Of a stretch of DNA of 64,000 nt, positions 1 to 64,000 are shown piece by piece. Origin of the DNA: Plantactinospora sp. BC1 (GTDB lineage: Bacteria > Actinomycetota > Actinomycetes > Mycobacteriales > Micromonosporaceae). The stretch lies in the NCBI RefSeq assembly GCF_003030345.1, contig NZ_CP028158.1, positions 7,316,001 through 7,380,000 of the forward strand. Reading direction: 5' to 3'. Below the pieces are notes generated by a model. The model saw only the letters and a list, made by a program, of their open reading frames with translations. It was not told the DNA's origin and did not search any database. The translations under genes were made by a program, and so were the position numbers. Position 1 is the first letter of the stretch; each line of letters opens with the position of its first letter.

Positions 1-464
1 TCGGCGTGCAGCGTCCGCTCCTCCCGGTAGTCCATGAACGGGACGGAGTAGCCGCAACTGTCGCTGATCCGCCCTGCGGTGACCAGCACGATCGCCCGCA
101 GTCCCGGCGAGCCGGACTGCTCCGGGAAGTGCCGGATCAGCTCCGCCCACCGGGGGTCGTCCCGGAACACCGCCTCGCCCCGGCCGTGCACCCGGACGAT
201 GTTCGGCGGGCCCTCGAAGGCGCACCACATCAGCGTGATCCGGCCGTTCTCCCGCAGGTGCGCGACGGTCTCCGCCCCGCTGCCACCGAAGTCGAGATAT
301 GCCACGGTCCGCTCGTCGAGCACCGCGAGCGACCCGGCGAGCCCCTTCGGCGAGAGGTTGACGTGCCCGTCGGCGGCGAGCGGCGCGGTCGCCACGAAGA
401 AGACCTTCTGCTGCTCGATGAAGGTGCGTAACCTGCCGTCGATCCGGTCGTACGTCTTTCCCAT
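1..464 (-). CDS. Pyridoxamine 5'-phosphate oxidase-fold protein (3' end outside window)
   Basis: Reads leftward and runs off the window edge, leaving about 154 residues. The N-terminus (MGKTYDRIDGRLRTFI) is followed by a segment containing VFFVATAPLAADGHVNLSPKG, cut here to its theme of a small FMN-binding split barrel, then YLDFGGSGAETVAHLRENGR. This is the pattern of general-stress PPOX-family proteins that bind FMN or F420. The ATG at 464 has GGGAGG a few bases upstream. The substrate is unknown; many actinobacterial members are annotated only as PPOX-class proteins. No operon partner is visible: the next gene (GH13) has the same orientation but ends about 240 bp upstream of this start. 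The family call is fairly secure, the function is not. Confidence 0.8.
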   Translation of the reverse strand, partial: MGKTYDRIDGRLRTFIEQQKVFFVATAPLAADGHVNLSPKGLAGSLAVLDERTVAYLDFGGSGAETVAHLRENGRITLMWCAFEGPPNIVRVHGRGEAVFRDDPRWAELIRHFPEQSGSPGLRAIVLVTAGRISDSCGYSVPFMDYREERTLHA

Positions 465-703
465 CTGGCCATCCTCCCTGCTGAGCCCCGGCCCACCGTA
501 GTCGCGCCGGGCAACTCCCCCCGGTCGGGAGAGGGCGGTGCGCCACCTCGGGCCGGCGGGTCAGCCCGGCGGTGAGCCCGCCGGCGGCGGGGTCGGCGTC
601 CCCACCGCCGGCGTGCACCACCGCGACACCGGTGAGGTCGGCGTACCCACCGGAGCCGGCACCGCCACGGGGGCGGTGGCCGCCACGCCCGGCCCGCGTA
701 CCG

Positions 704-2341
704 TCAACTCGCGTCGGCGGTACGCAGCCAGACGGCGGTGTCGGACGGCAACAGGTCACCATCCACCGGCCGGCTGGCCAGCAGGCGGCCCTGATGCGGC
801 GGAAGCTCCACGGGAGCCTCGGAGAGGTTCACCACGCAGGCGAACCCGGGATCGCGGGCGAAGGCGAGTACCCCGTCCGGCGCCGGCAGCCAGCGCAGCG
901 TGCCGTCGCCGAGCGCGGGCAGGCTCCGCCGGATCCGGATCGCCTCGCGGTACAGCTCCAGCATCGAGTGCGGGTCGTCGGTCTGCGCCTGCACGGTCTG
1001 GTCCTTCCAGGCGGCCGGCTGCGGCAGCCAGGGCGGGGTGGAGGCGTCCTCCGGGCTGAACCCGAACGGTGCGGCGTCCCCCGCCCACGGCAGCGGCACC
1101 CGGCAGCCGTCCCGGCCGGGGTCGACGAATCCGGAGCGCGGATACATCGGGTCCTGCCGCAACGCCGGTGGGATGTCCTCGACCTCCCAGAGCCCCAGCT
1201 CCTCGCCCTGGTAGACGTAGGCGGCGCCGGGCAGGGAGAGCGAGAGCAGCGCGGCGGCGCGGGCCCGCACCGTGCCCAGTTCCAGGTCGGTGTACGTCCC
1301 CTCGCGCTTGCTGGCGAAGCTGAACGTGGTGTCGGCCCGACCGTAGCGGGTGACCACCCGGGTCACGTCGTGGTTGGAGAGCACCCAGGTGGCCGGGGCG
1401 CCGATCGGGGCGTGTTCGGCGAGCGTGCCGTCGATGCTCTCCCGCAGCTTCGCCGCGTCCCAGGCGCAGCTGAGGAAGTCGAAGTTGAAGGCGGTGTGCA
1501 GCTCGTCCGGGCGCAGGTAGTTGGTGAACCGCTGCCGGTCCGGCAGCCACACCTCGCCGATCAGCGCACGCGGCTCGGGATAGCTGTCGGCGATCCGCCG
1601 CCAGCTCCGGTAGATGTCGTGCACCCCGTCCAGGTCGTGGAAGGGGTGCGGCGCGCCGTCGACCACCTCGGGCAGGGTGGCGTCCTTGAGCAGCAGCGCC
1701 GCCGAGTCGATCCGGATGCCGTCCACCCCCCGGTCGAACCAGAACCGGAGGATCTCCTCGAACTCGGCGCGTACCCGGGGGTGGTCCCAGTTGAAGTCGG
1801 GCTGTTCGGCGGCGAAGAGGTGCAGGTACCAGTCGCCGGGGGTGCCGTCCGGGTTGGTGGTCCGGGTCCAGGTCTGGCCGCCGAACTCGCCGACCCAGTC
1901 GGTCGGCGGCTGGTCGCCGTCCGGGCCGCGTCCGGGACGAAACCAGAACAGTTCCCGCTCCGGCGCGTCCGGACCGCCGGCCAGCGCGGCCTGGAACCAC
2001 GGATGCCGGTCCGAGCAGTGGTTCGGCACCAGGTCGGCGATGATCCGCAGGCCCTGCCCGTGTGCCTCGGCGATCAGCTCCTCGACCTCGGCGAGGGTGC
2101 CGAAGACCGGCTCGATGGCCCGGAAGTCGGAGACGTCGTAGCCGGCGTCGGCCATCGGCGACGGATACCACGGACCGAACCAGATGGCGTCGACGCCCAG
2201 CCCGGACAGGTAGCCCAGCCGCTTCCGGATGCCGGCGATGTCGCCGATGCCGTCACCGTTGTCGTCGGCGAAGCTGCGCGGGTAGACCTGGTAGATCACC
2301 GCGTCTCGCCACCACCGGCGGTCGCGCTCTGATGTGGACAC
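704..2341 (-). CDS. GH13 alpha-glucosidase / alpha-amylase family enzyme (cytosolic)
   Basis: A 545-residue (beta/alpha)8 glycoside hydrolase that should cleave or transfer alpha-glucosidic bonds of imported oligosaccharides in the cytoplasm. The GH13 motifs are in order: DLVPNH (about 103-108), GIRIDSA with nucleophile Asp212, IGEVW with acid/base Glu263, and LSNHDVTR with Asp325. Motif spacing and length fit the oligo-1,6-glucosidase/alpha-glucosidase subgroup. There is no signal peptide. I chose the GTG at 2341 (VSTSERDRRWWRDAVIYQVYPR) because the catalytic domain begins there; the open frame continues upstream to 2602 without conserved sequence. A LacI gene lies upstream on the same strand and a sugar ABC importer lies beyond it, suggesting uptake and hydrolysis of one alpha-glucoside. 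The exact substrate (maltose, trehalose, sucrose-like) cannot be read from sequence. Confidence 0.88.
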   Translation of the reverse strand: MSTSERDRRWWRDAVIYQVYPRSFADDNGDGIGDIAGIRKRLGYLSGLGVDAIWFGPWYPSPMADAGYDVSDFRAIEPVFGTLAEVEELIAEAHGQGLRIIADLVPNHCSDRHPWFQAALAGGPDAPERELFWFRPGRGPDGDQPPTDWVGEFGGQTWTRTTNPDGTPGDWYLHLFAAEQPDFNWDHPRVRAEFEEILRFWFDRGVDGIRIDSAALLLKDATLPEVVDGAPHPFHDLDGVHDIYRSWRRIADSYPEPRALIGEVWLPDRQRFTNYLRPDELHTAFNFDFLSCAWDAAKLRESIDGTLAEHAPIGAPATWVLSNHDVTRVVTRYGRADTTFSFASKREGTYTDLELGTVRARAAALLSLSLPGAAYVYQGEELGLWEVEDIPPALRQDPMYPRSGFVDPGRDGCRVPLPWAGDAAPFGFSPEDASTPPWLPQPAAWKDQTVQAQTDDPHSMLELYREAIRIRRSLPALGDGTLRWLPAPDGVLAFARDPGFACVVNLSEAPVELPPHQGRLLASRPVDGDLLPSDTAVWLRTADAS

Positions 2342-2465
2342 GAGTACCTGCTCTCTGGATCGGTCCGGCGAGCGTTCCACCGGCACCTGCACGCTGGGCC
2401 CGGGGTCGGAGTGATGCTGGGACCTCTGATGTGCCTCGTTTCGTGCCGATGACGATACAAACTCG

Positions 2466-2481
2466 ATTGCGGCACCGCAAT
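2466..2481. promoter_or_regulatory. Inverted repeat upstream of the GH13 gene (possible LacI operator)
   Basis: Perfect 7-bp arms with a 2-bp centre (ATTGCGG-CA-CCGCAAT). It lies about 125 bp before the GH13 start and downstream of the LacI gene, in the 357-bp gap 2342-2698, which holds no convincing gene. A LacI-family operator is the natural guess from context, but the arms do not match a consensus I can name. Confidence 0.4.
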
Positions 2482-2627
2482 AATCCGACAGAACTCTGAA
2501 AGATGACGACGGGAGTTCCTCGGCGCCGGGCGGGTGGCAGACGGGTGGCAGAGCTGCGCAGAGCAGGGACGCCGGTCGCCACGCCGCCGCTGGGGCAGGC
2601 ACCGGACGTGCCCGGTCACCCCGGGCG

Positions 2628-2649
2628 GGTCGGCCGGGGCGGGCCGACC
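2628..2649. terminator. Hairpin after the LacI gene
   Basis: An 8-bp stem (GGTCGGCC / GGCCGACC) with a 6-nt loop lies about 50 bp beyond the LacI stop codon at 2699. There is no T-tract, as is common for actinobacterial hairpin terminators. Confidence 0.4.
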
Positions 2650-2698
2650 GAGGCGCGGTACGGCCCGACGGAGGTCGGGGTGGAGATCCCGGTGGCGG

Positions 2699-3700
2699 TC
2701 AGTGCCCGGGTGCCGGGGCGGTCGAGCCGCGTACCACCAGCTCGGGCTCGAAGAGCAGCTCGTCGGTGAGCACCCCGACCCCCTCGATCTGGTTCACCAG
2801 CAGGTCCACCGCGGCCTGGCCCATCATCTCGATCGGCTGCCGCACGGTGGTCAGCGGCGGGTCGGTGCAGGTCATCAGCGCCGAGTCGTCGAAGCCGACC
2901 ACCGAGATGTCGGCCGGCACCGACCGCCCCAGCCGACGGGCCGCCCGGATGGTGCCGAGCGCCATCACGTCGCTGGCGCAGATGATCCCGGTGACGCCGC
3001 GCTCGATCAGCTTGCTCGCCGCGACCCGGGCACCCTCCATGGAGAAGCTGGACCGCTCGACACACTCCTCGTCGTCGGCCCAACCGGCGACGTTCGCCAT
3101 CGCGGCCAGCTTCCGGCGGGACGGTACGTGGTCGGCCGGGCCCAGCACCAGACCGATCCGCTCGTGGCCGAGCGAGCGCAGGTGCCCGTACGCCTGCTCG
3201 ACCGCCACCGCGTCGTCGGTCGACACGCACGGGAAGCCCAGCTCGTCGACACCGGCGTTGACGAGTACCACCGGCAGGCCCCGGTCGGTGAGCCGCCGGT
3301 AGTGGTCGTGCGGCGCGTCGGCCAGCGCGTACGAGCCACCGGCGAAGATGACTCCGGAGACCTGGTGGTCCAGCAGCATCTCCACGTAGTCCATTTCGGA
3401 GATTCCGCCGATGGTCCGGGCGCAGAGCGCCGGGGTGAGCCCGCGCTGGGCCAGCGACCCGGTGACCACCTCGGCCAGGGCCGGGAAGATCGGATTCTGC
3501 AACTCCGGCAGGACGAGCCCGACCAGCCGGGCCCGTTCGCCGCGCAGCTTGCTGGGGCGCTCGTAGCCGAGCACGTCCAGCGCGGTGAGCACGGCGACCC
3601 GGGTGCTCTCGGAGACGCCGCCCCGGCCGTTGAGCACCCGGCTCACCGTGGCCTCGCTGACCCCGGCCTTCCGGGCCACCTCGGTGAGTCTTCTGGTCAC
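2699..3700 (-). CDS. LacI-family transcriptional regulator
   Basis: A 333-residue protein with an N-terminal LacI-type helix-turn-helix (RRLTEVARKAGVSEATVSRV, residues about 3-22) and the hinge VLNGRGGVS. A periplasmic-binding-protein-like effector domain follows (for example LVGLVLPELQNPIFPALAEV). The length is typical of the family. It starts at a GTG (3700). Neighbours are a GH13 glucosidase downstream and a sugar ABC importer beyond the next gene, so it is probably the sugar-responsive repressor of this region. The 52-bp gap to the oxidoreductase contains a short TTGCAA palindrome (3724-3729) that could be part of an autoregulatory site. Family certain; target set inferred. Confidence 0.92.
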   Translation of the reverse strand: MTRRLTEVARKAGVSEATVSRVLNGRGGVSESTRVAVLTALDVLGYERPSKLRGERARLVGLVLPELQNPIFPALAEVVTGSLAQRGLTPALCARTIGGISEMDYVEMLLDHQVSGVIFAGGSYALADAPHDHYRRLTDRGLPVVLVNAGVDELGFPCVSTDDAVAVEQAYGHLRSLGHERIGLVLGPADHVPSRRKLAAMANVAGWADDEECVERSSFSMEGARVAASKLIERGVTGIICASDVMALGTIRAARRLGRSVPADISVVGFDDSALMTCTDPPLTTVRQPIEMMGQAAVDLLVNQIEGVGVLTDELLFEPELVVRGSTAPAPGH

Positions 3701-3752
3701 GGCCGCGATAGTACGACAGGTACTTGCAAAAACCGAACCAAAGTTCGCCGGC

Positions 3753-5195
3753 CTACTGCAACAGTTCGCGTACCGCCGTCTCGATCGCGCGGTGGAACGT
3801 CGGATAGGCGTAGATCATCCCGGCCAGCGTCGTCACCGGAACCTCGGCGTGTACCGCCACCGCCAGCGCGCTGAGCACCTCGCCACCGACCGGCCCGGCC
3901 GAGGTCGCGCCGACCAGTACGCCCCGGTCGGCGTCGGCGACCAGCTTGATGAAACCCTCGTCGCCGACCTGGTGGATCCAGCCCCGGCTGGACTCGGAGA
4001 GCGGGGTGAAGGCGGTCCGGACGTTCAGTCCCCGGTCCCGCGCCTGCCGCTCGGTCAGCCCGACCGCACCCACCTCGGGATCGGTGAAGGTGACCCGGGG
4101 CAGTGCCCGGTAGTCCGCCCGGGGTCCGTCCCCGGCCGTGTCGTCGAGCACGCCGGCCCGGCGCAGGATGTCGTCGATCGCGATCCCGGCCTGGTACATC
4201 GCCACGTGGGTGAAGGCGCCGTGCCCGGTCAGGTCGCCGACCGCCCAGATCCCGTCGCCGGCCCGCACCCGGTCGTCCGTGGCCACGAACCGTCCCGTCG
4301 GGTCCAGCCCGACCGTCTCCAGGCCGAGCGTGTCGAGTACGGCCCGGCGGCCGGTGGCCACCAGCAGCCGTTCGCCCCGGAGCTGGTCACCGTCGGCCAG
4401 GTGCACGGTGAAGCCGCTCCCGTCGTGCTCCACCCGTTCGGCCCGGGCGCCGGTGTGCACCGTCACCCCGTCCGCGCGCAGCGCCGCGGCGACCCGTTCC
4501 GACGACTCCGGCTCCTCCTGGGCGAGGATCCGCTCGCCCGCCTCCACCATGCCGACCCGGACACCGAACCGGGCCAGCACCTGGGCCACCTCCGCGCCGA
4601 TCGCCCCGCCGCCGAGGATCACCACCGACCCGGGCAGTTCGGATAGCTCCATCGCCTCCCGGTTGGTCCAGTACGGGGTGCCGGCCAGCCCGGGCACCGG
4701 CGGGATCACCGGGGTGGTGCCGGTACCCAGCACGACGCCGACCCGGGCCCGGAACGTCTCGTCGCCGACCCGGACCAGGCCGGGGCCGACCAGCCGGCCG
4801 GAGCCCCGGACGAACCGGCCGCCCCTGGAGGTGAACCGCTCCACCCCGGCGTCGTCGGTCCAGCCGGCGGTGGCCTCCTCGCGGATCCGCTTGGCCACGA
4901 TGCTGAAGTCCGGCTCGACCCGGGCCTGCCCGGCCAGCTGGTCGACCCGGCGCGCCTCGGCCAGCGCGTTCGCGGCCCGGATCATGATCTTGCTCGGCAC
5001 GCACCCCCAGAACGGACACTCGCCGCCGACGAGGTCGCGCTCGATGCCGACGACCGAGAGGCCGGCGGCGGCGAGCCGGTTCGCCGTCTCCTCACCACCG
5101 ACGCCCAACCCGACCACCACCACGTCGACCTCCGCCGTCACCTCCGTGGTCGCGGTCTCGTCGGTCTGCACGTGCGTCCGCTCCTGTTCAGCCAT
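3753..5195 (-). CDS. FAD-dependent pyridine nucleotide-disulfide oxidoreductase (Lpd/MerA-like)
   Basis: A 480-residue flavoprotein of the dihydrolipoamide dehydrogenase/mercuric reductase superfamily. It has an N-terminal FAD Rossmann motif (VVVGLGVGGEETANRLA), the redox-active disulfide GGECPFWGCVPSK with CxxxxC spacing, a NAD(P)-binding motif (VVILGGGAIGAEVAQVLARF), the second FAD motif (GIWAVGDLTG) and a C-terminal dimerisation domain. The usual C-terminal HPT...E dyad of lipoamide dehydrogenases is replaced by YAYPTFHRAIE, closer to MerA-like members, so lipoamide is not an obvious substrate. It begins at the ATG at 5195, preceded by GGAAAG. It sits between the LacI gene and the divergent sugar importer but has no evident metabolic link to either. 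The true electron acceptor is unknown. Confidence 0.85.
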   Translation of the reverse strand: MAEQERTHVQTDETATTEVTAEVDVVVVGLGVGGEETANRLAAAGLSVVGIERDLVGGECPFWGCVPSKIMIRAANALAEARRVDQLAGQARVEPDFSIVAKRIREEATAGWTDDAGVERFTSRGGRFVRGSGRLVGPGLVRVGDETFRARVGVVLGTGTTPVIPPVPGLAGTPYWTNREAMELSELPGSVVILGGGAIGAEVAQVLARFGVRVGMVEAGERILAQEEPESSERVAAALRADGVTVHTGARAERVEHDGSGFTVHLADGDQLRGERLLVATGRRAVLDTLGLETVGLDPTGRFVATDDRVRAGDGIWAVGDLTGHGAFTHVAMYQAGIAIDDILRRAGVLDDTAGDGPRADYRALPRVTFTDPEVGAVGLTERQARDRGLNVRTAFTPLSESSRGWIHQVGDEGFIKLVADADRGVLVGATSAGPVGGEVLSALAVAVHAEVPVTTLAGMIYAYPTFHRAIETAVRELLQ

Positions 5196-5343
5196 ACCGC
5201 CAGCTTTCCCGATCCGTCCCCGGCCGACCAGGTGGATCGGTCGGTCAGCTCGGTCGCGTCTGTCCTGATTTCGGCTCCGTCGGCAATCCGTTGTCACCAT
5301 CTGCCGTAATCAAGTCGTGTCTTTGCAGCAGACGATCGACATC

Positions 5344-5372
5344 TTGCTGGAATGAGTTCGTCTCGCTACAGT
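5344..5372 (+). promoter_or_regulatory. Candidate sigma-70-type promoter for the sugar ABC operon
   Basis: TTGCTG (5344-5349), 17 bp, then TACAGT (5367-5372). This leaves a leader of roughly 130 nt before the lipoprotein start. It is the best -35/-10 pair I see in the 318-bp divergent gap 5196-5513, which otherwise holds no gene. A plausible match only. Confidence 0.4.
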
Positions 5373-5513
5373 GACCGCACTCACACACGACGCCACCCAG
5401 CTCCAGGGCCCGGTCACACGGCGGGTCCGGACCAGCCGCAGGACACCGCCACGGTGACGATCCCGCGGACCCGCACAGGTCATGGAGACTCCCGTTCCCG
5501 AAGGGATGGACAG

Positions 5514-6893
5514 ATGTCCGTACCGCAGTACCGGAAGGCCGCGGCGCTGGCGCTCGTGGCCGGCCTGGGACTCAGCCTCACGGCATGCTCCACGAAGAGC
5601 GACGACGGCGACTCGAACGCCGGCGGCAAGGTCACCATCACGGTCGACTGCCAGCCGGTCGGCTCCCAGAAGGAGCTGTTGCAGAACTGGAACGCCGACG
5701 TCGCCGAGTTCCAGCGGCAGAATCCCGACATCGTCGTCAAGAGCGTCAGCGTCGGCGAGCAGTGCAACAACCCGCCGGACTTCACCGCCCGGCTCGCCGG
5801 CGGCACCGTGACCGACGTCTTCTACGGGTACATGACCGACCTGCAACAGGTGCTGGACTCCGGTCAGGCGATGGACATCACCGAGTACGCCAACAAGGAG
5901 AACGTGCCGACCTGGGACAGCGTCGACCCGGCGCTCAAGGAGGTCTTCACCGACGGCGGCAAGCTCTACGCCGTACCGGTGAAGAACTACTCGATGGGGC
6001 TGGTCTACAACAAGGTCCTCTTCCAGCAGGCCGGACTGGACGTGAACAACCCGCCCAAGACCTGGGCCGACGTCCGGGCCGCCGCCAAGAAGATCTCCGC
6101 GCTCGGCAACGGCGTCGCCGGGTACTCGGAATACAGCGCCGGCAACACCGGCGGCTGGCACTTCACCGCCCTGCTCTACTCCCAGGGCGGCCAGGTCCTG
6201 ACCCCGGACGGCAAGAAGGCCGACTTCAACAACCCGATGGGCCGGCAGGTCCTACAGAATCTCAAGGACATGCGGTACGGCGACAACAGCATGGGCGCCC
6301 GGCAACTGCTCCAGTGGGGCGACCTGCTGACCAACGCCGCCGCCGGCAAGGTCGGCATGTTCATCGGCGCGCCGGACGCCACCCAGGCGATCGTCAGCCA
6401 GTTCCAGGGCAAGTTCCAGGACTGGGCGATGGCCCCGATGCCCGGCCAGGACGGCCCGGCCAAGGGGACGCTCGGCGGCGGCGAGGGCTACTTCTTCAAG
6501 AAGGGCCTCACTCCGGAGCAGGTCAAGGCCGGTCTGAAGTGGATCGCGTACCAGAAGCTGACCCCGGGCAAGGGCCAGTTCGACTACGTACGCGCCAAGC
6601 CGCAGAACTACCCGGTCGGGCTGCCGCAGCCGCTGCTCTTCGCCAACGGCAGCGAGGCGCAGAAGCAGGAACTCGAACTGCGCAAGGCGAACGCCAACCT
6701 CGACACCGCGAACTTCGCGCTCTTCGAGGCGACCCCGGTCCCGATCAAGGGTGAGCCGCGCAACGCGCAGGCGATCTACGCGGTGCTCGACGCGGCGATG
6801 TCCGGGGTGCTGACGAACCCGAACGCGAACGTCGACGCGCTGCTCAAGACGGCGGAGGACAAGGTCAACCAGCTCCTGGCCGCCGAGAGCTGA
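5514..6893 (+). CDS. Sugar ABC transporter substrate-binding lipoprotein
   Basis: A 459-residue extracytoplasmic binding protein of the SBP_bac_1 (maltose/sugar) class. A short lipoprotein signal peptide ends in the lipobox LTAC with lipidated Cys25 (MSVPQYRKAAALALVAGLGL, then SLTAC). The mature part carries typical features: DVFYGYMTDLQQVLDSG, YAVPVKNYSMGLVYNK, NPPKTWADVRAAAKKI. I chose the ATG at 5514, preceded by AAGGGA, because the signal peptide starts there. It is the first gene of a three-gene importer (binding protein, two permeases). No ATPase is present, so a shared MsiK-type ATPase elsewhere would energise it, as is usual for actinomycete sugar importers (established for the family). 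The likely ligand is an alpha-linked oligosaccharide, judged from the nearby GH13 enzyme. Confidence 0.9.
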   Translation: MSVPQYRKAAALALVAGLGLSLTACSTKSDDGDSNAGGKVTITVDCQPVGSQKELLQNWNADVAEFQRQNPDIVVKSVSVGEQCNNPPDFTARLAGGTVTDVFYGYMTDLQQVLDSGQAMDITEYANKENVPTWDSVDPALKEVFTDGGKLYAVPVKNYSMGLVYNKVLFQQAGLDVNNPPKTWADVRAAAKKISALGNGVAGYSEYSAGNTGGWHFTALLYSQGGQVLTPDGKKADFNNPMGRQVLQNLKDMRYGDNSMGARQLLQWGDLLTNAAAGKVGMFIGAPDATQAIVSQFQGKFQDWAMAPMPGQDGPAKGTLGGGEGYFFKKGLTPEQVKAGLKWIAYQKLTPGKGQFDYVRAKPQNYPVGLPQPLLFANGSEAQKQELELRKANANLDTANFALFEATPVPIKGEPRNAQAIYAVLDAAMSGVLTNPNANVDALLKTAEDKVNQLLAAES

Positions 6894-6974
6894 TCCCGGC
6901 GGGGTGGGGGCCGACGGCACCGGTCCCCACCCCGCCGCCGCACCAGTACGGTCACCGACTTCCCAGGAGTTGCC

Positions 6975-7931
6975 TTGGCGATCACCACCGCCCCGGGTAC
7001 CACCAGACCGGGTCGCCCCGCCCGGCCGTACCCGGCACCGCCACGGCCCAGCAGCGGTTTCGGCCGGAAGGTCCGGGACAACCTGACCGGGCACGCGTTC
7101 CTGATCGGCGCGGTGGTCTGCTTCGCCGTCTTCTCCTGGTACCCGATGATCCGCGGCGTCGTGATGAGCTTCCAGCGCACCCGGCGCGGCGAGACCACCT
7201 GGGTGGGCTGGGACAACTACCTGCGAATCCTCGACGACCCGAGCTTCTGGCCGGCCTGGAAGAACACCATCTACTTCACGGTGCTGGCGCTCGTCCTCGG
7301 CTACGCGGTGCCGTTCTTCGTGGCGATCCTGCTCAACGAGTTCCGGCACGCCAAGGGGTACCTGCGGATCCTGGTCTACCTGCCGGTGATGCTCCCGCCC
7401 GCCTCGGCGCTCTTCCTCTTCAAGTACTACGCCTACGACCCCAGCGAGGCCGGACTCTTCAACGCGGTACTCAAGGCGCTGCACCTGCCGACCTCGGAGT
7501 GGATGCAGTCGCCGGAGATGACGATGCCGGCGATGGTGATCGCCTCGACCTGGATGAACATGGGCAGCGCGGTGCTGATCTATCTGGCGGCGTTGCAGAA
7601 CATCCCCGGCGAACTCTACGAGGCGGCCGAGCTGGACGGCGCCGGGATCTGGCGGCGGATCGTCAACGTCACCGTCCCGCAGACCCGGCTGATCCTGCTG
7701 CTGCTGGCGATGCTCCAGATCGTCGCCACCATGCAGCTCTTCATCGAGCCGCTGATCCTGGCCAACGGGGCCGGCGCGGAGGACTCGGCGACCTCGGTGG
7801 CGTACCTCATCTACCAGCACGGGTTCTTCCAGAACGACCTCAACGGTGCGGCGGCGCTCGGCGTGATCATGCTCGTGGTACTGGCCGGCTTCTCCGCCGT
7901 CTACGCCCGACTGACCGCGAAACAGGACTAG
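6975..7931 (+). CDS. Sugar ABC transporter permease (MalF type)
   Basis: A 318-residue inner-membrane permease with about six transmembrane segments, the first around GHAFLIGAVVCFAVFSWYP. The EAA loop that contacts the ATPase is EAAELDGAGIWRRIVNVTVP. It starts at TTG 6975 with AGGAG 5 nt upstream; no better ATG exists. It sits 81 bp after the binding protein and 12 bp before the second permease, so it is certainly in one operon with them. The Pro-rich N-terminal 35 residues are probably cytosolic. Confidence 0.9.
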   Translation: MAITTAPGTTRPGRPARPYPAPPRPSSGFGRKVRDNLTGHAFLIGAVVCFAVFSWYPMIRGVVMSFQRTRRGETTWVGWDNYLRILDDPSFWPAWKNTIYFTVLALVLGYAVPFFVAILLNEFRHAKGYLRILVYLPVMLPPASALFLFKYYAYDPSEAGLFNAVLKALHLPTSEWMQSPEMTMPAMVIASTWMNMGSAVLIYLAALQNIPGELYEAAELDGAGIWRRIVNVTVPQTRLILLLLAMLQIVATMQLFIEPLILANGAGAEDSATSVAYLIYQHGFFQNDLNGAAALGVIMLVVLAGFSAVYARLTAKQD

Positions 7932-7943
7932 GACAGGCGAGAC

Positions 7944-8831
7944 ATGGCACAGGACTCCGGCACCCGGACCCTCATCTCCCCCGCCCAGCTCCGCCGGGGA
8001 CGCGGCAGGGTCGTCTACTGGACGCTGCTCACCGTCGTCGTGGTGGTGTTCACGCTGGTCTTCCTCGGCCCGCTCTACTGGATGGTCACCGGCGCGCTCA
8101 AGTCCGGCCAGGAGATCGCGCAGACCCCGCCGACCCTCTTCCCGCGCGACCCGCAGCCGCAGAACTACGTCGACGCGTGGAACAACCTGGACCTGGCGAA
8201 ACTGCTCTTCAACACGTTCTACTACGCGGCCGGGGCGCTGCTGTTCCAGCTCGTCCTGGACACCGCGGCGGCGTACTCGCTGTCGAAGCTGCGGCCGGTC
8301 TTCGGCAACGCGATCCTCGGGCTGATGCTGGCGACGCTGATGATCCCGGCGATGGTGCTGATCGTCCCGCAGTACGTGACGGTGATCGACCTGCCGATCC
8401 TGCACATCAACCTGCTCGACTCGCCGTTCGCGATCTGGCTGCCCCTGGTCGCGAACGCCTTCAACATCTTCCTGCTGAAGCGCTTCTTCGACTCGATCCC
8501 CGAGGACCTGATGGCGGCGGCCCTGATGGACGGCGCGACGCCGCTGCGCACGCTCTGGTCGATCATCCTGCCGATGTCCCGCCCCATCCTCGGGGTGGTC
8601 TCCATCTTCGCCGTGACGGCGGTCTGGAAGGACTTCCTCTGGCCGAAGCTGGTGATGCCGTCGCCGGAGACCCGTACGGTCAGCGTCGGCATCTACGCCT
8701 TCGCCGGCGGTACCCCGATGAACGTCGTGATCGCCGCCTCGGTGATCGCGGCGATCCCGACCGTGGTGATCTTCCTGATCTTCCAACGGAACATCATGTC
8801 CGGGCTGACCACCGGCAGCATCAAGGGCTGA
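7944..8831 (+). CDS. Sugar ABC transporter permease (MalG type)
   Basis: A 295-residue partner permease with around six membrane spans (first VYWTLLTVVVVVFTLVFLGP) and an EAA loop AAALMDGATPLRTLWSIILP. Its ATG lies 12 nt after the stop of the first permease. The gene ends the importer operon and converges on crtB, whose stop is only 12 bp away, leaving almost no room for a terminator. No ATPase gene follows. Confidence 0.9.
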   Translation: MAQDSGTRTLISPAQLRRGRGRVVYWTLLTVVVVVFTLVFLGPLYWMVTGALKSGQEIAQTPPTLFPRDPQPQNYVDAWNNLDLAKLLFNTFYYAAGALLFQLVLDTAAAYSLSKLRPVFGNAILGLMLATLMIPAMVLIVPQYVTVIDLPILHINLLDSPFAIWLPLVANAFNIFLLKRFFDSIPEDLMAAALMDGATPLRTLWSIILPMSRPILGVVSIFAVTAVWKDFLWPKLVMPSPETRTVSVGIYAFAGGTPMNVVIAASVIAAIPTVVIFLIFQRNIMSGLTTGSIKG

Positions 8832-8843
8832 CCACCGGGAGCA

Positions 8844-9791
8844 TCAGGGGATGGCCAGCCGCTCCGGCACCCCGCGACCCGTCCGGGGCGGCGCTCCAGG
8901 TGCCACCACCGGAGTGCCGGTCGGGGTCACCAGCGCCCGCGCGGCGACCGCCGCCCGGCGTCGGCGCGGCACCACGGCCCGGCCGGCGAAGACGTCGTAC
9001 CCGGCGGCGACCACCTCGTCGAGGATTCCGCCGTAGAGCAGGTAGGCGGTGCGGATGCAGGACTGCGAGGCCGGGGCGAGCAGGGTCACCCCGGGCGCCG
9101 CGGCGAGGTAGTGCGCCCGGGCGCGGCTCACCTCGTACTCGATCAGTTGCCGGATCCGCGGCGTGGCCCGCCCCCGCCGCGCCGCGTCGACCAGGTCGGC
9201 CGGGGCGACCCCGAACCTGGCCAGGTCCTCCGCCGGCAGGTAGACCCGGCCCCGGCCGAGATCCTCGGCGACGTCCCGGATGAAGTTGGTGAGCTGGAAG
9301 GCGAAGCCGAGCTGCCGGGCCGGCTCCCGGGCGGCGGCCGGGTCGGCGCTGCCCAGGATCGGCAGCATCATCGTGCCGATCGCCGCCGCCGACCCTTCCA
9401 TGTAGTCGAGCAGGTCGGCGTAGCGGGGATAGCTGGTCACGGTCAGGTCCATCGCCATGCTGCGCAGGAACGCCGCGAAGTCCGCCCGGTCGAGGTCGAA
9501 GACCGCGATGGTGTGCAGCACGGCCGGCAGCAGCGGATCGGCCACCGGCTCGCCGCGCAGCCCGGCGAGGAACCGCTCCGACCAGTCGGCGAGCCGGGCC
9601 GTCCGGACCGGGGTCGGCAGTTCCTCGGTGCGGTCCACGATCTCGTCGGCGTACCGGGTGAAGCCGTAGAGCGCGTGCACGTGACGCCGTTTCCAGGCGG
9701 GCAGCAGCCTGGTCGCGAGATAGTAGGTCCGGCCGTGCCGTTTGTGCAGCTCACGGCAGCGCTCATAGGACCCGCCGAGACTGGTGTCCAC
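8844..9791 (-). CDS. crtB: Phytoene synthase (squalene/phytoene synthase family)
   Basis: A 315-residue prenyltransferase condensing two geranylgeranyl diphosphates to phytoene. Both metal-binding Asp-rich motifs are seen: ADEIVD in FTRYADEIVDRTEEL and DVAEDLGRG within NFIRDVAEDLGRGRVYLP. The start GTG at 9791 has GGAGG upstream. It is divergently transcribed from crtI across a 191-bp gap, and crtI is followed by idi, giving a compact carotenoid set. A squalene-type homologue (HpnC/D) is the alternative, but the neighbouring desaturase favours crtB. The C-terminal about 50 residues are Arg/Pro-rich and probably disordered. Confidence 0.85.
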   Translation of the reverse strand: MDTSLGGSYERCRELHKRHGRTYYLATRLLPAWKRRHVHALYGFTRYADEIVDRTEELPTPVRTARLADWSERFLAGLRGEPVADPLLPAVLHTIAVFDLDRADFAAFLRSMAMDLTVTSYPRYADLLDYMEGSAAAIGTMMLPILGSADPAAAREPARQLGFAFQLTNFIRDVAEDLGRGRVYLPAEDLARFGVAPADLVDAARRGRATPRIRQLIEYEVSRARAHYLAAAPGVTLLAPASQSCIRTAYLLYGGILDEVVAAGYDVFAGRAVVPRRRRAAVAARALVTPTGTPVVAPGAPPRTGRGVPERLAIP

Positions 9792-9806
9792 CGACCCTCC
9801 AGGAGT

Positions 9807-9827
9807 ATCGACGCATCAATCGACGCA
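9807..9827. repeat. Short direct repeat in the crtB-crtI divergent promoter
   Basis: ATCGACGCA occurs twice (9807-9815 and 9819-9827), 12 bp apart, close to the crtB start. It could be a regulator site, for instance for the MerR protein encoded downstream of idi. No consensus supports that yet. Confidence 0.35.
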
Positions 9828-9982
9828 ACTCGTAGGCTTCAGGGTACGCTCGATCGGCTCTCGGGTGGGCGGTTCGCGGCCCGGCCAGGTGTCAACAAGG
9901 GATCTTTCAGCTACAAAAACGGAAGAAGGATGCCTTCGGCGACCTGGGGCGCAGGATGATGGTCGATCCAGGAGGTGATCGG

Positions 9983-11470
9983 GTGCGAACCGTGGGTGGA
10001 CGGACCGACCGGGTGGTGGTGGTCGGCGCCGGGCTCGGCGGCCTCGCCTGCGCCCTGCACCTGGCCGGCGCCGGCCGCCAGGTCACCGTGCTGGAGCGCG
10101 AGGCCGTACCGGGCGGACGGGCCGGCCGGCTCAGCGTCGACGGCTACGAGTTCGACACCGGACCGACCGTGCTGACCATGCCCGACCTGATCGCGGAGGC
10201 GCTCGGCGCGGTCGGCGAGGAGCTGGACGACTGGCTCGACCTCGTCCCGCTCGACCCGGCGTACCGGGCGCACTATCCGGACGGGTCCACCCTGGACGTC
10301 GTCACCGACACCGCCCGGATGGCCGGGGAGATCGCCCGGGTCTGCGGCCCCCGGGAGGCCGACGGCTACCTGCGGTTCGTCGACTACGCCCGCCGGCTCT
10401 GGCAGCTCGAACGCGCCGACTTCATCGACCGCAACCTGGACCGCCCGACCGACCTGCTCACCGCCAACCTGGTCCGGCTGGTGGCCGCCGGTGCGTTCCG
10501 GCGGTTGCAGACCAAGATCGACCAGTTCTTCGCCGACCCGCGTACCCGGCGGATCTTCTCCTTCCAGGCCATGTACGCCGGCCTCGCCCCGCACGACGCG
10601 CTCGCCATCTACACCGTGATCTCCTACCTCGACTCGGTCGCCGGGGTCTACTTCCCGCGCGGCGGCATCCATGCCGTCTCCCGGGCCCTGGCCGGCGCCG
10701 CCGAGAAGCACGGCGTGCAGATCCGGTACGGCAGCACCGTCGAGCGGGTGGAGACCTCGGCCGGCCGGGCCACCGGGGTACGCACCACCGACGGCTCGGT
10801 CGTCCCCGCCGACGTGGTGGTACTCAACCCGGACCTGCCGGTGGCATACCGTGACCTGCTCCCCGACGGCGCCCCGCCGCGCCGGCTGCGCTACTCGCCG
10901 TCCTGTGTCGTGCTGCACGTCGGCGCCCGGCAGGGCTACCGGGGCATCGCCCACCACAACATCCACTTCGGGCGGGCCTGGCGGCGCACCTTCGACGAGG
11001 TGATCCGGCGCGGCGAGCTGATGTCGGACCCGTCGCTGCTGGTCACCAACCCGAGCCGGACCGACCCGTCGACGGCACCCGCCGACCGGCACGGCTACTA
11101 CGTGCTCGCCCCGGTGCCGAACCTCGACCGGGGCGCCGGACTCGACTGGCGCGGCGACCTGCCCCGGCGGTACGCGGACGAACTGCTGGCCACCCTGGAA
11201 CGCCGGGGCTACGTCGGGCTGGCCGACAGCGTCGAGGTACTCCGGACCGTCACCCCGGCCGACTGGGCCGACGCGGGGATGGCCGCCGGTACCCCGTTCG
11301 CGGCCGCGCACAGCCTGTGGCAGACCGGCCCGTTCCGCCCCGGCAACCTGCACCGCGACCTGCCCAACGTGGTGTTCGTGGGTTCCGGCACGCAGCCCGG
11401 GGTGGGCGTGCCTATGGTGATGATCTCCGGGAAGCTCGCCGCCGCCCGGGTGACTGGAGGTGGCCGATGA
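9983..11470 (+). CDS. crtI: Phytoene desaturase / carotenoid desaturase
   Basis: A 495-residue FAD-dependent desaturase. The N-terminal Rossmann motif is VVVVGAGLGGLACALHLAG (about 11-29), followed by the ERE residue ending the second strand and VPGGRAG. The C-terminal carotenoid-desaturase motif is GSGTQPGVGVPMVMISGK. It introduces the conjugated double bonds into phytoene at the membrane. I chose GTG 9983 because GGAGGT sits 6 nt upstream; an in-frame ATG at 9956 lacks such a site. The stop overlaps the idi start (ATGA), so the two are translationally coupled. The number of desaturation steps cannot be read from sequence. Confidence 0.88.
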   Translation: MRTVGGRTDRVVVVGAGLGGLACALHLAGAGRQVTVLEREAVPGGRAGRLSVDGYEFDTGPTVLTMPDLIAEALGAVGEELDDWLDLVPLDPAYRAHYPDGSTLDVVTDTARMAGEIARVCGPREADGYLRFVDYARRLWQLERADFIDRNLDRPTDLLTANLVRLVAAGAFRRLQTKIDQFFADPRTRRIFSFQAMYAGLAPHDALAIYTVISYLDSVAGVYFPRGGIHAVSRALAGAAEKHGVQIRYGSTVERVETSAGRATGVRTTDGSVVPADVVVLNPDLPVAYRDLLPDGAPPRRLRYSPSCVVLHVGARQGYRGIAHHNIHFGRAWRRTFDEVIRRGELMSDPSLLVTNPSRTDPSTAPADRHGYYVLAPVPNLDRGAGLDWRGDLPRRYADELLATLERRGYVGLADSVEVLRTVTPADWADAGMAAGTPFAAAHSLWQTGPFRPGNLHRDLPNVVFVGSGTQPGVGVPMVMISGKLAAARVTGGGR

Positions 11471-12201
11471 CAGCCGACCGCGACACGCCGGGCCGGGACG
11501 ACGGGGCGGACCGGCCGGAACACGGCGCGGCGCGGGGCCGCCCGACCGACCGGGAACGGCACCTGGTGGAGCTGGTCGACGAGGCCGGCGCCCCGCTCGG
11601 TGCCCGTACGGTCGACGAGGCGCACCGGTCGCCGGGCCAGCTCCACCGGGCCTTCTCCGTACTGCTGGTCGACGCGGCCGGGCGGATCCTGCTCCAGCAG
11701 CGGGCCGCCGCCAAGACCCGGTTCCCGCTGCGCTGGGCCAACACCTGCTGCGGGCATCCGGAACCCGGGCAGGCGCTCGACACCGCCGCCGGCCGGCGAC
11801 TGCGCGAGGAACTCGGCATCGAGGCCGTACCGCTGACCGAGATCGGGGTCTATCTCTACCGGGCCGAGGACCCCGGCACCGGCCGGGTGGAATACGAGTA
11901 CGACCACGTGCTGCGCGGCGACTTCGACGCCGGCCGGGCGGTGCTGCCCGACCCGGACGAGGTGGCCGACCTGCGCTGGGTACACCCCGACGAGCTGCGG
12001 GCCGGGCTGGACGCCGACCCGGAGGCGTACGCGCCGTGGCTGGGTGGGGTGCTCAGCCGGCTGACCGGCCCGGCACAGTCGTCGCCGGCCGGTGCACCGT
12101 CCGGGCCACCGCGCCGGTCGGGCAACCGTGGCCGGTGGGAGCAGGTCCCGGCCCCCACGGGTCAGGAGGAGAACCCGGCGGAGCGGTCGGGTGGCCGATG
12201 A
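11467..12201 (+). CDS. idi: Isopentenyl-diphosphate delta-isomerase, type 1
   Basis: A 244-residue Nudix-fold isomerase converting IPP to DMAPP. It shows the Cys motif NTCCGHP (92-98, catalytic Cys94 or Cys95), the Nudix-like RLREELG (111-117), and the Glu-containing EYEYDHV (142-148). About 30 extra N-terminal residues and a Pro/Gly-rich tail of about 50 residues extend beyond the usual domain. Its ATG overlaps the crtI stop, and its end overlaps the next gene's GTG by 11 nt. It therefore supplies prenyl precursors to the same carotenoid operon. Confidence 0.9.
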   Translation: MTADRDTPGRDDGADRPEHGAARGRPTDRERHLVELVDEAGAPLGARTVDEAHRSPGQLHRAFSVLLVDAAGRILLQQRAAAKTRFPLRWANTCCGHPEPGQALDTAAGRRLREELGIEAVPLTEIGVYLYRAEDPGTGRVEYEYDHVLRGDFDAGRAVLPDPDEVADLRWVHPDELRAGLDADPEAYAPWLGGVLSRLTGPAQSSPAGAPSGPPRRSGNRGRWEQVPAPTGQEENPAERSGGR

Positions 12202-13117
12202 CGCGCTGAGCGCCGGTGCTGTCGCGCGGCGGCTCGGCATCGCCGTCACCACCCTGCGGAGCTGGCACCGGCGGTACGGGCTGGGCCCGAGCCGGCACGT
12301 CCCGGGTCAGCACCGGCGGTACAGCGTCGAGGACCTCGACCGGCTGGACGTGATGCGCCGGCTGACCGCCGAGGGGGTCGCCCCGGCCGAGGCGGCGCAC
12401 TGGGCGCGCCGGGGCACCGTACCCGGGAAGGAGCCGGACCGGGACGGGCCGCTGCCGGCGCGGGCCGGTGGCGGCACGGCGATCGCGGTGGGCCGGGCCG
12501 GGCCGGCGGCCCGGGGCCTGGCGCGGGCCGCGATGCGGCTCGACCCGCTGGCGATGCGCGCCGGCATCAGCGCGGCGATCGAGGCCGACGGCGTCGTCAC
12601 CGCCTGGGAGCGGGTGCTCCGGCCGGTGCTGGCCGGCATCGGCGACCGGCACGCCGCCAGCGCGGCGTTCGTCGAGGTGGAGCACCTGCTGTCCCGGTGC
12701 GTGTCGGAGGCGCTGGCGGCGGTGCCCCGACCGCCGGCCGGCGCGGCGCCACCCCGGATCCTGCTCTCCTGCGCCGACGAGGAGCAGCACAGCCTGCCGC
12801 TGGAGGCGCTCGCCGCCGCGCTCGCCGAGGCCGGCGTGCACTGCCGGCTGCTCGGCGCGCGGGTGCCGGTGCCGGCCCTGGTCGAGGCCGTGGCGCGGAC
12901 CGCCCCGCAGGCCGTGCTGGTCTGGTCGCAGCTACCGGCGACCGGCGACCCGGCCCAGCTCGACGCGGTGCGGGCCGGCGCCTGGCCGCCGCCGCTGCTG
13001 GCCGCCGCCGGCCCCGGCTGGCCGTCCGAGCTGCTGCCCTCCGGGGTACGCAGGCCGGCGACGCTGACCGAGGCGGTGGCGATGCTGCGGGACGTACCCG
13101 GATCTTCGGGGCGCTGA
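12191..13117 (+). CDS. MerR-family regulator with C-terminal cobalamin-binding-type domain (LitR/CarH-like)
   Basis: A 308-residue regulator. Residues about 8-75 form a MerR helix-turn-helix (AGAVARRLGIAVTTLRSWHR, then PSRHVPGQHRRYSVEDLDRL). Residues about 105-180 form a helical domain, and 188-300 a B12-like Rossmann domain starting ILLSCADEEQH. The architecture is that of the light-sensing carotenoid regulators LitR/CarH, and its place in the crtI-idi operon fits. Compared with CarH, EH is retained at 164-165 and a His at 200 lies where the lower cobalt ligand belongs. However, the Trp of the Wx9EH motif is His154, the adjacent His is Ala, and the DxHxxG-like motif reads EQHSLP. Cobalamin or light sensing is therefore uncertain. 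I chose GTG 12191 as the start; the frame is open further upstream inside idi. Confidence 0.78.
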   Translation: MADDALSAGAVARRLGIAVTTLRSWHRRYGLGPSRHVPGQHRRYSVEDLDRLDVMRRLTAEGVAPAEAAHWARRGTVPGKEPDRDGPLPARAGGGTAIAVGRAGPAARGLARAAMRLDPLAMRAGISAAIEADGVVTAWERVLRPVLAGIGDRHAASAAFVEVEHLLSRCVSEALAAVPRPPAGAAPPRILLSCADEEQHSLPLEALAAALAEAGVHCRLLGARVPVPALVEAVARTAPQAVLVWSQLPATGDPAQLDAVRAGAWPPPLLAAAGPGWPSELLPSGVRRPATLTEAVAMLRDVPGSSGR

Positions 13118-13207
13118 CTCGGCTACCGAGCATTCGGGACATCGCCACCGTACGCACTCCGCTAACGTGGGTCAGCCGTAACCCGAAATCCCCTCGGGAG
13201 CCGCCCG

Positions 13208-13999
13208 ATGACCCGACGTACGGCGCTCGCCGCCGGCCTCGTCCTGCTGGTGCTGCTGTCCACCGGATGCGCGAACCAGCAGCCGGCGCCGGCCAGGTCA
13301 CCGCTGCCCTATCCGCCGATTCCGCAGGTGACGGCGACGGCGACCCCCGCACCGACCCAGCCGCCGGCCAAACCGAGCCGGAAGAAGCCGGCCCCCCGGG
13401 GCACCGTCGGCCCGCTGAACACCCAGCGGCTGACCGGGGTACGCGGGGTCGCGCTGACCTTCGACGACGGCCCGCATCCACTGTGGACGCCGAAGGTGCT
13501 CGACCAGCTCCGCAGGGCCGGGGTGCGGGCCACCTTCTGCGTGGTGGGGGTGAAGGTCCGCAAGTACCCGGCGCTGGTACGACGGATCGTCCGCGAGGGC
13601 CACACGCTCTGCAACCACAGTTGGCAGCACGATCTGAAGCTGGGCACCCGGAGCGCGGCGCAGATCCGGGCCGACCTGCGCCGGACCAACCAGGAGATCC
13701 AGCGGGCGGTACCCGGGGTCAAGGTGCGGCACTACCGGCAACCGGGCGGCAAGTGGACCCCGGCCGTGGTCGGAGTGTCCCGGGCCCTCGGCATGAAGCC
13801 GCTGCACTGGGACGTCGACCCGGTGGACTGGGACGACACCAGCACCGTGGAGATCAGCCGGCGGGTGGCCGAGCAGGCCCGGCCCGGCTCGATCGTGCTG
13901 CTGCACGACGGCGGCGGTGATCGAAGTCGCACCCTCGGCGCCTGCCCCCAGGTGATCAGCTCCCTGAAGCGGAAGTACGGGATAACCCGGCTGAGGTGA
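13208..13999 (+). CDS. Polysaccharide deacetylase (NodB domain) lipoprotein
   Basis: A 263-residue cell-surface carbohydrate esterase family 4 enzyme. The lipoprotein signal ends at LSTGC (Cys21) and is followed by a Pro-rich linker to about residue 65. NodB motifs follow: TFDDGPHP (84-91, catalytic and metal Asp86/87), HSWQH metal histidines (137-141), RQPGG (177-181), WDVDPVDW (201-208) and LLHDG with His233. It probably deacetylates peptidoglycan or another cell-wall glycan. A 90-bp gap separates it from the regulator gene, so it may have its own promoter. It ends just before a tRNA cluster. Confidence 0.9.
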   Translation: MTRRTALAAGLVLLVLLSTGCANQQPAPARSPLPYPPIPQVTATATPAPTQPPAKPSRKKPAPRGTVGPLNTQRLTGVRGVALTFDDGPHPLWTPKVLDQLRRAGVRATFCVVGVKVRKYPALVRRIVREGHTLCNHSWQHDLKLGTRSAAQIRADLRRTNQEIQRAVPGVKVRHYRQPGGKWTPAVVGVSRALGMKPLHWDVDPVDWDDTSTVEISRRVAEQARPGSIVLLHDGGGDRSRTLGACPQVISSLKRKYGITRLR

Positions 14000-14137
14000 G
14001 GCGGTTTAGGGCGGTTTGTCCGATGGGCAATACCGGTTTGGTCGGGCGGCTGGCCATCACGTATGCTTTCGGAGCCTCCGGCGGGGCCGGATGGGAGCAC
14101 AGCCGCTGAAGTTGTCATGTGCAATGATGGCGGGGCC

Positions 14138-14210
14138 GCCCTCATCGTCTAGCGGCCCAGGACGCCGCCCTTTCAAGGCGGTAGCACGGGTTCGAATCCC
14201 GTTGGGGGCA
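14138..14210 (+). tRNA. tRNA-Glu (anticodon TTC)
   Basis: A 73-nt cloverleaf. The acceptor GCCCTCA pairs with the 3' end TTGGGGGC, with discriminator A. The anticodon stem CCGCC/GGCGG encloses loop CTTTCAA, and the T-arm is CGGGTTCGAATCCCG. CCA is not encoded. First of a three-tRNA cluster. Confidence 0.95.
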
Positions 14211-14247
14211 CGACCCCGGTCTCGACCGGGGACAGCAGTAAGAGCAA

Positions 14248-14324
14248 GGTCCTGTGGAGCAGTTGGAGTGCTCGCCGCCCTGTCAAGGCGGAGGTCGCGG
14301 GTTCAAGTCCCGTCAGGACCGCCA
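14248..14324 (+). tRNA. tRNA-Asp (anticodon GTC)
   Basis: Acceptor GGTCCTG pairs with CAGGACC; discriminator G at 14321 is followed by an encoded CCA (14322-14324). The anticodon loop CTGTCAA lies between CCGCC and GGCGG. The T-arm is GCGGGTTCAAGTCCCGT. It lies 37 bp after tRNA-Glu. Confidence 0.95.
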
Positions 14325-14427
14325 GCGCCGCTCGCCGCGCGTGCAAACGCGCGGCGGTCTGCGTTTCGGCCCGGATGATCGGGACGGCAGCGGGTAGGCC
14401 GGACCGGTAACATGTGCCGAGTAACCC

Positions 14428-14501
14428 GGCCAGGTAGCTCAGTTGGTACGAGCGTCCGACTGAAAATCGGAAGGTCGGCGGTTCGACCCCGCCCCTGGCC
14501 A
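14428..14501 (+). tRNA. tRNA-Phe (anticodon GAA)
   Basis: Acceptor GGCCAGG pairs with CCTGGCC, discriminator A. The D-arm has AGCTCAGTTGGT, the anticodon loop TGAAAAT gives GAA, and the T-arm is GGCGGTTCGACCCCGCC. CCA is not encoded. Last gene of the cluster, followed by a terminator. Confidence 0.95.
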
Positions 14502-14524
14502 CATAGCCTTTCGCCGGGCTATCA

Positions 14525-14570
14525 GAGCGGCCCCCACCAGCGGAAACGCCGGACGGGGGCCGCTCTATTT
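14525..14570 (+). terminator. Rho-independent terminator of the tRNA cluster
   Basis: An 11-bp perfect stem (GAGCGGCCCCC / GGGGGCCGCTC) with a 19-nt loop, directly followed by TATTTT. It lies 23 bp after tRNA-Phe. This is one of the few hairpins in the window with a T-rich tail. Confidence 0.85.
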
Positions 14571-14902
14571 TCGCACCCGGTGAAGGCGTGCCCGGTGAAG
14601 GCTGGTGGATCATCTGTCGGCCGGTTTGGTCGCACCAGCTCTTGCAGTAGCGATGCGAGTTGGCGGTACCTCATCGTGGCGATCACTGATCATCCGACGT
14701 GCTGCAGAGCGGCCTGGCGGACAGTGCGTGCGGTGGCGTACTGCGAGGCGCGGCTCCAGTCTCCGGCGATGCCACCGGTCATCGACCCGCCCACCGGGCG
14801 CCAGCGGCCGTCCTCACGCCGGTGGTCGCCGTCGGTACTCCTCGATCAAGTGTCGCCGAACTGGAGGCCCGCATCCCGGCCGTTCGGGCGTAGCCTTCGA
14901 CG
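14571..14902. other. Gap with no recognisable gene
   Basis: About 330 bp between the tRNA terminator and the GNAT gene. Open frames here look like chance reading of GC-rich DNA, with no family motif or good ribosome-binding site. I see nothing definite in it. Confidence 0.5.
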
Positions 14903-15427
14903 GTGGTCGCCTACCGCCGGCTCGACGGCCCGTCCGCCACGCCGTTGTTCGCGCCGCTCGTCGAACTGTACGGCGTCGTGTATGCGGAGCCACCGTACGA
15001 GGAGGGCCCGGACGAGGTTGCCGGTTTCGCGGCGAGGCTTCCTGAGGAGTCCTCGCGGCCCGGCTTCGCCCTGGTCGCCGCCGAGGATGGCCTGGACCTG
15101 ATCGGCGCCGCCTATGGCTGGACGATGTCGCCGGGAGTGTGGTGGTCACGTGCCGACACCGCTCCGGCTCCCGAGATCCTGGCGGCGGCCAAGCTTGCGG
15201 TGATGGAATGGATCGTCCACCCCGACCACCGCCGGCAGGGCATCGGCGCCGAGCTGATGCGTCGACTCCTTGTCGGCCGCCCGGAGACGTGGGCAACCCT
15301 CGCATCCGACCCGCGATCCCTTGCCCGACGCCTGTACGAGCAGGCCGGCTGGCGGAAGGTCGGCACCTCACATCTGCCATGGGGGCCCGCTATGGATCTG
15401 CTCGTACTGCCCCTGCCAGTCCACTGA
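14903..15427 (+). CDS. GNAT-family N-acetyltransferase
   Basis: A 174-residue protein with the acetyl-CoA-binding signature VMEWIVHPDHRRQGIGAELM (about residues 98-117), whose RRQGIGA is the pyrophosphate-binding R/Q-x-x-G-x-G/A loop. The C-terminal beta-strand region LYEQAGWRKVGTSHL is typical of the fold. GTG 14903 is the likely start. The substrate is unknown, and the gene stands alone between the tRNA cluster and a convergent membrane-protein gene. Confidence 0.85.
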   Translation: MVAYRRLDGPSATPLFAPLVELYGVVYAEPPYEEGPDEVAGFAARLPEESSRPGFALVAAEDGLDLIGAAYGWTMSPGVWWSRADTAPAPEILAAAKLAVMEWIVHPDHRRQGIGAELMRRLLVGRPETWATLASDPRSLARRLYEQAGWRKVGTSHLPWGPAMDLLVLPLPVH

Positions 15428-15529
15428 TCGGGTCGGCGCCCCCAGCTACGGCTGCCCCACGACGGGGTGTTCCTAGATCGCCTAGCGTTTGGCCGGCCTG
15501 AGCAGGCCGGACGCTACCTGCAACGCGGG

Positions 15530-16012
15530 TCAGTCGCGGGGGGTGGTGCGGTGGTGGAGGCGGCTGAGGTCGTTGGCGAGCAGGGCGAAGAGCGCGAGCA
15601 GGGCGGCGAGGCCGGTACTGACCAGGATGGCGAAGCCGCGCTCGGCGCCGTCCGGCGCCAGCACGATTCCGAGTACCGCCGCGACGGCCGCGACCAGCAC
15701 CATCCCGATCCGGCCCACCCGGGCCAGCAGTACCGCTCGGGCCAGCCGGGCCGGATCCGGGGAGCCGGTGCCGAGGCCACGGCGGGCGTACCAGGCGGCG
15801 GTGGCGAGGGTGCCGGCGCCGAGCATGCCGGCCAGCCCGACGAGCGCCCAGGGCAGCCCGATCCGGTCGACGCCGGAGCGGCCCGCCGCCAGGCCCGCGC
15901 GGGCGACCAGGGCCGACACCAGCACCGCCAACAGGTACGACAACGCGATCCCCAGCAGTCGACGGCGTGCTCCACGCCCGTCGGTGCGGACCACGGTGGG
16001 ATCGTCGGGCAC
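15530..16012 (-). CDS. Small multi-pass membrane protein of unknown function
   Basis: A 160-residue hydrophobic protein with about four membrane segments: LLGIALSYLLAVLVSALVA, LPWALVGLAGMLGAGTLATA, IGMVLVAAVAAVLGIVLA and GFAILVSTGLAALLALFALL. An Arg-rich cytosolic N-terminus and the short tail LSRLHHRTTPRD flank them. It starts at GTG 16012 with AAGGAG upstream. I do not recognise the family. It is convergent with the GNAT gene, and nothing nearby suggests a role. Confidence 0.7.
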   Translation of the reverse strand: MPDDPTVVRTDGRGARRRLLGIALSYLLAVLVSALVARAGLAAGRSGVDRIGLPWALVGLAGMLGAGTLATAAWYARRGLGTGSPDPARLARAVLLARVGRIGMVLVAAVAAVLGIVLAPDGAERGFAILVSTGLAALLALFALLANDLSRLHHRTTPRD

Positions 16013-16207
16013 CTGGAACTCCTTCCCGCACCGCCGTCGCCCGACGCGGGCCAGGTCGGCCGCGCGAACAGCGTTCCGGGTCGATGCTAGTGCCGGGAGT
16101 CGGCACCGGCCTCGACAGCCATTGATGATCTACCGCTCGGCGCAGGGATCGACCGCCCGCCGATGCAAAGCTGCACAGCTCAGCAGCAGCCGGTATGGTC
16201 CCGGCGT

Positions 16208-16729
16208 ATGGGACAGGAGACTACGAACGCCTCCGACATCCAGCAGGACACAGGCACCTACTCCGTGCGCAGCAGCCTCCGTGTCCCGGGCCCGGCAGAC
16301 CGGGCCTTCGCTGCCTTCACCGAGGGTCTCGCCGACTGGTGGGTCAAGGAATACACCTGGTCCGGCCCGCAGAAGCTGGCCAAGCTCGGCATCGAGCCCG
16401 GTAGCGGCGGGATGCTGTACGAGATCGGTCCGCACGGGTTCCGCTCCGACTGGGGCCGGGTGCTGGACTGGCAGCCGCCCCGCCGCCTGGTCTTCAACTG
16501 GCAGATCGGCCCGGACCGGGCTCCGGTGCCGGACCCGGACCAGGCCAGTGTGGTGGAGGTGCGGTTCGCGCCGCAGGCCGACGGGAGCACCCTGGTCGAG
16601 GTGGAACACCGGGACTTCGACCGGCACGGCGAGGCCGCCGAGGGCTACCGCGAGGCGCTCACCGCCGGCTGGCACGAACTCCTCTCCCGGTACGCGAGCG
16701 CGGTCGAGAACTCCGCCGACCAGGACTGA
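16208..16729 (+). CDS. SRPBCC / AHSA1-like domain protein
   Basis: A 173-residue START-like fold protein: RSSLRVPGPADRAFAAFTEG at the N-terminus, a central DWQPPRRLVFNWQIG strand pair, and the C-terminal helix EALTAGWHELLSRYASAV. These match the polyketide cyclase/Hsp90-ATPase-activator homologue (AHSA1) group, which bind small hydrophobic ligands. I chose ATG 16208; the frame is open a little upstream but unconserved. The function is unknown. It is convergent with the FUSC gene, whose stop is 27 bp away. Confidence 0.8.
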   Translation: MGQETTNASDIQQDTGTYSVRSSLRVPGPADRAFAAFTEGLADWWVKEYTWSGPQKLAKLGIEPGSGGMLYEIGPHGFRSDWGRVLDWQPPRRLVFNWQIGPDRAPVPDPDQASVVEVRFAPQADGSTLVEVEHRDFDRHGEAAEGYREALTAGWHELLSRYASAVENSADQD

Positions 16730-16755
16730 CGACTCCGCAGCCCGACGGCTGTCGG

Positions 16756-18960
16756 TCACCCGGATCGGGGCGGGGTCGGATTCGACGTCATGCCGGCCGA
16801 CTGGATCCGCTCCAGATCGGCACCGGCGCCGGTCAGCCAGGTCTCCACGTCCACCAGGTTGAGCGCGGCGGCCCGGGACTCGCCCGTCGCCAGCACACTC
16901 CGTACCCGGGCGTCGAAGTCCTCCGGTGGCGGCGGTGCACAGACCCGGCGACTGAGCCGGCCCGCGGCCAACTGCTCGGCCAGGTCGGCGTAGCCGCGCC
17001 GGAGCCGGCCGGCGAGTTCGTCGAGCGGCCCGGCCGCGTCCTCCACCCGGGTCAGCCGGGCGTGCGCGCCACGGCGCAGCCGGTACACCGCCCCGAGGTG
17101 CAGATGCTGGCCGGCGGCGAGCGCGGCCTGCCAGTTGACCGACGGCAGCCGGGGGTCGTCCCGCTCCAACTGGTATTGCAGGAACGACGCCTCGGCGAGG
17201 ATCCACGCCTGTCGGGCCGCACCTACCGCGTCCTGGCGGGACGGCCGGCCGGCCAGGGTCCGGGTGACCTCCTCGGCCGCGGCGGCGCTGACCGCCAGAT
17301 ACCGGGCGATGGAGCGGCGCAGTTCCCCGCTGCCGCCCTTCGGCCAGAGCAGCAGGCCGGCCAGTACCCCGACCACCGAGCCGATCACGACGTCCAGCAG
17401 CCGTGCCCCGGCGATCTGTAGGCTCGCCGGACCGGCCTGGGCGAAGACCATCACGAACAGCACGGTGAAGAGCGCCTGCCCCCAGAGCTGCGGCAGCAGC
17501 GGCCCGATAGTGAAGGTCAGCACCATGCTCAGCGGCAGGGCCGCCAGCAGCAGCTCCGGGACTTCGCCCGCGCCGTACAGCAGCAGGCTGCCGACGGCGG
17601 CGCCGAGCAGGGTACCCAGCAGCACCGGACGCAGCGCGCTGCGGGTGTCGACGGCCGAGGTCCGGATCAGGGTGAGGATCGCCAGCAGTACCCAGAACCC
17701 GTGGTTGAGGTGCAGGAAGCCGGCGACCACCCGGGCGGTGGCCAGGGCGAGGGAGACCCGTACCGCCCCTTGCAGATAGACCGAGCGGGTCGTCAGGTGG
17801 AAGCGGAACTGCTGCCAGTAGAGCGCGAACGGCGAACGGTGGGCGTACCAGAAATCGTCCAGGCCCTGGCCGCCGGGTGACCGGGCCGGCGGGCGCAACC
17901 CGACGGCGATCCGGGCCGCGACGCCGAACGCGTAGACCTCGTCGGCGACCCGCAGGCTGACCGCCTCCCTGCGCAGTTGCGCCGGGCCGGAGGCGTCGGT
18001 CGGCGGCGCGGGTACGGTCGGCGGCCGGTCGTAGAGGTCCTTGATCCGTGCCTCCAGCTCGGTCAACCGGGTCATCTCGACCGCTCCTGCCCCGCCGCAC
18101 AGCGTCCGGGCGGCGGCGTCCAGCACCTCCGCCGACTGCCGCAGCAGCCCGGCCAGTTCGTCGTCGCGGAGGTCGCCGAGTTCGTCGACGATCCGGTCCA
18201 CGTGGTGCAGCAGTTGGCGCAGCAGCCGGTCGCCGTGCCGCAGCGCCCGGTCGCGCGGCCCGGCCGAGGCCGGCCGCTGGGTCGGCGGGATCCGGGCCAG
18301 CCACACCCCGTCCATCGCCCGCTCGGACGCCTCCTGCCGCCGGGATATCTCGGCCCGGTCGGCCGGCACCCCGGCGGGGAGCCCGGCCACCAGGTCGAGG
18401 CAGCGGTACACCGAGTGGGCCGCCTCACCGAGGCGCTGCCGGTAGCCGGGCGGTGTCGGATCGGGCCAGAGCACCAGCTCGGCGGTGATCAGCAGGGCCA
18501 CCCCGAGCGTCACCCCGGCGAGCCGGGACGGCAGGGTGTCCGGTTGGTACGGCGGGAACGACGCCGCGATGTAGAAGAGTTGCAGCCCGGTGGCGAGGCC
18601 GAGGATCCGTGGCCCGCCCACGCCGGCGAACGGGATGACGAAGCCCACCACCAGCATGCCGGCCGCCGCGATCCAGGTGTTGACGGCGAGGAACGTCCCG
18701 ACGGTGACCAGGAGCCAGGCGACCGGCAGCGCGGCGATCAGGGTACGGGCCCGCTGGGTGGGGCCGCCGGGCACCTGTGAGATGAAGCCGGTCGCGATCG
18801 CCCCGAAGAGGGTGTAGAGCCCGAGCAGCGGGTTGCCGAGGCCGTACGTGCCGCCGAAGAGTCCGGCGGCGGCGACCAGTGCGAGCCGGGCGCCCCGGCG
18901 GAGTACCCGGTAGTCCGGGTCCCGCCGACGCAGCCACTGCGCGACGCCGATCCTGGTCAT
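16756..18960 (-). CDS. FUSC-family inner-membrane protein (aromatic acid exporter-like)
   Basis: A 734-residue protein with two hydrophobic halves. Residues about 25-175 hold several spans (LALVAAAGLFGGTYGLG, TWIAAAGMLVVGFVIPFAG). About 400-535 hold a second set beginning VRVSLALATARVVAGFLHLNHGFWVLLAILTLI, here shown only in theme. The two sets are separated by cytosolic helices. This is the FUSC/YccS-like organisation linked to export of aromatic acids or to unknown envelope functions. It is monocistronic in appearance; the 157-bp upstream gap to the DUF2786 gene holds no clear feature. The substrate is unknown. Confidence 0.82.
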   Translation of the reverse strand: MTRIGVAQWLRRRDPDYRVLRRGARLALVAAAGLFGGTYGLGNPLLGLYTLFGAIATGFISQVPGGPTQRARTLIAALPVAWLLVTVGTFLAVNTWIAAAGMLVVGFVIPFAGVGGPRILGLATGLQLFYIAASFPPYQPDTLPSRLAGVTLGVALLITAELVLWPDPTPPGYRQRLGEAAHSVYRCLDLVAGLPAGVPADRAEISRRQEASERAMDGVWLARIPPTQRPASAGPRDRALRHGDRLLRQLLHHVDRIVDELGDLRDDELAGLLRQSAEVLDAAARTLCGGAGAVEMTRLTELEARIKDLYDRPPTVPAPPTDASGPAQLRREAVSLRVADEVYAFGVAARIAVGLRPPARSPGGQGLDDFWYAHRSPFALYWQQFRFHLTTRSVYLQGAVRVSLALATARVVAGFLHLNHGFWVLLAILTLIRTSAVDTRSALRPVLLGTLLGAAVGSLLLYGAGEVPELLLAALPLSMVLTFTIGPLLPQLWGQALFTVLFVMVFAQAGPASLQIAGARLLDVVIGSVVGVLAGLLLWPKGGSGELRRSIARYLAVSAAAAEEVTRTLAGRPSRQDAVGAARQAWILAEASFLQYQLERDDPRLPSVNWQAALAAGQHLHLGAVYRLRRGAHARLTRVEDAAGPLDELAGRLRRGYADLAEQLAAGRLSRRVCAPPPPEDFDARVRSVLATGESRAAALNLVDVETWLTGAGADLERIQSAGMTSNPTPPRSG

Positions 18961-19117
18961 GGGTGCCCTCTGCCGTCGCGCCCGGACCGGACCGCCGAGC
19001 GGGACGTGGCGGAGATCAGGGCAGCGGCGTTTCGCGGCCCCCGTGGCCGCCCGACCTCACCCTCTCACCTCCGTCGGCGCCCCGCCGACGCTTTCCGGCG
19101 TCCCACGGTCGGGACGG

Positions 19118-19828
19118 TCAGGCGGGCGAGAGCGGGGTGGACCGGCCGGGGTTGAGTCCGGTGCCGCCGAGGTCGGCCCGCCGGCCCGCCGCCGCGCCCT
19201 GCTCCAGGCCGCCGCCGAGCAGCCGGCGGGGTGCGGCGGTACGCAGTCGTGGGTAGGTCTCGGCGAGGCGCCGGTCGACCCGGTTCGACCGGTCGGCGAG
19301 GACCAGGGCCATCGAGGGGGCACCGGACGGGGCTGCCGAGGCGGCGGCCGCCTCCGCCCGGCGCAACCGGCCGGCGACCGCCGCGGCGAAGCCGGCCAGC
19401 CAGGACCGGCGGAACGCGGCCGGATGGTCACCCGGGGGTACCGGTGCGACCGAGATGCCGTGCGCGGCCTGCACCAGCAGCGAGGTGAAGAGCACCTCCA
19501 CCCGTTCCAGGTCGCTGGCGAAGCCGAAGAGGTGCATGACGAATCCGCTGTCGCCGCGTCGGCGTACCGACCGGCACCGCAGCGCGTCGGCGACCCCGGC
19601 CAGCAGCCCCACCTTGTCCAGGGCGTACGGGGCGGGGATGTCGACGATCCGGTCGCCGACCGGATCGGTGCCCGGGTCACGGGCGGCGAGCAACGCCCGG
19701 TCGACCCCGTACCGCGCGATGAGTTCGGTCGCCTTGGCGGTGAACGCCTCGGCCTCGGCCGGCGTGCAGGCCGGGTCCTCCGCCTTGGCCAGCAACTTGC
19801 GGACCTTGCTGAGCATCGCGTCGGACAT
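19118..19828 (-). CDS. DUF2786-domain protein
   Basis: A 236-residue protein. The N-terminal about 40 residues (MLSKVRKLLAKAEDPACTPA, then EAEAFTAKATELIARYGVD) are a clear DUF2786 domain. The rest contains RVEVLFTSLLVQAAHG and RRSWLAGFAAAVAGRL, also usual in these proteins. The molecular role is undescribed as far as I know. It lies upstream of FUSC on the same strand; any operon link is weak. Confidence 0.8.
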   Translation of the reverse strand: MSDAMLSKVRKLLAKAEDPACTPAEAEAFTAKATELIARYGVDRALLAARDPGTDPVGDRIVDIPAPYALDKVGLLAGVADALRCRSVRRRGDSGFVMHLFGFASDLERVEVLFTSLLVQAAHGISVAPVPPGDHPAAFRRSWLAGFAAAVAGRLRRAEAAAASAAPSGAPSMALVLADRSNRVDRRLAETYPRLRTAAPRRLLGGGLEQGAAAGRRADLGGTGLNPGRSTPLSPA

Positions 19829-19913
19829 GCACCAGAGCTATCACACCGGCCGGTCGGGTGCCCCCTGGACAAACCGGCCGAGGAGCATGCAAAGATGGAC
19901 GTCGATGAAGGCT

Positions 19914-20303
19914 CTATCCGGCACGGTGCCGCAGCGTCGCGACGGCCGACCCGGCGAGGGTGAGCAGGCATTCCGGCAGCTGCCCGTCGGCGAGCGCGGC
20001 ACCGAAGAGTGCGGCTCCCGTGTCGCCGTCGGCGTTGGCGTACGCGCTGACGAACCGGGCCACCCAGCGCGCGTCGTAACCCGCCTCGTCGATGCCGGGG
20101 AAGTCGAGGGTCCACGCGCCCCGGGGCACACCGTCGCCGACCATGGTGGCGGCGAGGCACCAGGCCACCTCGTAGGCACCCGCGACACCGGACCGGTCGA
20201 CCACCGCGTCGAACGTGCCGACCACGCCGTCGCTGTCACCGGCCAGCGCGGAGGTGAGCACCGCGGTGGCGTCATCCAGCGTCTCCTGCGGAACGTCCGT
20301 CAC
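19914..20303 (-). CDS. Hypothetical acidic protein
   Basis: A 129-residue protein starting at GTG 20303 (VTDVPQETLDDATAVLTSAL). It is helical-looking and Ala/Asp-rich, with no motif I recognise; there is no signal peptide or membrane span. The codon pattern looks genuine, and it fits between DUF2786 and the divergent binding-protein gene. The 170-bp upstream gap contains a loose inverted repeat (GCAGCGT at 20331-20337 and ACGCTGC at 20354-20360). Confidence 0.6.
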   Translation of the reverse strand: MTDVPQETLDDATAVLTSALAGDSDGVVGTFDAVVDRSGVAGAYEVAWCLAATMVGDGVPRGAWTLDFPGIDEAGYDARWVARFVSAYANADGDTGAALFGAALADGQLPECLLTLAGSAVATLRHRAG

Positions 20304-20473
20304 GTGCGGAAGGGTATGCCGCCAGGTCAAGCAGCGTCCGACAAACGGCATGAACGCTGCCTAACCAGGATGATAGTGCCCCTCGATCGGCAATTGACGG
20401 TCGACCGCGGGCGCGCGCCGGAACCAGGCGCGCTAATCTGCGCAACGGATCTCCGGGGAGGAAGGACACCCCC

Positions 20474-21844
20474 ATGCTCGAATTCCGCGGCACCCGCCGC
20501 GCCGCCCTGTCCGCCGCGGCCTGTGCGGCACTGCTGCTTGCCGGCTGCGGCTCGGACGGCGACGGCGAGGCCGGGCAGGCCGAGCAGACCCGGCCGACCC
20601 AGGTCCGGCTGTACGGCACGGACGGCAACATGCAGAACTCCTTCAAGGCGGAGTTCGACCAGCAGACCGGCCTGCTCAAGGGCATGAAGGGAACCACGCC
20701 ACTCACCCCGCTCTCCGAGGACTTCAAGAACCGGCTGTTGCGGAAGGACCCCAAGCTCTCTGACTTCCTCTACGCCGCCGAGTCGTACGACGCCGTCGCG
20801 ATCAGCGCGATCGCGGCGCAGCTCGCCGGCTCCACCGACCCGGCCGAGATCGCCAAGCAGATCGTCGGGGTCACCACCGGCGGCGAGCACTGCGACTCGA
20901 TCGCGGCCTGCCTGCAACTCGCCCGGAACGGCACCGACGTCGCCTACCGGGGCGTCTCGCTGAAACGGGGTGGCTTCACCGACGTCGGCGAGCCCTCCAC
21001 GGCGAGCTACGCGACCCTGCACTTCGGCAGCGACGAGCAGCTCGACAACGGCAAGACCGAGTTCCTCGGCGCCGGTGACGAGTCCACCGCCAGCGTCAAG
21101 AAGCCGCCGGCCGGCAAGAAGCAGACGAGGGCGGTCGAGGAGCGCAGCGGCGCGCCGTTGAAGCTCGGTGGACTGCTGCCGCGCACCGGCGACCTGGCGC
21201 TGGCCTACCCGCCCATGGTGGCGGCCGCGACGCTGGCGATCGAGGAGGTCAACGCCGCTGACGGCGTACTCGGCGAGCCGGTGGTCTGGGTCGACGGCGA
21301 CGACGGCACCAACCCGAACACCGCGAAGGCGACGGTGGCGCAGCACGTACGCGCCGGGGTGCACGTGATCATCGGGGCCGGTGGCTCCGGCATCTCCCGG
21401 GCGGTACTCCCGGACGTGATGGCCGCCGGACTGGTGCTCTTCTCGCCGAGCAACACCGACGCCGGGCTCAGCACCGTGGAGGACAAGGGGCTCTACTTCC
21501 GGACCGCCCCGTCGGACATCCTCCAGGGGCGGGCGCTCGCCGACATGATCCTGCGGGACGGGCCGAACCGGATCGCGCTGGTCGCCCGGCAGGACTCGTA
21601 CGGCGAGGGCCTCCAGGGCAACGTCCGGGCCGAACTGGAGCGGGCCGGGCACGGCTCGGACCAGGTGCGGCTCTTCAACTACGAGGTGAAGGACGGGCCG
21701 GACGCGCCGCCGGTGGACTTCACCAAGGGCGCCCAGGAGATCAAGGAGTTCGGCGCCGACGCGATCCTGGTGATCGGGTACGGCGAGTCGGCGAGGGTCA
21801 TCGAGGCGCTCGCCGCCGCCGGGGTGAGCATCCAACAGCAGTAG
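20474..21844 (+). CDS. Circularly permuted Leu/Ile/Val-type ABC substrate-binding lipoprotein
   Basis: A 456-residue lipoprotein (lipobox LLAGC, Cys25) of the Peripla_BP_6/LivK class, but with its halves swapped. Residues about 42-200 read like the normal C-terminal half (YGTDGN, LKGMKGTTPL, LRKDPKLSDFLYAAESYDAV, GEHCDSIAAC). A linker rich in Ser, Lys, Pro and Arg (about 201-228) follows. Residues about 229-456 then read like the normal N-terminal half (LKLGGLLPRTGDLA, AIEEVNAADGVLGEPVVWVD, LFSPSNTDAG, LYFRTAPSDILQGRALADM) and stop after AAAGVSIQQQ. The native order would join IQQQ to the strand before YGTDGN. There is one uninterrupted frame with a single signal peptide, so it is not a simple pseudogene. 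It stands alone without permease or ATPase genes; the ligand is unknown. Confidence 0.85.
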   Translation: MLEFRGTRRAALSAAACAALLLAGCGSDGDGEAGQAEQTRPTQVRLYGTDGNMQNSFKAEFDQQTGLLKGMKGTTPLTPLSEDFKNRLLRKDPKLSDFLYAAESYDAVAISAIAAQLAGSTDPAEIAKQIVGVTTGGEHCDSIAACLQLARNGTDVAYRGVSLKRGGFTDVGEPSTASYATLHFGSDEQLDNGKTEFLGAGDESTASVKKPPAGKKQTRAVEERSGAPLKLGGLLPRTGDLALAYPPMVAAATLAIEEVNAADGVLGEPVVWVDGDDGTNPNTAKATVAQHVRAGVHVIIGAGGSGISRAVLPDVMAAGLVLFSPSNTDAGLSTVEDKGLYFRTAPSDILQGRALADMILRDGPNRIALVARQDSYGEGLQGNVRAELERAGHGSDQVRLFNYEVKDGPDAPPVDFTKGAQEIKEFGADAILVIGYGESARVIEALAAAGVSIQQQ

Positions 21845-21992
21845 TCCCGCCCCGGGCCCGCCGCCCGGGGCTTCCGCCCGGTACGCCGTCGGAGTGGCAC
21901 ACTTCCGGGAGTCGCCGGGCGGGCTCGTCGCCCTAGCGTTACCCCTGTGTCCGACGGTCCCGTCGGGCACAGGGAGACCGGGGAGGTACGAG

Positions 21993-22655
21993 ATGAGCTA
22001 CGACGGCGACCCCAGCGCGCTGGGTGAGGCCCTTCCGGAGCAGGAGCTGCCCGGCGTCGACGACCAGCAGGGTTTCGGCCCGGCGGTGGAGCTCACCCCG
22101 GACCCGCTCTCCCCGGACCCGCTCTCCTCGGACCCGCTGGCGGCCGACGGGCTGGAGGCGGGCGACGAGCCCGCGCCGGTCACCTCCGTCGTCACGCACT
22201 ACGCGGACGGCATCACCGAGGTCGCCACCGACCTCGACGGCGACGGCTACGCCGAGCTGCTCGAGTTCGACGTCAACGGCGACCGGGTGGCCGACGTGCG
22301 CTACCAGGACACCGACTGGGACGGCCGGCTGGACAGCGTCGAGCGGGACTCCGACCTGGACGGTCGGGTCGACCAGGTGCTGGAGGACAACGACGGAGAC
22401 GGCCGGGTCGACTCGGTGGTCACCGACACGAACCGGGACGGCGTGGTGGACCGGGTGGTCGCGGACGCCGACTTCGACGGGCGGCCGGACACCTGGATGA
22501 CCGACAGCGACTTCGACGGGCGGCCGGACGAGATCCGGGTCGACCCCGACGAGGACGGTCGGGCCGACCGGCTGATGCTGGACACCGACCACGACGGCAC
22601 CGTCGACCAGGTCAACTACCAGGACCGGCAGACCAACCCGTACGTCACGAACTGA
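21993..22655 (+). CDS. Acidic protein with DxDxDG (thrombospondin type-3-like) repeats
   Basis: A 220-residue protein. An acidic N-terminal 75 residues include a DPLSPDPLSSDPL repeat. About ten tandem units of 12-13 residues follow, built on D-x-D-x-D-G-R-x-D (DLDGDGYAELLEF, DTDWDGRLDSVER, DNDGDGRVDSVVT, DTNRDGVVDRVVA). Such units bind Ca2+ in EF-hand-like or TSP3 proteins. There is no signal peptide or membrane span, so a cytosolic Ca2+-binding or scaffolding role or non-classical export would be needed. ATG 21993 has GGGAGG upstream. A smaller paralogue follows. Confidence 0.8.
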   Translation: MSYDGDPSALGEALPEQELPGVDDQQGFGPAVELTPDPLSPDPLSSDPLAADGLEAGDEPAPVTSVVTHYADGITEVATDLDGDGYAELLEFDVNGDRVADVRYQDTDWDGRLDSVERDSDLDGRVDQVLEDNDGDGRVDSVVTDTNRDGVVDRVVADADFDGRPDTWMTDSDFDGRPDEIRVDPDEDGRADRLMLDTDHDGTVDQVNYQDRQTNPYVTN

Positions 22656-22904
22656 TCGCGGCGGACCGGCCCGGCGGGCGGCTACCCCGCTCGGTGCCGC
22701 GCCGGATCCGTCCGGCTTGGCTGCCTCTGCCCCGGTCGACCCGGGTGGCGCCGCACCCCGGTCGGCATGCTCGGGGGCCCACGGGGGTAGTGCGAGGTGG
22801 CACAGTGCGGTAGTCGTGTCGGGGAGGTTCTCGTGGGTGTCCGGGCGGCACGCGAACCGAGGGTTCCGGCGTGGCCAGACTTCAAGCTGACGGAAGGGCA
22901 ACAG

Positions 22905-23153
22905 ATGAGCGAGTCGCAGGAGACCGTCGACACCCGCGGTGACGAACGGATCGAACTGCTCCGGGCGGACGCCAACCAGGACGGCAAGACCGACGTCTGG
23001 GTGGTCGACACCGACGGCGACGGCAAGCCGGACCTCTTCCAGTTCGACACCGACGGCGACGGCAAGGTCGACATCACGATGGTCGACGCCGACGAGGACG
23101 GCAAGCCGGACGAGGTGGTGGACGGGGACGGCGGGCACCCGCCGACCGCCTGA
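22905..23153 (+). CDS. Small DxDGDGK-repeat protein, paralogue of the preceding gene
   Basis: An 82-residue, very acidic protein with four or five units of D-x-D-G-D-G-K-x-D (DANQDGKTDVWVV, DTDGDGKPDLFQF, DTDGDGKVDITMV, DADEDGKPDEVVD). It lacks a signal peptide. ATG 22905 follows GGAAGG. The repeats use Lys where the larger paralogue uses Arg, so the pair diverged or specialised. A terminator follows at 23182-23226. Confidence 0.75.
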   Translation: MSESQETVDTRGDERIELLRADANQDGKTDVWVVDTDGDGKPDLFQFDTDGDGKVDITMVDADEDGKPDEVVDGDGGHPPTA

Positions 23154-23181
23154 CCGGCGGCAGACCGACAGACATCGGCCA

Positions 23182-23226
23182 TGGCGGCGGCTCCTGCGGG
23201 TACGACGACCCGGGGAGCCGCCGCCA
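23182..23226. terminator. Strong hairpin after the DxDGDGK gene
   Basis: A 13-bp perfect stem (TGGCGGCGGCTCC / GGAGCCGCCGCCA) with a 19-nt loop, 29 bp after the stop codon. The remainder of the 301-bp gap up to 23454 should hold the promoter of the ABC export operon; I see no clear -35/-10 pair. Confidence 0.65.
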
Positions 23227-23454
23227 CCGTCTTCGGGTACCCCGCCCCGGCCGACGGATGCGGCCCTGCCCAGCCGGGCCGGTAGCGGCGCACAACGAGT
23301 CGATCTCAGTTCAGTCATGATCAGGTCACGAAGTCGCCCCTGGTGACAAATCACTGCCCGGCACGCCAACCTTTCGCTCGCCCTCGCGCGCTTCGCAGCC
23401 AGGAGGGGCGGCGACCCACGCCGCCCTCCTCGCCCATGGGGGAGAAGCAGAACG

Positions 23455-26400
23455 ATGAGGCTGGTGTTTCGGCGTGCCCGGGGAGCGAAGAGTCTGCTCC
23501 TGGCGGCCACCGGGGCGACCCTGATCGCCACCGCCCTGCTCACCGGGCTCGCCGGCTACAGCCAGGAGGTGGTCGACTCCGGCACCGAGCGCGCCGTCGC
23601 GTCCGCCTCCCAGGAGGAGCGGTCGATCCTGGTACGCGGCACCGCCGGCAGCACGCCGGAGAGTCTCGCCGAGCGGGACGCGGCGGTACGGTCCCGGTTC
23701 GTCGACGGCTTCGGCGGAGTACCGGCCGGCGTCTCCGGTGCGGGGTACGCGGCCGGGCGGCAGTTCGCCGGCCGCACCGGCAACGCCGTACCCGACGCCC
23801 AGGGCCTGGTCTTCGCCCGGGTGGTGTTCCTCGACGACCTTCCCGGGCACGCCCTGCTGACCGACGGCGCCTGGCCGAGCCCGGGCCGGCGGCCGGTGCA
23901 GACCGCGCTCGCCGAGCCGGTAGCGAAGATCCTCGGAGCCGGGGTCGGCGACCGGATCCCGATCACCGACCGGGTCACCGACCGGGTGACCGAGGTGACC
24001 GTCACCGGCGTCTGGCGACCGCGCGACGTCCGGGACCCGTACTGGCGGCTCGTGCCCGAGGTCACCGACGGGGTCGCCACCGGATCCGCCACGTACGGGC
24101 CACTGGTCGTCGACCGGGCCGACTTCCTCGACCACTTCATCGCGAACGCCTCCGCCGGCTGGCTGGTCGAACCCGACCTGTCCGGCGCGACGACGAACTC
24201 GCTGGGCCGGCTGAGCAAGGCCGCCGACCGGACCAGGGCCAGCCTGCCCACCGAGACCGGGCTCGGCAGTTCCGGACTGGTCACCACACAGCTCGGCGAA
24301 CTCGTGCAGCGGCTGGAGCGGGCCGGGCTGGTCGGCCGGTCGGCGCTGGTCACCCCGATGCTGCTGGTGGTGGTCCTCGGCGGGTACGCGCTGCTGCTGG
24401 TCGCGCTCCTGCTCACCGAGCAGCGTCGGGGCGAGGCGGCGCTGCTCCAGGCCCGGGGCGCCGGCCGGGGACAGTTGGCCGGACTGGCCGCCCGGGAGGC
24501 GTTGCTGGTCGTCCTGCCGGCCGCCGTGATCTCACCCGTACTCGCCACCGAGCTGGTCCGGCTGGCCGACCGTACCCCGATGCTGGCCGCCGCCGCGCTG
24601 CACCTGAGCCCCCGGCTCGACGCCCGGACCTGGCTGATCGCCGGGCTGGCCGCGCTCGGCTGCGCGCTGGCGATGCTCGGCCCGGCACTGCGTCGCGCCG
24701 GCAGCTACGTCGGCGAGCTGGCGAGCCGGTCCCGGCCGAGCCGGCGGACGATCGCCCAGCGCGCCGGGCTGGACGTCGCGCTGGTCGCGCTGGCGGTGCT
24801 CGGCTGGCTGCAACTGCGGCAGTACTCCTCCCCGCTCGCCGGTGCCCGCCCGGACGGCACCCTCGGGATCGACCCGCTGCTCGCCGCCACCCCGACGGTG
24901 GGGGTGTTGGCCGGCGCGGTACTCGCGCTGCGCGGCCTGCCCCCGATGGCCCGGCTCGCCGAGCGGTGGGTCGACCGCCGGTCCTGGACCGGCACGATGC
25001 TCGGGATGTGGCAGGCCGGCCGCCGGCCGCACGCCGGCCCGGTGCTGCTGCTCGCCCTGGCGGTGGCGGTCGGCACCCTCGCCTGGTGCCTGGCCGCCAC
25101 CTCGGAGCGGTCCCTGACCGACCAGGCCGACCACCAGGTCGGCGCCGACCTGCGGCTGGTCGAGGCGAGCGGGGTCGCGCCGCCGGCCCGGGCCGGCCAG
25201 CTCGCCGCACTGCCCGGCACCGAACTGGCCCTGCCGGCCTGGCGGGACACTCCCCGGCTCGGCACCGACGCCCTGCCGGCCGGAATGGTCGCGCTGGACG
25301 TCGCCGAGGCCGAACGGGTCGTCCGGCTCCGGAGCGACCTGGTCGACGGCGGCGCCGCCGGACTCTTCGCCGGGATGACCGACGCCCGGCTGACCGCCCC
25401 GGTCGTGACGCTTCCGCCGCAGACCCGCCGGCTGACCGGTCAGATCACCACCACCGGCACCGGCGGCTCCGCCCGCGTCCCGGTCCGGACCGCGGCGGTG
25501 CTCACCGAGCCGCACGGCGGGCACCTGCGGATCCCGCTCGGCGCGAGCTACGACGACACGCCGCTGCGGTTCGACGTGGAGCTGCCGGCGGGCGACGACG
25601 GGCCGCCGACACTGGCCGGCTTCGCGGTGGACACCCTCGGACCTCCCGGGTACGTCGTCGACTGGCAGCTCACCGACCTGCGGGCCGTCCCGGCCGGCGG
25701 CGCCGGGACCGCCGTACCGCTCGCCGACGGGCGGGACTGGCAGGCGGTGCAGCGCTCCGGCAAGACCGAACCCGCGACGGCGGGACCGCGCGGGCTGACC
25801 GCGCAGCACCAGTCGTCCCCGTCGGGGGGCTGGGCGGGCGTCAGCTCGTCCGTCTCGTTCGCCGTGACCGTCGCACCCGAGCAGGGGCAGGTGCCGGTGG
25901 TGGCCACCCCGGAGGCGCTGGCGGCGCTGCGGCTGGGCGTCGGCGAGCAGACCGTACTCGTGCTGGCCGGCGGAGCCGTCGACGTACGGGTCACCGGTAC
26001 GGTCGCCGCGCTGCCCGGCGTACCCGAGTCGGCCGCGCTCCTGGTCGACCTGCCGTCGCTGGCTACGGCGCTCTTCCATCAGCGGGGTGTCACCTCCGCG
26101 CCCGAGGAGTGGTGGCTGACCACCCGCCCCGACCAGCACGCCGAGGCGGCCCGGGCGGCGGCCGGACTCGGCGGGCTCCAGGTCGCCGACCGGGTGGAGG
26201 TGGCCAGCCGCTCGGGTGAGGACCCGTACGGCGTCGGCGCCCGCGCCGCCCTCTTCGCCGCCGCGCTCGGCGCCATCCTGCTCGCGGCGGTCGGCATCAC
26301 CGTGGACGTCCGGGCCACCGCCCGACGCCGGGTCACCGAGCTGGCCGTGCTGCACACCCTGGGCGCCGGCCCCCGGCTGCTGGCCCGGTCGCTCCTGGTC

Positions 26401-26664
26401 GAGCAGGCGTTCCTCGCCGGCATCGGCGTGCTGGTCGGGCTGGCGGTCGGCATCGGCGTGGCCGCCACGATGGCCCCGCTGGTCATCCTCACCCCGTCGG
26501 CACAGCGGCCGGTACCGCTGCCGCTGCTGGACGTCGCCTGGCTGCCGGCCGCCGGGACCGCCGCCGTGCTGCTGCTGCTCGCGCTGGCGCTGAGCGGGTT
26601 GACCGCCGCCACCATGCGGCAGCGGCTGGCCGCGGCCCAGCTCCGGATCGGGGAGGACCGGTGA
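23455..26664 (+). CDS. FtsX-like ABC transporter permease (large)
   Basis: A 1069-residue membrane protein. The N-terminal anchor is LLLAATGATLIATALLTGLAG, followed by a periplasmic domain (about 50-280). Membrane clusters lie around 300-345 and 380-520, with a second extracytoplasmic domain. The C-terminal FtsX block has LFAAALGAILLAAVGITVDV, VEQAFLAGIGVLVGLAVGIG and LLLLALALSGLTAATM. This resembles MacB/LolC-type mechanotransmission permeases that move lipoproteins, peptides or lipids at the cell surface without conventional pore transport. First gene of a four-gene operon; its TGA overlaps the GTG of the second permease. Confidence 0.85.
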   Translation: MRLVFRRARGAKSLLLAATGATLIATALLTGLAGYSQEVVDSGTERAVASASQEERSILVRGTAGSTPESLAERDAAVRSRFVDGFGGVPAGVSGAGYAAGRQFAGRTGNAVPDAQGLVFARVVFLDDLPGHALLTDGAWPSPGRRPVQTALAEPVAKILGAGVGDRIPITDRVTDRVTEVTVTGVWRPRDVRDPYWRLVPEVTDGVATGSATYGPLVVDRADFLDHFIANASAGWLVEPDLSGATTNSLGRLSKAADRTRASLPTETGLGSSGLVTTQLGELVQRLERAGLVGRSALVTPMLLVVVLGGYALLLVALLLTEQRRGEAALLQARGAGRGQLAGLAAREALLVVLPAAVISPVLATELVRLADRTPMLAAAALHLSPRLDARTWLIAGLAALGCALAMLGPALRRAGSYVGELASRSRPSRRTIAQRAGLDVALVALAVLGWLQLRQYSSPLAGARPDGTLGIDPLLAATPTVGVLAGAVLALRGLPPMARLAERWVDRRSWTGTMLGMWQAGRRPHAGPVLLLALAVAVGTLAWCLAATSERSLTDQADHQVGADLRLVEASGVAPPARAGQLAALPGTELALPAWRDTPRLGTDALPAGMVALDVAEAERVVRLRSDLVDGGAAGLFAGMTDARLTAPVVTLPPQTRRLTGQITTTGTGGSARVPVRTAAVLTEPHGGHLRIPLGASYDDTPLRFDVELPAGDDGPPTLAGFAVDTLGPPGYVVDWQLTDLRAVPAGGAGTAVPLADGRDWQAVQRSGKTEPATAGPRGLTAQHQSSPSGGWAGVSSSVSFAVTVAPEQGQVPVVATPEALAALRLGVGEQTVLVLAGGAVDVRVTGTVAALPGVPESAALLVDLPSLATALFHQRGVTSAPEEWWLTTRPDQHAEAARAAAGLGGLQVADRVEVASRSGEDPYGVGARAALFAAALGAILLAAVGITVDVRATARRRVTELAVLHTLGAGPRLLARSLLVEQAFLAGIGVLVGLAVGIGVAATMAPLVILTPSAQRPVPLPLLDVAWLPAAGTAAVLLLLALALSGLTAATMRQRLAAAQLRIGEDR

Positions 26665-29462
26665 ACGCGGAACCGGTGGAGAGCAACTCGGGACCGGTGG
26701 AGGGACGGGACGCTGTGCGGGAAACACCGGTGACGAAGCGGGCCGGAGGTCGACTGCCGGGGCCGCTGCGCCGGGCCCGGGTCTTCGCCGGCTATCTGGG
26801 GCTGCTCGGCGTACTCGGGCTGGTGGCGGCGCTGCTGGTGACCGGGGCGCCCCGGCTGGCGAACGAGTTCGCCGACGACGGGATGCGACACGACGTACGC
26901 GAGCTGCCGTACCAGGTCCGGGACCTGACCTTCAGCGCGTCGTTCAACCCCACCGAGGGCCCGCCCGCCGGGGTGGCGGCGGGCTGGCTCGACCGGTTCC
27001 GGACGCGGTTGCCCGGACCGCTGCCCACGCTGGTCGGTCAGCAGTGGTTCGCCGGCCGGATCGGCCCGAAGGACCTGAGCGTGGCCGGCGACGCGCCGTC
27101 GCTGCGCGGGACCTGCCGGCCGGAGCTGCAACTGCGTGGCCAGGCCGACGTCGAACGGGAGCTGCGGGTCGTCGAGGGACGCTGGCCGGCCTCCCGCAGC
27201 GGGGTCGAGGCGGCGCTGTCCCGGGAGGCCGCCGACCTCCTCGGGCTGCGGGTCGGCACCCGCGTCGTGCTGGGCGGCGGGGGCACGGCGCGGGGCTCCG
27301 TCCCGGTCCGGATCGTCGGGGTGTACGACCCGATCGACCCGGCCGCGCCGGCCTGGGACGCGATGCGGATCGCCGAGGTGCCCTGCCCGGACCCGACCGC
27401 CGGCACCACGCACCGGGTGACGCTGCTGACCGACCTGGACGGGATCACCGCCGCCGGCCAGGTGCTCGGGATCGGCTACGAGTGGCGTTACCGGGTCGAC
27501 GAGGAGCGGATGACCACCGCCGACATCCCGGAGGTGCTGACCGCGGTCGCGGCGAGCCGGCGTACGCCGCCGGACCGTGGGCTGGTGCTGGCGACCGGCC
27601 TGGACAGCGGCCTGAGCAGGTACGACGATCAGCTTCGCGCGGTGCGGGCGCTGCTCGCGGTGGTGCAGGCCGGCATCCTGGCCACCCTGCTCGGGCTGGT
27701 CGCCCTGGCCGCGGGGCTGGCGGTGCAGCGCCGCCGGGAGGAGTTCACCCTGCTCCGGGCCCGTGGCGCCACCGCCGTGGAGATCGGTGCCCGTACCCTG
27801 CGGGAGACCGTCGCCGTGCTGCCGCTCGCGGTACTCGCCGGCTGGCTGCTCGGTCGGTTGGCGCCGGGTCGCCCCGCCGGAGCCGAACCGCTCGGGGTCG
27901 CGCTGGTGGTCGTCGGCACCACCCTGGCCATCCCGCTGCTGGCGATGCTCGGCCAGCGCCGGGCGAGCTTCGTGGGCCGGCGACGGGACCTGGTGCGGCA
28001 CCGCCCGTCGGCACGCCGGCTGACCGCCGAACTCTTCGTGCTGCTGCTCGCGGTGCTCGGCGTGGTACTGCTGCGACGACGCGGGCTGAGCCAGGACAGC
28101 GGGATCGACCCGTACCTGGTGTCGGTGCCGGTGCTGCTGGCGGTGGCCGCCGCGCTGGTGGCGCTGCGGCTGGTGCCGTGGCCGCTGCGTCAGGTGGGTC
28201 GGATCGCCGCCCGGGCCCGTACGGTCGTGCCGTTCGTCGGCCTGGCCCGGGCCGGCCGGGGCGCGCCGGTGACCGTCGGGCCGCTCGCCGTGCTCGTCGT
28301 CGCGATCGCCACCGGCGTCTTCACCAGCGTGGTGACCAGCACCGTCGGCGAGGCCCGGGACCGGGTCACCGACCAGGAGGTCGGTGCCGACGCCCGGGTC
28401 GTCGGCTCCTACTCCGACCGGGCCACCGCCGACCGGCTCGGCGCGTTGCCGGGGGTGGCCGAGGTCAGCCCGCTGGCGGTCGAGGTGGGCCAGCCGCTGC
28501 GTTCGCCGACTCCGAACATGCTGGGCGGGCGTGACCTCGGCCAGACCCAGGTGTTGGTGGTGGACGGGCCGTCGCTGGCCCGGGTGTTGGCGGCGAGCGG
28601 CGTCGACGTGAGCGTGCCGGCCGGGCTGACCGCGCCGGGGCGGATCGACGGGCCGGTGCCGGCGCTGGTCTCGCCGGAGGTGGCCGAGGCGGTCGGTGCC
28701 GGTGCGGTCACCGAGGTGCAGGGCCGCCGGTACGAGTTCCGGGTCGACGGGGTGGCGTCCGGCTTCCCGGGTCTGGCGGCCGACGTACGCCGGTTCGTGG
28801 TGCTGCCCTGGCAGGCGCTGCCGGTGCCGGAGTTCCAGCCGATCCGGTCGAACCAGTTCATGGTGGCCGGGGAGGGTTTCTCGGTCGCCGAGCTGACCGC
28901 GACGGTCGACACCGCCCAGCGGGAGTACCTGGCGAAGGTGCTGGCGCAGCCGGTCGAGCGGGTACGCCCGCAGACGTCGGTCACCGTCACCACCTGGGCA
29001 CAGCACCGGCAGGCGCTGGAGCGCAGCGGCGTCAACCGGCTGCTCAGCTTCGCCTTCGGCACCGGGGTGGCCGGGGCGACCGCGTTGGCGCTGCTGGCGG
29101 TCGGTTTCGCCGTACTCGCCGAGGCGCCGGGCCGGGGCCGGATGCTGTCCCGGCTGCGCACGATGGGGCTCTCCGGGCGGCAGGGCCGAGGGCTGCTCGT
29201 CTACGAGCTGGTGCCGTTGATCGGCGTCGCGGTGCTGACCGGTGGAGTGGTCGGGGTGGCGCTGCCCCGGCTGCTCGGGCCGGCGTTGGGGCTCGCCGGC
29301 TTCACCGGCGGCCTGCCGGCCCGGATCCACCTGGATCCGCTGCTGGTGGTCGGCGTACTGCTGCTGGTCGTGGTGGCGCTGGTCGCCGCCCTCGGTGTCG
29401 AGAATCTGGTCAACCGGCGGATGCGCCTCGGCGAGGTGCTCCGTCTCGGAGAGGAGAACTGA
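26661..29462 (+). CDS. FtsX-like ABC transporter permease (second subunit)
   Basis: A 933-residue permease starting at GTG 26661 inside the stop of the previous gene (4-nt overlap). The first span is VFAGYLGLLGVLGLVAALLV. A periplasmic domain follows to about 320. FtsX cores lie around 330-480 and at the C-terminus (ALALLAVGFAVLAEAPGRGR, YELVPLIGVAVLTGGVVGVA, LLVVGVLLLVVVALVAALGV). It probably pairs with the first permease and two ATPases as one export or mechanotransmission complex. The cargo is unknown. Confidence 0.85.
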   Translation: MNAEPVESNSGPVEGRDAVRETPVTKRAGGRLPGPLRRARVFAGYLGLLGVLGLVAALLVTGAPRLANEFADDGMRHDVRELPYQVRDLTFSASFNPTEGPPAGVAAGWLDRFRTRLPGPLPTLVGQQWFAGRIGPKDLSVAGDAPSLRGTCRPELQLRGQADVERELRVVEGRWPASRSGVEAALSREAADLLGLRVGTRVVLGGGGTARGSVPVRIVGVYDPIDPAAPAWDAMRIAEVPCPDPTAGTTHRVTLLTDLDGITAAGQVLGIGYEWRYRVDEERMTTADIPEVLTAVAASRRTPPDRGLVLATGLDSGLSRYDDQLRAVRALLAVVQAGILATLLGLVALAAGLAVQRRREEFTLLRARGATAVEIGARTLRETVAVLPLAVLAGWLLGRLAPGRPAGAEPLGVALVVVGTTLAIPLLAMLGQRRASFVGRRRDLVRHRPSARRLTAELFVLLLAVLGVVLLRRRGLSQDSGIDPYLVSVPVLLAVAAALVALRLVPWPLRQVGRIAARARTVVPFVGLARAGRGAPVTVGPLAVLVVAIATGVFTSVVTSTVGEARDRVTDQEVGADARVVGSYSDRATADRLGALPGVAEVSPLAVEVGQPLRSPTPNMLGGRDLGQTQVLVVDGPSLARVLAASGVDVSVPAGLTAPGRIDGPVPALVSPEVAEAVGAGAVTEVQGRRYEFRVDGVASGFPGLAADVRRFVVLPWQALPVPEFQPIRSNQFMVAGEGFSVAELTATVDTAQREYLAKVLAQPVERVRPQTSVTVTTWAQHRQALERSGVNRLLSFAFGTGVAGATALALLAVGFAVLAEAPGRGRMLSRLRTMGLSGRQGRGLLVYELVPLIGVAVLTGGVVGVALPRLLGPALGLAGFTGGLPARIHLDPLLVVGVLLLVVVALVAALGVENLVNRRMRLGEVLRLGEEN

Positions 29463-29488
29463 TGGCCCGGAGAGGGGACGAGAACTGA
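29462..29488 (+). other. Eight-codon open frame bridging permease and ATPase genes
   Basis: Reads MARRGDEN then TGA. Its ATG overlaps the permease stop (TGATG) and its TGA overlaps the ATPase ATG (TGATG). It lies in a near-duplication of the junction sequence: GGAGAGGAGAACTGATGGC recurs as GGAGAGGGGACGAGAACTGATGGC. It may be a duplication scar or a short coupling frame; no evidence of a functional peptide. Confidence 0.35.
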
Positions 29489-30474
29489 TGGCGAGTCCGA
29501 CGACTGTCACGGCGGCGCCCGATCTCGCCGTACTCCAGCGCAGGGCCGCCGAGCGGGCGGCGGCGCGGGCCGGCGGCGAGGACCGGCTGCGCGGACACAT
29601 CGTCTGCGACGGGCTGGTCCGGATCTTCAAGACCGAGGGCGTCGAGGTGGTGGCGCTACAGGGGCTGGACCTGGTGGTCGACCGGGGCGAGCTGCTCGCC
29701 ATCGTCGGCGCCTCCGGCTCGGGCAAGTCGACGGTGCTGAACATCCTCTCCGGGCTGGACGTGCCGACCGCCGGGATCGCCCGGGTGGCCGACTTCGACC
29801 TGTTGACGATGTCGCCGAAGCGGCGGCTGCGGTACCGCCGGCACACCGTCGGCTTCGTCTGGCAGCAGACCGCCCGCAACCTGCTGCCCTATCTGACCGC
29901 CCGGGAGAACGTGGAGCTGCCGATGCGGCTGGCCCGGGGGCTGCGCGGCCGGGCGGCCCGCGAGCGGGCGACGGAGCTGCTGGAGATGGTCGGCGTCGGC
30001 TACTGCGCGGACCGCCGGCCGGACCAGATGAGCGGCGGCGAGCAGCAGCGCTGTGCGGTGGCGGTCGCGGTGGCGAACGACCCGGAGGTGCTCTTCGCGG
30101 ACGAGCCGACCGGCGAGCTGGACGAGGCGACCGCGGCCGAGGTCTTCGGCGCGCTGCGCACCATCAACGCCGAGCTGGGCGTCACCATCGTGGTGGTCAC
30201 GCACGACCACGCCGTCTCGTCCCAGGTCCGCCGGACGGTCGCGATCCGCGACGGGCGGACCGCCTCCGAGGTACGCCGTTCGACCCGGCTCGGCGCGGAC
30301 GGCGTCGAGGAGCTGGTCACCGAGGAGTACGCGCTGCTGGACCGGTCGGGTCGGATGCAGTTGCCGGCCGCCTTCGTCGACGCGCTGAGCCTGCGCGACC
30401 GGGTACGGCTGAACCTGGAGCCGGACCACGTGCAGGTCCGGCCGGGCGGCACCGGGGACGGGGAGCGGCCGTGA
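29488..30474 (+). CDS. ABC transporter ATP-binding protein (MacB/LolD type)
   Basis: A 328-residue ATPase: Walker A GASGSGKST (74-82), Q-loop VGFVWQQTARNL, signature MSGGEQQR, Walker B VLFADEPTGELDE, and switch His in VVVTHDHA. An N-terminal extension of about 35 residues and a C-terminal extension of about 60 residues (EYALLDRSGRMQLPAAFVDA) exceed the LolD core. The tail resembles an AbrB-like or regulatory appendix but I cannot assign it. It starts at ATG 29488 and overlaps the second ATPase gene by 4 nt. Confidence 0.88.
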   Translation: MASPTTVTAAPDLAVLQRRAAERAAARAGGEDRLRGHIVCDGLVRIFKTEGVEVVALQGLDLVVDRGELLAIVGASGSGKSTVLNILSGLDVPTAGIARVADFDLLTMSPKRRLRYRRHTVGFVWQQTARNLLPYLTARENVELPMRLARGLRGRAARERATELLEMVGVGYCADRRPDQMSGGEQQRCAVAVAVANDPEVLFADEPTGELDEATAAEVFGALRTINAELGVTIVVVTHDHAVSSQVRRTVAIRDGRTASEVRRSTRLGADGVEELVTEEYALLDRSGRMQLPAAFVDALSLRDRVRLNLEPDHVQVRPGGTGDGERP

Positions 30475-31241
30475 CCGGCGGGGCGGGGCGACCGGACAGT
30501 GGCGGGGAAAGCGCGGGAGGGCGGCTGATGGGCGAGGAACTGGTCCGGGTCGAGGGGGTCGGGCGGGACTTTCCGGCCGGCGACCGGGTGGTGCACGCGG
30601 TCCGGGAGGTCTCGTTCACCGCCGCCCGGGGCGAGCTGGTGGCGATCCGGGGCCGCTCCGGCGCGGGCAAGACCACCCTGTTGAACCTGATCGGGGGTCT
30701 GGACCGGCCGAGCCACGGGCGGATCCACGTCGCCGGGCACGAGATCACCGCTGCCGGGAGCGGCGAGCTGCTGGAGCTGCGCCGCTCCACCATCGGTTTC
30801 GTCTTCCAGTCCTTCGGGCTGATCCCGATCCTGTCGGCGGCGGAGAACGTCGGTGTGCCGCTGCGGCTGGCGAAGCGGCGTCGGGCCGAACGGGAGGAGC
30901 GGGTGACGATGCTGCTCGAACTGGTCGGGCTGGGCGGTCAGGCGGCGCAGCGGCCGTACGAACTCTCCGGCGGCCAGCAGCAGCGGGTGGCGGTGGCCCG
31001 GGCCCTGGCGAACGATCCGGCGCTGCTGATCGCGGACGAGCCGACCGGTCAGCTCGACTCGGAGACCGGTCGTTCGATCATGGATCTGCTCCGCGCGCTG
31101 GTGCACGCCCGGGGGATGACCGCGCTGGTGGCGACGCACGATCCGACCCTGATCGACCTGGCGGACCGGGTCCTGACGCTGCGCGACGGCCGGCTGGTGG
31201 ACGGGGCGGGTCTGGAAGAGGCGGCGCTGGCCGGGAGCTGA
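30471..31241 (+). CDS. ABC transporter ATP-binding protein (second)
   Basis: A 256-residue LolD/MacB-type ATPase with Walker [11 protein letters not shown]-loop GFVFQSFGL, signature LSGGQQQR, Walker [13 protein letters not shown] and switch His VATHDPT. GTG 30471 overlaps the preceding stop. An internal ATG at 30528 with GGGAGGGCGG just upstream is an equally good start, because the domain begins right after it. Having two dissimilar ATPases with two FtsX permeases suggests a heteromeric complex or two alternate pairs. Confidence 0.88.
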
Positions 31242-31258
31242 CGGCCCCCGGACACGAT

Positions 31259-31300
31259 TCAGGGGTGGGATTCGTACGCTCGTACGAGCCCCACCCCTGA
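31259..31300. terminator. Bidirectional terminator between the ABC operon and bldC
   Basis: An outer 11-bp stem (TCAGGGGTGGG / CCCACCCCTGA) encloses an inner self-complementary segment with two CGTACG units. It lies 17 bp after the ABC stop and 19 bp before the convergent bldC stop, so it can serve both. Confidence 0.75.
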
Positions 31301-31319
31301 GCCGACGTTCGTTCGAGTC

Positions 31320-31529
31320 TCAGTCGCCCTGCCGCTGCTGGGGGATCTGGCCCTGCAGCAGGGCACGAACCTCCGACTCGCGGTAACGGCGGTGCCCGCC
31401 CAGCGTTCTGATCGCGCTGAGCTTCCCCGCCTTAGCCCACCGGGTCACGGTCTTCGGGTCGACACGGAACATCGACGCGACCTCTGCCGGCGTGAGTAGC
31501 GGCTCAGGTTCATGCGTACGCGATGCCAT
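31320..31529 (-). CDS. bldC: BldC developmental regulator (MerR-like winged HTH)
   Basis: A 69-residue DNA-binding protein: LLTPAEVASMFRVDPKTVTR, then WAKAGKLSAIRTLGGHRRYR and ESEVRALLQG. It is a MerR-type winged helix without an effector domain, matching BldC of Streptomyces across its length as I remember it. BldC binds head-to-tail on direct repeats and controls entry into development (established). ATG 31529 has GGAGGAG upstream. The 265-bp upstream region 31530-31794 is unusually AT-rich around 31660-31720 and contains a small palindrome, ATGTCCGACAT (31612-31622). Confidence 0.95.
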   Translation of the reverse strand: MASRTHEPEPLLTPAEVASMFRVDPKTVTRWAKAGKLSAIRTLGGHRRYRESEVRALLQGQIPQQRQGD

Positions 31530-31794
31530 CGGTCACTCCTCCACAGGTGCCTATAGACATCGGCCGGGGTCCCGCCGGCCGACGCGTCTCCCATGGTCCG
31601 GCTAGTCCCCGATGTCCGACATGGGCCGAACGGCCGAAGGTCCCTGGATGGACGGATGAACAATGACCGATATATGGCCCTTTTTTATGCCAGAAAAAGA
31701 CTTAACCGGACGGCCGATTGCCCCTCGTAACGCCGATATTACGAGCGGCATTCACCTGTGTGCGCTCCCAATGGGCCCTGAGCCGCATTGTTCG

Positions 31795-32634
31795 CTAATT
31801 GCAACGCTCCAGTAACTGCACCGCCCGCCACCGCGCCACCAGCTTCTCGTACGCCTCGGTGGCCGCCTCCGCGTCACCCCTGGAGAGCCCGGCCAACCCG
31901 GCCGCGACCAGCTCCGGAGAGTCGTCCGCGGCCAGCGCCTCGTCCGGGAGCAGGTCGACCAGCCCGCCGTAGTCCAGCTCCACCACCGACCGGGGATGGA
32001 ACTCCTCCAGCCAGCGGGCCCCCTCCTCGACGGCCTCGGTGATCGGCGCGTCCCCGACCGACTTGCGCAGCACCGACAGGCCCCGGGAGGCCCGACGGCG
32101 GGCCTTGGAGATCTCGGTGCGGTACCGCAGCACCCGCCGGTCCGGCCGGGTGGTCAGCTCCCGCTCCTCCGGGTCGACGAAGACGAACCAGCGCAGCGGC
32201 ACCCCCCAGGTGGCGATCTGCTCGTGCAGCCTCGGCACCCCGTGCTCCAGCACCCGCGCCCCGCTGCGCCAGTCCTCCACCACGGCCTTCGCCTGGCCGG
32301 CCAGCACCGGCGGGACGAACGCGTCGGCCAGCACCGGAGGCACCCCGTCCCGGGCGCTCAGCGCCGCCTCGGCGACCCGTACCCGCAGGTTCCAGGGGCA
32401 GACCAGCAACGTGTCGTCCGCCTCCAGGACGTACGCCTCCTCGGGCAGGTCGGGCAGCCGGGTCCAGCCGGCACCGAGCGCCTCGATCACCGCCGTCCGC
32501 TGCCGTACCGGCCCCTCCAGCGGGGCCACCGCCCGGCCCTCCTTGACGTAGCGACGCCAGAAAAGCTGCCGATCCCGGTCGAAGGCGGTCAACGGCTCGT
32601 ACACCCGCAGGTAGGAAGCGAAGAGCGACGGCAC
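31795..32634 (-). CDS. Conserved hypothetical protein of the bldC-vdh neighbourhood
   Basis: A 279-residue soluble protein: [20 protein letters not shown] at the start, a WRRYVKEGR segment, and a helical C-terminal half ([40 protein letters not shown]). It is a well-ordered sequence with no catalytic motif I know. GTG 32634 has GGGAGG upstream. It lies between bldC and a divergent amino-acid dehydrogenase; I recall a hypothetical gene in the same slot in Streptomyces, suggesting conserved synteny and possibly vertical inheritance. The function is unknown. Confidence 0.8.
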
Positions 32635-32829
32635 GGCGCGATCCTCCCACGAAACGAGAGCCGAGGAGTCTCCAGCATCTCCAATCAGTCTCGGGCGCGT
32701 TGGCCGCGACCACGCCCGGGTCGATCGCGATTAGGCTCGGAGCAGGCCGGCAACATCCCCCGCCGGCACCGGGAGCCCCCCTCCCGCCGCATCCCACAAG
32801 GATGCCCACCTCCAGATCAGGAGCGAGAC

Positions 32830-33912
32830 ATGGACGTATTCGCCAGTACCGACGGTCCGGAATCCGACGGCCACGAGCAGGTCGTGTTCTGTCAGGACAA
32901 GCAGACCGGGCTCAAGGCGATCATCGCCATCTACTCGACCGCCCTCGGCCCCGCGCTCGGCGGCACCCGGTTCTACCCGTACGACACCGAGGCCGAGGCG
33001 CTGCACGACGTGCTCGACCTGTCCCGTGGCATGGCGTACAAGAACGCGCTCGCCGGGCTGGACCTCGGCGGCGGCAAGGCGGTCATCTGGGGCGACCCGG
33101 AGCGGATCAAGACCGAGCCGCTGCTGCGGGCGTACGGCCGCTTCGTCGAGTCGCTGGGCGGCCGCTACTACACGGCCTGCGACGTCGGCACCTACGTCGC
33201 CGACATGGACCTGATCGCCCGGGAGACCCGCTACGTGACCGGCCGCAGCGTCGAGCACGGCGGCGCCGGTGACTCCTCGGTGCTGACCGCCTGGGGTGTC
33301 TTCCAGGGGATGCGCGCCGCCGCCGAGCACGCCTGGGGCTCGCCGACCCTGGCCGGACGCCGGGTCGGCGTCGCCGGGCTCGGCAAGGTCGGCAAGCACC
33401 TGACCGGCCACCTGATCGACGACGGCGCCTCGGTGGTGGCGACCGACGTGAACCCCCGGGCGCTGGACTGGGTCCGGCAGGCGTACCCGCAGGTCGACGT
33501 GGTCGCCGACAACCAGGCCCTGATCACCTCCGACATCGACGTGTACGCACCCTGCGCCCTCGGCGGCGCCCTGGACGACGACACCGTGCCGGCGCTGCGC
33601 GCCTCGGTGGTGGTCGGCGCGGCCAACAACCAGCTCGCGCACCCGGGCATCGAGAAGCTGCTCGCCGACCGGGGTGTGCTGTACGCCCCCGACTACGTGG
33701 TGAACGCGGGCGGGGTGATCCAGGTCGCCGACGAGATCGAGGGCTTCAACTTCGAGCGGGCCAAGCTGCGGGCCACCCGGATCTACGACACCACCCGGGA
33801 GATCCTGCGGCTGGCCGACGCCGAGGGGGTGCCGCCGGCGGTCGCCGCCGACCGGCTCGCCGAGCGCCGGATGGCCGAGGTCGGCCGGCTGCGCACCATC
33901 CACCTGCGCTGA
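32830..33912 (+). CDS. vdh: Leu/Val/Phe/Glu-type NAD-dependent amino-acid dehydrogenase (valine dehydrogenase-like)
   Basis: A 360-residue dehydrogenase that oxidatively deaminates branched-chain amino acids. The catalytic domain has [20 protein letters not shown] with the two family lysines (about 71 and 83). The NAD Rossmann motif is [16 protein letters not shown], and the C-terminal part holds [17 protein letters not shown] and [15 protein letters not shown]. Length and motifs fit actinobacterial valine dehydrogenase; leucine or phenylalanine dehydrogenase is the alternative. ATG 32830 is preceded by a GGAG-containing stretch. Divergent from the hypothetical gene across 195 bp. Confidence 0.85.
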
Positions 33913-33933
33913 CCGTCGCGGTCTCCGCAAGGG

Positions 33934-33962
33934 GCGGAGCCGAGCGGGTACCCCGGCTCCGC
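33934..33962. terminator. Hairpin after the amino-acid dehydrogenase
   Basis: An 8-bp stem (GCGGAGCC / GGCTCCGC) with a 13-nt loop, 22 bp after the stop codon. The rest of the 343-bp gap up to 34255 should contain the DUF3073 promoter; I find no gene in it. Confidence 0.55.
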
Positions 33963-34255
33963 GCCCCGGCGGGACGGACCTCCGCCGGATTGCCGGCCAA
34001 TCAGGCGGAAAGTACGCTGTACTGGACCGATGGGTCCGGAGGCCTCAAACACGTCACGGACAGGGCGGGCGGGCGCTCCTTACTGAGTAGGATGGGACCG
34101 CCCGTCGATGTCCCCGCGACGCGCGGGTACGGGCGGTGGTAACCCGAGGTGCCGAACCGGGGCATCCCCATGTACCGTAAGAGCCACGAGAGATGCCTGA
34201 CGTCATCGGGGCCCGCCTTCGGGCTGCCCCGAATTCTGTGCGAGGGGGTCGAGCC

Positions 34256-34471
34256 ATGGGGCGCGGCCGTGCTAAGGCCAAGCAGACTAAGGTCGCCCGG
34301 GAGTTGAAGTACCACTCCCCGAACACCGACCTCGCCGCCTTGCAGCGAGAACTCGGCGGCAGCCGCAAGTCGGACCACGACTTCGACGACGACTACAAAG
34401 AGTATGTCGACGACGATGACGAGGATCATGACGCGGGCGACGACCCGGGTAACTGGGTCTCGGCCCGCTGA
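34256..34471 (+). CDS. DUF3073-family small protein
   Basis: A 71-residue protein. A basic start (MGRGRAKAKQTKVARELKYH) is followed by SPNTDLAALQRELGG and a strongly acidic tail (DDDYKEYVDDDDEDHD). This is the DUF3073 pattern, restricted to actinobacteria as far as I know. I chose ATG 34256, which has GAGGGGG upstream. The function is unknown. Its placement between the dehydrogenase and purM/purF resembles Streptomyces, though here a RiPP locus is inserted between it and purM. Confidence 0.88.
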   Translation: MGRGRAKAKQTKVARELKYHSPNTDLAALQRELGGSRKSDHDFDDDYKEYVDDDDEDHDAGDDPGNWVSAR

Positions 34472-34486
34472 CCTCTGGTCACATCT

Positions 34487-34511
34487 GAGCACGCGGTAAC
34501 ACCGCGTGCTC
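34487..34511. terminator. Terminator after DUF3073
   Basis: A perfect 11-bp stem (GAGCACGCGGT / ACCGCGTGCTC) with a 3-nt AAC loop, 16 bp after the stop codon and without a T-tract. Confidence 0.7.
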
Positions 34512-34563
34512 ACGCGTGTCCGAGTGCCTGCGGGCCGTATCGCCGATCGGGACGCCAAACGGT

Positions 34564-34612
34564 AAGGACCTGCCGGAGTCGGAGCATGTCTCCGGCCCGC
34601 CGGCAGGTCCTT
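34564..34612. terminator. Second hairpin facing the RiPP genes
   Basis: A 13-bp perfect stem (AAGGACCTGCCGG / CCGGCAGGTCCTT), whose loop carries a smaller inverted repeat. It lies 133 bp beyond the precursor-peptide stop, so it may end the leftward RiPP transcript, while the hairpin at 34487 ends the rightward one. Confidence 0.6.
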
Positions 34613-34744
34613 CCGTTGGTCGTGACCGTCCACCACCGGTAAGGCGCGGCGGAGCCGCCGCTGACCGGGTCACCACCGCAGCACGGACGCCCGCCCGCCG
34701 AACAGGCGGAACGGGACGCCCGGCGCACCGGGTGCGTACCCGGT

Positions 34745-34984
34745 TCAGCGAGGGCGGTTGTTCCAGTTGTAGAACGTCGGGATGTTCTCGAAATGGTTCC
34801 AGGCGCAGACCGCGCTCGCGCCGTCCCCGCCGGTCGCCACCTCGTCCCGGAGCCGGCGCGCCTCCGCCGCCTCCCGCAGCAGGCTGGTGAGGCCGGCCCG
34901 AGCATCGAGCACCCGGGCGGCCACCCGATCGTGCGGTACGGCCTCGACGGGCTCAGGCGGCCGTGGGCTCGTGATCTCGGGCAT
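34745..34984 (-). CDS. Triceptide-type RiPP precursor peptide (AmcA-like)
   Basis: A 79-residue peptide. An acidic/Pro-rich start and a helical leader (LTSLLREAAEARRLRDEVA, about 32-50) are followed by GGDGAS and a short aromatic/Asn-rich C-terminus, CAWNHFENIPTFYNWNNRPR (60-79). Candidate three-residue cyclophane units (aromatic-x-Asn) are F65-E-N67, F71-Y-N73 and W74-N-N76. The gene follows a radical SAM/SPASM maturase on the same strand, and its ATG (34984) lies inside the maturase 3' end (32-nt overlap), with GGGAG 9 nt upstream. This matches the actinobacterial multi-cyclophane (AmcA/AmcB) pattern as I recall it. The actual modification and final product are inferred. Confidence 0.75.
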   Translation of the reverse strand: MPEITSPRPPEPVEAVPHDRVAARVLDARAGLTSLLREAAEARRLRDEVATGGDGASAVCAWNHFENIPTFYNWNNRPR

Positions 34985-36086
34985 GGTCCAACACTCCCTC
35001 TAGTAGACGGATCTTGCTGTTGCGGCAGTGGTCGGTCTCCGTACCGTCGAAACGCCCGTGCTCGAAATAGCGGTTGGCGGCATGCCCACCCCCGCAGAAC
35101 CCGAAGTACGGGCACCGGGCGCGGCAGTTCTCCACGCCGGTGAGGAACTCCGCCACCCACGGCGTACGCCCGGCCGTGGCGAGGATGTCCCGCAGCGGGG
35201 TTTCCAGGACGTTTCCGCTGGTGAAGTCGGCGTAGTCCGGGTCGGCGAAGCCGGCGAGTTCGGGGGAGAGCAGCACCACCGAGCCGTCGTACCCGATGGT
35301 CGGGATGGGATCGAGCTGGCGGGGCAGCACGTCGTCCTCGGTCCCGTCGAGGACCGCCGCCGCGTACCGCAGCGACCACTCGACCTCCCGGAGGTGGATC
35401 CGGGGGTTCCGGCGCCAGGCGGTGACGAGTTCGGCCCAGAAGCCGCTGACCAGCTCGGCCGGGTGGGCGTTGCGCCGGGTGTTGACCCCCTCCGTCTCCT
35501 CGATGTTGATCCCCAGCACGTCGCAGCCGAGGTCGAGGAAGTAGTCGTACAGCTCGGTGGCGAGCCCCGGCTCCGGCCGGCCCACCACGCAGAGCGCCGA
35601 GTAGGAGATCCCGTGCCGGCGCAGCGCTTCGACGCCGGCCATGATCCGGTCGTACGACGGCTGGCCGCCCCGGCCGACCCGTTCCCGGTTGCGGTCCCGG
35701 GGCCCGTCGACGCTGACGCTGACCCGGATCCGGTGCGCGGCGAAGAACTCGCACCAGGCGTCGTCGATCAACGTCGCGTTGGTCTGCACGTGGTGCTCGA
35801 CGGCGGAGTCGAAGGGCGCCAGCAGGGCCGCCAGGTGCTCCCGGCCGGCGGCGAGCGGCTCGCCCCCGTGCCAGACCACCGAGAACCGCCCCTGCCGGGC
35901 CCAGCCGTTGACCGGGCCGGCCACCGCCGCCGCCACCGGTACCGTCATCCGGCGGTCCGCCGCCCGGAAGGGGAGGTAGCAGTAGGCGCAGTCGAGGTTG
36001 CAGAGCGTGGTCGGCTGCATCACCACGTAGCTGGGGACCGCGGCGATCCCCCGCATGCCGGAAAACTCCTGTCCACGGACAGCCAT
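34953..36086 (-). CDS. Radical SAM/SPASM peptide maturase (cyclophane-forming, AmcB-like)
   Basis: A 377-residue maturase. The radical-SAM cluster motif is CNLDCAYC (Cys29, 33, 36), followed by WHGGEPL (72-78), QTNATLIDDAWC and SVDGPRDRNR. The C-terminal SPASM part has Cys321, 325 and 331 (NCRARCPYFGFCGG) and Cys354, while the DGSVVLLSPELAG segment lacks the Cys usually seen there. It should bind [4Fe-4S] clusters and form C-C crosslinks on the adjacent precursor. ATG 36086 has a strong GGGAGGAGG. No protease, exporter or second tailoring gene is adjacent, so maturation must be finished by proteins encoded elsewhere. A short inverted repeat (CTGAGG-TGCC-CCTCAG, 36105-36120) lies just upstream. 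Confidence 0.85.
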   Translation of the reverse strand: MAVRGQEFSGMRGIAAVPSYVVMQPTTLCNLDCAYCYLPFRAADRRMTVPVAAAVAGPVNGWARQGRFSVVWHGGEPLAAGREHLAALLAPFDSAVEHHVQTNATLIDDAWCEFFAAHRIRVSVSVDGPRDRNRERVGRGGQPSYDRIMAGVEALRRHGISYSALCVVGRPEPGLATELYDYFLDLGCDVLGINIEETEGVNTRRNAHPAELVSGFWAELVTAWRRNPRIHLREVEWSLRYAAAVLDGTEDDVLPRQLDPIPTIGYDGSVVLLSPELAGFADPDYADFTSGNVLETPLRDILATAGRTPWVAEFLTGVENCRARCPYFGFCGGGHAANRYFEHGRFDGTETDHCRNSKIRLLEGVLDHARDHEPTAA

Positions 36087-36234
36087 GGCCCTCCTCCCCC
36101 GCCTCTGAGGTGCCCCTCAGGCTAGGTGGCGGTAGCCACCCCGGTGAAGCTGACCAGGTATGCCGAGAATCACGGGCAATATCGCGGATGCGGGTTTTGG
36201 CGTTTTTGTTGTGCTGGACCCGGTCTGGCTCGGG

Positions 36235-37380
36235 TCAGCCTCGGGTGTGCTGGCCGATCATGTGCACCTCGCCGGTGCCCTCGATGATCTCGCCGGCCTG
36301 CCACGCCTCGACACCGCGGCCGGTCAGGCAGGCCAGCGCCCGGTCGGCGTCCTCGGCCGAGACGATCGCGAACATGCCCACGCCCATGTTGAAGGTGGAC
36401 TCCATGTCCTGGTCCTCGATCCGGCCCTTGGCCTGCACCAGGTCGAAGATCGGCTGCGGCCGCCAGGTGGCCCGGTTGACCACCGCGTCGACGTTGTCGG
36501 GAAGCACCCGGACCAGGTTGCCCGGGATGCCGCCGCCGGTGACGTGCGCCAGGGCCCGCACCTCGGCCTCGGCGATCAGCTTCAGGCAGTCCTGCGCGTA
36601 GATCTTGGTCGGGGTGAGCAGTTCCTCGCCCAGGGTGCGCTGCTTGCCGAAGTCCTCGATCACGCTGTCCAGCCGCATCCGGCCGGCGCCGAGCAGCACG
36701 TGCCGGACCAGGGAGTAGCCGTTGGAGTGCAGGCCCGAGGAACCCATCGCGATCACGACGTCGCCGACCTCGACCCGCTCCGGGCGGAGGATCTCGCTCT
36801 CCTCCACCACGCCCACGCCGGTGGCCGAGACGTCGTACTCGTCGGGGCGGAGCACCCCGGGGTGCTCGGCGGTCTCGCCACCGAGCAGCGCGCAACCGGC
36901 GTACCGGCAGCCGTCGGCGATGCCGGCGCCGATCTCGGCGACCTTGTCCGGTACGACCTCGCCGCAGGCGATGTAGTCGAGCAGGAAGAGCGGCTCGGCG
37001 CCGCAGGCGACCAGGTCGTCCACCACCATCGCCACCAGGTCGATCCCGACGGTGTCGTGGATGTCCATCTGCTGCGCGATGACCAGCTTGGTGCCGACCC
37101 CGTCGGTGGAGGAGGCGAGGATCGGGTTGCGGTACTTCTGGGTGTCCAGCCGGAAGAGGCCGGCGAAGCCGCCGATGTCGCCCATCACCTCGGGACGCCG
37201 GGTGCCCTGCACCTTGGGGCGGAGCAGTTCGACCGCGCGCTCACCGGCGTGGATCGAGACGCCGGCGTCCGCGTACGACACGGTGCGCTTGCGTCCGGAC
37301 CGGCCCATCCCCGCCGTCCAGGGCTGATGGGTGCCGCCCGGGCCGTTTCCTGCACCACTGCGCTCGGTCACGTGCGTCAC
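36235..37380 (-). CDS. purM: Phosphoribosylformylglycinamidine cyclo-ligase (AIR synthase)
   Basis: A 381-residue PurM: SYADAGVSIHAGERAVELL, STDGVGTKLVIA, GIDLVAMVVDDLVACGAEPL, LLGGETAEHPGVL, GLHSNGYSLVR and HVTGGGIPGNLVRVLP are all diagnostic. It closes the imidazole ring of AIR with ATP in the cytosol, step 5 of IMP synthesis. The start is GTG 37380, preceded by GGGGAG; a second GTG lies three codons later. It sits 144 bp after purF on the same strand and probably shares its transcript. The RiPP locus follows downstream. Confidence 0.95.
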   Translation of the reverse strand: MTHVTERSGAGNGPGGTHQPWTAGMGRSGRKRTVSYADAGVSIHAGERAVELLRPKVQGTRRPEVMGDIGGFAGLFRLDTQKYRNPILASSTDGVGTKLVIAQQMDIHDTVGIDLVAMVVDDLVACGAEPLFLLDYIACGEVVPDKVAEIGAGIADGCRYAGCALLGGETAEHPGVLRPDEYDVSATGVGVVEESEILRPERVEVGDVVIAMGSSGLHSNGYSLVRHVLLGAGRMRLDSVIEDFGKQRTLGEELLTPTKIYAQDCLKLIAEAEVRALAHVTGGGIPGNLVRVLPDNVDAVVNRATWRPQPIFDLVQAKGRIEDQDMESTFNMGVGMFAIVSAEDADRALACLTGRGVEAWQAGEIIEGTGEVHMIGQHTRG

Positions 37381-37524
37381 GGTTCTCCCCTTTGTGGTTC
37401 TCGCGGCTGGCCGCGTCGGTAGCGGTCGAGGATCGCTCGACTTCGTGCTGCCCGGCCGGATGTGTCCGGTTGGGCCGGTCCTGGCGCCGGGCGTCGTGCC
37501 CATCAGCGGTGCCCGGCGTGGTGC

Positions 37525-39090
37525 CTACGCGTGCGACGACACCTCGCCGCCACTGGGACTGCTCACGAACGGCTGACCGCCCGGACCGCGGGTGGCCCCG
37601 GTCGAGGCCACCTCCTCCGCCCCGGCGCCGGCGACCCGGCGGTCAACTCCTTCGAGTACGTGCTTGCCGATCAGGTTCCCCGCCGGCAACTCGATCGGAT
37701 ATTCCCCGTCGAAGCAGGCCCGGCAGAGCCGGGTCTTCGGCTGTTCGGTGGCCGCGATGAGACCCGCCAGCGAGACGTACCCGAGGCTGTCGGCCCCGAT
37801 GGACCGCCGGATGCCCTCGTTGTCCAGCCCGTTGGCGAGCAGCTCCGCCCGGGTGGCGAAGTCGATGCCGTAGAAGCAGGGCCAGTTGACCGGCGGCGAG
37901 GAGATCCTGACGTGCACCTCCAGGGCACCGGCCTCGCGCAGCATCCGGACGATCGCCCGCTGGGTGTTGCCGCGCACGATCGAGTCGTCCACCACGACCA
38001 CCCGCTTGCCGCGGACGTTCTCCCGGAGCGGGTTGAGCTTGAGCCGGATGCCGAGCTGGCGGAGCGTCTGCGACGGCTGGATGAAGGTGCGCCCGACGTA
38101 CGGGTTCTTCATCAGGCCGGCGCCGTAGGTGATGCCGGACTCCTCGGCGTAGCCGATCGCCGCCGGGGTGCCGGACTCCGGAACCGGGATCACCAGGTCG
38201 GCCTCGACGGGGTGCTCCCGGGCGAGCCGCCGGCCGATGCCGACCCGGGCGGCGTGGATGTTGCGCCCGGCGATCGTGGTGTCCGGGCGGGCGATGTAGA
38301 CGTACTCGAAGAGGCAGCCCTTCGGCTCCGGCGCGGCGAACCGGGCCGACCGCAGGCCGTGCTCGTCGATGGCGATCAGCTCGCCGGGCTCGATCTCGCG
38401 GACCAGGCTCGCCCCGACGATGTCCAGCGCGGCGGTCTCGCTCGCCACCACCCAGCCGCGCTCCAGCCGGCCGAGCACCAGCGGACGGACCCCGTACGCG
38501 TCACGGGCGGCGTAGAGGGTGGTCTCGTCCATGAAGACGAAACTGAACGCGCCGCGCAGCGTCGGCAGCACCTCCAGCGCAGCGGCCTCGACCGAGAGGT
38601 CGGGGCGGCTGGCCAGCAGCGTGGTCACCAGGGCGGTGTCGGAGGTCGAACCGTCCGAGTCCATGCCGCGCTCGATCGCGTCCCGGGCGAGTTCGGCCGT
38701 GTTGACCAGGTTGCCGTTGTGGGCCAGCGCGATCGTGGTGCCCGCCGTGTTGGCCCGGATGGTCGGTTGGGCGTTTTCCCAGGTCGATCCACCGGTGGTG
38801 GAGTATCGGGTGTGCCCGATCGCCAGGTGGCCGCGCAGGCTCGCCAGCGTCGGCTCGTCGAAGACCTGGGCGACCAGGCCGAGATCCTTGTAGACCACCA
38901 CGCCCGACCCGTCGCTGACGGCGATGCCGGCAGCCTCCTGACCGCGGTGCTGGAGCGCGTAGAGACCGAAGTAGGTGAGCTTCGCCACCTCTTCGCCCGG
39001 AGCCCAGACTCCGAAAACACCGCACGCGTCCTGTGGTCCGGGTCGTTGGGGGTCGAGGTCATGGCTCAACCGGCCGTCGCCTCGGGGCAC
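37525..39090 (-). CDS. purF: Amidophosphoribosyltransferase
   Basis: A 521-residue glutamine-PRPP amidotransferase, the first committed step of purine synthesis. A propeptide of about 22 residues precedes the catalytic Cys23 (QDACGVFGVW). The glutaminase domain has GHTRYSTTG and HNGNLVN. The phosphoribosyl domain has VVVVDDSIVRGNTQ, the PRPP loop. Cysteines at WPCFYGID and LCRACFDGEYP suggest the Fe-S-containing B. subtilis type. GTG 39090 is the start. An SCP2-like gene lies upstream and purM downstream, all leftward. Confidence 0.96.
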   Translation of the reverse strand: MPRGDGRLSHDLDPQRPGPQDACGVFGVWAPGEEVAKLTYFGLYALQHRGQEAAGIAVSDGSGVVVYKDLGLVAQVFDEPTLASLRGHLAIGHTRYSTTGGSTWENAQPTIRANTAGTTIALAHNGNLVNTAELARDAIERGMDSDGSTSDTALVTTLLASRPDLSVEAAALEVLPTLRGAFSFVFMDETTLYAARDAYGVRPLVLGRLERGWVVASETAALDIVGASLVREIEPGELIAIDEHGLRSARFAAPEPKGCLFEYVYIARPDTTIAGRNIHAARVGIGRRLAREHPVEADLVIPVPESGTPAAIGYAEESGITYGAGLMKNPYVGRTFIQPSQTLRQLGIRLKLNPLRENVRGKRVVVVDDSIVRGNTQRAIVRMLREAGALEVHVRISSPPVNWPCFYGIDFATRAELLANGLDNEGIRRSIGADSLGYVSLAGLIAATEQPKTRLCRACFDGEYPIELPAGNLIGKHVLEGVDRRVAGAGAEEVASTGATRGPGGQPFVSSPSGGEVSSHA

Positions 39091-39242
39091 CTGCCGCTCC
39101 CTCTTGCTGATCTGCTCGGGACTCGCCTGTCACCCGGCTGATTTCGGGTTCTGTCGACTCAGACAGTGTACGCGAACCGCAGCCGATACAGAGAGCCACG
39201 TTATGACCCCCGTAAGTGACAGATGGTGATGGAAGAGTGTGG

Positions 39243-39596
39243 CTAAACCGGAAGAAATGGGGAGATATCCGAACGATTGCCGCTGGTCTGCACCAGTCCT
39301 TCGGCGACCGCCGTCGACCACGACAACCGCCCGGTCGCCAGCCGGATCCAGGTCTCCGGTGCCATCTCGACCACATTCGGCGGGGTACCACGGGTGTGTC
39401 GCGGTCCGGGACAACACTGGATCGCCCCATAGGGTGGCACCCGGACCTCCACCGCCCGGCCGGGAGCGGCCCGGGCCAGCTCGCTCAGCAGGGCACGAAC
39501 GGCGTCCCGCGACGTCGTCCGGTCCGGCGTACGGCCGGCGTCGAGGTCCGCCAGCGCGGCCGTGACCGCTGCGGACTTATTGTGCGGAGAGGACAC
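39243..39596 (-). CDS. Sterol-carrier-protein-like (bacterial SCP family) small protein
   Basis: A 117-residue protein containing AAPGRAVEVRVPPYGAIQCC, NVVEMAPETWIRLATGRLSW and a short C-terminus. The ETWIRLATGRLSW segment is typical of the SCP2-related actinobacterial family found upstream of purF. Its ligand is unknown. GTG 39596 has no strong ribosome-binding site. It is the first gene of the SCP-purF-purM series and is divergent from a large membrane protein. Confidence 0.75.
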   Translation of the reverse strand: MSSPHNKSAAVTAALADLDAGRTPDRTTSRDAVRALLSELARAAPGRAVEVRVPPYGAIQCCPGPRHTRGTPPNVVEMAPETWIRLATGRLSWSTAVAEGLVQTSGNRSDISPFLPV

Positions 39597-39748
39597 GTCG
39601 GGACGATACGACCCGGCTTCGTGGCATTTTTCGCCGCCCCTGGGTCGCGCTCATCCGGTCGGACAAGGCATAGTTGCCGACGGTGTAGTCGTATGGGTAG
39701 ATCCCCGCCGACGACGGGTCGGCGGCGGAGCCCCGGAAGGCGGTGGAC

Positions 39749-41710
39749 GTGACAGCACACCGACGAGCCTGGATCTCCCGGGCCGGTGTGGTCGTGGCGC
39801 TGGCAGCCAGCGCTGTATTCGCTCTCCCCACCACACCAGCTTTGGCTGACGATCCGGACGTGACGATCACGGGCGTCAACGCCAACCTCAACGCGGGGCA
39901 GACCACCACGCTCAGCTTCAGCGTCAAGAACAACAACGGCGGCGTACTGGGCGGGGACACCTCGTTCAACATCAACGTCCGGGGCTTCAACGAGTTGCAG
40001 TGCCAGGGCGAGCGGTGCGACTTCACCGACACCATCGACCTCGGCGCGACCAAGTCCTACAGCGTCACGCTCCGGGCTGGAAACGTCCCGGCCGGACAGA
40101 CCCGGTCCGGCAGCGTCCAGATCAACGCCCAGGTCGGTGACGACAGCGACTCGGCCGCACGGAACATCACCGTGCGCGGGCCGGAGGCACCGCCGGAGGT
40201 GCAGACGGTCGCCGAGGTCTCCGGACGGGTCACCAACGAGGCCACCGGCGAAGGGGTTCCCGGCGCCAGCATGCGGCTGACCGACGGGCAGGGCCGGACC
40301 CACAGCGCCACCACGAGCAGCAACGGCAACTACCAGTTCAGGGGCTCCCAGGACCGGCCGATCGCGCCGGGGCGGCTCCAGATCCGGGCCACCAAGGACG
40401 GCATCAGCGACACCAAAGAGGTGAACGGGGCCGCCGGTGCCCGGGTCAACGGGCAGGGCATCCAGCTCGCCCTGGCCGGCGCGCCGACCGCGACCCCGGA
40501 GGCAACGGTCGAGCCGACCGAGGACGCCGCCGAGGAGGAGCCGACCGAGGAGGCCGGTGCCGAGGAGAGCCAGGAGGCGGGTGCGCCGGACCAGGCCGCC
40601 AACGAGGAATCCGGCGGCGGGCTCGGCTCCTGGGTGCTGATCCTGGCCGGCGGCCTGCTGGTCGCCCTCGGCGTCGGCGCGATCGTGCTGCTGCTGATGC
40701 GCCGCAAGGAAGACGGCGGAGATGACGACGTGGACGGCCCGGGTGGGCCGGGACCGCGCGGCGGCGCGGCGGCCGGCCGGGGTGGCTACCGGGGCGACGA
40801 CGACGCCACCCGGGTCACCAACCGGGCCGGTGCCGACCCGACGATGGTCAACCGGGGCGGCAACCTCGCCGACGCGCCGACCATGATGCACAGTGCTCCG
40901 CTGGTCGACGACGAGTTCCCGGACCCGTACGGTGCACCGCTGCCCGGGCCGCAGACGCCGGGTTACGGCGCCGGAGAGCCGGGCTGGGGCGGCAACGCCA
41001 ACGGCTACGGTGACCGGCCCGGGTCCGGTGCCGGCGCGTACGGCAACGCACCCGGCTCGGGTGCCGGCTACGGCGCCCCCGCCTCCGGGGCCGGCTACGG
41101 CAACGCACCCGGCTCGGGTGCCGGCTACGGTGCCCCCGTCTCCGGCGGTGGATACGCCGCCAACGGTGCCGGTGGCTACGACGACGGGTACGACGAGCCG
41201 ACCGGGCGCTACACCGGCGCCCGGGGCGGTGCCGACGAGTACGGCCCGGCGGCCGACCCGTACGACACGAACGCCTACCGGCCGTCCTCGGGTGCCGGCC
41301 ACGGCGGCTACGAGCCGACCCAGCAGTACGGCCGGGACGACGACGGGTACGACGCCGCAGGCTACGGCGCGGCGGGCCAGCCCGGCTACGGTGACGAGCC
41401 GCGTACGGGTGCCGGATACGAACGCGCCGACGACGGCTACGACCAGCAGGGCTACGACAACCGGGCCGGCTACGAGCAGGGTTACGGCGCCGACCGGGCC
41501 AGCTACGACCAGCCGACCACCGGTGCCGGCTACGACCAGCCGCGTGGTGGTTACGACGACCAGAACGGTTACGACGACCGTGCTGGCTACGACCAGCAGC
41601 AGGGCGGCGGCTACTACGACGACGCACCGCGGGCCGGGCACAGCCGGACGGGTGCGCCGCAGCAGTCGAGCCGTTCGGAGCGCCGGTCGCTCGACTGGCT
41701 GGACGACTGA
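39749..41710 (+). CDS. Single-pass membrane protein with a long Tyr/Gly/Asp-rich cytosolic tail
   Basis: A 653-residue protein. The signal peptide is cleavable after ALA33. An Ig/CARDB-like region lies at about 36-145 and a carboxypeptidase-regulatory or CnaB-like beta domain (AEVSGRVTNEATGEGVPGAS) at about 155-245. An acidic stalk (about 255-295) is followed by one membrane span (WVLILAGGLLVALGVGAIVL, about 297-320) and roughly 330 residues rich in Gly, Tyr, Asp and Gln. The tail begins with three similar Thr motifs (DDATRVT, ADPTMVN, DAPTMMH) that look like Ser/Thr-kinase or FHA targets. GTG 39749 is favoured by GGAAGG 8 nt upstream; GTG 39743 is possible. The function is unknown; it may link the outer cell wall to cytosolic condensates or kinases. 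Confidence 0.75.
   Translation: MTAHRRAWISRAGVVVALAASAVFALPTTPALADDPDVTITGVNANLNAGQTTTLSFSVKNNNGGVLGGDTSFNINVRGFNELQCQGERCDFTDTIDLGATKSYSVTLRAGNVPAGQTRSGSVQINAQVGDDSDSAARNITVRGPEAPPEVQTVAEVSGRVTNEATGEGVPGASMRLTDGQGRTHSATTSSNGNYQFRGSQDRPIAPGRLQIRATKDGISDTKEVNGAAGARVNGQGIQLALAGAPTATPEATVEPTEDAAEEEPTEEAGAEESQEAGAPDQAANEESGGGLGSWVLILAGGLLVALGVGAIVLLLMRRKEDGGDDDVDGPGGPGPRGGAAAGRGGYRGDDDATRVTNRAGADPTMVNRGGNLADAPTMMHSAPLVDDEFPDPYGAPLPGPQTPGYGAGEPGWGGNANGYGDRPGSGAGAYGNAPGSGAGYGAPASGAGYGNAPGSGAGYGAPVSGGGYAANGAGGYDDGYDEPTGRYTGARGGADEYGPAADPYDTNAYRPSSGAGHGGYEPTQQYGRDDDGYDAAGYGAAGQPGYGDEPRTGAGYERADDGYDQQGYDNRAGYEQGYGADRASYDQPTTGAGYDQPRGGYDDQNGYDDRAGYDQQQGGGYYDDAPRAGHSRTGAPQQSSRSERRSLDWLDD
41041..41130 (+). 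repeat. 57-bp-period direct repeat in the Tyr-rich tail
   Basis: A 33-bp identical segment occurs at 41041-41073 and 41098-41130, encoding GNAPGSGAGYG twice. It is coding and in frame, showing expansion of the low-complexity tail by DNA duplication. Confidence 0.7.
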
Positions 41711-41727
41711 GCCGACCCGCACGACAC

Positions 41728-41775
41728 AACCCGGAGGGGCCCGGTTCGCGACGGCGAGCCGGGCCCCTCCGGGTT
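41728..41775. terminator. Very long bidirectional terminator
   Basis: A 22-bp stem with a single T/G wobble and a 4-nt GACG loop, occupying the gap between two convergent genes (stops at 41710 and 41832). It is among the strongest hairpins in the window. Confidence 0.85.
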
Positions 41776-41831
41776 TCGCGGTACCGCTGTGCCGACCGAT
41801 CCGGCGGTGACGACAGGCGGAACGGTCCCGG

Positions 41832-42617
41832 TCAGGCCGGCGAGTAGACGCCGTTGCGGAGTACCGGCACCACGTCGGAGACACCGACCTGGACCGCGAT
41901 CTCGACGTCCTGACCGAATCCCCGGGTGACGAGTTCCCGGCCGGAGACGCTGCCCCGGACCGCTGCCGGCACGTCGGGCAGGCTGTTCAACGCGGCCAGC
42001 GCCAGCGCCGCCTCGACGGAGAGCCCACCGGACACTGTGGAGAGGGCGTCGAGTACGGCCGCCGCGCCGAGCTGGTCCTCGACACCGGGCCGGAGACTGT
42101 CGTCCGGCCAACGCTCCCCGGCCGCCACCACTCCGATCGGTGCGGTGGTCGAGCCGTACCCCTGGGCGAGGAGCCAGCGCCCGACGGCGCTGGCGTTGCG
42201 CAGGCAGGCCGCCACCACCGGCAGCCCGGTCGCGCTGGCGGCGGCACTGATCGCCGAACCGTTCGGAGACGGCAGTACCAGATCCGGCACGACCGGTGCG
42301 GTGTACAGGGCCGCCGGGGAGAGCGACCAGGGATGGTCCGGGGTGACCGCGCGACGGCCGACGGCGGCCACCGCGCCGACCCGGGTGGCGTACTCCGCGG
42401 CCTGGGCGCCCCACGGGAACGGGTGCACCCGCATCCCCCGGGCGACGGCCACCTCCACCGAGGTGGTGAAGGAGAGCACGTCCACGATCACCAGTACCGC
42501 GCAGACCCGGCTCAGCTCGGCCGCACCGGCCAGTCCCCAGTCCAGCCTGGCGCCGCTACCGGGCTGGGCGTAGACAGACTCCGCCGAGCCGTCCGACGGT
42601 CCGGTCAGCTCCGTCAC
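41832..42617 (-). CDS. ComB-family 2-phosphosulfolactate phosphatase-like protein
   Basis: A 261-residue protein with VLVIVDVLSFTTSVEVAVAR near the N-terminus, PSPNGSAISAAASATGLPVV in the middle, and IGVVAAGERWPDDSLRPGVE, ending with a GRELVTRGFGQDVEIA block. These match the ComB family of Mg-dependent acid phosphatases from coenzyme M synthesis. In actinobacteria, which do not make coenzyme M, the substrate is unknown. GTG 42617 has GGAGGA upstream. It lies 48 bp downstream of purL and is likely cotranscribed with it. Confidence 0.85.
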   Translation of the reverse strand: MTELTGPSDGSAESVYAQPGSGARLDWGLAGAAELSRVCAVLVIVDVLSFTTSVEVAVARGMRVHPFPWGAQAAEYATRVGAVAAVGRRAVTPDHPWSLSPAALYTAPVVPDLVLPSPNGSAISAAASATGLPVVAACLRNASAVGRWLLAQGYGSTTAPIGVVAAGERWPDDSLRPGVEDQLGAAAVLDALSTVSGGLSVEAALALAALNSLPDVPAAVRGSVSGRELVTRGFGQDVEIAVQVGVSDVVPVLRNGVYSPA

Positions 42618-42665
42618 GACGCGGTTCCTCCGCCGCCGGATCGACCCGACCGCCGCGCAGCCGGG

Positions 42666-45600
42666 TCAATCCGTCCGGCGATCTCCGGCATCGGTCTGGT
42701 CCGCCGGCTGCTGCTCCGCCGGCCGCTGCTCCGCCGACTCCTGGTCCGCCGACTCCTGGTCCCCGGCCGGGGTGGTCGGAGCGGTGGTGGTGGTCGGAGC
42801 GACGTCACCCGGAACCACGGCTTCGGGAGCGATGCCCTCGGCTGCCACGCCGTCGGCAGTAGCGCCCTCGGCTGCCACGCCGTCGGCAGGGGCGGCGTTG
42901 GCTGCCGCGTCCTCGGCAGGGGCGGCGTTGGCTGCCGCGCCCTCGGCAGGGGCGGCGTTGGCTGCCACGTCCTCGGCAGGGGCGGCGTCCGGGCCGCCAG
43001 CGGTGGGATCGGCGGCCGACTCCGGCTGCGGCGCCGAGCCGGCAGCGGAGGCCACCGGCTCGGGCCGGTCGGCATCGTCCGACTCGGCCCGGTCAGTGCC
43101 GGTGACCGGCTGGGCGGTGCCGGTGACCGGCTGCTCAGTGCCGGTGACCGGCTGGGTCTCGGCCCGGTCGGGACCGGTCGGCCCGGCCTCCGGCGTGCTC
43201 GTCCCGGTCGCGACCGACTCGGCCAGCGCCGCCGCGCTCTCGCCGAACAGGCTCGGCAGGGTGGCGCTGAACGCCGCGCGCAGCTCGGGCAGGCCGACGG
43301 TGAACTGGCCCCGGATCTCCAACTCGTCCGCGCTGGTGTCGGTGACCCCGATCAGGGTCCACGGCACCCCGCGCTCGACGCAGAGCGCGGTGAACGCCTT
43401 CTCGTGCCCGCGCGGCACCGCCACCATCGCCCGGCCGGCCGACTCGCTGAACAGGAAGACGAACGGCATCGAGCCGGCGGTGAAGCCCTCCGGGAGGGCG
43501 ATCCGGGCCCCGACGCCGTGCCGGAGGGTCGACTCGACCAGCGCCTGGGCGAGGCCGCCGTCGGAGAGGTCGTGGGCGGAGCGCAGGTGCCCGACCCGGG
43601 CCGCCTCGGCGATCAGCTCGGCGAGGCTACGCTCGGCCGCGAGGTCGACCTTGGGCGGTACCCCGCCGAGGTGCTCGTGGGTGACCCAGGCCCACTCGGA
43701 GCCGGAGAGCTCCACCCGGGTCTCACCGAGCAGGAAGATCAGGTCGTGGTCGGCCCCGGTGGTCCGGGCGAAGCCCATCGGCACCCGCTGGGCGACGTCG
43801 TCGAGCACGCCCAGCACCCCGACGACCGGGGTGGGGTGGATCGCCGCCGCACCCGTCTGGTTGTAGAAGCTGACGTTGCCGCCGGTGACCGGGATGCCCA
43901 GCTCGGCGCAGCCGTCGGCGAGCCCGCGTACGGCCTCGGCGAACTGCCACATCACGCCCGGGTCCTCCGGCGAGCCGAAGTTCAGGCAGTCGGTCACCGC
44001 GATCGGCTTCGCGCCGGTCACCGCCACGTTCCGGTACGCCTCGGCGAGCGCCAGCTTCGCCCCGTGGTACGGGTCGAGCCGGGCGTACCGGCCGTTGCCG
44101 TCGACGGAGAGGGCGACGCCCAGCCCGGACCGCTCGTCGATCCGGATCACTCCGGCGTCCTCCGGCTGCGCCAGCACGGTGTTGCCGAGCACGTACCGGT
44201 CGTACTGCTCGGTGATCCAGGTCTTGTCGCAGAGGTTCGGCGAGGCGATCATCCGGAGCAGGGTCTCCCGGAGCGCCTCGGCGGTGGCCGGCCGGGGCAG
44301 CGTCTCGGCCCGGTCCGCCTGGAGCAGGATCAGGTCGGCCGGCTCCCGCATCGGGCGGGCGTAGACCGGACCGTCGTCGACCAGCGACCCCGGCGGCACG
44401 TCGACCACGGTGTGCCCCTGCCAGGTGACCAGCAGCCGGCCCGGCCCGGAGCCCTCGGGGGCACCGGTCACCTCACCGATCGCGCTGGCCGGGATGCCCC
44501 ACTTCTGGGCGATCCCGAGCACCGCGTCGAGCTTCTCCGGGGCGACGATCAGCAGCATCCGCTCCTGCGACTCGCTGGCCAGGATCTCGTGCGGCTGCAT
44601 GGACGCCTCGCGCAGCGGTACCCGCTCCAGCCAGACCCGCATGCCGGTGCCGGCCGCGGCGGCGGTCTCGGTGAGCGCGCAGGTCAGCCCGGCACCGCCG
44701 AGATCCTGGATGCCGACGACGAGTCCGGCGTCGTACAGCTCCAGGCACGCCTCGATCAGCAGCTTCTCCATGAACGGGTCGCCGACCTGCACCGACGGGC
44801 GGCGCTGCTCGCTGCCGTCGTCGAAGGTGGCGCTGGCCAGCACGGAGACCCCGCCGATGCCGTCCCGCCCGGTCTTGGCGCCGAGCAGCACCACGACGTT
44901 GCCGGGGCCGGCGGCGGCCTTGTTCTGCAGGCGCTGCACCGGAAGCACACCGAGGCAGAGCGCGTTGACCAGCGGGTTGCCCTGGTAGCAGGCGTCGAAG
45001 ACGACCTCGCCGCCGATGTTGGGCAGCCCGAGCGAGTTGCCGTAGGTGCCGATCCCGGCGACGACGCCGGGGAGTACCCGGGCGGTGTCGGGGTGGTCGG
45101 CGGCGCCGAACCGCAGCGGGTCCATCACCGCGACCGGCCGGGCACCCATCGCCAGGATGTCCCGGACGATGCCGCCGACACCGGTCGCCGCGCCCTGGTG
45201 CGGCTCGACGAAGCTCGGGTGGTTGTGCGACTCGACCTTGAAGGTCACCGCGAGCTGGTCGGAGATCTGGATCACGCCGGCGTTCTCGCCGATGCCGGCG
45301 AGCAGCCGGTCGCTCGGCGGGGCCTTCTCGCCGAACTGCCGCAGGTGCACCTTGCTCGACTTGTAGGAGCAGTGCTCGCTCCACATGATCGAGTACATCG
45401 CCAGCTCGGACTGGGTGGGACGGCGGCCGAGGATCTGCCGGATCCGGTCGTACTCGTCGTCGCGCAGGCCCAGCTCGGCGTAGGGCTGGAGGTCGCCGGG
45501 GGTGGCCGACGCGTTCGGCACGGTGTCCACGCCGCCCGGGTAGCCGTTCACCGGCAGTTCCGCGGCGCCGCCGACCGGCGCCGGCTGGCCGGGTACGGGC

Positions 45601-45728
45601 GACTCGGCCGGAATCATCCTGGCCACCGCGTCGACGGCCGAGATGGGTACCGGGGCGGGATCGGGGGCCGAGGGGTGGCCGGCGAGGGCGGGCTCTGGCT
45701 GGCCCATGACCTCACTCCGTTCGATCAT
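42666..45728 (-). CDS. purL: Phosphoribosylformylglycinamidine synthase subunit PurL with long disordered ends
   Basis: A 1020-residue FGAM synthase large subunit (small-PurL type, working with PurQ and PurS). The catalytic core begins at about residue 80 ([17 protein letters not shown]) and shows [31 protein letters not shown]-like and [14 protein letters not shown] elements. From about residue 837 the protein continues for about 184 residues of Ala, Pro, Glu, Thr and Asp with internal repeats ([14 protein letters not shown]). PurL of this type is usually around 740-760 residues, so both ends are extensions. ATG 45728 overlaps the purQ stop (ATGA); ATG 45707 is an alternative. Order purS-purQ-purL, leftward. 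Confidence 0.95.
42841..42990 (-). repeat. Five tandem 30-bp units in the purL 3' end
   Basis: Five exactly phased 30-bp units (42841, 42871, 42901, 42931, 42961) of a GCTGCC-CTCGGCAG-GGCGGCG type encode ten-residue Ala/Glu/Pro repeats in the PurL tail. Because 30 is a multiple of three, unit gain or loss keeps the frame. Confidence 0.85.
43096..43158 (-). repeat. Three tandem 21-bp units in the purL 3' end
   Basis: GTGCCGGTGACCGGCTG plus four variable bases repeats three times (43096, 43117, 43138), encoding PVTGT-containing heptads. It is a second, independent in-frame repeat array in the same tail. Confidence 0.8.
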
Positions 45729-46408
45729 GCGGGTACTCCCGCGAGGTGCTTGAGGACCGACGTGAAGAAGCCGAGTCCGTCGAGGGACGGCCCGGTCAGC
45801 GCTTCCACGGCGTGCTCCGGGTGCGGCATCAGCCCGACCACGTTGCCGGCCTCGTTGCTGATCCCGGCGATGTCCCGCAGCGAGCCGTTCGGGTTGCCGC
45901 CCAGGTAGCGGGCCACCACCCGGCCGGTCGCCTCCAGCTCGTCGAGGGTGCGCTCGTCGGCGACGTAGCAGCCCTCGCCGTTCTTCACCGGGATCAGGAT
46001 CTCCTGGCCGGGCTGGAACGCGTTGGTCCAGGCGGTGCCCGCCGACTCGACCCGCAGCACCTGGTCGCGGTTGCGGAAGTGCAGGTGCTGGTTGCGGGTC
46101 AGCGCGCCGGGCAGCAGGTGCGCCTCGCAGAGGATCTGGAACCCGTTGCAGATGCCGAGCACCGGCAGGCCGTCCCGGGCTCCGGCGGCGACGGACTCCA
46201 TCACCGGGGCGAACCGGGCGATGGCGCCGCAGCGCAGGTAGTCACCGTAGGAGAAGCCGCCGGGCAGCACCACGGCGTCGACGCCGTGCAGGTCGGGGTC
46301 GTCGTGCCAGAGGGACACCACCTCGGCACCGGCGATCCGGGCGGCCCGGGCGGCGTCCCGGTCGTCCAGCGAGCCGGGGAACGTCACCACGCCGATCCGG
46401 GCGGTCAT
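45725..46408 (-). CDS. purQ: Phosphoribosylformylglycinamidine synthase subunit PurQ (glutaminase)
   Basis: A 227-residue class I glutamine amidotransferase supplying ammonia to PurL. It has [34 protein letters not shown], catalytic Cys87 in [18 protein letters not shown] and the His/Glu pair in [10 protein letters not shown]. The start overlaps the purS stop (ATGA), and the end overlaps the purL start in the same way, so the three subunits are translationally coupled. Confidence 0.96.
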
Positions 46409-46668
46409 GGATTGCGCTCCTCGACGTCGCCGGCCTCGGCGACCCGGACCGAGAAGTCCTCGATCACCGGGTTCGCCAGCAGCTTGTCCGCGATCTCCCG
46501 GGCCCGGTCCAGGTCCGGCTGGCCGGTGAACTCGATCTCGATCCGCCGGCCGATGCGCACGGAGGACACGTCCGTGACTCCGAGCCTCGGCAGCGCATTC
46601 GCGACGGCCTGGCCCTGGGGATCGAGAATCTCCGGCTTGAGCATGACGTCGACGACGACGCGAGGCAC
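46405..46668 (-). CDS. purS: Phosphoribosylformylglycinamidine synthase subunit PurS
   Basis: An 87-residue small subunit: [20 protein letters not shown], then [20 protein letters not shown] and RRIEIEFTG. This is the usual PurS length and pattern; it bridges PurL and PurQ. GTG 46668 has AGGAG about 7 nt upstream. First gene of the purSQL operon. Confidence 0.95.
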
Positions 46669-47024
46669 TGGGCACTCCTGACTGTGTACGCAGTTGGGTG
46701 CCGGCCCACGAAAGGGGCGAGCGGAGCCAGCGTACCCGGCCGACCAGCCAGTTGATGCACGGGCCGGCGCGTCGATGCCCCGACCGACCCCGGGCGCCCG
46801 CCGGGCGCCTCCGGTGGACCCGGTCACCCGCCGGAGAGGGTCGGAAACCGACCGCAGAGGTTCACCCTTGTGAATAGGTGACGAACGGCTTAGCGTGTGG
46901 CGTCAAACGTCCGGTTGGCTACACCGAACGTTGACTGTCCAGGTCCGTACGGCGGACATCCTCCCGCCTACGGCGGCTCAACCGACCCGGTGACCCCGGG
47001 TAAACCCCCCGGAAGGAGCCCCCT
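46669..47024. promoter_or_regulatory. Divergent gap between purS and the protease gene
   Basis: 356 bp with no convincing gene. It contains an inverted repeat TTCACCCTTGTGAA (46861-46874) next to a further GGTGA. It may hold the promoters of the purSQL operon and the protease; no clear -35/-10 pair or known purine operator was recognised. Confidence 0.35.
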
Positions 47025-47705
47025 GTGCGTCTTCGCCGAACCCTGGTGATGCTCGCCACCGCCATGGCCGGCGCGCTCGTCGCGCCGTCCGTCGCCACCG
47101 CCGCCCCCGCCACCCCGTTCATCATCGGCGGCGGCACCGTCTCCTCGGCCCCGTGGGCCGCGGCCGTGCTCAGCAACGGCTCGTTCACCTGCTCCGGCAC
47201 CATCATCGCGGCCCGCTGGGTGCTCACCGCCCGGCACTGTGTCAGCGGCACGATGTCGGTGCGGGTCGGCAGCGTCAACCGGTCCTCCGGCGGCGTCACC
47301 AGTGGCGTGACCGCCAGCTACTCCCGGTACGACCTCGCGCTGCTCAACCTGTCCACCTCGATCAACACCAGCTACATGCCCCTGTCCAGCGCCTACCCGC
47401 CGGTCAACTCCACCAACTCCATCTACGGCTGGGGGATGACCTGCTACAGCGGCTGCTCGGCGTCGACCACGCTGAAGACCGCGACGGTACGGGTGACCAG
47501 CACGAACGTCACCGACGCGTACGGCGGGCGGGCGATCCGCAGCACCCGGGTCAACGGCAACGCCTGGCGTGGTGACTCCGGTGGCCCGCAGGTCTACAAC
47601 GGCGCCCAGGTGGGCGTCGCCTCCACCGCCGACGGGCAGAGCATCCAGAACTACGGCAGCGTCGCCTACAACCGTTCCTGGATCACCTCCGTCTCCGGCG
47701 TCTAG
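47025..47705 (+). CDS. Secreted S1-family serine protease
   Basis: A 226-residue exported protease. The signal peptide is up to about residue 27 (ends ATAAP). Mature-like IIGGGTVSS starts at about 33. The triad is visible: His71 in LTARHC, Asp103 in YDLALLN and Ser185 in WRGDSGGP. At the S1 pocket the residue six before Ser is Asn179, not Asp, and the position normally Cys191 is Trp181, so trypsin-like specificity is doubtful. GTG 47025 has GGAAGGAG upstream. It is not obviously linked to the pur genes. Confidence 0.9.
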   Translation: MRLRRTLVMLATAMAGALVAPSVATAAPATPFIIGGGTVSSAPWAAAVLSNGSFTCSGTIIAARWVLTARHCVSGTMSVRVGSVNRSSGGVTSGVTASYSRYDLALLNLSTSINTSYMPLSSAYPPVNSTNSIYGWGMTCYSGCSASTTLKTATVRVTSTNVTDAYGGRAIRSTRVNGNAWRGDSGGPQVYNGAQVGVASTADGQSIQNYGSVAYNRSWITSVSGV

Positions 47706-47733
47706 GCACCACCCACACCCTCCTCAGGGGTAT

Positions 47734-47770
47734 GGCGCGGACGTTCCAGCTGCGATGGGACGTCCGCGCC
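47734..47770. terminator. Hairpin after the protease gene
   Basis: An 11-bp stem (GGCGCGGACGT / ACGTCCGCGCC) with a 15-nt loop, 28 bp after the stop codon and without a T-tract. Confidence 0.65.
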
Positions 47771-47923
47771 GCGCCGTTTGGGCCGGCTGCGCGCCGTTTG
47801 GCGACGAGGCGGCCGGGAACGGGCTCCGGCGGCCGGTTCGCGGCAGCCGCGTCGTTTCGCAAACTGGAGCGATGTGAACAGCCCTCGCAAAACGCACGGG
47901 CCCGGCTCTGCCAGCATCAAGCT

Positions 47924-48382
47924 GTGCTGGTCGTGACGACGGATCACCTACCGGGGTACGAGATCCGCGCGGTACTCGGCGAGGTCGTATCTTCCCAGGC
48001 CCGAACCCGGAACCCGTACCGGGAAGGCGTGAAGAACCTCCGTGGTGGCGCCTATGACCCCAAGGCGCCCGAGAACCTCACCCGCTGGCGTACCGACGCC
48101 GTGCAGAAGCTGGGTGAGGAGGCGACCCGGCTCGGCGCGAACGCCGTGATCGGGATGCGCTTCGACCATCGCGAGGTCGGCGAGATGTGGATGGAACTCT
48201 GCGCGTACGGCACGGCGGTGGTCGCCGTCCGGCAGCCGCCGGAGAATCCGCCCAGCGACCAGCCGAAGGTGGCGGCCGAGACGGCGCACCTGGCGGAGCC
48301 GCTGGACTCCGGGGCGATCGCCGAGGCGCCGAGCGCACCGGACCTCGGCAGCGCGGCCGGCACCCCGACACCGCGGAGCTGA
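47924..48382 (+). CDS. YbjQ/UPF0145-family protein
   Basis: A 152-residue protein whose N-terminal 105 residues match the YbjQ (heavy-metal-binding-like) fold: VTTDHLPGYEIRAVLGEVVS, the central NPYREGVKNLRGG and EATRLGANAVIGMRFDHREV. The last about 45 residues are Pro/Ala-rich and probably disordered. The true role is unknown; pentameric YbjQ proteins have been crystallised without a clear function. GTG 47924 is the probable start (GTG 47933 is possible). Convergent with purB. Confidence 0.8.
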   Translation: MLVVTTDHLPGYEIRAVLGEVVSSQARTRNPYREGVKNLRGGAYDPKAPENLTRWRTDAVQKLGEEATRLGANAVIGMRFDHREVGEMWMELCAYGTAVVAVRQPPENPPSDQPKVAAETAHLAEPLDSGAIAEAPSAPDLGSAAGTPTPRS

Positions 48383-48434
48383 CGGCGAACCCACCGGCGG
48401 TCGGGCTCTTCCCCGGCCCCGGCGGGTCGGCCGC

Positions 48435-49877
48435 TCAGAGGATCGGCGCCGGGTCGTACCCGGCGGCCTCGGGGTGCGCCGCGACCACCGCGGCGATCCG
48501 GTCGGCGACGGCCCGGACCTGCGCGGACGCCGCCCCGGTGAAGCCGGCGCGGTCGGCGACCAGCTCGTCGATCTCGGCCCGGGTCAGCCCGAGCCGGCCG
48601 TCGGCGGCGAGCCGGTCGAAGAGGTCGTTCTCGGTGGCGCCCTTCTCCCGCATCGCCAGCGCCACCGCGACCGCGTGCTCCTTGATCACCTCGTGCGCGG
48701 TCTCCCGACCGACCCCGCGCCGCACCGCCGCGACAAGGATCTTGGTGGTGGCCAGGAACGGCAGGTAGCGGTCGAGTTCCCGGGCGATCACCGCCGGGTA
48801 CGCGCCGAACTCGTCCAGCACGGTCAGGAAGGTCTGGAAGAGCCCGTCGGCGGCGAAGAACGCGTCCGGCAGCGCGACCCGGCGCACCACCGAGCAGGAG
48901 ACGTCGCCCTCGTTCCACTGGTCGCCGGCCAGCTCGCCGACCATCGACAGGTAACCCCGGATGATCACCGCGAAGCCGTTCACCCGCTCGCTGGACCGGG
49001 TGTTCATCTTGTGTGGCATGGCGCTGGAGCCGACCTGGCCGGGGCGGAAGCCCTCGGTGGCGAGTTCCTGGCCGACCATCAGCCGGATCGTGGTGGCCAG
49101 GCTGCTCGGCGCGGCGGCGGTCTGGGCCAACGCGGAGATCACGTCGAAGTCCAGCGAGCGCGGATAGACCTGACCGACGCTGTCCAGCACCCGGCGGAAC
49201 CCGAGGTGCTCGGCGACCCGGCGCTCCAGCTCGGCCACCCTGGCCGGGTCCCCGTCGAAGAGGTCGAGCTGGTCGGCGGCGGTACCGACCGGACCCTTGA
49301 TCCCACGCAGCGGATAGCGCTCGATCAGGTCGGTCAGCCGCTCGTAGGAGATCAGCAGCTCCTCGGCGGCGCTGGCGAACCGCTTGCCCAGCGTGGTCGC
49401 CTGGGCGGCGACGTTGTGCGAGCGGCCGGTCATCACCAGGTCGGCGTGCTCGACGGCGAGCCGGGCCAGCCGGGCCAGGGCGGCGACCACCCGGTCCCGG
49501 ACCAGTTCCAGCGAGGCGCGGACCTGGAGCTGCTCGACGTTCTCGGTCAGGTCCCGGGAGGTCATCCCCTTGTGCACCTGCTCGTGCCCGGCCAGCGCGC
49601 TGAACTCCTCGATTCGGGCCTTCACGTCGTGCCGGGTCACCCGCTCCCGGGCCGCGATCGAGGCGAGGTCGACCCGGTCCAGCACCCGCTCGTACGCCTC
49701 GACCGCGCCGTCCGGCACCGGCACGCCGAGGTCGCGCTGCGCCCGGAGTACGGCCAGCCAGAGGCGGCGCTCCATCCGGATCTTCTCCTCCGGGGACCAG
49801 AGGGCGGCCAGCTCGGCCGAGGCGTACCGGTTGGCGAGGACGTTGGGGATGCTGGTCACCCCGCCATTGTCTGCCAT
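48435..49877 (-). CDS. purB: Adenylosuccinate lyase
   Basis: A 480-residue fumarase/aspartase-superfamily lyase acting on SAICAR and adenylosuccinate. Signature regions include KGMTSRDLTENVEQLQ, GRSHNVAAQATTLGKRF and the flexible loop GSSAMPHKMNTRSSERVNG. ATG 49877 is the chosen start (MADNGGVTSIPNVLANRYAS); a GTG six codons later is possible. It is divergent from the L11-like gene, with a tandem repeat in the shared upstream region. Not cotranscribed with the other pur genes. Confidence 0.93.
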   Translation of the reverse strand: MADNGGVTSIPNVLANRYASAELAALWSPEEKIRMERRLWLAVLRAQRDLGVPVPDGAVEAYERVLDRVDLASIAARERVTRHDVKARIEEFSALAGHEQVHKGMTSRDLTENVEQLQVRASLELVRDRVVAALARLARLAVEHADLVMTGRSHNVAAQATTLGKRFASAAEELLISYERLTDLIERYPLRGIKGPVGTAADQLDLFDGDPARVAELERRVAEHLGFRRVLDSVGQVYPRSLDFDVISALAQTAAAPSSLATTIRLMVGQELATEGFRPGQVGSSAMPHKMNTRSSERVNGFAVIIRGYLSMVGELAGDQWNEGDVSCSVVRRVALPDAFFAADGLFQTFLTVLDEFGAYPAVIARELDRYLPFLATTKILVAAVRRGVGRETAHEVIKEHAVAVALAMREKGATENDLFDRLAADGRLGLTRAEIDELVADRAGFTGAASAQVRAVADRIAAVVAAHPEAAGYDPAPIL

Positions 49878-49892
49878 CCCGACGGTTCCGCT

Positions 49893-49928
49893 TCGGACGG
49901 GTGCCCGGGATCGGACGGGTGCCCGGGA
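49893..49928. repeat. Perfect 18-bp tandem repeat in the purB / L11-like divergent promoter
   Basis: TCGGACGGGTGCCCGGGA occurs twice without a gap, 16 bp upstream of the purB start and 46 bp before the L11-like start. It could be a regulator site or a recent duplication. Confidence 0.8.
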
Positions 49929-49973
49929 AATGGCGTTGACCCTCCAGTCGCTGGAATCCATAGCTTCGCCGGC

Positions 49974-50405
49974 ATGGCACCGCAGAAGAAGATCAACCGC
50001 CAGCTCACCCTGGAACTCGACGCCGGCAACGCGGCGATGGTCGACATCGGCAAGATGCTCGGCCCGACCGGCGTCAACACCCGGCAGCTCAAGCTCGACT
50101 ACGACGCCGCCACCGCGGCCCAGCGCGGCGAGATCGTTCCGGTGGTCGTCACCGTCTTCGACGACCGGTCGTACGCGCTGCGGCTCAAGACGCCGCCGAC
50201 GGCGTACCTGATCCGGAAGGCGCTCGGGCTGGCCGGCGGCTCCGGACGGCCCGGCTCGCAGACGGTGGCCAAGATCTCCCGTCAGCAGCTCCGGGAGATC
50301 GCCGAGCGGAAGTTGCCCGACCTGAACACCGAGGACGTGGCGGCGGCGATGCGGCAGGTCGCCGGCACGGCCCGCTCGATGGGGGTACTCGTCGCCGACG
50401 ACTGA
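49974..50405 (+). CDS. Ribosomal protein L11 (uL11) paralogue
   Basis: A 143-residue protein, the same length as L11. The C-terminal rRNA-binding domain is well kept: LKTPPTAYLIRKALGLAGGS, then KISRQQLREIAERK and GTARSMGVLVADD. The N-terminal domain is altered: where normal L11 has a run such as NPSPPVGPALGQ, this one has NAAMVDIGKMLGPTGVN, without the prolines that line the thiopeptide-binding cleft. The usual nusG, rplA and rplJ neighbours are absent, so this is likely a second copy. It may be a specialised or drug-insensitive L11. Starts at ATG 49974. Confidence 0.85.
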   Translation: MAPQKKINRQLTLELDAGNAAMVDIGKMLGPTGVNTRQLKLDYDAATAAQRGEIVPVVVTVFDDRSYALRLKTPPTAYLIRKALGLAGGSGRPGSQTVAKISRQQLREIAERKLPDLNTEDVAAAMRQVAGTARSMGVLVADD

Positions 50406-50450
50406 ACAGCGTCGGCCGGGTCCGGCACCGGTGCGGTGGGTGCGGCGGCG

Positions 50451-51764
50451 CTAGCCGACCTTTCCCGCCGGAGCCGGCCCCGGTGCCGTCGACGGAGCAG
50501 CCGGCAGCACGGGTCCGGTGGGTCCGGCGTCCTCGGCACGGGCCGGAAGCTCGGTCGAGAGCCGGCGTACGCCCGGATCGGCCAGCATGCCGAGTACCGC
50601 CACGAAGACGACCCCGGCGGCGACCAGCAGCGTCGACTCGTTGCCGATGGTCTCGGCCACCGGGCCGATCGTCATCTGGCCGAGCGGGATCGCCAGGAAG
50701 GAGCCGAGCGCGTCGTACGAGTAGACCCGGGCGAGCTTGTCGGCGGGGATGTTCCGCTGCATCGAGGTCTCCCAGGCGACCGAGAACTGCTCGACGGCCA
50801 CCCCGGCCACGAACGCGGCGGCGATCAGCACGGCGACGGACGGTGTCCAGGCCAGCCCGAGCAGCAGCAGTACGTCGGCGAACATGCAGAGCACGCCGAG
50901 CCGGAGCAGCCGGCGTACCCGGATCCGGAGCGCGACCAGTGCCCCGGCCACCATGCCGGCGGTCTGGGCGGCGAGCACCAGGCCCCAGGCGGGTCGGCCG
51001 ATCGTCTCGTCCGCCACGGCGGGGCCGAGGACGTTGACCGAGCTGGCGTAGGCGAAGTTGATCAGCAGGAAGCCGAGTACCACCACCCAGACCCAGGAGC
51101 GCGCGACGAACTCGGTCCAGCCCTCGCGCAGTTCGCGGACCGGGTTGGCCCGCTCGGTGCGCGGGGCGGCGACGGCCTGGACGCGTACCCGGGAGAATGC
51201 CAGCCCGGCCAGCGCGAAGGTCGCGGCGTCCACCAGCAGCCCCCAGCCCGGTCCGACGCCGGCCACCAGCACACCGCCGAGCGACGCGCCGCCGATCATG
51301 GCGGCGTTGGTGCCGAGCCGGTTGAGCGCGTTGGCCGACTGGAGCAGCTCGGCCGGCACGGTCTGCGGGACCAGTGCGGCGGCGGCCGGCCAGGCGAAGG
51401 CGGCCACCACGCCGTTCACGGCGGCGAGCGCGACCAGCGCCGGGATCGTCGCGGTACCGGTCAGCACCAGCGCCGCGACCGCGCCCTGGGTAAGCGCGGC
51501 GAGGGCGCAGGAGACCACCATCACCGTCTGCCGGGGCAGCCGGTCGGCGAGCACGCCGCCGAAGAGCAGGAACAGCACGTGGGTCAGCGACCGCGCGCCG
51601 ACGACCAGGCCGAGGTCGCGCACGCTGCCGGTGAGATCGAGTACGGCGAACGCCAGCGCGACCGGTGCGACCGCGTTGCCGAGCATGGTGGCGGACCGGC
51701 CGATCGCCAGGTAGCGGAAGGGCCGGTGCCGCAGCGGCGCGAGCGCGCCGTCCCGGGTACCCAT
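50451..51764 (-). CDS. MFS transporter (MFS_3/enterobactin exporter-like)
   Basis: A 437-residue protein with about 12 membrane segments and the MFS loop FGGVLADRLPRQTVMVVSCA between the second and third spans. It resembles drug or siderophore exporters of the MFS_3 group. Its ATG lies 2 nt after the stop of the upstream ArsR-type gene, so the two form an operon in which the regulator probably controls the pump. The substrate is unknown. Confidence 0.9.
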   Translation of the reverse strand: MGTRDGALAPLRHRPFRYLAIGRSATMLGNAVAPVALAFAVLDLTGSVRDLGLVVGARSLTHVLFLLFGGVLADRLPRQTVMVVSCALAALTQGAVAALVLTGTATIPALVALAAVNGVVAAFAWPAAAALVPQTVPAELLQSANALNRLGTNAAMIGGASLGGVLVAGVGPGWGLLVDAATFALAGLAFSRVRVQAVAAPRTERANPVRELREGWTEFVARSWVWVVVLGFLLINFAYASSVNVLGPAVADETIGRPAWGLVLAAQTAGMVAGALVALRIRVRRLLRLGVLCMFADVLLLLGLAWTPSVAVLIAAAFVAGVAVEQFSVAWETSMQRNIPADKLARVYSYDALGSFLAIPLGQMTIGPVAETIGNESTLLVAAGVVFVAVLGMLADPGVRRLSTELPARAEDAGPTGPVLPAAPSTAPGPAPAGKVG

Positions 51765-51766
51765 GG

Positions 51767-52330
51767 TCAGTCCTCCATCCGGAAGAGCGCGACGGTGGCG
51801 CTCACCCGGTGAGTGCCGGGGGTGTGCGCGGGCCGGGCGGCGTGGTGCAGCCGGGCCGACGCCTCGGCGATGGTGTTCCGGATCTCGTCCCAGGTCTCGG
51901 GGTCGATCCAGAACTCGGCGTCGGTGAGGAAGTTGCCCGGGCCGGGCCGCAGGTGATGCGTTCGGCGGCGCAACTCGGCGGCGAGCGCGTCGTAGAGCAG
52001 CCGGTGGTCGGGGGTGGCCGGGCCGGCGGCCAGCCCCGACCCGGGCCGGTCGCGCTGGCTCGCCGGGTCGTAGCGGTAGCGCTTGGCGGCGCCGCCCCGG
52101 ATGCGTTCCTCGCCGGCCACCTCGATCAGGCCGGCGGCCAGCAGGTGCCGCAGGTGGTAGCTGGCGTTGGCGTGCGTGAGGTCCAGTTCGCGGGCGATCT
52201 CGGCGGCGGTGAGCGCCGACGCGGTGAGCAGGGAGAGGATCCGCATCCGTACCGGATGGGCCAGCGCCCGCAGCCGGACGGTCGGATCCGGCGCGTCGGC
52301 GTCTGGATCGTCGTCAACCCCCAAAGACAT
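51767..52330 (-). CDS. ArsR-type winged-helix transcriptional regulator
   Basis: A 187-residue regulator: residues about 17-85 form a winged helix (LRALAHPVRMRILSLLTASA, EIARELDLTHANASYHLRHL, AAGLIEVAGE). A C-terminal part (RLLYDALAAELRRRTHHLRP) is longer than in metal sensors and lacks Cys-rich metal sites, pointing to the larger HTH_20-type regulators. Starts at ATG 52330 inside an inverted repeat. Operon with the MFS gene. Confidence 0.88.
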   Translation of the reverse strand: MSLGVDDDPDADAPDPTVRLRALAHPVRMRILSLLTASALTAAEIARELDLTHANASYHLRHLLAAGLIEVAGEERIRGGAAKRYRYDPASQRDRPGSGLAAGPATPDHRLLYDALAAELRRRTHHLRPGPGNFLTDAEFWIDPETWDEIRNTIAEASARLHHAARPAHTPGTHRVSATVALFRMED

Positions 52331-52337
52331 GTTTGGG
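52320..52337. promoter_or_regulatory. CCCAAA-N6-TTTGGG inverted repeat over the ArsR-type start codon
   Basis: Perfect 6-bp arms flank GACATG, which contains the complement of the ATG (52328-52330). This is a likely autoregulatory operator; the position hints at a leaderless or very short-leader transcript. Confidence 0.55.
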
Positions 52338-52576
52338 AGTGTAGGGGATGTCGGCGCGAGGCGGGGTGGCCATCCTCGCCGCAGAGACTGTCGAGCTGCC
52401 CCGCTTGTGCTCCCGCCGCCAGCACCCCCCGCCAGCACCCCGCTGACGACCGCCACCCGGCCATGCCGACGCCTCGACCCGGACACCGGAGGCGTTACGA
52501 CGCAGGGTTAGCGCGTCTGGTGTCCAGGTCACCGATTCCGGCGGTCGGCTTTCCGGCGGGCTGTCGCCCGGCCAGC

Positions 52577-53869
52577 TCAGCGTTCCAGGATCGCCACCAC
52601 GCCCTGGCCGCCGGCCGCGCAGATCGAGATCAGCCCGCGCCCGGAGCCGCGCTCGGCGAGCAGCTTGGCCAGGGTGGCCACGATCCGGCCGCCGGTCGCG
52701 GCGAACGGGTGGCCGGCGGCCAGCGACGAGCCGTTGACGTTCAGTTTGTCCGGGTCGATCGACCCCAGCGGGGCGTCCAGGCCCAGCCTCTCCTTGCAGA
52801 ACTCCGGCGACTCCCAGGCCGCCAGGGTGGCCAGCACCTGCGAGGCGAACGCCTCGTGGATCTCGAAGTAGTCGAAGTCGGCCAGGGTCAGCCCGGTCCG
52901 GGCGAGCAACCGGGGTACGGCGTACGCGGGAGCCATCAGCAGCCCCTCGTCGCCGTGTACGAAGTCCACGGCGGCGGTCGTCGACGCACCGAACCAGGCG
53001 AGTACCGGCAGGTTGTGTGCCCTGGCCCACTCCTCGGAGGCGAGCAGCACCGTCGACGCCCCGTCGGTGAGCGGTGACGAGTTGCCGGCGGTCATGCTGG
53101 CGTGCTCGGCGTCCGGTCCCCGGGTGCCGAAGACCGGCTTGAGCCGGCCGAGCTTCTCCACGCTGGTGTCGGGGCGGAGGTTCGCGTCCCGGGTCAGCCC
53201 GAGGTACGGGGTGACCAGATCGTCGAAGAACCCCCGGTCGTACGCGGCGGCGAGCCGCTGGTGCGACCGGACCGCGAGTTCGTCCTGGGCCTGCCGGTCG
53301 ACGTGCCACCGCCGGGCGGTGACCGCCGCATGCTCGCCCATCGACAGTCCGGTACGCGGCTCCGCGTTGCGCGGGATCTCCGGCCGGAACGGCTGGGCCG
53401 GCCGGAGCCGGCTGGCGGCCCTCAGGCGCCCGCCGAGGGTACGGGCGGCGTTGATCTCCAGCAGGGTGCGCCGCAGTTCCTCGTTGACGGCCAGCGGCGC
53501 GTCCGAGGTGGTGTCCACGCCACCGGCCACACCGACGTCGATCTGACCGAGCGCGATCTTGTTGGCGACCAGGATCGCCGCCTCCAGGCCGGTGCCGCAG
53601 GCCTGCTGGAGGTCGTACGCCGGGGTGCGCGGGTCGAGCCGGGAGCCGAGTACCACCTCCCGGGTGAGGTTGAAGTCCTTCGAGTGCTTGAGCACCGCCC
53701 CGGCGGCCACCTCGCCGAGCCGCTCGCCGGCCAGGCCGAACCGGGCGATCAGCCCGTCCAGGGCGGCGGTCAGCATGTCCTGGTTGGACGCCTTGGCGTA
53801 CCGACCGTTGGAGCGGGCGAACGGGATCCGGTTGCCTCCGAGGATCGCGACGCGACGTACGGCTTCCAT
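52577..53869 (-). CDS. Acetyl-CoA acetyltransferase / 3-ketoacyl-CoA thiolase (FadA2-like)
   Basis: A 430-residue thiolase. The nucleophilic Cys lies in LQQACGTGLEAA (near residue 90), SLAAGHPFAATGGR holds the catalytic His, and the C-terminal SICAAGGQGVVAILER holds the second Cys. EIHEAFASQVLAT is also typical. It acts in beta-oxidation or acyl-CoA recycling. ATG 53869 has GGAGGCG upstream. It is divergent from a FabG4-like reductase followed by a MaoC hydratase; the same trio (fadA2, fabG4, htdX) exists in Mycobacterium as I recall. The shared upstream region holds a TetR-type pseudopalindrome. Confidence 0.88.
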   Translation of the reverse strand: MEAVRRVAILGGNRIPFARSNGRYAKASNQDMLTAALDGLIARFGLAGERLGEVAAGAVLKHSKDFNLTREVVLGSRLDPRTPAYDLQQACGTGLEAAILVANKIALGQIDVGVAGGVDTTSDAPLAVNEELRRTLLEINAARTLGGRLRAASRLRPAQPFRPEIPRNAEPRTGLSMGEHAAVTARRWHVDRQAQDELAVRSHQRLAAAYDRGFFDDLVTPYLGLTRDANLRPDTSVEKLGRLKPVFGTRGPDAEHASMTAGNSSPLTDGASTVLLASEEWARAHNLPVLAWFGASTTAAVDFVHGDEGLLMAPAYAVPRLLARTGLTLADFDYFEIHEAFASQVLATLAAWESPEFCKERLGLDAPLGSIDPDKLNVNGSSLAAGHPFAATGGRIVATLAKLLAERGSGRGLISICAAGGQGVVAILER

Positions 53870-53903
53870 GGTGACGCCTCCAGAACGCAGGGTTGTTCCT
53901 ACC

Positions 53904-53917
53904 TTACCCGCGAGTAG
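53904..53917. promoter_or_regulatory. TTACCCGCGAGTAG: predicted TetR operator between thiolase and fabG4
   Basis: A 14-bp pseudopalindrome matching TTACTCGYGAGTAA at 12 of 14 positions. Similar sites occur at 60764-60777 and 60780-60793 next to the TetR gene. It sits 9 bp before the fabG4 ATG and 35 bp from the thiolase start, so it could control both. Confidence 0.6.
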
Positions 53918-53926
53918 GCTTCTCTC

Positions 53927-55285
53927 ATGAGTGACAGGTACGCCAGCTTCGCCCACACCGGTCCCGGCCGGGCGCTGGTCAAGCGCCTCGGCCTGCCCGA
54001 CCCGCCCAAACTGCGCCGGTACCGCCCCGGTGACCCGCTGACGCACGGCCCGGTACGCCTCGACGCCGCCTCCGGCGGCCGCCTGGTCGAGCCGCTCGGC
54101 AAGCTGCTCACCGCCGCCGGGGTGGAGATCTCCGACCCGGCCACCACCCGGGCCGCCGAGGACGACGGTCGGGTACCCCCGCAGGCCGCCCTCCTCTACG
54201 ACGCCACCGGCATCACCGACTCGGCCGGGCTGCGCGCGCTCTACGACTTCTTCCACCCGCTGGCCCGGGCGCTGCACCCGTCCGGCCGGGTGGTCGTCTT
54301 CGGCACCCCACCGGAATCCTGCGCCACCCCACGGGAGGCGACCGCCCAGCGCGCCCTGGAGGGGCTGACCCGGAGCATCGGCAAGGAGTTCGGCCGGGGT
54401 ACGACGGCGCAGCTCGTCTACGTCGCGCCGGGTGCCGAGCGGGCGGTCGAGTCGACCCTGCGCTTCCTGCTCTCCGGCCGTTCGGCGTACGTCTCCGGGC
54501 AGGTGATCCGGATCGGTCCGGCCGAGGTGCCGGAGGTCGACTGGGCCCGCCCGCTGGACGGCAGGATCGCCCTGGTCACCGGCGCCGCCCGGGGGATCGG
54601 GGCGAAGGTCGCCGAGGTGCTGGCGGCGGACGGTGCCCAGGTGGTGGCGCTGGACGTACCGGCCGCCGGTGACGCGCTCGCCGAGGTCGCCAACGCCGTC
54701 GGCGGTACGGCGGTACAGCTCGACCTGACCGCGCCGGACGCGCCGCTGCGGCTCGCCGACCACCTCGCCGACCGGCACGGCCGGGTCGACGTGCTGGTGC
54801 ACAACGCCGGGATCACCCGGGACAAGACGCTCGGCCGGATGCGGCCGGACTGGTGGGACTCGGTGCTGGAGGTCAACCTCACCAGCCAGGAACGGATCAA
54901 CGACGTACTGCTGGACCGGGGGCTGATCCCGGCCGGCGGGCGACTCATCGGGGTCTCGTCGATCGCCGGGATCGCCGGCAACCGGGGCCAGACCAACTAC
55001 GCCACCTCCAAGGCCGGGGTGATCGGCCTGGTGCACTCGATGGCTCCGGTCCTCGCCGAGCGCGGCATCACCGTGAACGCGGTCGCGCCGGGCTTCATCG
55101 AGACCCGGTTGACCGCCCGGATCCCGCTGGTGCTCCGCGAGGCCGGCCGGCGGATGAACAGCATGGCGCAGGGCGGCCTGCCGGTCGACGTCGCCCAGAC
55201 GATCGCCTGGTTCGCCTCGCCCGGCTCGGCCGGGGTCACCGGCAACGTGGTCCGGGTCTGCGGTCAGAGTCTGCTGGGGGCGTGA
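53927..55285 (+). CDS. fabG: 3-oxoacyl reductase, high-molecular-weight FabG4 type
   Basis: A 452-residue two-domain SDR. The N-terminal about 205 residues are a flavodoxin-like domain typical of FabG4. The SDR domain has TGAARGIG (218-225), HNAGITRDKTL, SSIAGIAG and the catalytic Tyr358/Lys362 in YATSK. It reduces 3-oxoacyl-CoA/ACP with NAD(P)H. The stop overlaps the MaoC ATG (TGATG), so the pair are translationally coupled. In Mycobacterium FabG4 works with HtdX, consistent with this arrangement. Confidence 0.9.
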   Translation: MSDRYASFAHTGPGRALVKRLGLPDPPKLRRYRPGDPLTHGPVRLDAASGGRLVEPLGKLLTAAGVEISDPATTRAAEDDGRVPPQAALLYDATGITDSAGLRALYDFFHPLARALHPSGRVVVFGTPPESCATPREATAQRALEGLTRSIGKEFGRGTTAQLVYVAPGAERAVESTLRFLLSGRSAYVSGQVIRIGPAEVPEVDWARPLDGRIALVTGAARGIGAKVAEVLAADGAQVVALDVPAAGDALAEVANAVGGTAVQLDLTAPDAPLRLADHLADRHGRVDVLVHNAGITRDKTLGRMRPDWWDSVLEVNLTSQERINDVLLDRGLIPAGGRLIGVSSIAGIAGNRGQTNYATSKAGVIGLVHSMAPVLAERGITVNAVAPGFIETRLTARIPLVLREAGRRMNSMAQGGLPVDVAQTIAWFASPGSAGVTGNVVRVCGQSLLGA

Positions 55286-56208
55286 TGTCCGAGATGCCGA
55301 ACGAGACCGGGGGCGGTACCCCGGTCGGGCCCGGGAGCGCGCCGGAGGGGTCCGGGGTCGAGTTGGCGGCGCTGCCGGCCGCCGGGCCGCTCTACCGGCA
55401 GGCGGCGATCGGGCTGGCCCCGAGGTTCGGGGCGGCCCGGCGTGCCGACCGGCTCCCCGGGACCGAACTGCTGGTCCGGGCGGTCACGGTCGACCGGAAC
55501 CACCTGGCGGCGTACGACCGGGTGTGCGGGTTCCGGCTCGCCGACGCGCTGCCGCCGACCTATCCGCACGTACTCGCCTTTCCGCTGGCGCTGCGCCTGA
55601 TGAGCGCGCCGGAGTTTCCGCTGCCGCTGGTCGGCCTGGTGCACGTGGCGAACCGGATCACCGCGTACCGCCGGATGGACGCGGCGGAGCCGCTGGACCT
55701 GGCGGTACGCGCCGTCGACCTGCGCCCGCACGACCGGGGCCGGCAGTTCGACGTGGTCTGCACCGCCTCGGCCGACGGGGAGGTGGTGTGGCGCGGGGTC
55801 TCGACGTACCTGCGGCGGGAGCGTACGGCGGCCGGCGGCCGGCGCGACTCGACGGAGCAGCCGGCGGCCCCGGCCCCGACCGCGCTGTGGCGGCTGGACT
55901 CCCGGGTGGGCCGGGACTACGCCCGGGTCTCCGGTGACCACAACCCGATCCACACCTCGCGGGTCGCCGCCCGGCTGTTCGGCTTCGCCGGGCCGATCGC
56001 GCACGGCATGTGGAGCAAGGCCCGGTGCCTGGCGGCGCTGGAGGGGCGGCTGCCCGACGCGTACACCGTGGAGGTGGCGTTCAAGCGGCCGGTGCCGCTG
56101 CCCGGTACGGTCGCGTTCTCCGCCGCCCCGGGCTGGAGTTTCGGGCTGCACGACCCGTCGCGCGGCCGTGCCCACCTGCTCGGCGAGGTGACCGCGACCG
56201 GGGTCTGA
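55285..56208 (+). CDS. MaoC-type enoyl-CoA hydratase (HtdX-like)
   Basis: A 307-residue double hot-dog protein. The C-terminal half holds the hydratase motif DYARVSGDHNPIHTS with catalytic Asp and His, then FAGPIAHGMWSKA and AFKRPVPLPGTV. The N-terminal half is a degenerate hot dog, as in HtdX and eukaryotic-like MaoC proteins. It hydrates trans-2-enoyl thioesters, partnering the upstream FabG4-like reductase. ATG 55285 overlaps the fabG stop. Confidence 0.88.
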   Translation: MSEMPNETGGGTPVGPGSAPEGSGVELAALPAAGPLYRQAAIGLAPRFGAARRADRLPGTELLVRAVTVDRNHLAAYDRVCGFRLADALPPTYPHVLAFPLALRLMSAPEFPLPLVGLVHVANRITAYRRMDAAEPLDLAVRAVDLRPHDRGRQFDVVCTASADGEVVWRGVSTYLRRERTAAGGRRDSTEQPAAPAPTALWRLDSRVGRDYARVSGDHNPIHTSRVAARLFGFAGPIAHGMWSKARCLAALEGRLPDAYTVEVAFKRPVPLPGTVAFSAAPGWSFGLHDPSRGRAHLLGEVTATGV

Positions 56209-56280
56209 TCCGGTGTGATCCGGACTGATCACGCTCTCGGGCGAAGCCCGACAGGACGGAACAAACATCGAGATTTGTCG

Positions 56281-56309
56281 TTGACACGACTGATGTGCAT
56301 CGATAGTCT
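56281..56309 (+). promoter_or_regulatory. Candidate promoter of the pectate lyase gene
   Basis: TTGACA (56281-56286), 17-bp spacer, TAGTCT (56304-56309). It predicts a start site near 56316, exactly at the edge of a 26-bp palindrome, a classic layout for repression. Confidence 0.65.
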
Positions 56310-56315
56310 TCGCTT

Positions 56316-56341
56316 GATGCTGGAAAGCGCTTTCCAGCATC
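56316..56341. promoter_or_regulatory. 26-bp perfect palindrome (LacI-type operator) at the pectate lyase promoter
   Basis: Centred on CG, with core TGGAAAGCGCTTTCCA (56321-56336) and arms continuing outward for 26 bp in all. The core has the CG-centred half-site style of LacI/GalR operators in actinomycete polysaccharide-degradation genes. No LacI gene lies adjacent, so the repressor is encoded elsewhere. Confidence 0.75.
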
Positions 56342-56460
56342 CCCGTCCCCCAACAAGTGCGCCCGGAACGGCCGGCCGCACCGTCCATCCTCGCTGGCGG
56401 CGCCCGCGTCCCACCCGCGACCCGGCCGCCGAGGTGGATCACTTCCGCTCGGAGGTATCT

Positions 56461-57441
56461 GTGTCCAGCACCGAAACCACCACGTCCCAGCGCGTACGAC
56501 GGCTCACCCGGACGCCACTGCTCGCCGCAGCCACCGCCGCCGTACTCGTCACCACCTCGATGGTCGCGATGCCCACCGCGTCGGCCGCCTCGTTCAACAT
56601 GCAGGGCTGGGCGACCCAGTGCGGCGGCACCACCGGCGGCGGCAACGCCTCCCCGGTGACGGTCACCAGCGGCAGCCAGCTGGTCAGCGAGATGCAGGCC
56701 AGCGGCGCACGGGTGATCCGGGTCTCCGGCAGCCTGTCGATCAGCGGCATGCAGAAGGTCGCCGCCAACAAGACCATCATCGGGGTGGGCAGCAACGCCG
56801 CCATCACCGGTGGCGGGCTCAACGTCGCCAGCGTCAGCAACGTCATCATCCGGAACATCAACTTCCGGAACTGGAGCGACGACGCGATCAACGTGCAGTA
56901 CTCGACCCGGGTCTGGATCGACCACAACAGCTTCAGCAACGGCTCCGACGGCGCGGTCGACATCAAGCGGGCCTCGGACTGCGCCACCGTCTCCTGGAAC
57001 CGGGTCTTCGACCACGACAAGTCCTTCCTGCTCGGTCACTCCGACGACAACGCGAGCGAGGACAGCGGCAAGCTGCGGGTGACGTACCACCACAACTGGT
57101 TCGACGGCTCCGAGCAGCGGCACCCCCGGGTCCGGTTCGGCAACCCGGTGCACGTCTTCAACAACTACTACAACAACGTCGGCGGCTACGGCGTCGCCTC
57201 CACCGAGGGCGCCGGTGTGCTCGTCGAGGGCAACTACTTCGAGAACACCGACGACCCGTACCACCTCGGCGAGGCCAGCTCCGGCCCCGGCACCCTGGTC
57301 GCCCGGAACAACCACTTCGTGAACTCCGGCAGTGGCCAGGCCGGCGGCAGCGTACGGAGCCTCCCGTACAGCGTCAGCGTCGACCCGGCGGCCAACGTCA
57401 AGTCCATCGTCACCGGCGGCGCCGGCACCGGCCGGATCTGA
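56461..57441 (+). CDS. Secreted pectate lyase (PL1 family)
   Basis: A 326-residue exported enzyme. The Tat/Sec-like signal has RVRRLTRTPLLAAATAAVLV and ends at about ASA42. The parallel beta-helix has PL1 hallmarks: VWIDHNSFSNGSDGAVDIK, Ca-binding Asp residues in SWNRVFDHDKSFLLGHSDD, and YHHNWFDGSEQRHPRVRFG with the catalytic Arg. It cleaves polygalacturonate by beta-elimination in the medium. GTG 56461 has GGAGG 6 nt upstream. The long leader starts at the palindromic operator. Confidence 0.92.
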   Translation: MSSTETTTSQRVRRLTRTPLLAAATAAVLVTTSMVAMPTASAASFNMQGWATQCGGTTGGGNASPVTVTSGSQLVSEMQASGARVIRVSGSLSISGMQKVAANKTIIGVGSNAAITGGGLNVASVSNVIIRNINFRNWSDDAINVQYSTRVWIDHNSFSNGSDGAVDIKRASDCATVSWNRVFDHDKSFLLGHSDDNASEDSGKLRVTYHHNWFDGSEQRHPRVRFGNPVHVFNNYYNNVGGYGVASTEGAGVLVEGNYFENTDDPYHLGEASSGPGTLVARNNHFVNSGSGQAGGSVRSLPYSVSVDPAANVKSIVTGGAGTGRI

Positions 57442-57488
57442 CCGTCGGCACGGCGTCGCCCGATCCGACCCGCGCCACCGGCGACGTG

Positions 57489-57524
57489 ACGGGTGCTCCG
57501 GTCCCACCGGACCGGAGCACCCGT
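57489..57524. terminator. Terminator between pectate lyase and serine hydrolase genes
   Basis: A perfect 16-bp stem (ACGGGTGCTCCGGTCC and its complement) with a CACC loop, 48 bp after the lyase stop and 57 bp before the convergent gene end. Probably acts in both directions. Confidence 0.8.
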
Positions 57525-57580
57525 ACCCCCGTTTCCGCCGACCGGCGGCCGCACCCTCGCCCGGCGCGGCACCCGGACGG

Positions 57581-59134
57581 TCAGCCGACCACCTCGTAGC
57601 GCGGTCGGGCCCGCGGCACCGACCGGCGACCGGCCAGGGCGACGGCGGCGACGCCGACCCGGGCCAGCGCCAGCAGTCCGGCCAGCACCGCCACCGCCAC
57701 CATCGCGTCACCGACGTCCGGGGCGAAGAGCCGCACCTGCGCCAGGCCGGCACCGTCCCAGGCCGCCGGGATCGCCCGGGTCACCCCCACCGCCAGGCCG
57801 GCGCAGCCGACGACCCAGCCGGCCGCTCCGGCGAGGATCCGCCGGCGCGACCCGGCCCGCCCGGCCGGACGGCGGACGATCCGGAGGAGCGACCAGACCA
57901 GCAGGCCGAGCAGGAGCAGCGCGACCGCACCCAGCCCGGCGAGCAACCGGGTGAAGGTCGGATCCTTCGCCGCGCCGGCCTCCGCCTCGGCACCGCGCAG
58001 GATCCGGGCCACGTTGAAGGCCGCCGAGACGAGCGGACCGTCCATCATCAGGCCGTAGATGTTGGCCAGCACCACCACGGCCAGGTCCGACCCGGGTACC
58101 AGCACGATGTGGCCGAACGAGTTCGCCGTCGCCCCGGCGTGCCAGACGATCCGCTCGGCCGGGTCGCCGAGCGTGCTGTCCCGCCACCCCATCGCGTACC
58201 GGCCGGCGCCGCCGGTCGGGACCTGGCCGGTGTGCAGCTGCGCGACGCCCTGCGGCGACAGGACCGGACGACCGGCGTACCGGCCGCCGCCGAGCTGGGC
58301 CATCGCGTAGTGGGTCACGTCGGTCAGGCTCGCCGCCAGGAAGCCGTACGTCACGCCGGAGCCGTCGAAGCCCGGGTCGAAGCGCTGCGGGCGGCCGAGG
58401 TAGTAACGGTGTCCGGGCGGCACCCCGACCGCCTCCGCCTCGGCGCCGGTGGCGGCGGAGTCGACCATCCCCAGTGGATCGAGTACCTGCCGGCGCAGGT
58501 AACCGCCGTAGCTCTCCCCGGTCACCTCCTCGACCAGTACGCCCAGGATCAGGTAGTTGGCGTCGCTGTACTGGTGGACCCCGCCCGGCTCGGTCGTCGG
58601 CCGGACCGCCGCGAGGTCCCGTACCGTCCGGGCCAGCGCACCGGGCGTGTTGTCGTACCGGTCGGTGAGCCCCATCGACGCCACCTGCGGCAGCCCGCTG
58701 TTCTGGACGAGCAGCTGCCGTACGGTGATCCGGACCGCGATCGACTCGTCGGCCAGCCGCAGCCACGGCACGTACCGGCGGACCGGTGCGTCCAGCTCGA
58801 CCCGGCCGGCCTCGACGAGCTGCATCACCGCCAGTGCGGTGAACGACTTCGTCACCGAGCCGAGCACGAACGGCGTGCGCGGGGTGATCCGGTTGCCGTC
58901 GCCGTCGACCCCCCAGGCTCCCTGCCCGACGACCCGGTCGGCCCGGACCACCGCGTACGCCAACCCGGGCGCGCGGACCTCGGCCATGTGCTGCCGCAGG
59001 TAGCTCTCCACCCGGGCCAGGTCGTCCGGGGGTGGCGCCCCGGCCGCCGGGCCGGCCCCGGCGGCGACCGCCGCCGGCAGCGCGAGCACCACCGCCAGCA
59101 CCGTCCGGACGGTGTGTCGCAGGCTGGATCCCAT
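57581..59134 (-). CDS. Beta-lactamase-family (class C-like) serine hydrolase with membrane C-terminus
   Basis: A 517-residue protein with a cleavable signal (ends about AAGAP). The penicillin-binding fold has SxxK as SVTK (93-96), YSDAN as the second motif, and HAG in [14 protein letters not shown] in place of KTG. After about residue 395 come membrane segments ([56 protein letters not shown]). It is probably an extracytoplasmic D-amino peptidase, esterase or cell-wall enzyme rather than an antibiotic-degrading one. It follows the small ArsR-type/membrane gene pair. Confidence 0.85.
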
Positions 59135-59172
59135 TCGCGTTTCCTCCCCGTGAAGTGCCGCCGGCAGACAGC

Positions 59173-59535
59173 TCAGCCGATCTGGCTGAGCAGCCGCTCC
59201 AACTCGGCCAGCCGCCGCTTGACCTCGGTCGTCTCGTCCCGGGTGCCGCGCAGCTCGGCACGGAGCCCGGCCAGTTGCTCGGCGGTCGCGGCGGTGGCCT
59301 CCGCCGTCCGGGTCTCCGCCTCGACGACCCGTTCGACCAGTGCGCGGTACGCCGCCTCCCCGGCCGTGCTCCGCCGGGCCCGGTAGAAGCCCAGGCCGAC
59401 GAAGCCGACGACGGCGACCAGCGCCACCCCCAGTACGGCCGTGGCGATCGTGGCGGTCTGCGCGATGTCCAGCGCGGCCGACGCGACCGTGGCGGTCCGC
59501 GCGATCTCCGGCTCCGCTGCCAACAGTGTGGTCAC
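59173..59535 (-). CDS. Small membrane-anchored coiled-coil protein
   Basis: A 120-residue protein: an N-terminal Ala/Thr-rich helix, one membrane span (IATAVLGVALVAVVGFVGLG, about residues 29-48) and a cytosolic coiled coil (YRALVERVVEAETRTAEA through KRRLAELERLLSQIG). GTG 59535 overlaps the stop of the upstream regulator by 4 nt, so the two are coupled. It may transmit a signal or sequester the regulator at the membrane, but that is only a guess. Confidence 0.72.
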   Translation of the reverse strand: MTTLLAAEPEIARTATVASAALDIAQTATIATAVLGVALVAVVGFVGLGFYRARRSTAGEAAYRALVERVVEAETRTAEATAATAEQLAGLRAELRGTRDETTEVKRRLAELERLLSQIG

Positions 59536-59915
59536 CTGCTCGTGTCCTCTCCCGATCCGCCCGCTGCCGGGCCGTTCCCTCCGGTCGCGCCGGCTCCGGG
59601 CTCCGCCTCGGCCAGCGTCGGGACGGCTCCGGCGATCACCTGCGGGGTGAGTGCCAGCGCGAAGGGCACCACCTCGAAGTACTTCACCGAGCTGCCGTCC
59701 CGGGCCGTCTCCAGCTCGCCGACGACCAGGCCGGCCGCCTCCAGTCGCTGGAGGTGCATGTAGAGCAGTGGCCGGTTCATCCCCAGCCGGCGGGCCAGTT
59801 GGCTGACGTAGCTGCGGCCCTCGACGAGCGCCGCGACGATCCGCAGCCGGTGCGGGCTGGCCAGCGCGGTGAGCATCCGCAGCAACTGCTCCCCCGAGGG
59901 CGGGGCCTGGTCCAT
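59532..59915 (-). CDS. Winged-helix (ArsR-like) transcriptional regulator
   Basis: A 127-residue DNA-binding protein: LLRMLTALASPHRLRIVAAL, then YVSQLARRLGMNRPLLYMHL and QRLEAAGLVVGELETARDGS, followed by a beta wing KYFEVVPFALALTP and a Gly/Pro-rich tail. ATG 59915 has GGGAAGGGA upstream. No metal-binding Cys cluster is seen. Two inverted repeats lie 20-60 bp upstream, consistent with autoregulation. Coupled to the coiled-coil membrane protein. Confidence 0.85.
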   Translation of the reverse strand: MDQAPPSGEQLLRMLTALASPHRLRIVAALVEGRSYVSQLARRLGMNRPLLYMHLQRLEAAGLVVGELETARDGSSVKYFEVVPFALALTPQVIAGAVPTLAEAEPGAGATGGNGPAAGGSGEDTSR

Positions 59916-59935
59916 GCGTCCGGTTCCCTTCCCGG

Positions 59936-59978
59936 GTGTCAGTTTCGTCTGACACCCCCTGTCAGATGAGACTGACAC
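59936..59978. promoter_or_regulatory. Paired operator: two TGTCAG-N6-CTGACA repeats
   Basis: GTGTCAGTTTCGTCTGACAC (59936-59955) and TGTCAGATGAGACTGACA (59960-59977), 24 bp apart centre to centre. They also form a larger inverted repeat with two mismatches around a CCCCC spacer. They lie directly before the winged-helix gene. Confidence 0.75.
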
Positions 59979-60025
59979 CCAGGGCGGCCGGCGTCAAGGG
60001 CGAATCGGCGCGGGTGAGGGCGCGG

Positions 60026-60071
60026 GCGCGAGCGACGGCGTGGGCGAGGGCGCGAGCGACGGCGTGGGCGA
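60026..60071. repeat. Short tandem repeat between the winged-helix and TetR genes
   Basis: A 22-bp unit (GCGCGAGCGACGGCGTGGGCGA) occurs at 60026-60047 and 60050-60071, in a wider GCG-rich low-complexity stretch. Non-coding as far as I can tell. Confidence 0.65.
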
Positions 60072-60101
60072 CAGCGACAGGCGGTCGAGGCGGCAGGGGC
60101 G

Positions 60102-60749
60102 TCAGTCCGTCGGAGCGGCCGGGGGGCGCCACGAGCGGCCGGCGAGCAGATCGCCGGCGCCGGTCCAGACGAAGTCCATCATCCGGCCGGCCATCGCGTC
60201 CGGGTCGGCGTCGGGATGGTCGGCCAGCCAGTCGGCGACCGACTCCGAGGCGCCGACCAGGGCGTACGCCATGACCTCCAGCTCGGGGCCGCGGACCTCG
60301 CGGCCGTCGGCGGCCAGGCCCCGGGCGAGCATCCCGGCGACCACCTCGATGATCCGGCTCCGCATCACCGCCACCTCGCTGGCGAACGGCCGCTCGCCCC
60401 GGGCCTGCCGGTAGAGGACCGCCCAGCCGTCCCGGTGCGCCCCGACGAACCGGAAGAACGCCCGCAGGCCGCGCCAGAGCCGCTCCTCGAACGGCAGGTC
60501 CGGCACCACCGCACCGACGATCGCCTCCACCAGCCGGGTCCCCTCCCGGTGCAGGCAGGCGGTGAAGAGCTCCTCCTTGGAGCCGAGATAGGCGTAGACC
60601 ATGGGTTTGGAGATGCCGGCTCCGTCGGCGATCTCGTCCATGCTCGCCGCGTGGAAGCCGCGTCGGGAGAAGATCCTGACGGCGGCGTCGAGGATCTGCT
60701 GCTCCCGTACGGCCCGGGGCAACCGCCGGAAGGCGGGCGGAGTCGACAC
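60102..60749 (-). CDS. TetR-family transcriptional regulator
   Basis: A 215-residue regulator with an N-terminal TetR helix-turn-helix: REQQILDAAVRIFSRRGFHA, then ASMDEIADGAGISKPMVYAY and LGSKEELFTACL. A helical effector domain follows. GTG 60749. It is divergent from an SCP2-acyl-CoA dehydrogenase-ligase operon, with two overlapping pseudopalindromes between them and a third copy at the fadA2-like/fabG4 promoter. This suggests an acyl-CoA-responsive repressor of lipid catabolism (inference). Confidence 0.9.
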   Translation of the reverse strand: MSTPPAFRRLPRAVREQQILDAAVRIFSRRGFHAASMDEIADGAGISKPMVYAYLGSKEELFTACLHREGTRLVEAIVGAVVPDLPFEERLWRGLRAFFRFVGAHRDGWAVLYRQARGERPFASEVAVMRSRIIEVVAGMLARGLAADGREVRGPELEVMAYALVGASESVADWLADHPDADPDAMAGRMMDFVWTGAGDLLAGRSWRPPAAPTD

Positions 60750-60763
60750 CCTTGCGAGCTTAC

Positions 60764-60793
60764 CTACTCGTGCGTAAGGTTACGCGTGAGTAA
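60764..60793. promoter_or_regulatory. Two adjacent TetR-type operators upstream of the TetR gene
   Basis: CTACTCGTGCGTAA (60764-60777) and TTACGCGTGAGTAA (60780-60793) match TTACTCGTGAGTAA at 12 and 13 of 14 positions, 16 bp apart. They lie 15-44 bp from the TetR GTG and 55 bp before the SCP2 start, so both directions could be repressed. Confidence 0.65.
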
Positions 60794-60847
60794 CCAATAA
60801 AGTTGACCGGAACAGCGACAACCACCAGCAGCCCGGAGGACTCTCGA

Positions 60848-61300
60848 ATGACCGACTTCGACCCGGCGAACTTCGCCTCGCTCGAGCCCAAGCAGTTCGC
60901 CCAGATCGTCAAGTCCACCCCGGACGACAAGCTGGCCGAGGTGATGAGCGGCGACCTGCGCGGCAAGGTCCTCGACGCGGTGTTCGGCCGGATGCCGACG
61001 CTGTTCCGGGCCGACCGGGCCGGCAACACCAACACGGTCATCCACTGGACCATCACCGGGCGGGCCGACGGCGGCTCCGACACCTACGAGATCGTCATCG
61101 AGAACGGGACCTGCCAGGTCTCGGAGACCCCGCAGCGGGAGCCGAAGCTCACCCTCACGATGGGTCCGGTGGAGTTCCTCAAGATCGTTTCCGGTGGCGC
61201 CAACCCGGTGATGATGTTCATGACCGGCAAGCTGAAGGCAAAGGGCGACCTCGGGCTGGCGGCCAACATCGCCAACCTGTTCGACATCCCGAAGGCCTGA
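60848..61300 (+). CDS. SCP2 sterol-transfer-domain protein
   Basis: A 150-residue single-domain protein: FAQIVKSTPDDKLAEVMSGD, then NTVIHWTITGRADGGSDTYE and PKLTLTMGPVEFLKIVSGGA, ending in MTGKLKAKGDLGLAANIANL. This is the SCP2 lipid-binding fold. It probably binds fatty acyl chains or acyl-CoA for the acyl-CoA dehydrogenase encoded 73 bp downstream. ATG 60848 follows GGAGGA. Confidence 0.9.
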   Translation: MTDFDPANFASLEPKQFAQIVKSTPDDKLAEVMSGDLRGKVLDAVFGRMPTLFRADRAGNTNTVIHWTITGRADGGSDTYEIVIENGTCQVSETPQREPKLTLTMGPVEFLKIVSGGANPVMMFMTGKLKAKGDLGLAANIANLFDIPKA

Positions 61301-61373
61301 CCACCCCGGCACCCGGGCCCGGCCGCCGAGCCGGCGCCCGGACCCCGGACCCGACGACCCACGAGGGGACGGC

Positions 61374-62588
61374 GTGACCGAGTTCTCGCTCGACCTGAAC
61401 GAAGAGCAACGGGACCTGCGCGACTGGGTGCACGGCTTCGCCGCCGAGGTCGTGCGCCCGGCCGCCGCCGAGTGGGACGCCCGCGAGGAGACCCCCTGGC
61501 CGGTGATCCAGGAGGCGGCGAAGATCGGGCTGTACGGCTTCGAGTTCATCGCGAACTGCTGGGCCGACCCGACCGGCCTCTCCCTGCCGCTCGCCAACGA
61601 GGAACTCTTCTGGGGCGACGCCGGCATCGGGATGGCCCTCTTCGGCACCACCCTGGCGGTCGCCGCCATCTACGGCTCCGGCACCCCCGACCAACTGGTC
61701 GAATGGGTGCCGCAGTGCTACGGCGACACCGACCGACCGGCCGTGGCGGCGTTCTGCACCACCGAGCCGGAGGCCGGATCCGACGTCTCCGCCATGCGCA
61801 CCCGGGCCCGCTACGACGAGGCCACCGACGAGTGGGTGCTGACCGGGCAGAAGGCGTACGCCACCAACGGCGGGATCGCCGCCGTGCACGTGGTGACCGC
61901 CTCGGTGGAGCCCGAACTCGGCTCCCGTGGCCAGGCCGCCTTCGTGGTGCCGCCCGGCACCGAGGGGCTGACCGCGACGAAGAAGCTCAAGAAGCTCGGG
62001 CTGCGCGCCTCGCACACCGCCGACGTCTTCCTCGACGAGGTACGGGTGCCGGGCCGCTGCCTGCTCGGTGGGCCCGAGGCACTGCGCGAACGGCTCGACC
62101 GGGCCCGCTCCGGCCAGCGCGGCAAGAGCCAGGCGGCGATGCGTACCTTCGAACTCTCCCGGCCGACGGTCGGGGCCCAGGCGATCGGGGTGGCCCGGGC
62201 GGCGTACGAGTACGCCCTGGCGTACGCCCAGGAGCGGGTCCAGTTCGGACGGCCGATCATCGAGAACCAGGCGATCGCGTTCCAGCTCGCGGACATGCGG
62301 ATGGAGATCGACGCCGCCCGGCTGCTGGTCTGGCGGGCCGCCTGGATGGGGCGGAACAACCGGCCGTTCAACGCGGGCGAGGGCTCGATGTCCAAGCTCA
62401 AGGCCGGTGAGGTGGCCGTCTCGGTGACCGACCGGGCGGTGCAGATCCTCGGCGGCGCCGGCTTCCTGCGCGAGCACCCGGTCGAGCGCTGGTACCGGGA
62501 CGCCAAGATCTACACCATCTTCGAGGGGACCTCGGAGATCCAGCGACTGGTCATCTCCCGGGCCATCTCCGGTCGCCAGATCCGCTGA
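61374..62588 (+). CDS. Acyl-CoA dehydrogenase
   Basis: A 404-residue FAD enzyme oxidising acyl-CoA to enoyl-CoA. It shows AFCTTEPEAGSDVSAMRTRA, GQKAYATNGGIA, QERVQFGRPIIENQAIAFQL and IYTIFEGTSEIQRLVISRAI, whose Glu in FEG is the catalytic base position. GTG 61374 has GAGGGG upstream. Second gene of the SCP2-dehydrogenase-ligase operon; the electron acceptor is presumably ETF. Confidence 0.93.
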   Translation: MTEFSLDLNEEQRDLRDWVHGFAAEVVRPAAAEWDAREETPWPVIQEAAKIGLYGFEFIANCWADPTGLSLPLANEELFWGDAGIGMALFGTTLAVAAIYGSGTPDQLVEWVPQCYGDTDRPAVAAFCTTEPEAGSDVSAMRTRARYDEATDEWVLTGQKAYATNGGIAAVHVVTASVEPELGSRGQAAFVVPPGTEGLTATKKLKKLGLRASHTADVFLDEVRVPGRCLLGGPEALRERLDRARSGQRGKSQAAMRTFELSRPTVGAQAIGVARAAYEYALAYAQERVQFGRPIIENQAIAFQLADMRMEIDAARLLVWRAAWMGRNNRPFNAGEGSMSKLKAGEVAVSVTDRAVQILGGAGFLREHPVERWYRDAKIYTIFEGTSEIQRLVISRAISGRQIR

Positions 62589-62599
62589 TCGGAGCACCC

Positions 62600-64000
62600 T
62601 TGCCGTCGGACCTCGCCTTCCTCGTCACCACGCTGACCCGGCGTGGACTGCTCAGGCCCGGCTCGCCCCGGCGGGTCGCGGCGCAACTCGGCGCGCTGCG
62701 GAACTGGGGCTTCAGCCTGGTCGGCGAGCTGCGCCAGGCGGCGGCCCGGGACCCGGACCGGATCGCGCTGATCGACGAGGAGCAGGGCGAGATCAGCTAC
62801 CGGGAGCTGCTGGACCGGGCCGAACGGCTGGCCCGGTCGTTGCGGGCCCGCTACGGCATCGCGGAGGGCGACCGGATCGGGGTGCTCTGCCGCAACCACT
62901 CCGCCCTGGTGGAGACGGCCCTCGCCGGCGGGCTGCTCGGCGCCGACATCGTGCTGGTGAACACCGGACTCTCCGGAGCACAGCTCGGCACCGTCGCCGA
63001 GGAGCAGCGGATCCGACTGCTGGTGCACGACACCGAGTTCCTCGACCGGGTGGTCGGGCTGCCGGCGGAGGTGGAGCGGGTCGACGAGCGGGAGTACCCG
63101 GAACTGGTCGCCGGGGCGCCCCTCGGCGAGCTGCACCCGCCGGGCCGGGACGGCCGGACCATCGTGCTCACCTCCGGCACCACCGGTACCCCGAAGGGCG
63201 CCCGCCGGCCCACCCCGAACGGACTCGGCCCGCTAGTCGCGATCATCGGCCGGATCCCGCTGCACAGCGGGGTCCGGATGATGATCGCGGCCCCGCTCTT
63301 CCACACCTGGGGGTACGCCGCGCTCCAGATGGCCTTCGCGCTGCGCGGCACCGTCGTACTGCACCGCAGGTTCGAGCCGTCGGCCGCGCTGGAGGCGGTG
63401 GAACGGCACGGCTGCACCGCGCTCTTCGCCGTACCGGTGATGGTGCAGCGGCTGCTGGAGGTGCCGCCACCGGCGACCCGGCCGCCGCTGGAGGTGGTGG
63501 CGGTGAGCGGATCCGCACTGCCCGGCGGGCTGGCCACCCGGTTCATGGACCGCTACGGCGACGTGCTCTACAACCTGTACGGCTCCACCGAGGTCTCCTG
63601 GGCGGCCATCGCCACCCCGGCCGAGCTGCGCCAGGCGCCGGCCACCGCCGGCCGGCCCCCGCACGGCACCCGACTGGTGATCGTCGACCCGCGCGGCGAG
63701 CCGGTCCCACCCGGCCAGGTGGGCCGGATCCTGGTCGGCAACGAACTGCTCTTCGAGGGGTACACGACGGGCGGCCGGGAGACCGACGGTCGGGGCGACC
63801 CGGCCGGCGGGCGGCTGCTCGACACCGGCGACCTCGGCCACCTGGACGCCGACGGGCTGCTCTTCGTCGACGGCCGCGCCGACGACATGATCGTCTCCGG
63901 CGGCGAGAACGTCTATCCGTCCGAGGTGGAGAACCTGCTCGCCGAACTGCCGCAGGTACGCGAGGTGGCGGTGATCGGCGTACCGGACCGGACGTACGGG
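62600..64000 (+). CDS. Acyl-CoA synthetase / AMP-dependent ligase (3' end outside window)
   Basis: 467 residues visible of an ANL-superfamily enzyme activating fatty acids to acyl-CoA. The ATP-binding P-loop is IVLTSGTTGTPKGARRP, followed by LFHTWGYAALQMAFALRG, YNLYGSTEVSWAAIATP and LLDTGDLGHLDADGLLFVDG with the conserved Asp, then DDMIVSGGENVYPSEVENLL. TTG 62600 is the likely start (GGAG 5 nt upstream), as no ATG/GTG precedes the conserved sequence. It completes the degradation operon after the dehydrogenase. Confidence 0.92.
   Translation, partial: MPSDLAFLVTTLTRRGLLRPGSPRRVAAQLGALRNWGFSLVGELRQAAARDPDRIALIDEEQGEISYRELLDRAERLARSLRARYGIAEGDRIGVLCRNHSALVETALAGGLLGADIVLVNTGLSGAQLGTVAEEQRIRLLVHDTEFLDRVVGLPAEVERVDEREYPELVAGAPLGELHPPGRDGRTIVLTSGTTGTPKGARRPTPNGLGPLVAIIGRIPLHSGVRMMIAAPLFHTWGYAALQMAFALRGTVVLHRRFEPSAALEAVERHGCTALFAVPVMVQRLLEVPPPATRPPLEVVAVSGSALPGGLATRFMDRYGDVLYNLYGSTEVSWAAIATPAELRQAPATAGRPPHGTRLVIVDPRGEPVPPGQVGRILVGNELLFEGYTTGGRETDGRGDPAGGRLLDTGDLGHLDADGLLFVDGRADDMIVSGGENVYPSEVENLLAELPQVREVAVIGVPDRTYG

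What the first reader, a model, noticed from the sequence alone, without database searches (positions are those of the whole stretch)
20474..21844. A naturally circularly permuted Leu/Ile/Val-type substrate-binding protein
Seen in the sequence: after one lipoprotein signal, residues about 42-200 look like the C-terminal half of a Peripla_BP_6 protein (YGTDGN, DPKLSDFLYAAESYDA, the GEHCDSIAAC Cys pair). Residues about 229-456 look like its N-terminal half (LKLGGLLPRTGDLA, INAADGVLGEPV-like, SPSNTDAG, YFRTAPSDILQGRALADM), and the protein ends at AAAGVSIQQQ, just before the strand with which the first half starts. A 28-residue Lys/Pro/Ser linker joins the former termini. The family order is N-half then C-half (established). 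Inference: a circular permutation by duplication and trimming or by rearrangement of a tandem copy, with lipid anchor and hinge re-wired. It has no transport partners nearby, so it could be a sensor.
Basis: partly seen in the sequence, partly recalled or inferred. Interest (0 to 1): 0.82.

Follow-up and report, generated by a model that had tools for sequence, protein, structure and literature searches.

The report
Repeatedly evolved circularly permuted binding lipoprotein
This gene encodes a nutrient-binding surface protein whose two halves have been swapped end to end; relatives suggest that the same kind of swap arose several separate times in actinobacteria, while ordinary unswapped versions survive at the same gene location in close relatives.

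Summary
The finding holds and is larger than stated. The 456-aa lipoprotein at 20474-21844 is a natural circular permutant of a Leu/Ile/Val-type (Peripla_BP_6) substrate-binding protein (SBP). It is not an assembly error: 28 full-length relatives in named Micromonosporaceae share the order, and by score 189 of 300 sampled genomes of the family carry it. The decisive evidence is unpermuted relatives with the same two halves in one ORF in the opposite order: among fetched loci, 54 distinct permuted and 63 native proteins. All permuted ones split at one of two native positions, the pieces meeting within a few residues. A native relative's model matches LivK over its whole chain; the permuted model's best LivJ/LivK hits cover about 230 columns. 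The best tree needs five changes of order; topology tests mostly agree, not all. At least four origins is my estimate. Outside Micromonosporaceae the permuted protein sits at a liv operon in 14 of 14 loci examined; in one genus native and permuted forms share one locus. Here it is an orphan. Ligand and function are untested. A permuted SBP of another family was already known (TpMglB-2, PMC4990184).

The parts
20474..21844 (+). Gene for the circularly permuted substrate-binding lipoprotein (456 aa, stop included)
   Evidence: 28 full-length relatives in the same order
20474..20548 (+). Signal peptide and lipobox LAGC; lipid-modified Cys predicted at residue 25
   Evidence: read from the translation; lipobox rule recalled; f26 permuted proteins keep the native signal stretch (native positions 1-41, 23.4 bits in L077 and 25.5 in L079) at their own N-terminus
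20600..21073 (+). Moved piece B (residues 43-200): C-terminal part of the normal protein, native positions about 268-417
   Evidence: native-profile match E 3e-43; the homologous piece lies C-terminal in 63 relatives
20891..20911 (+). Conserved Cys pair C140/C146 within piece B
   Evidence: invariant in the 29-row permuted alignment and, as C388/C394, in the 17-row native alignment
21074..21154 (+). Linker joining the former C-terminus to the former N-terminus (residues 201-227, Lys/Pro/Ser-rich)
   Evidence: sequence; AF2 pLDDT falls to about 64 in residues 191-210 and under 50 at 202-204
21155..21841 (+). Piece A (residues 228-456): N-terminal part of the normal protein; ends at the new C-terminus, native position about 270
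   Evidence: Peripla_BP_6 1-216/343, 113.6 bits; native-profile match E 3e-65; split table
19917..20351 (-). Context only: divergent 145-aa gene of unknown function, present near the permuted gene in the 28 named Micromonosporaceae loci
   Evidence: tblastn hit in 28 of 28 loci; no Pfam match
22884..23150 (+). Context only: small downstream gene (89 aa as read here; 118 aa) conserved near the permuted gene
   Evidence: tblastn hit in 28 of 28 loci; no Pfam match

Best explanation
The protein is a lipid-anchored type I substrate-binding protein of the Leu/Ile/Val (HAAT) kind whose gene was circularly permuted. The C-terminal third of the normal protein was placed right after the signal peptide and anchor linker, the old ends were joined by a flexible linker, and new ends were opened in the loop just before the strand carrying Y-x-x-D-G-N. 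It most likely folds into the normal two-lobed clamp and binds an amino-acid-like solute between the lobes, with the lipid tether now entering at that strand instead of at the old N-terminus. In Micromonosporaceae it has no operon partners; it probably hands ligand to a resident LivHMGF importer or serves as a tethered binding or sensor subunit. The same kind of permutation arose several times (best tree five, my conservative count four) in this SBP family in Actinomycetota, at two cut sites. Elsewhere the permuted protein sits where the normal SBP of the operon sits in relatives. Shown: the permutation, its conservation, the unpermuted homologues, the loci. Inferred: fold assembly, ligand class, function, duplication mechanism, exact number of origins.
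For: Order: hmmsearch with halves A and B gave 118 ORFs carrying both, none with a doubled half; they are 117 distinct proteins, 54 with B first and 63 with A first, the window protein having been counted twice. Split: all permuted ORFs (55 of 55, the window twice) are cut at native position about 270 (type I) or about 291 (4, type II), the pieces meeting within a few residues. Fold: AF2 of the native-order protein has pLDDT 81.7 and pTM 0.81. Foldseek aligns it to LivJ/LivK structures over about 230 columns (best E 9e-12, TMt 0.57), while the unpermuted homologue's model aligns over 384 columns (3td9, E 1.3e-21, TMt 0.84). Conservation: 189 of 300 Micromonosporaceae by score (193 matches less 4 native ones); dN/dS against the nearest relative 0.12 (YN00) or 0.36 (NG86). 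Recurrence: starred branches force 5 changes of order in the 86-row tree. In a careful 40-row tree AU tests reject type I permutants as one clade (p 3.4e-5) and each pairwise grouping of the three type I lineages (p 7.4e-5, 0.006, 0.009). f28 permutants are 63% and 59% identical (halves A, B) to f28 natives but 41-53% and 38-53% to other permuted groups. Synteny: f28 native (L172, L173) and permuted (L080, L165-L168) genes sit in the same gltD-pyk-pdtaR-SBP-livF-livG-livM-livH-polA locus. Duplication is plausible: head-to-tail native copies exist in f18 genomes.
Against: No structure, ligand or binding was measured, and I could not superpose the model coordinates, so assembly of both halves into one clamp is inferred from pTM and homology. 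A quick 56-row tree did not reject Micromonosporaceae plus f26/f36 as one clade (p 0.167), gave p 0.075 for Micromonosporaceae plus f28, and did not reject the four type II proteins as one clade (p 0.385). Half A alone did not reject Micromonosporaceae plus f26/f36 (p 0.58) and the half B tree did not finish. The 40-row set was chosen by me after seeing the larger tree and leaves out long-branch rows (L030, L031, L091, L093) and the lone f54 type II protein. f28 permutants are nearly as close to f18 natives (60% and 58%) as to f28 natives. Trees were midpoint-rooted and the Micromonosporaceae branch is long. No partial duplication intermediate was found near 22 permuted loci.
Confidence: 0.87

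Rival explanations
1. One ancient permutation spread by horizontal transfer, and recombination with native copies later made the permuted genes look like their local native relatives.
For: Type I cut points lie in the same loop in every type I lineage. Some groupings of permuted lineages are not rejected in the quick tree or by half A alone. Micromonosporaceae permutants are sister to f2 native proteins rather than to Micromonosporaceae natives, so the gene may have moved.
Against: Type II proteins have a different cut, about 21 native positions on. f28 permutants nest among f28 natives with full support and lie at the family's own locus. Both halves of f28 permutants are closer to f28, f18 and Micromonosporaceae natives than to any other permuted group. 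Careful AU tests reject every pairwise grouping of the type I lineages.
Confidence: 0.12
2. Assembly or annotation artefact: two adjacent genes or a rearranged contig read as one permuted gene.
For: Only the general risk; nothing found in these data.
Against: 28 relatives from named genomes of other strains, with the same order and no stops; a single 8.33 Mb contig here; purifying selection.
Confidence: 0.01
3. The N-terminal half is an unrelated domain fused in front of a truncated SBP, not the missing C-terminal half.
For: It has no Pfam match by itself.
Against: Unpermuted relatives carry it C-terminally in the same ORF, and the native model as a whole matches LivK over 384 columns.
Confidence: 0.01
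4. In Micromonosporaceae the permuted orphan is not a transport SBP but a tethered sensor or scavenger with a different partner.
For: No livH, livM, livG or livF match within about 6 kb in 28 of 28 named loci, nor beside the window gene, L121 or L124; L122 has only a weak livF match (27%) about 7.5 kb away. In some genera a native SBP already serves the matching operon.
Against: The two neighbours found in 28 of 28 loci have no known function, and I saw no receptor or kinase family among the window neighbours scanned with Pfam. An orphan SBP can share a resident importer (recalled from E. coli LivJ/LivK).
Confidence: 0.35

Closest known systems
TpMglB-2 (Tp0684) and its relatives, proposed 'Type Ic / Cluster Bc' ligand-binding proteins (PMC4990184, passages read)
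   Same: Naturally circularly permuted type I SBP, lipoprotein, tethered; the authors report the topology in other treponemes and in Gram-positive bacteria
   Different: It belongs to the glucose/galactose (MglB) family; there the first three N-lobe strands moved to the C-terminus and a fourth hinge crossing was added. Here the family is Leu/Ile/Val-type, about the last 155 native residues moved to the front, the cut is at a different place, and recurrence with two cuts is seen
LivJ/LivK-type HAAT substrate-binding proteins (Peripla_BP_6; PDB 3td9, 4n0q, 1z15)
   Same: Homologous over both halves once reordered; best structural matches of the unpermuted relative
   Different: Order of halves, position of the ends and of the lipid anchor; an extra linker; no operon partner here
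DNA methyltransferase permutations and swaposins as textbook natural circular permutants (PMC3320104, passages read)
   Same: Natural permutation, possibly by tandem duplication and trimming
   Different: Different protein families; here native and permuted forms occupy the same syntenic locus within one genus

Membership tests
Peripla_BP_6 (PF13458), HAAT-type SBP | Score above the curated cutoff | tested here: met
   113.6 bits against 31.7
Peripla_BP_6 (PF13458), HAAT-type SBP | Whole profile covered in the normal order | tested here: not met
   Native order covers only 1-216/343; reordered covers 3-311/343
Peripla_BP_6 (PF13458), HAAT-type SBP | Encoded with livHMGF partners | tested here: not met
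   Absent beside the window gene and in 28 of 28 named relatives' loci; present at 23 of 25 native loci and 14 of 14 non-Micromonosporaceae permuted loci examined (the f54 locus without a livH match in the stretch)
Peripla_BP_6 (PF13458), HAAT-type SBP | Two-lobed type I SBP fold | tested here: inconclusive
   pLDDT 81.7, pTM 0.81; Foldseek's best hits are LivJ/LivK but over about 230 columns because it aligns sequentially; coordinates could not be superposed
Circularly permuted type I SBP (proposed 'Type Ic') | Halves in permuted order relative to the family | tested here: met
   54 permuted and 63 native distinct proteins; split table
Circularly permuted type I SBP (proposed 'Type Ic') | Same cut and sequence family as TpMglB-2 | tested here: not met
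   Cut at native position about 270 or 291 of 427, Leu/Ile/Val-type; TpMglB-2 moves N-lobe strands 1-3 to the C-terminus. Compared from the paper's text; no TpMglB-2 sequence was aligned
Circularly permuted type I SBP (proposed 'Type Ic') | Ligand binding with clamp closure | not testable with these tools
   needs ITC, DSF or SAXS
Bacterial lipoprotein | Signal peptide and lipobox | tested here: met
   LAGC at residues 22-25, read by eye; no signal predictor available

The most novel reading that the evidence does not exclude
This SBP family is a hotspot of convergent circular permutation: at least four, probably five independent events, at two loop positions, fixed in place at a working ABC-importer locus. 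Permutation is favoured because it moves the lipid tether from the old N-terminus to the Y-x-x-D-G-N strand near the binding cleft, changing how the tethered protein docks or signals.
Probability: 0.35. Interest if true: 0.88.

Novelty: new variant of a known kind. Interest (0 to 1): 0.76.

Why it matters
Natural circular permutants are usually known as isolated ancient pairs (recalled). Here native and permuted versions of one SBP coexist across a phylum, within one genus and at the same operon, with probably several origins and two cut sites. That gives matched pairs for testing how permutations arise, whether they are neutral, and whether moving a lipid anchor changes an importer. It also shows that order-dependent searches see only part of such proteins: Pfam and Foldseek both did here. 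Biosensor designers who permute binding proteins by hand have a set of natural solutions to study.

Tried and rejected
Rejected: assembly error (28 named relatives); an unrelated N-terminal domain (native homologues); a Micromonosporaceae-only oddity; permuted genes being the operon SBP in Micromonosporaceae (native form at that operon in 11 of 12 fetched loci; in the twelfth, L188, the operon lies at the contig end and no SBP was detected).

Led nowhere: search for leftover second copies of either half near 22 permuted loci (the only extra match was a separate, weak SBP-like ORF in L030); VIA-align search (library not on the machine); tree of half B alone (script ended unfinished) and the AU test of all permutants in the 56-row set (unfinished). 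Anonymous family codes (f26, f28 and so on) could not be turned into names.

Literature: listings with starts of abstracts; one found PMC4990184; no paper holds all four terms. Passages were read in PMC4990184, PMC2861598 (no passage on permutation by the terms searched), PMC3320104 and PMC12667903 (no SBP case by the terms searched). Within these searches of open-access papers I found no report of this family's permutation; most subscription papers are not in the library.

Full report
What was claimed.

Is it there. The ORF is at 20474-21844 on the + strand, 456 aa, in a genome of one 8.33 Mb contig. Pfam recognises only residues 228-452 as Peripla_BP_6 positions 1-216 of 343 (113.6 bits). 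Residues 42-200 alone match nothing at E<=1. Put in the order 229-456 then 42-200, one stretch covers positions 3-311 (125.7 bits, against 112.2 for residues 229-456 alone). That gain is modest and had no shuffled control, so I looked for stronger tests.

Relatives in the same order. One scan of species genomes gave 29 loci; 28 encode full-length relatives in Micromonosporaceae (Plantactinospora, Micromonospora, Asanoa, Virgisporangium, Catellatospora) and one, L033, is a distant partial hit. The 28 share the order and end at nearly the same place. With the 29-row alignment A1 as profile, 193 of 300 sampled genomes of the family match at E<=1e-60 (only the best five candidates per genome were scored). 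Four of these (G028, G173, G203, G253, E about 1e-61) proved to be native-order. I take the other 189 as permuted because a native-order protein is split in two by this profile and in my samples its better half reached E 4e-70 at most. The matches that one search listed (the list was cut) are collinear over nearly the whole model.

The unpermuted homologues. In the class, the same profile meets relatives with positions about 193-443 first and about 36-190 directly behind them in the same ORF. These are the normal form. They carry the same Cys pair, Y-x-x-D-G-N strand and E-S-Y-D-A motif. Taking the loci fetched by then, 118 ORFs carry both halves, none with a doubled half; they are 117 distinct proteins, 54 permuted and 63 native, because the window protein was counted twice. 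These are the best-scoring loci that each search returned, not a census. A profile of 17 native proteins (427 positions) splits all permuted ORFs (55 of 55, the window twice) at native position about 270 (type I: 39 distinct Micromonosporaceae, 4 f26, 2 f36, 5 f28) or about 291 (type II: 4), the two pieces meeting within a few residues of each other. For the window protein the pieces are 26-272 (E 3e-65) and 268-417 (E 3e-43).

Structure. AF2 with the 29-row alignment gave pLDDT 81.7 and pTM 0.81; the only segments below 50 are residues 1-40 and 202-204, in the linker. Foldseek, which aligns in sequence order, matches solved LivJ/LivK proteins over about 230 columns (4n0q_B, E 9e-12, TMt 0.57). 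The matched control, AF2 of the native homologue L082 with 17 rows (pLDDT 84.3, pTM 0.81), matches LivK 3td9 over 384 columns, gaps included (E 1.3e-21, TMt 0.84). That contrast is what a permuted chain should give. I could not superpose the coordinates, so full assembly of the clamp is inferred.

How often did it happen. Besides Micromonosporaceae, permuted proteins were found in f26 (4 genomes), f36 (2) and f28 (1) in a 296-genome class sample; in 5 of 118 genomes of one f28 genus, 68 of which match the profile at all at E<=1e-20; and as type II in 4 of 296 phylum-wide genomes (f54 1, f108 1, f67 2). Family codes are the tool's anonymous codes. Halves were aligned apart and concatenated for trees. 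A 63-row tree, holding type I permutants only, rejects one clade of permutants (AU p 2.65e-43). The 86-row tree needs five changes of order, all forced by well-supported branches. A careful 40-row tree rejects type I as one clade (p 3.4e-5), f28 with f26/f36 (7.4e-5), Micromonosporaceae with f28 (0.006) and Micromonosporaceae with f26/f36 (0.009); I chose these 40 of the 86 rows after seeing the larger tree, leaving out near-copies, long branches (L030, L031, L091, L093) and the f54 type II protein. Results against: a quick 56-row tree rejected type I as one clade (0.005) and f28 with f26/f36 (0.028), but not Micromonosporaceae with f28 (0.075), Micromonosporaceae with f26/f36 (0.167) or type II as one clade (0.385); half A alone did not reject Micromonosporaceae with f26/f36 (0.58), and the half B tree was not finished. 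Independent of trees, the two types have different cuts, and f28 permutants are closer to f28 natives (63% and 59% for halves A and B) than to any other permuted group (41-53% and 38-53%), although f18 natives are nearly as close (60% and 58%). I read this as at least four origins and most likely five, native order being taken as ancestral because it is the order of the SBP superfamily.

Where the genes sit. At 23 of 25 native loci examined the SBP lies beside a livH-livM-livG-livF operon, in most cases facing livF; L086 and L171 show none in the fetched stretch. In many of them the operon lies between polA and a pdtaR-like response regulator. Of 15 permuted genomes outside Micromonosporaceae I examined the context of 14 (all but G375, whose contig is short): the f26, f36, f28, f108 and f67 genes face livF of the same operon, and the f54 gene (L161) lies beside livM, livG and livF in another orientation, with no livH match in the stretch. 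In the f28 genus, permuted (L080, L165-L168) and native (L172, L173) loci have the same gene order, so the permuted form stands exactly where the native one stands. In Micromonosporaceae it is different. The permuted gene is elsewhere, beside a 145-aa gene and a small gene found in 28 of 28 named loci, with no livH, livM, livG or livF match in any of the 28. At the fusion-type operon, 11 of 12 loci fetched from other Micromonosporaceae (five genera) carry a native SBP; the twelfth (L188) lies at a contig end. Four of those genera (g7, g16, g24, g44) also have hits at scores only a permuted protein reached. The window's genome has a classic LivJ operon at its pdtaR-polA locus, its best livM is 35% identical to the one queried, and its livG does not reach E 1e-60. 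The window protein is therefore an orphan paralogue under purifying selection (dN/dS to the nearest relative 0.12 by YN00, 0.36 by NG86).

How it probably arose and works. Tandem head-to-tail native copies exist in f18 genomes (L087, L088, L090, and L089 by two overlapping ORFs), which is the first step of the permutation-by-duplication model (PMC3320104, passages). f26 permutants keep the native signal stretch at the front, and the linker joins the native C-tail to the native pre-domain stretch. So a duplicated gene that lost the first N-half and the second C-half while keeping the first signal would give this product. No intermediate was found. Residues conserved at 90% or more in both 31 permuted and 55 native proteins include the S-x-x-N-T and Y-F-R-x-A-P motifs of half A and the Y-D and Cys pair of half B, so the binding clamp is probably intact. 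Ligand class (amino-acid-like) rests on family resemblance only.

Known or new. A permuted type I SBP is known: TpMglB-2 of the glucose-binding MglB family, for which 'Type Ic' was proposed (PMC4990184). The present family, cut sites, recurrence and same-locus occurrence are different. My literature searches showed no report of it among open-access papers. I rate it a new variant of a known kind.

Noticed in passing
L080:4412-5860 and equivalents (livHfus): The livH permease of this operon carries an N-terminal domain with a weak CarboxypepD_reg-like match (22.3 bits, below the cutoff of 32.3) in front of BPD_transp_2 (Pfam scan of L080 only); tblastn finds the gene at most of the liv loci.
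   Followed up: partly
window 21993-22652 (+): Acidic protein with many D-x-D-G-D type repeats that look like calcium-binding repeats (by eye); no Pfam match. tblastn hits in 13 of 28 loci, but 7 of these overlap the hit of the small neighbouring gene at 22884-23150, so only 6 are a separate gene and the two may be related.
   Followed up: no
L087, L088, L089, L090: Head-to-tail tandem duplicates of the native SBP beside the same liv operon in f18 genomes.
   Followed up: partly
L121 8456, L124 10370, L023 5890, L030 5559: A hotdog-thioesterase-like gene (50-57% identical to the one between polA and the liv operon elsewhere) lies next to the orphan permuted SBP in a few Micromonosporaceae (2 of 28 named loci; two more), perhaps a trace of the ancestral locus; none found beside the window gene.
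   Followed up: partly
G000:C1, about 5543735-5551000 (L114): In the window's own genome the pdtaR-polA locus holds a classic LivJ operon instead of the fusion-type operon, so the locus seems to have changed its transporter.
   Followed up: partly
G018 (L121 and L122): A second permuted copy in the same genome (L122) lacks the conserved neighbours, so the orphan has itself duplicated.
   Followed up: no
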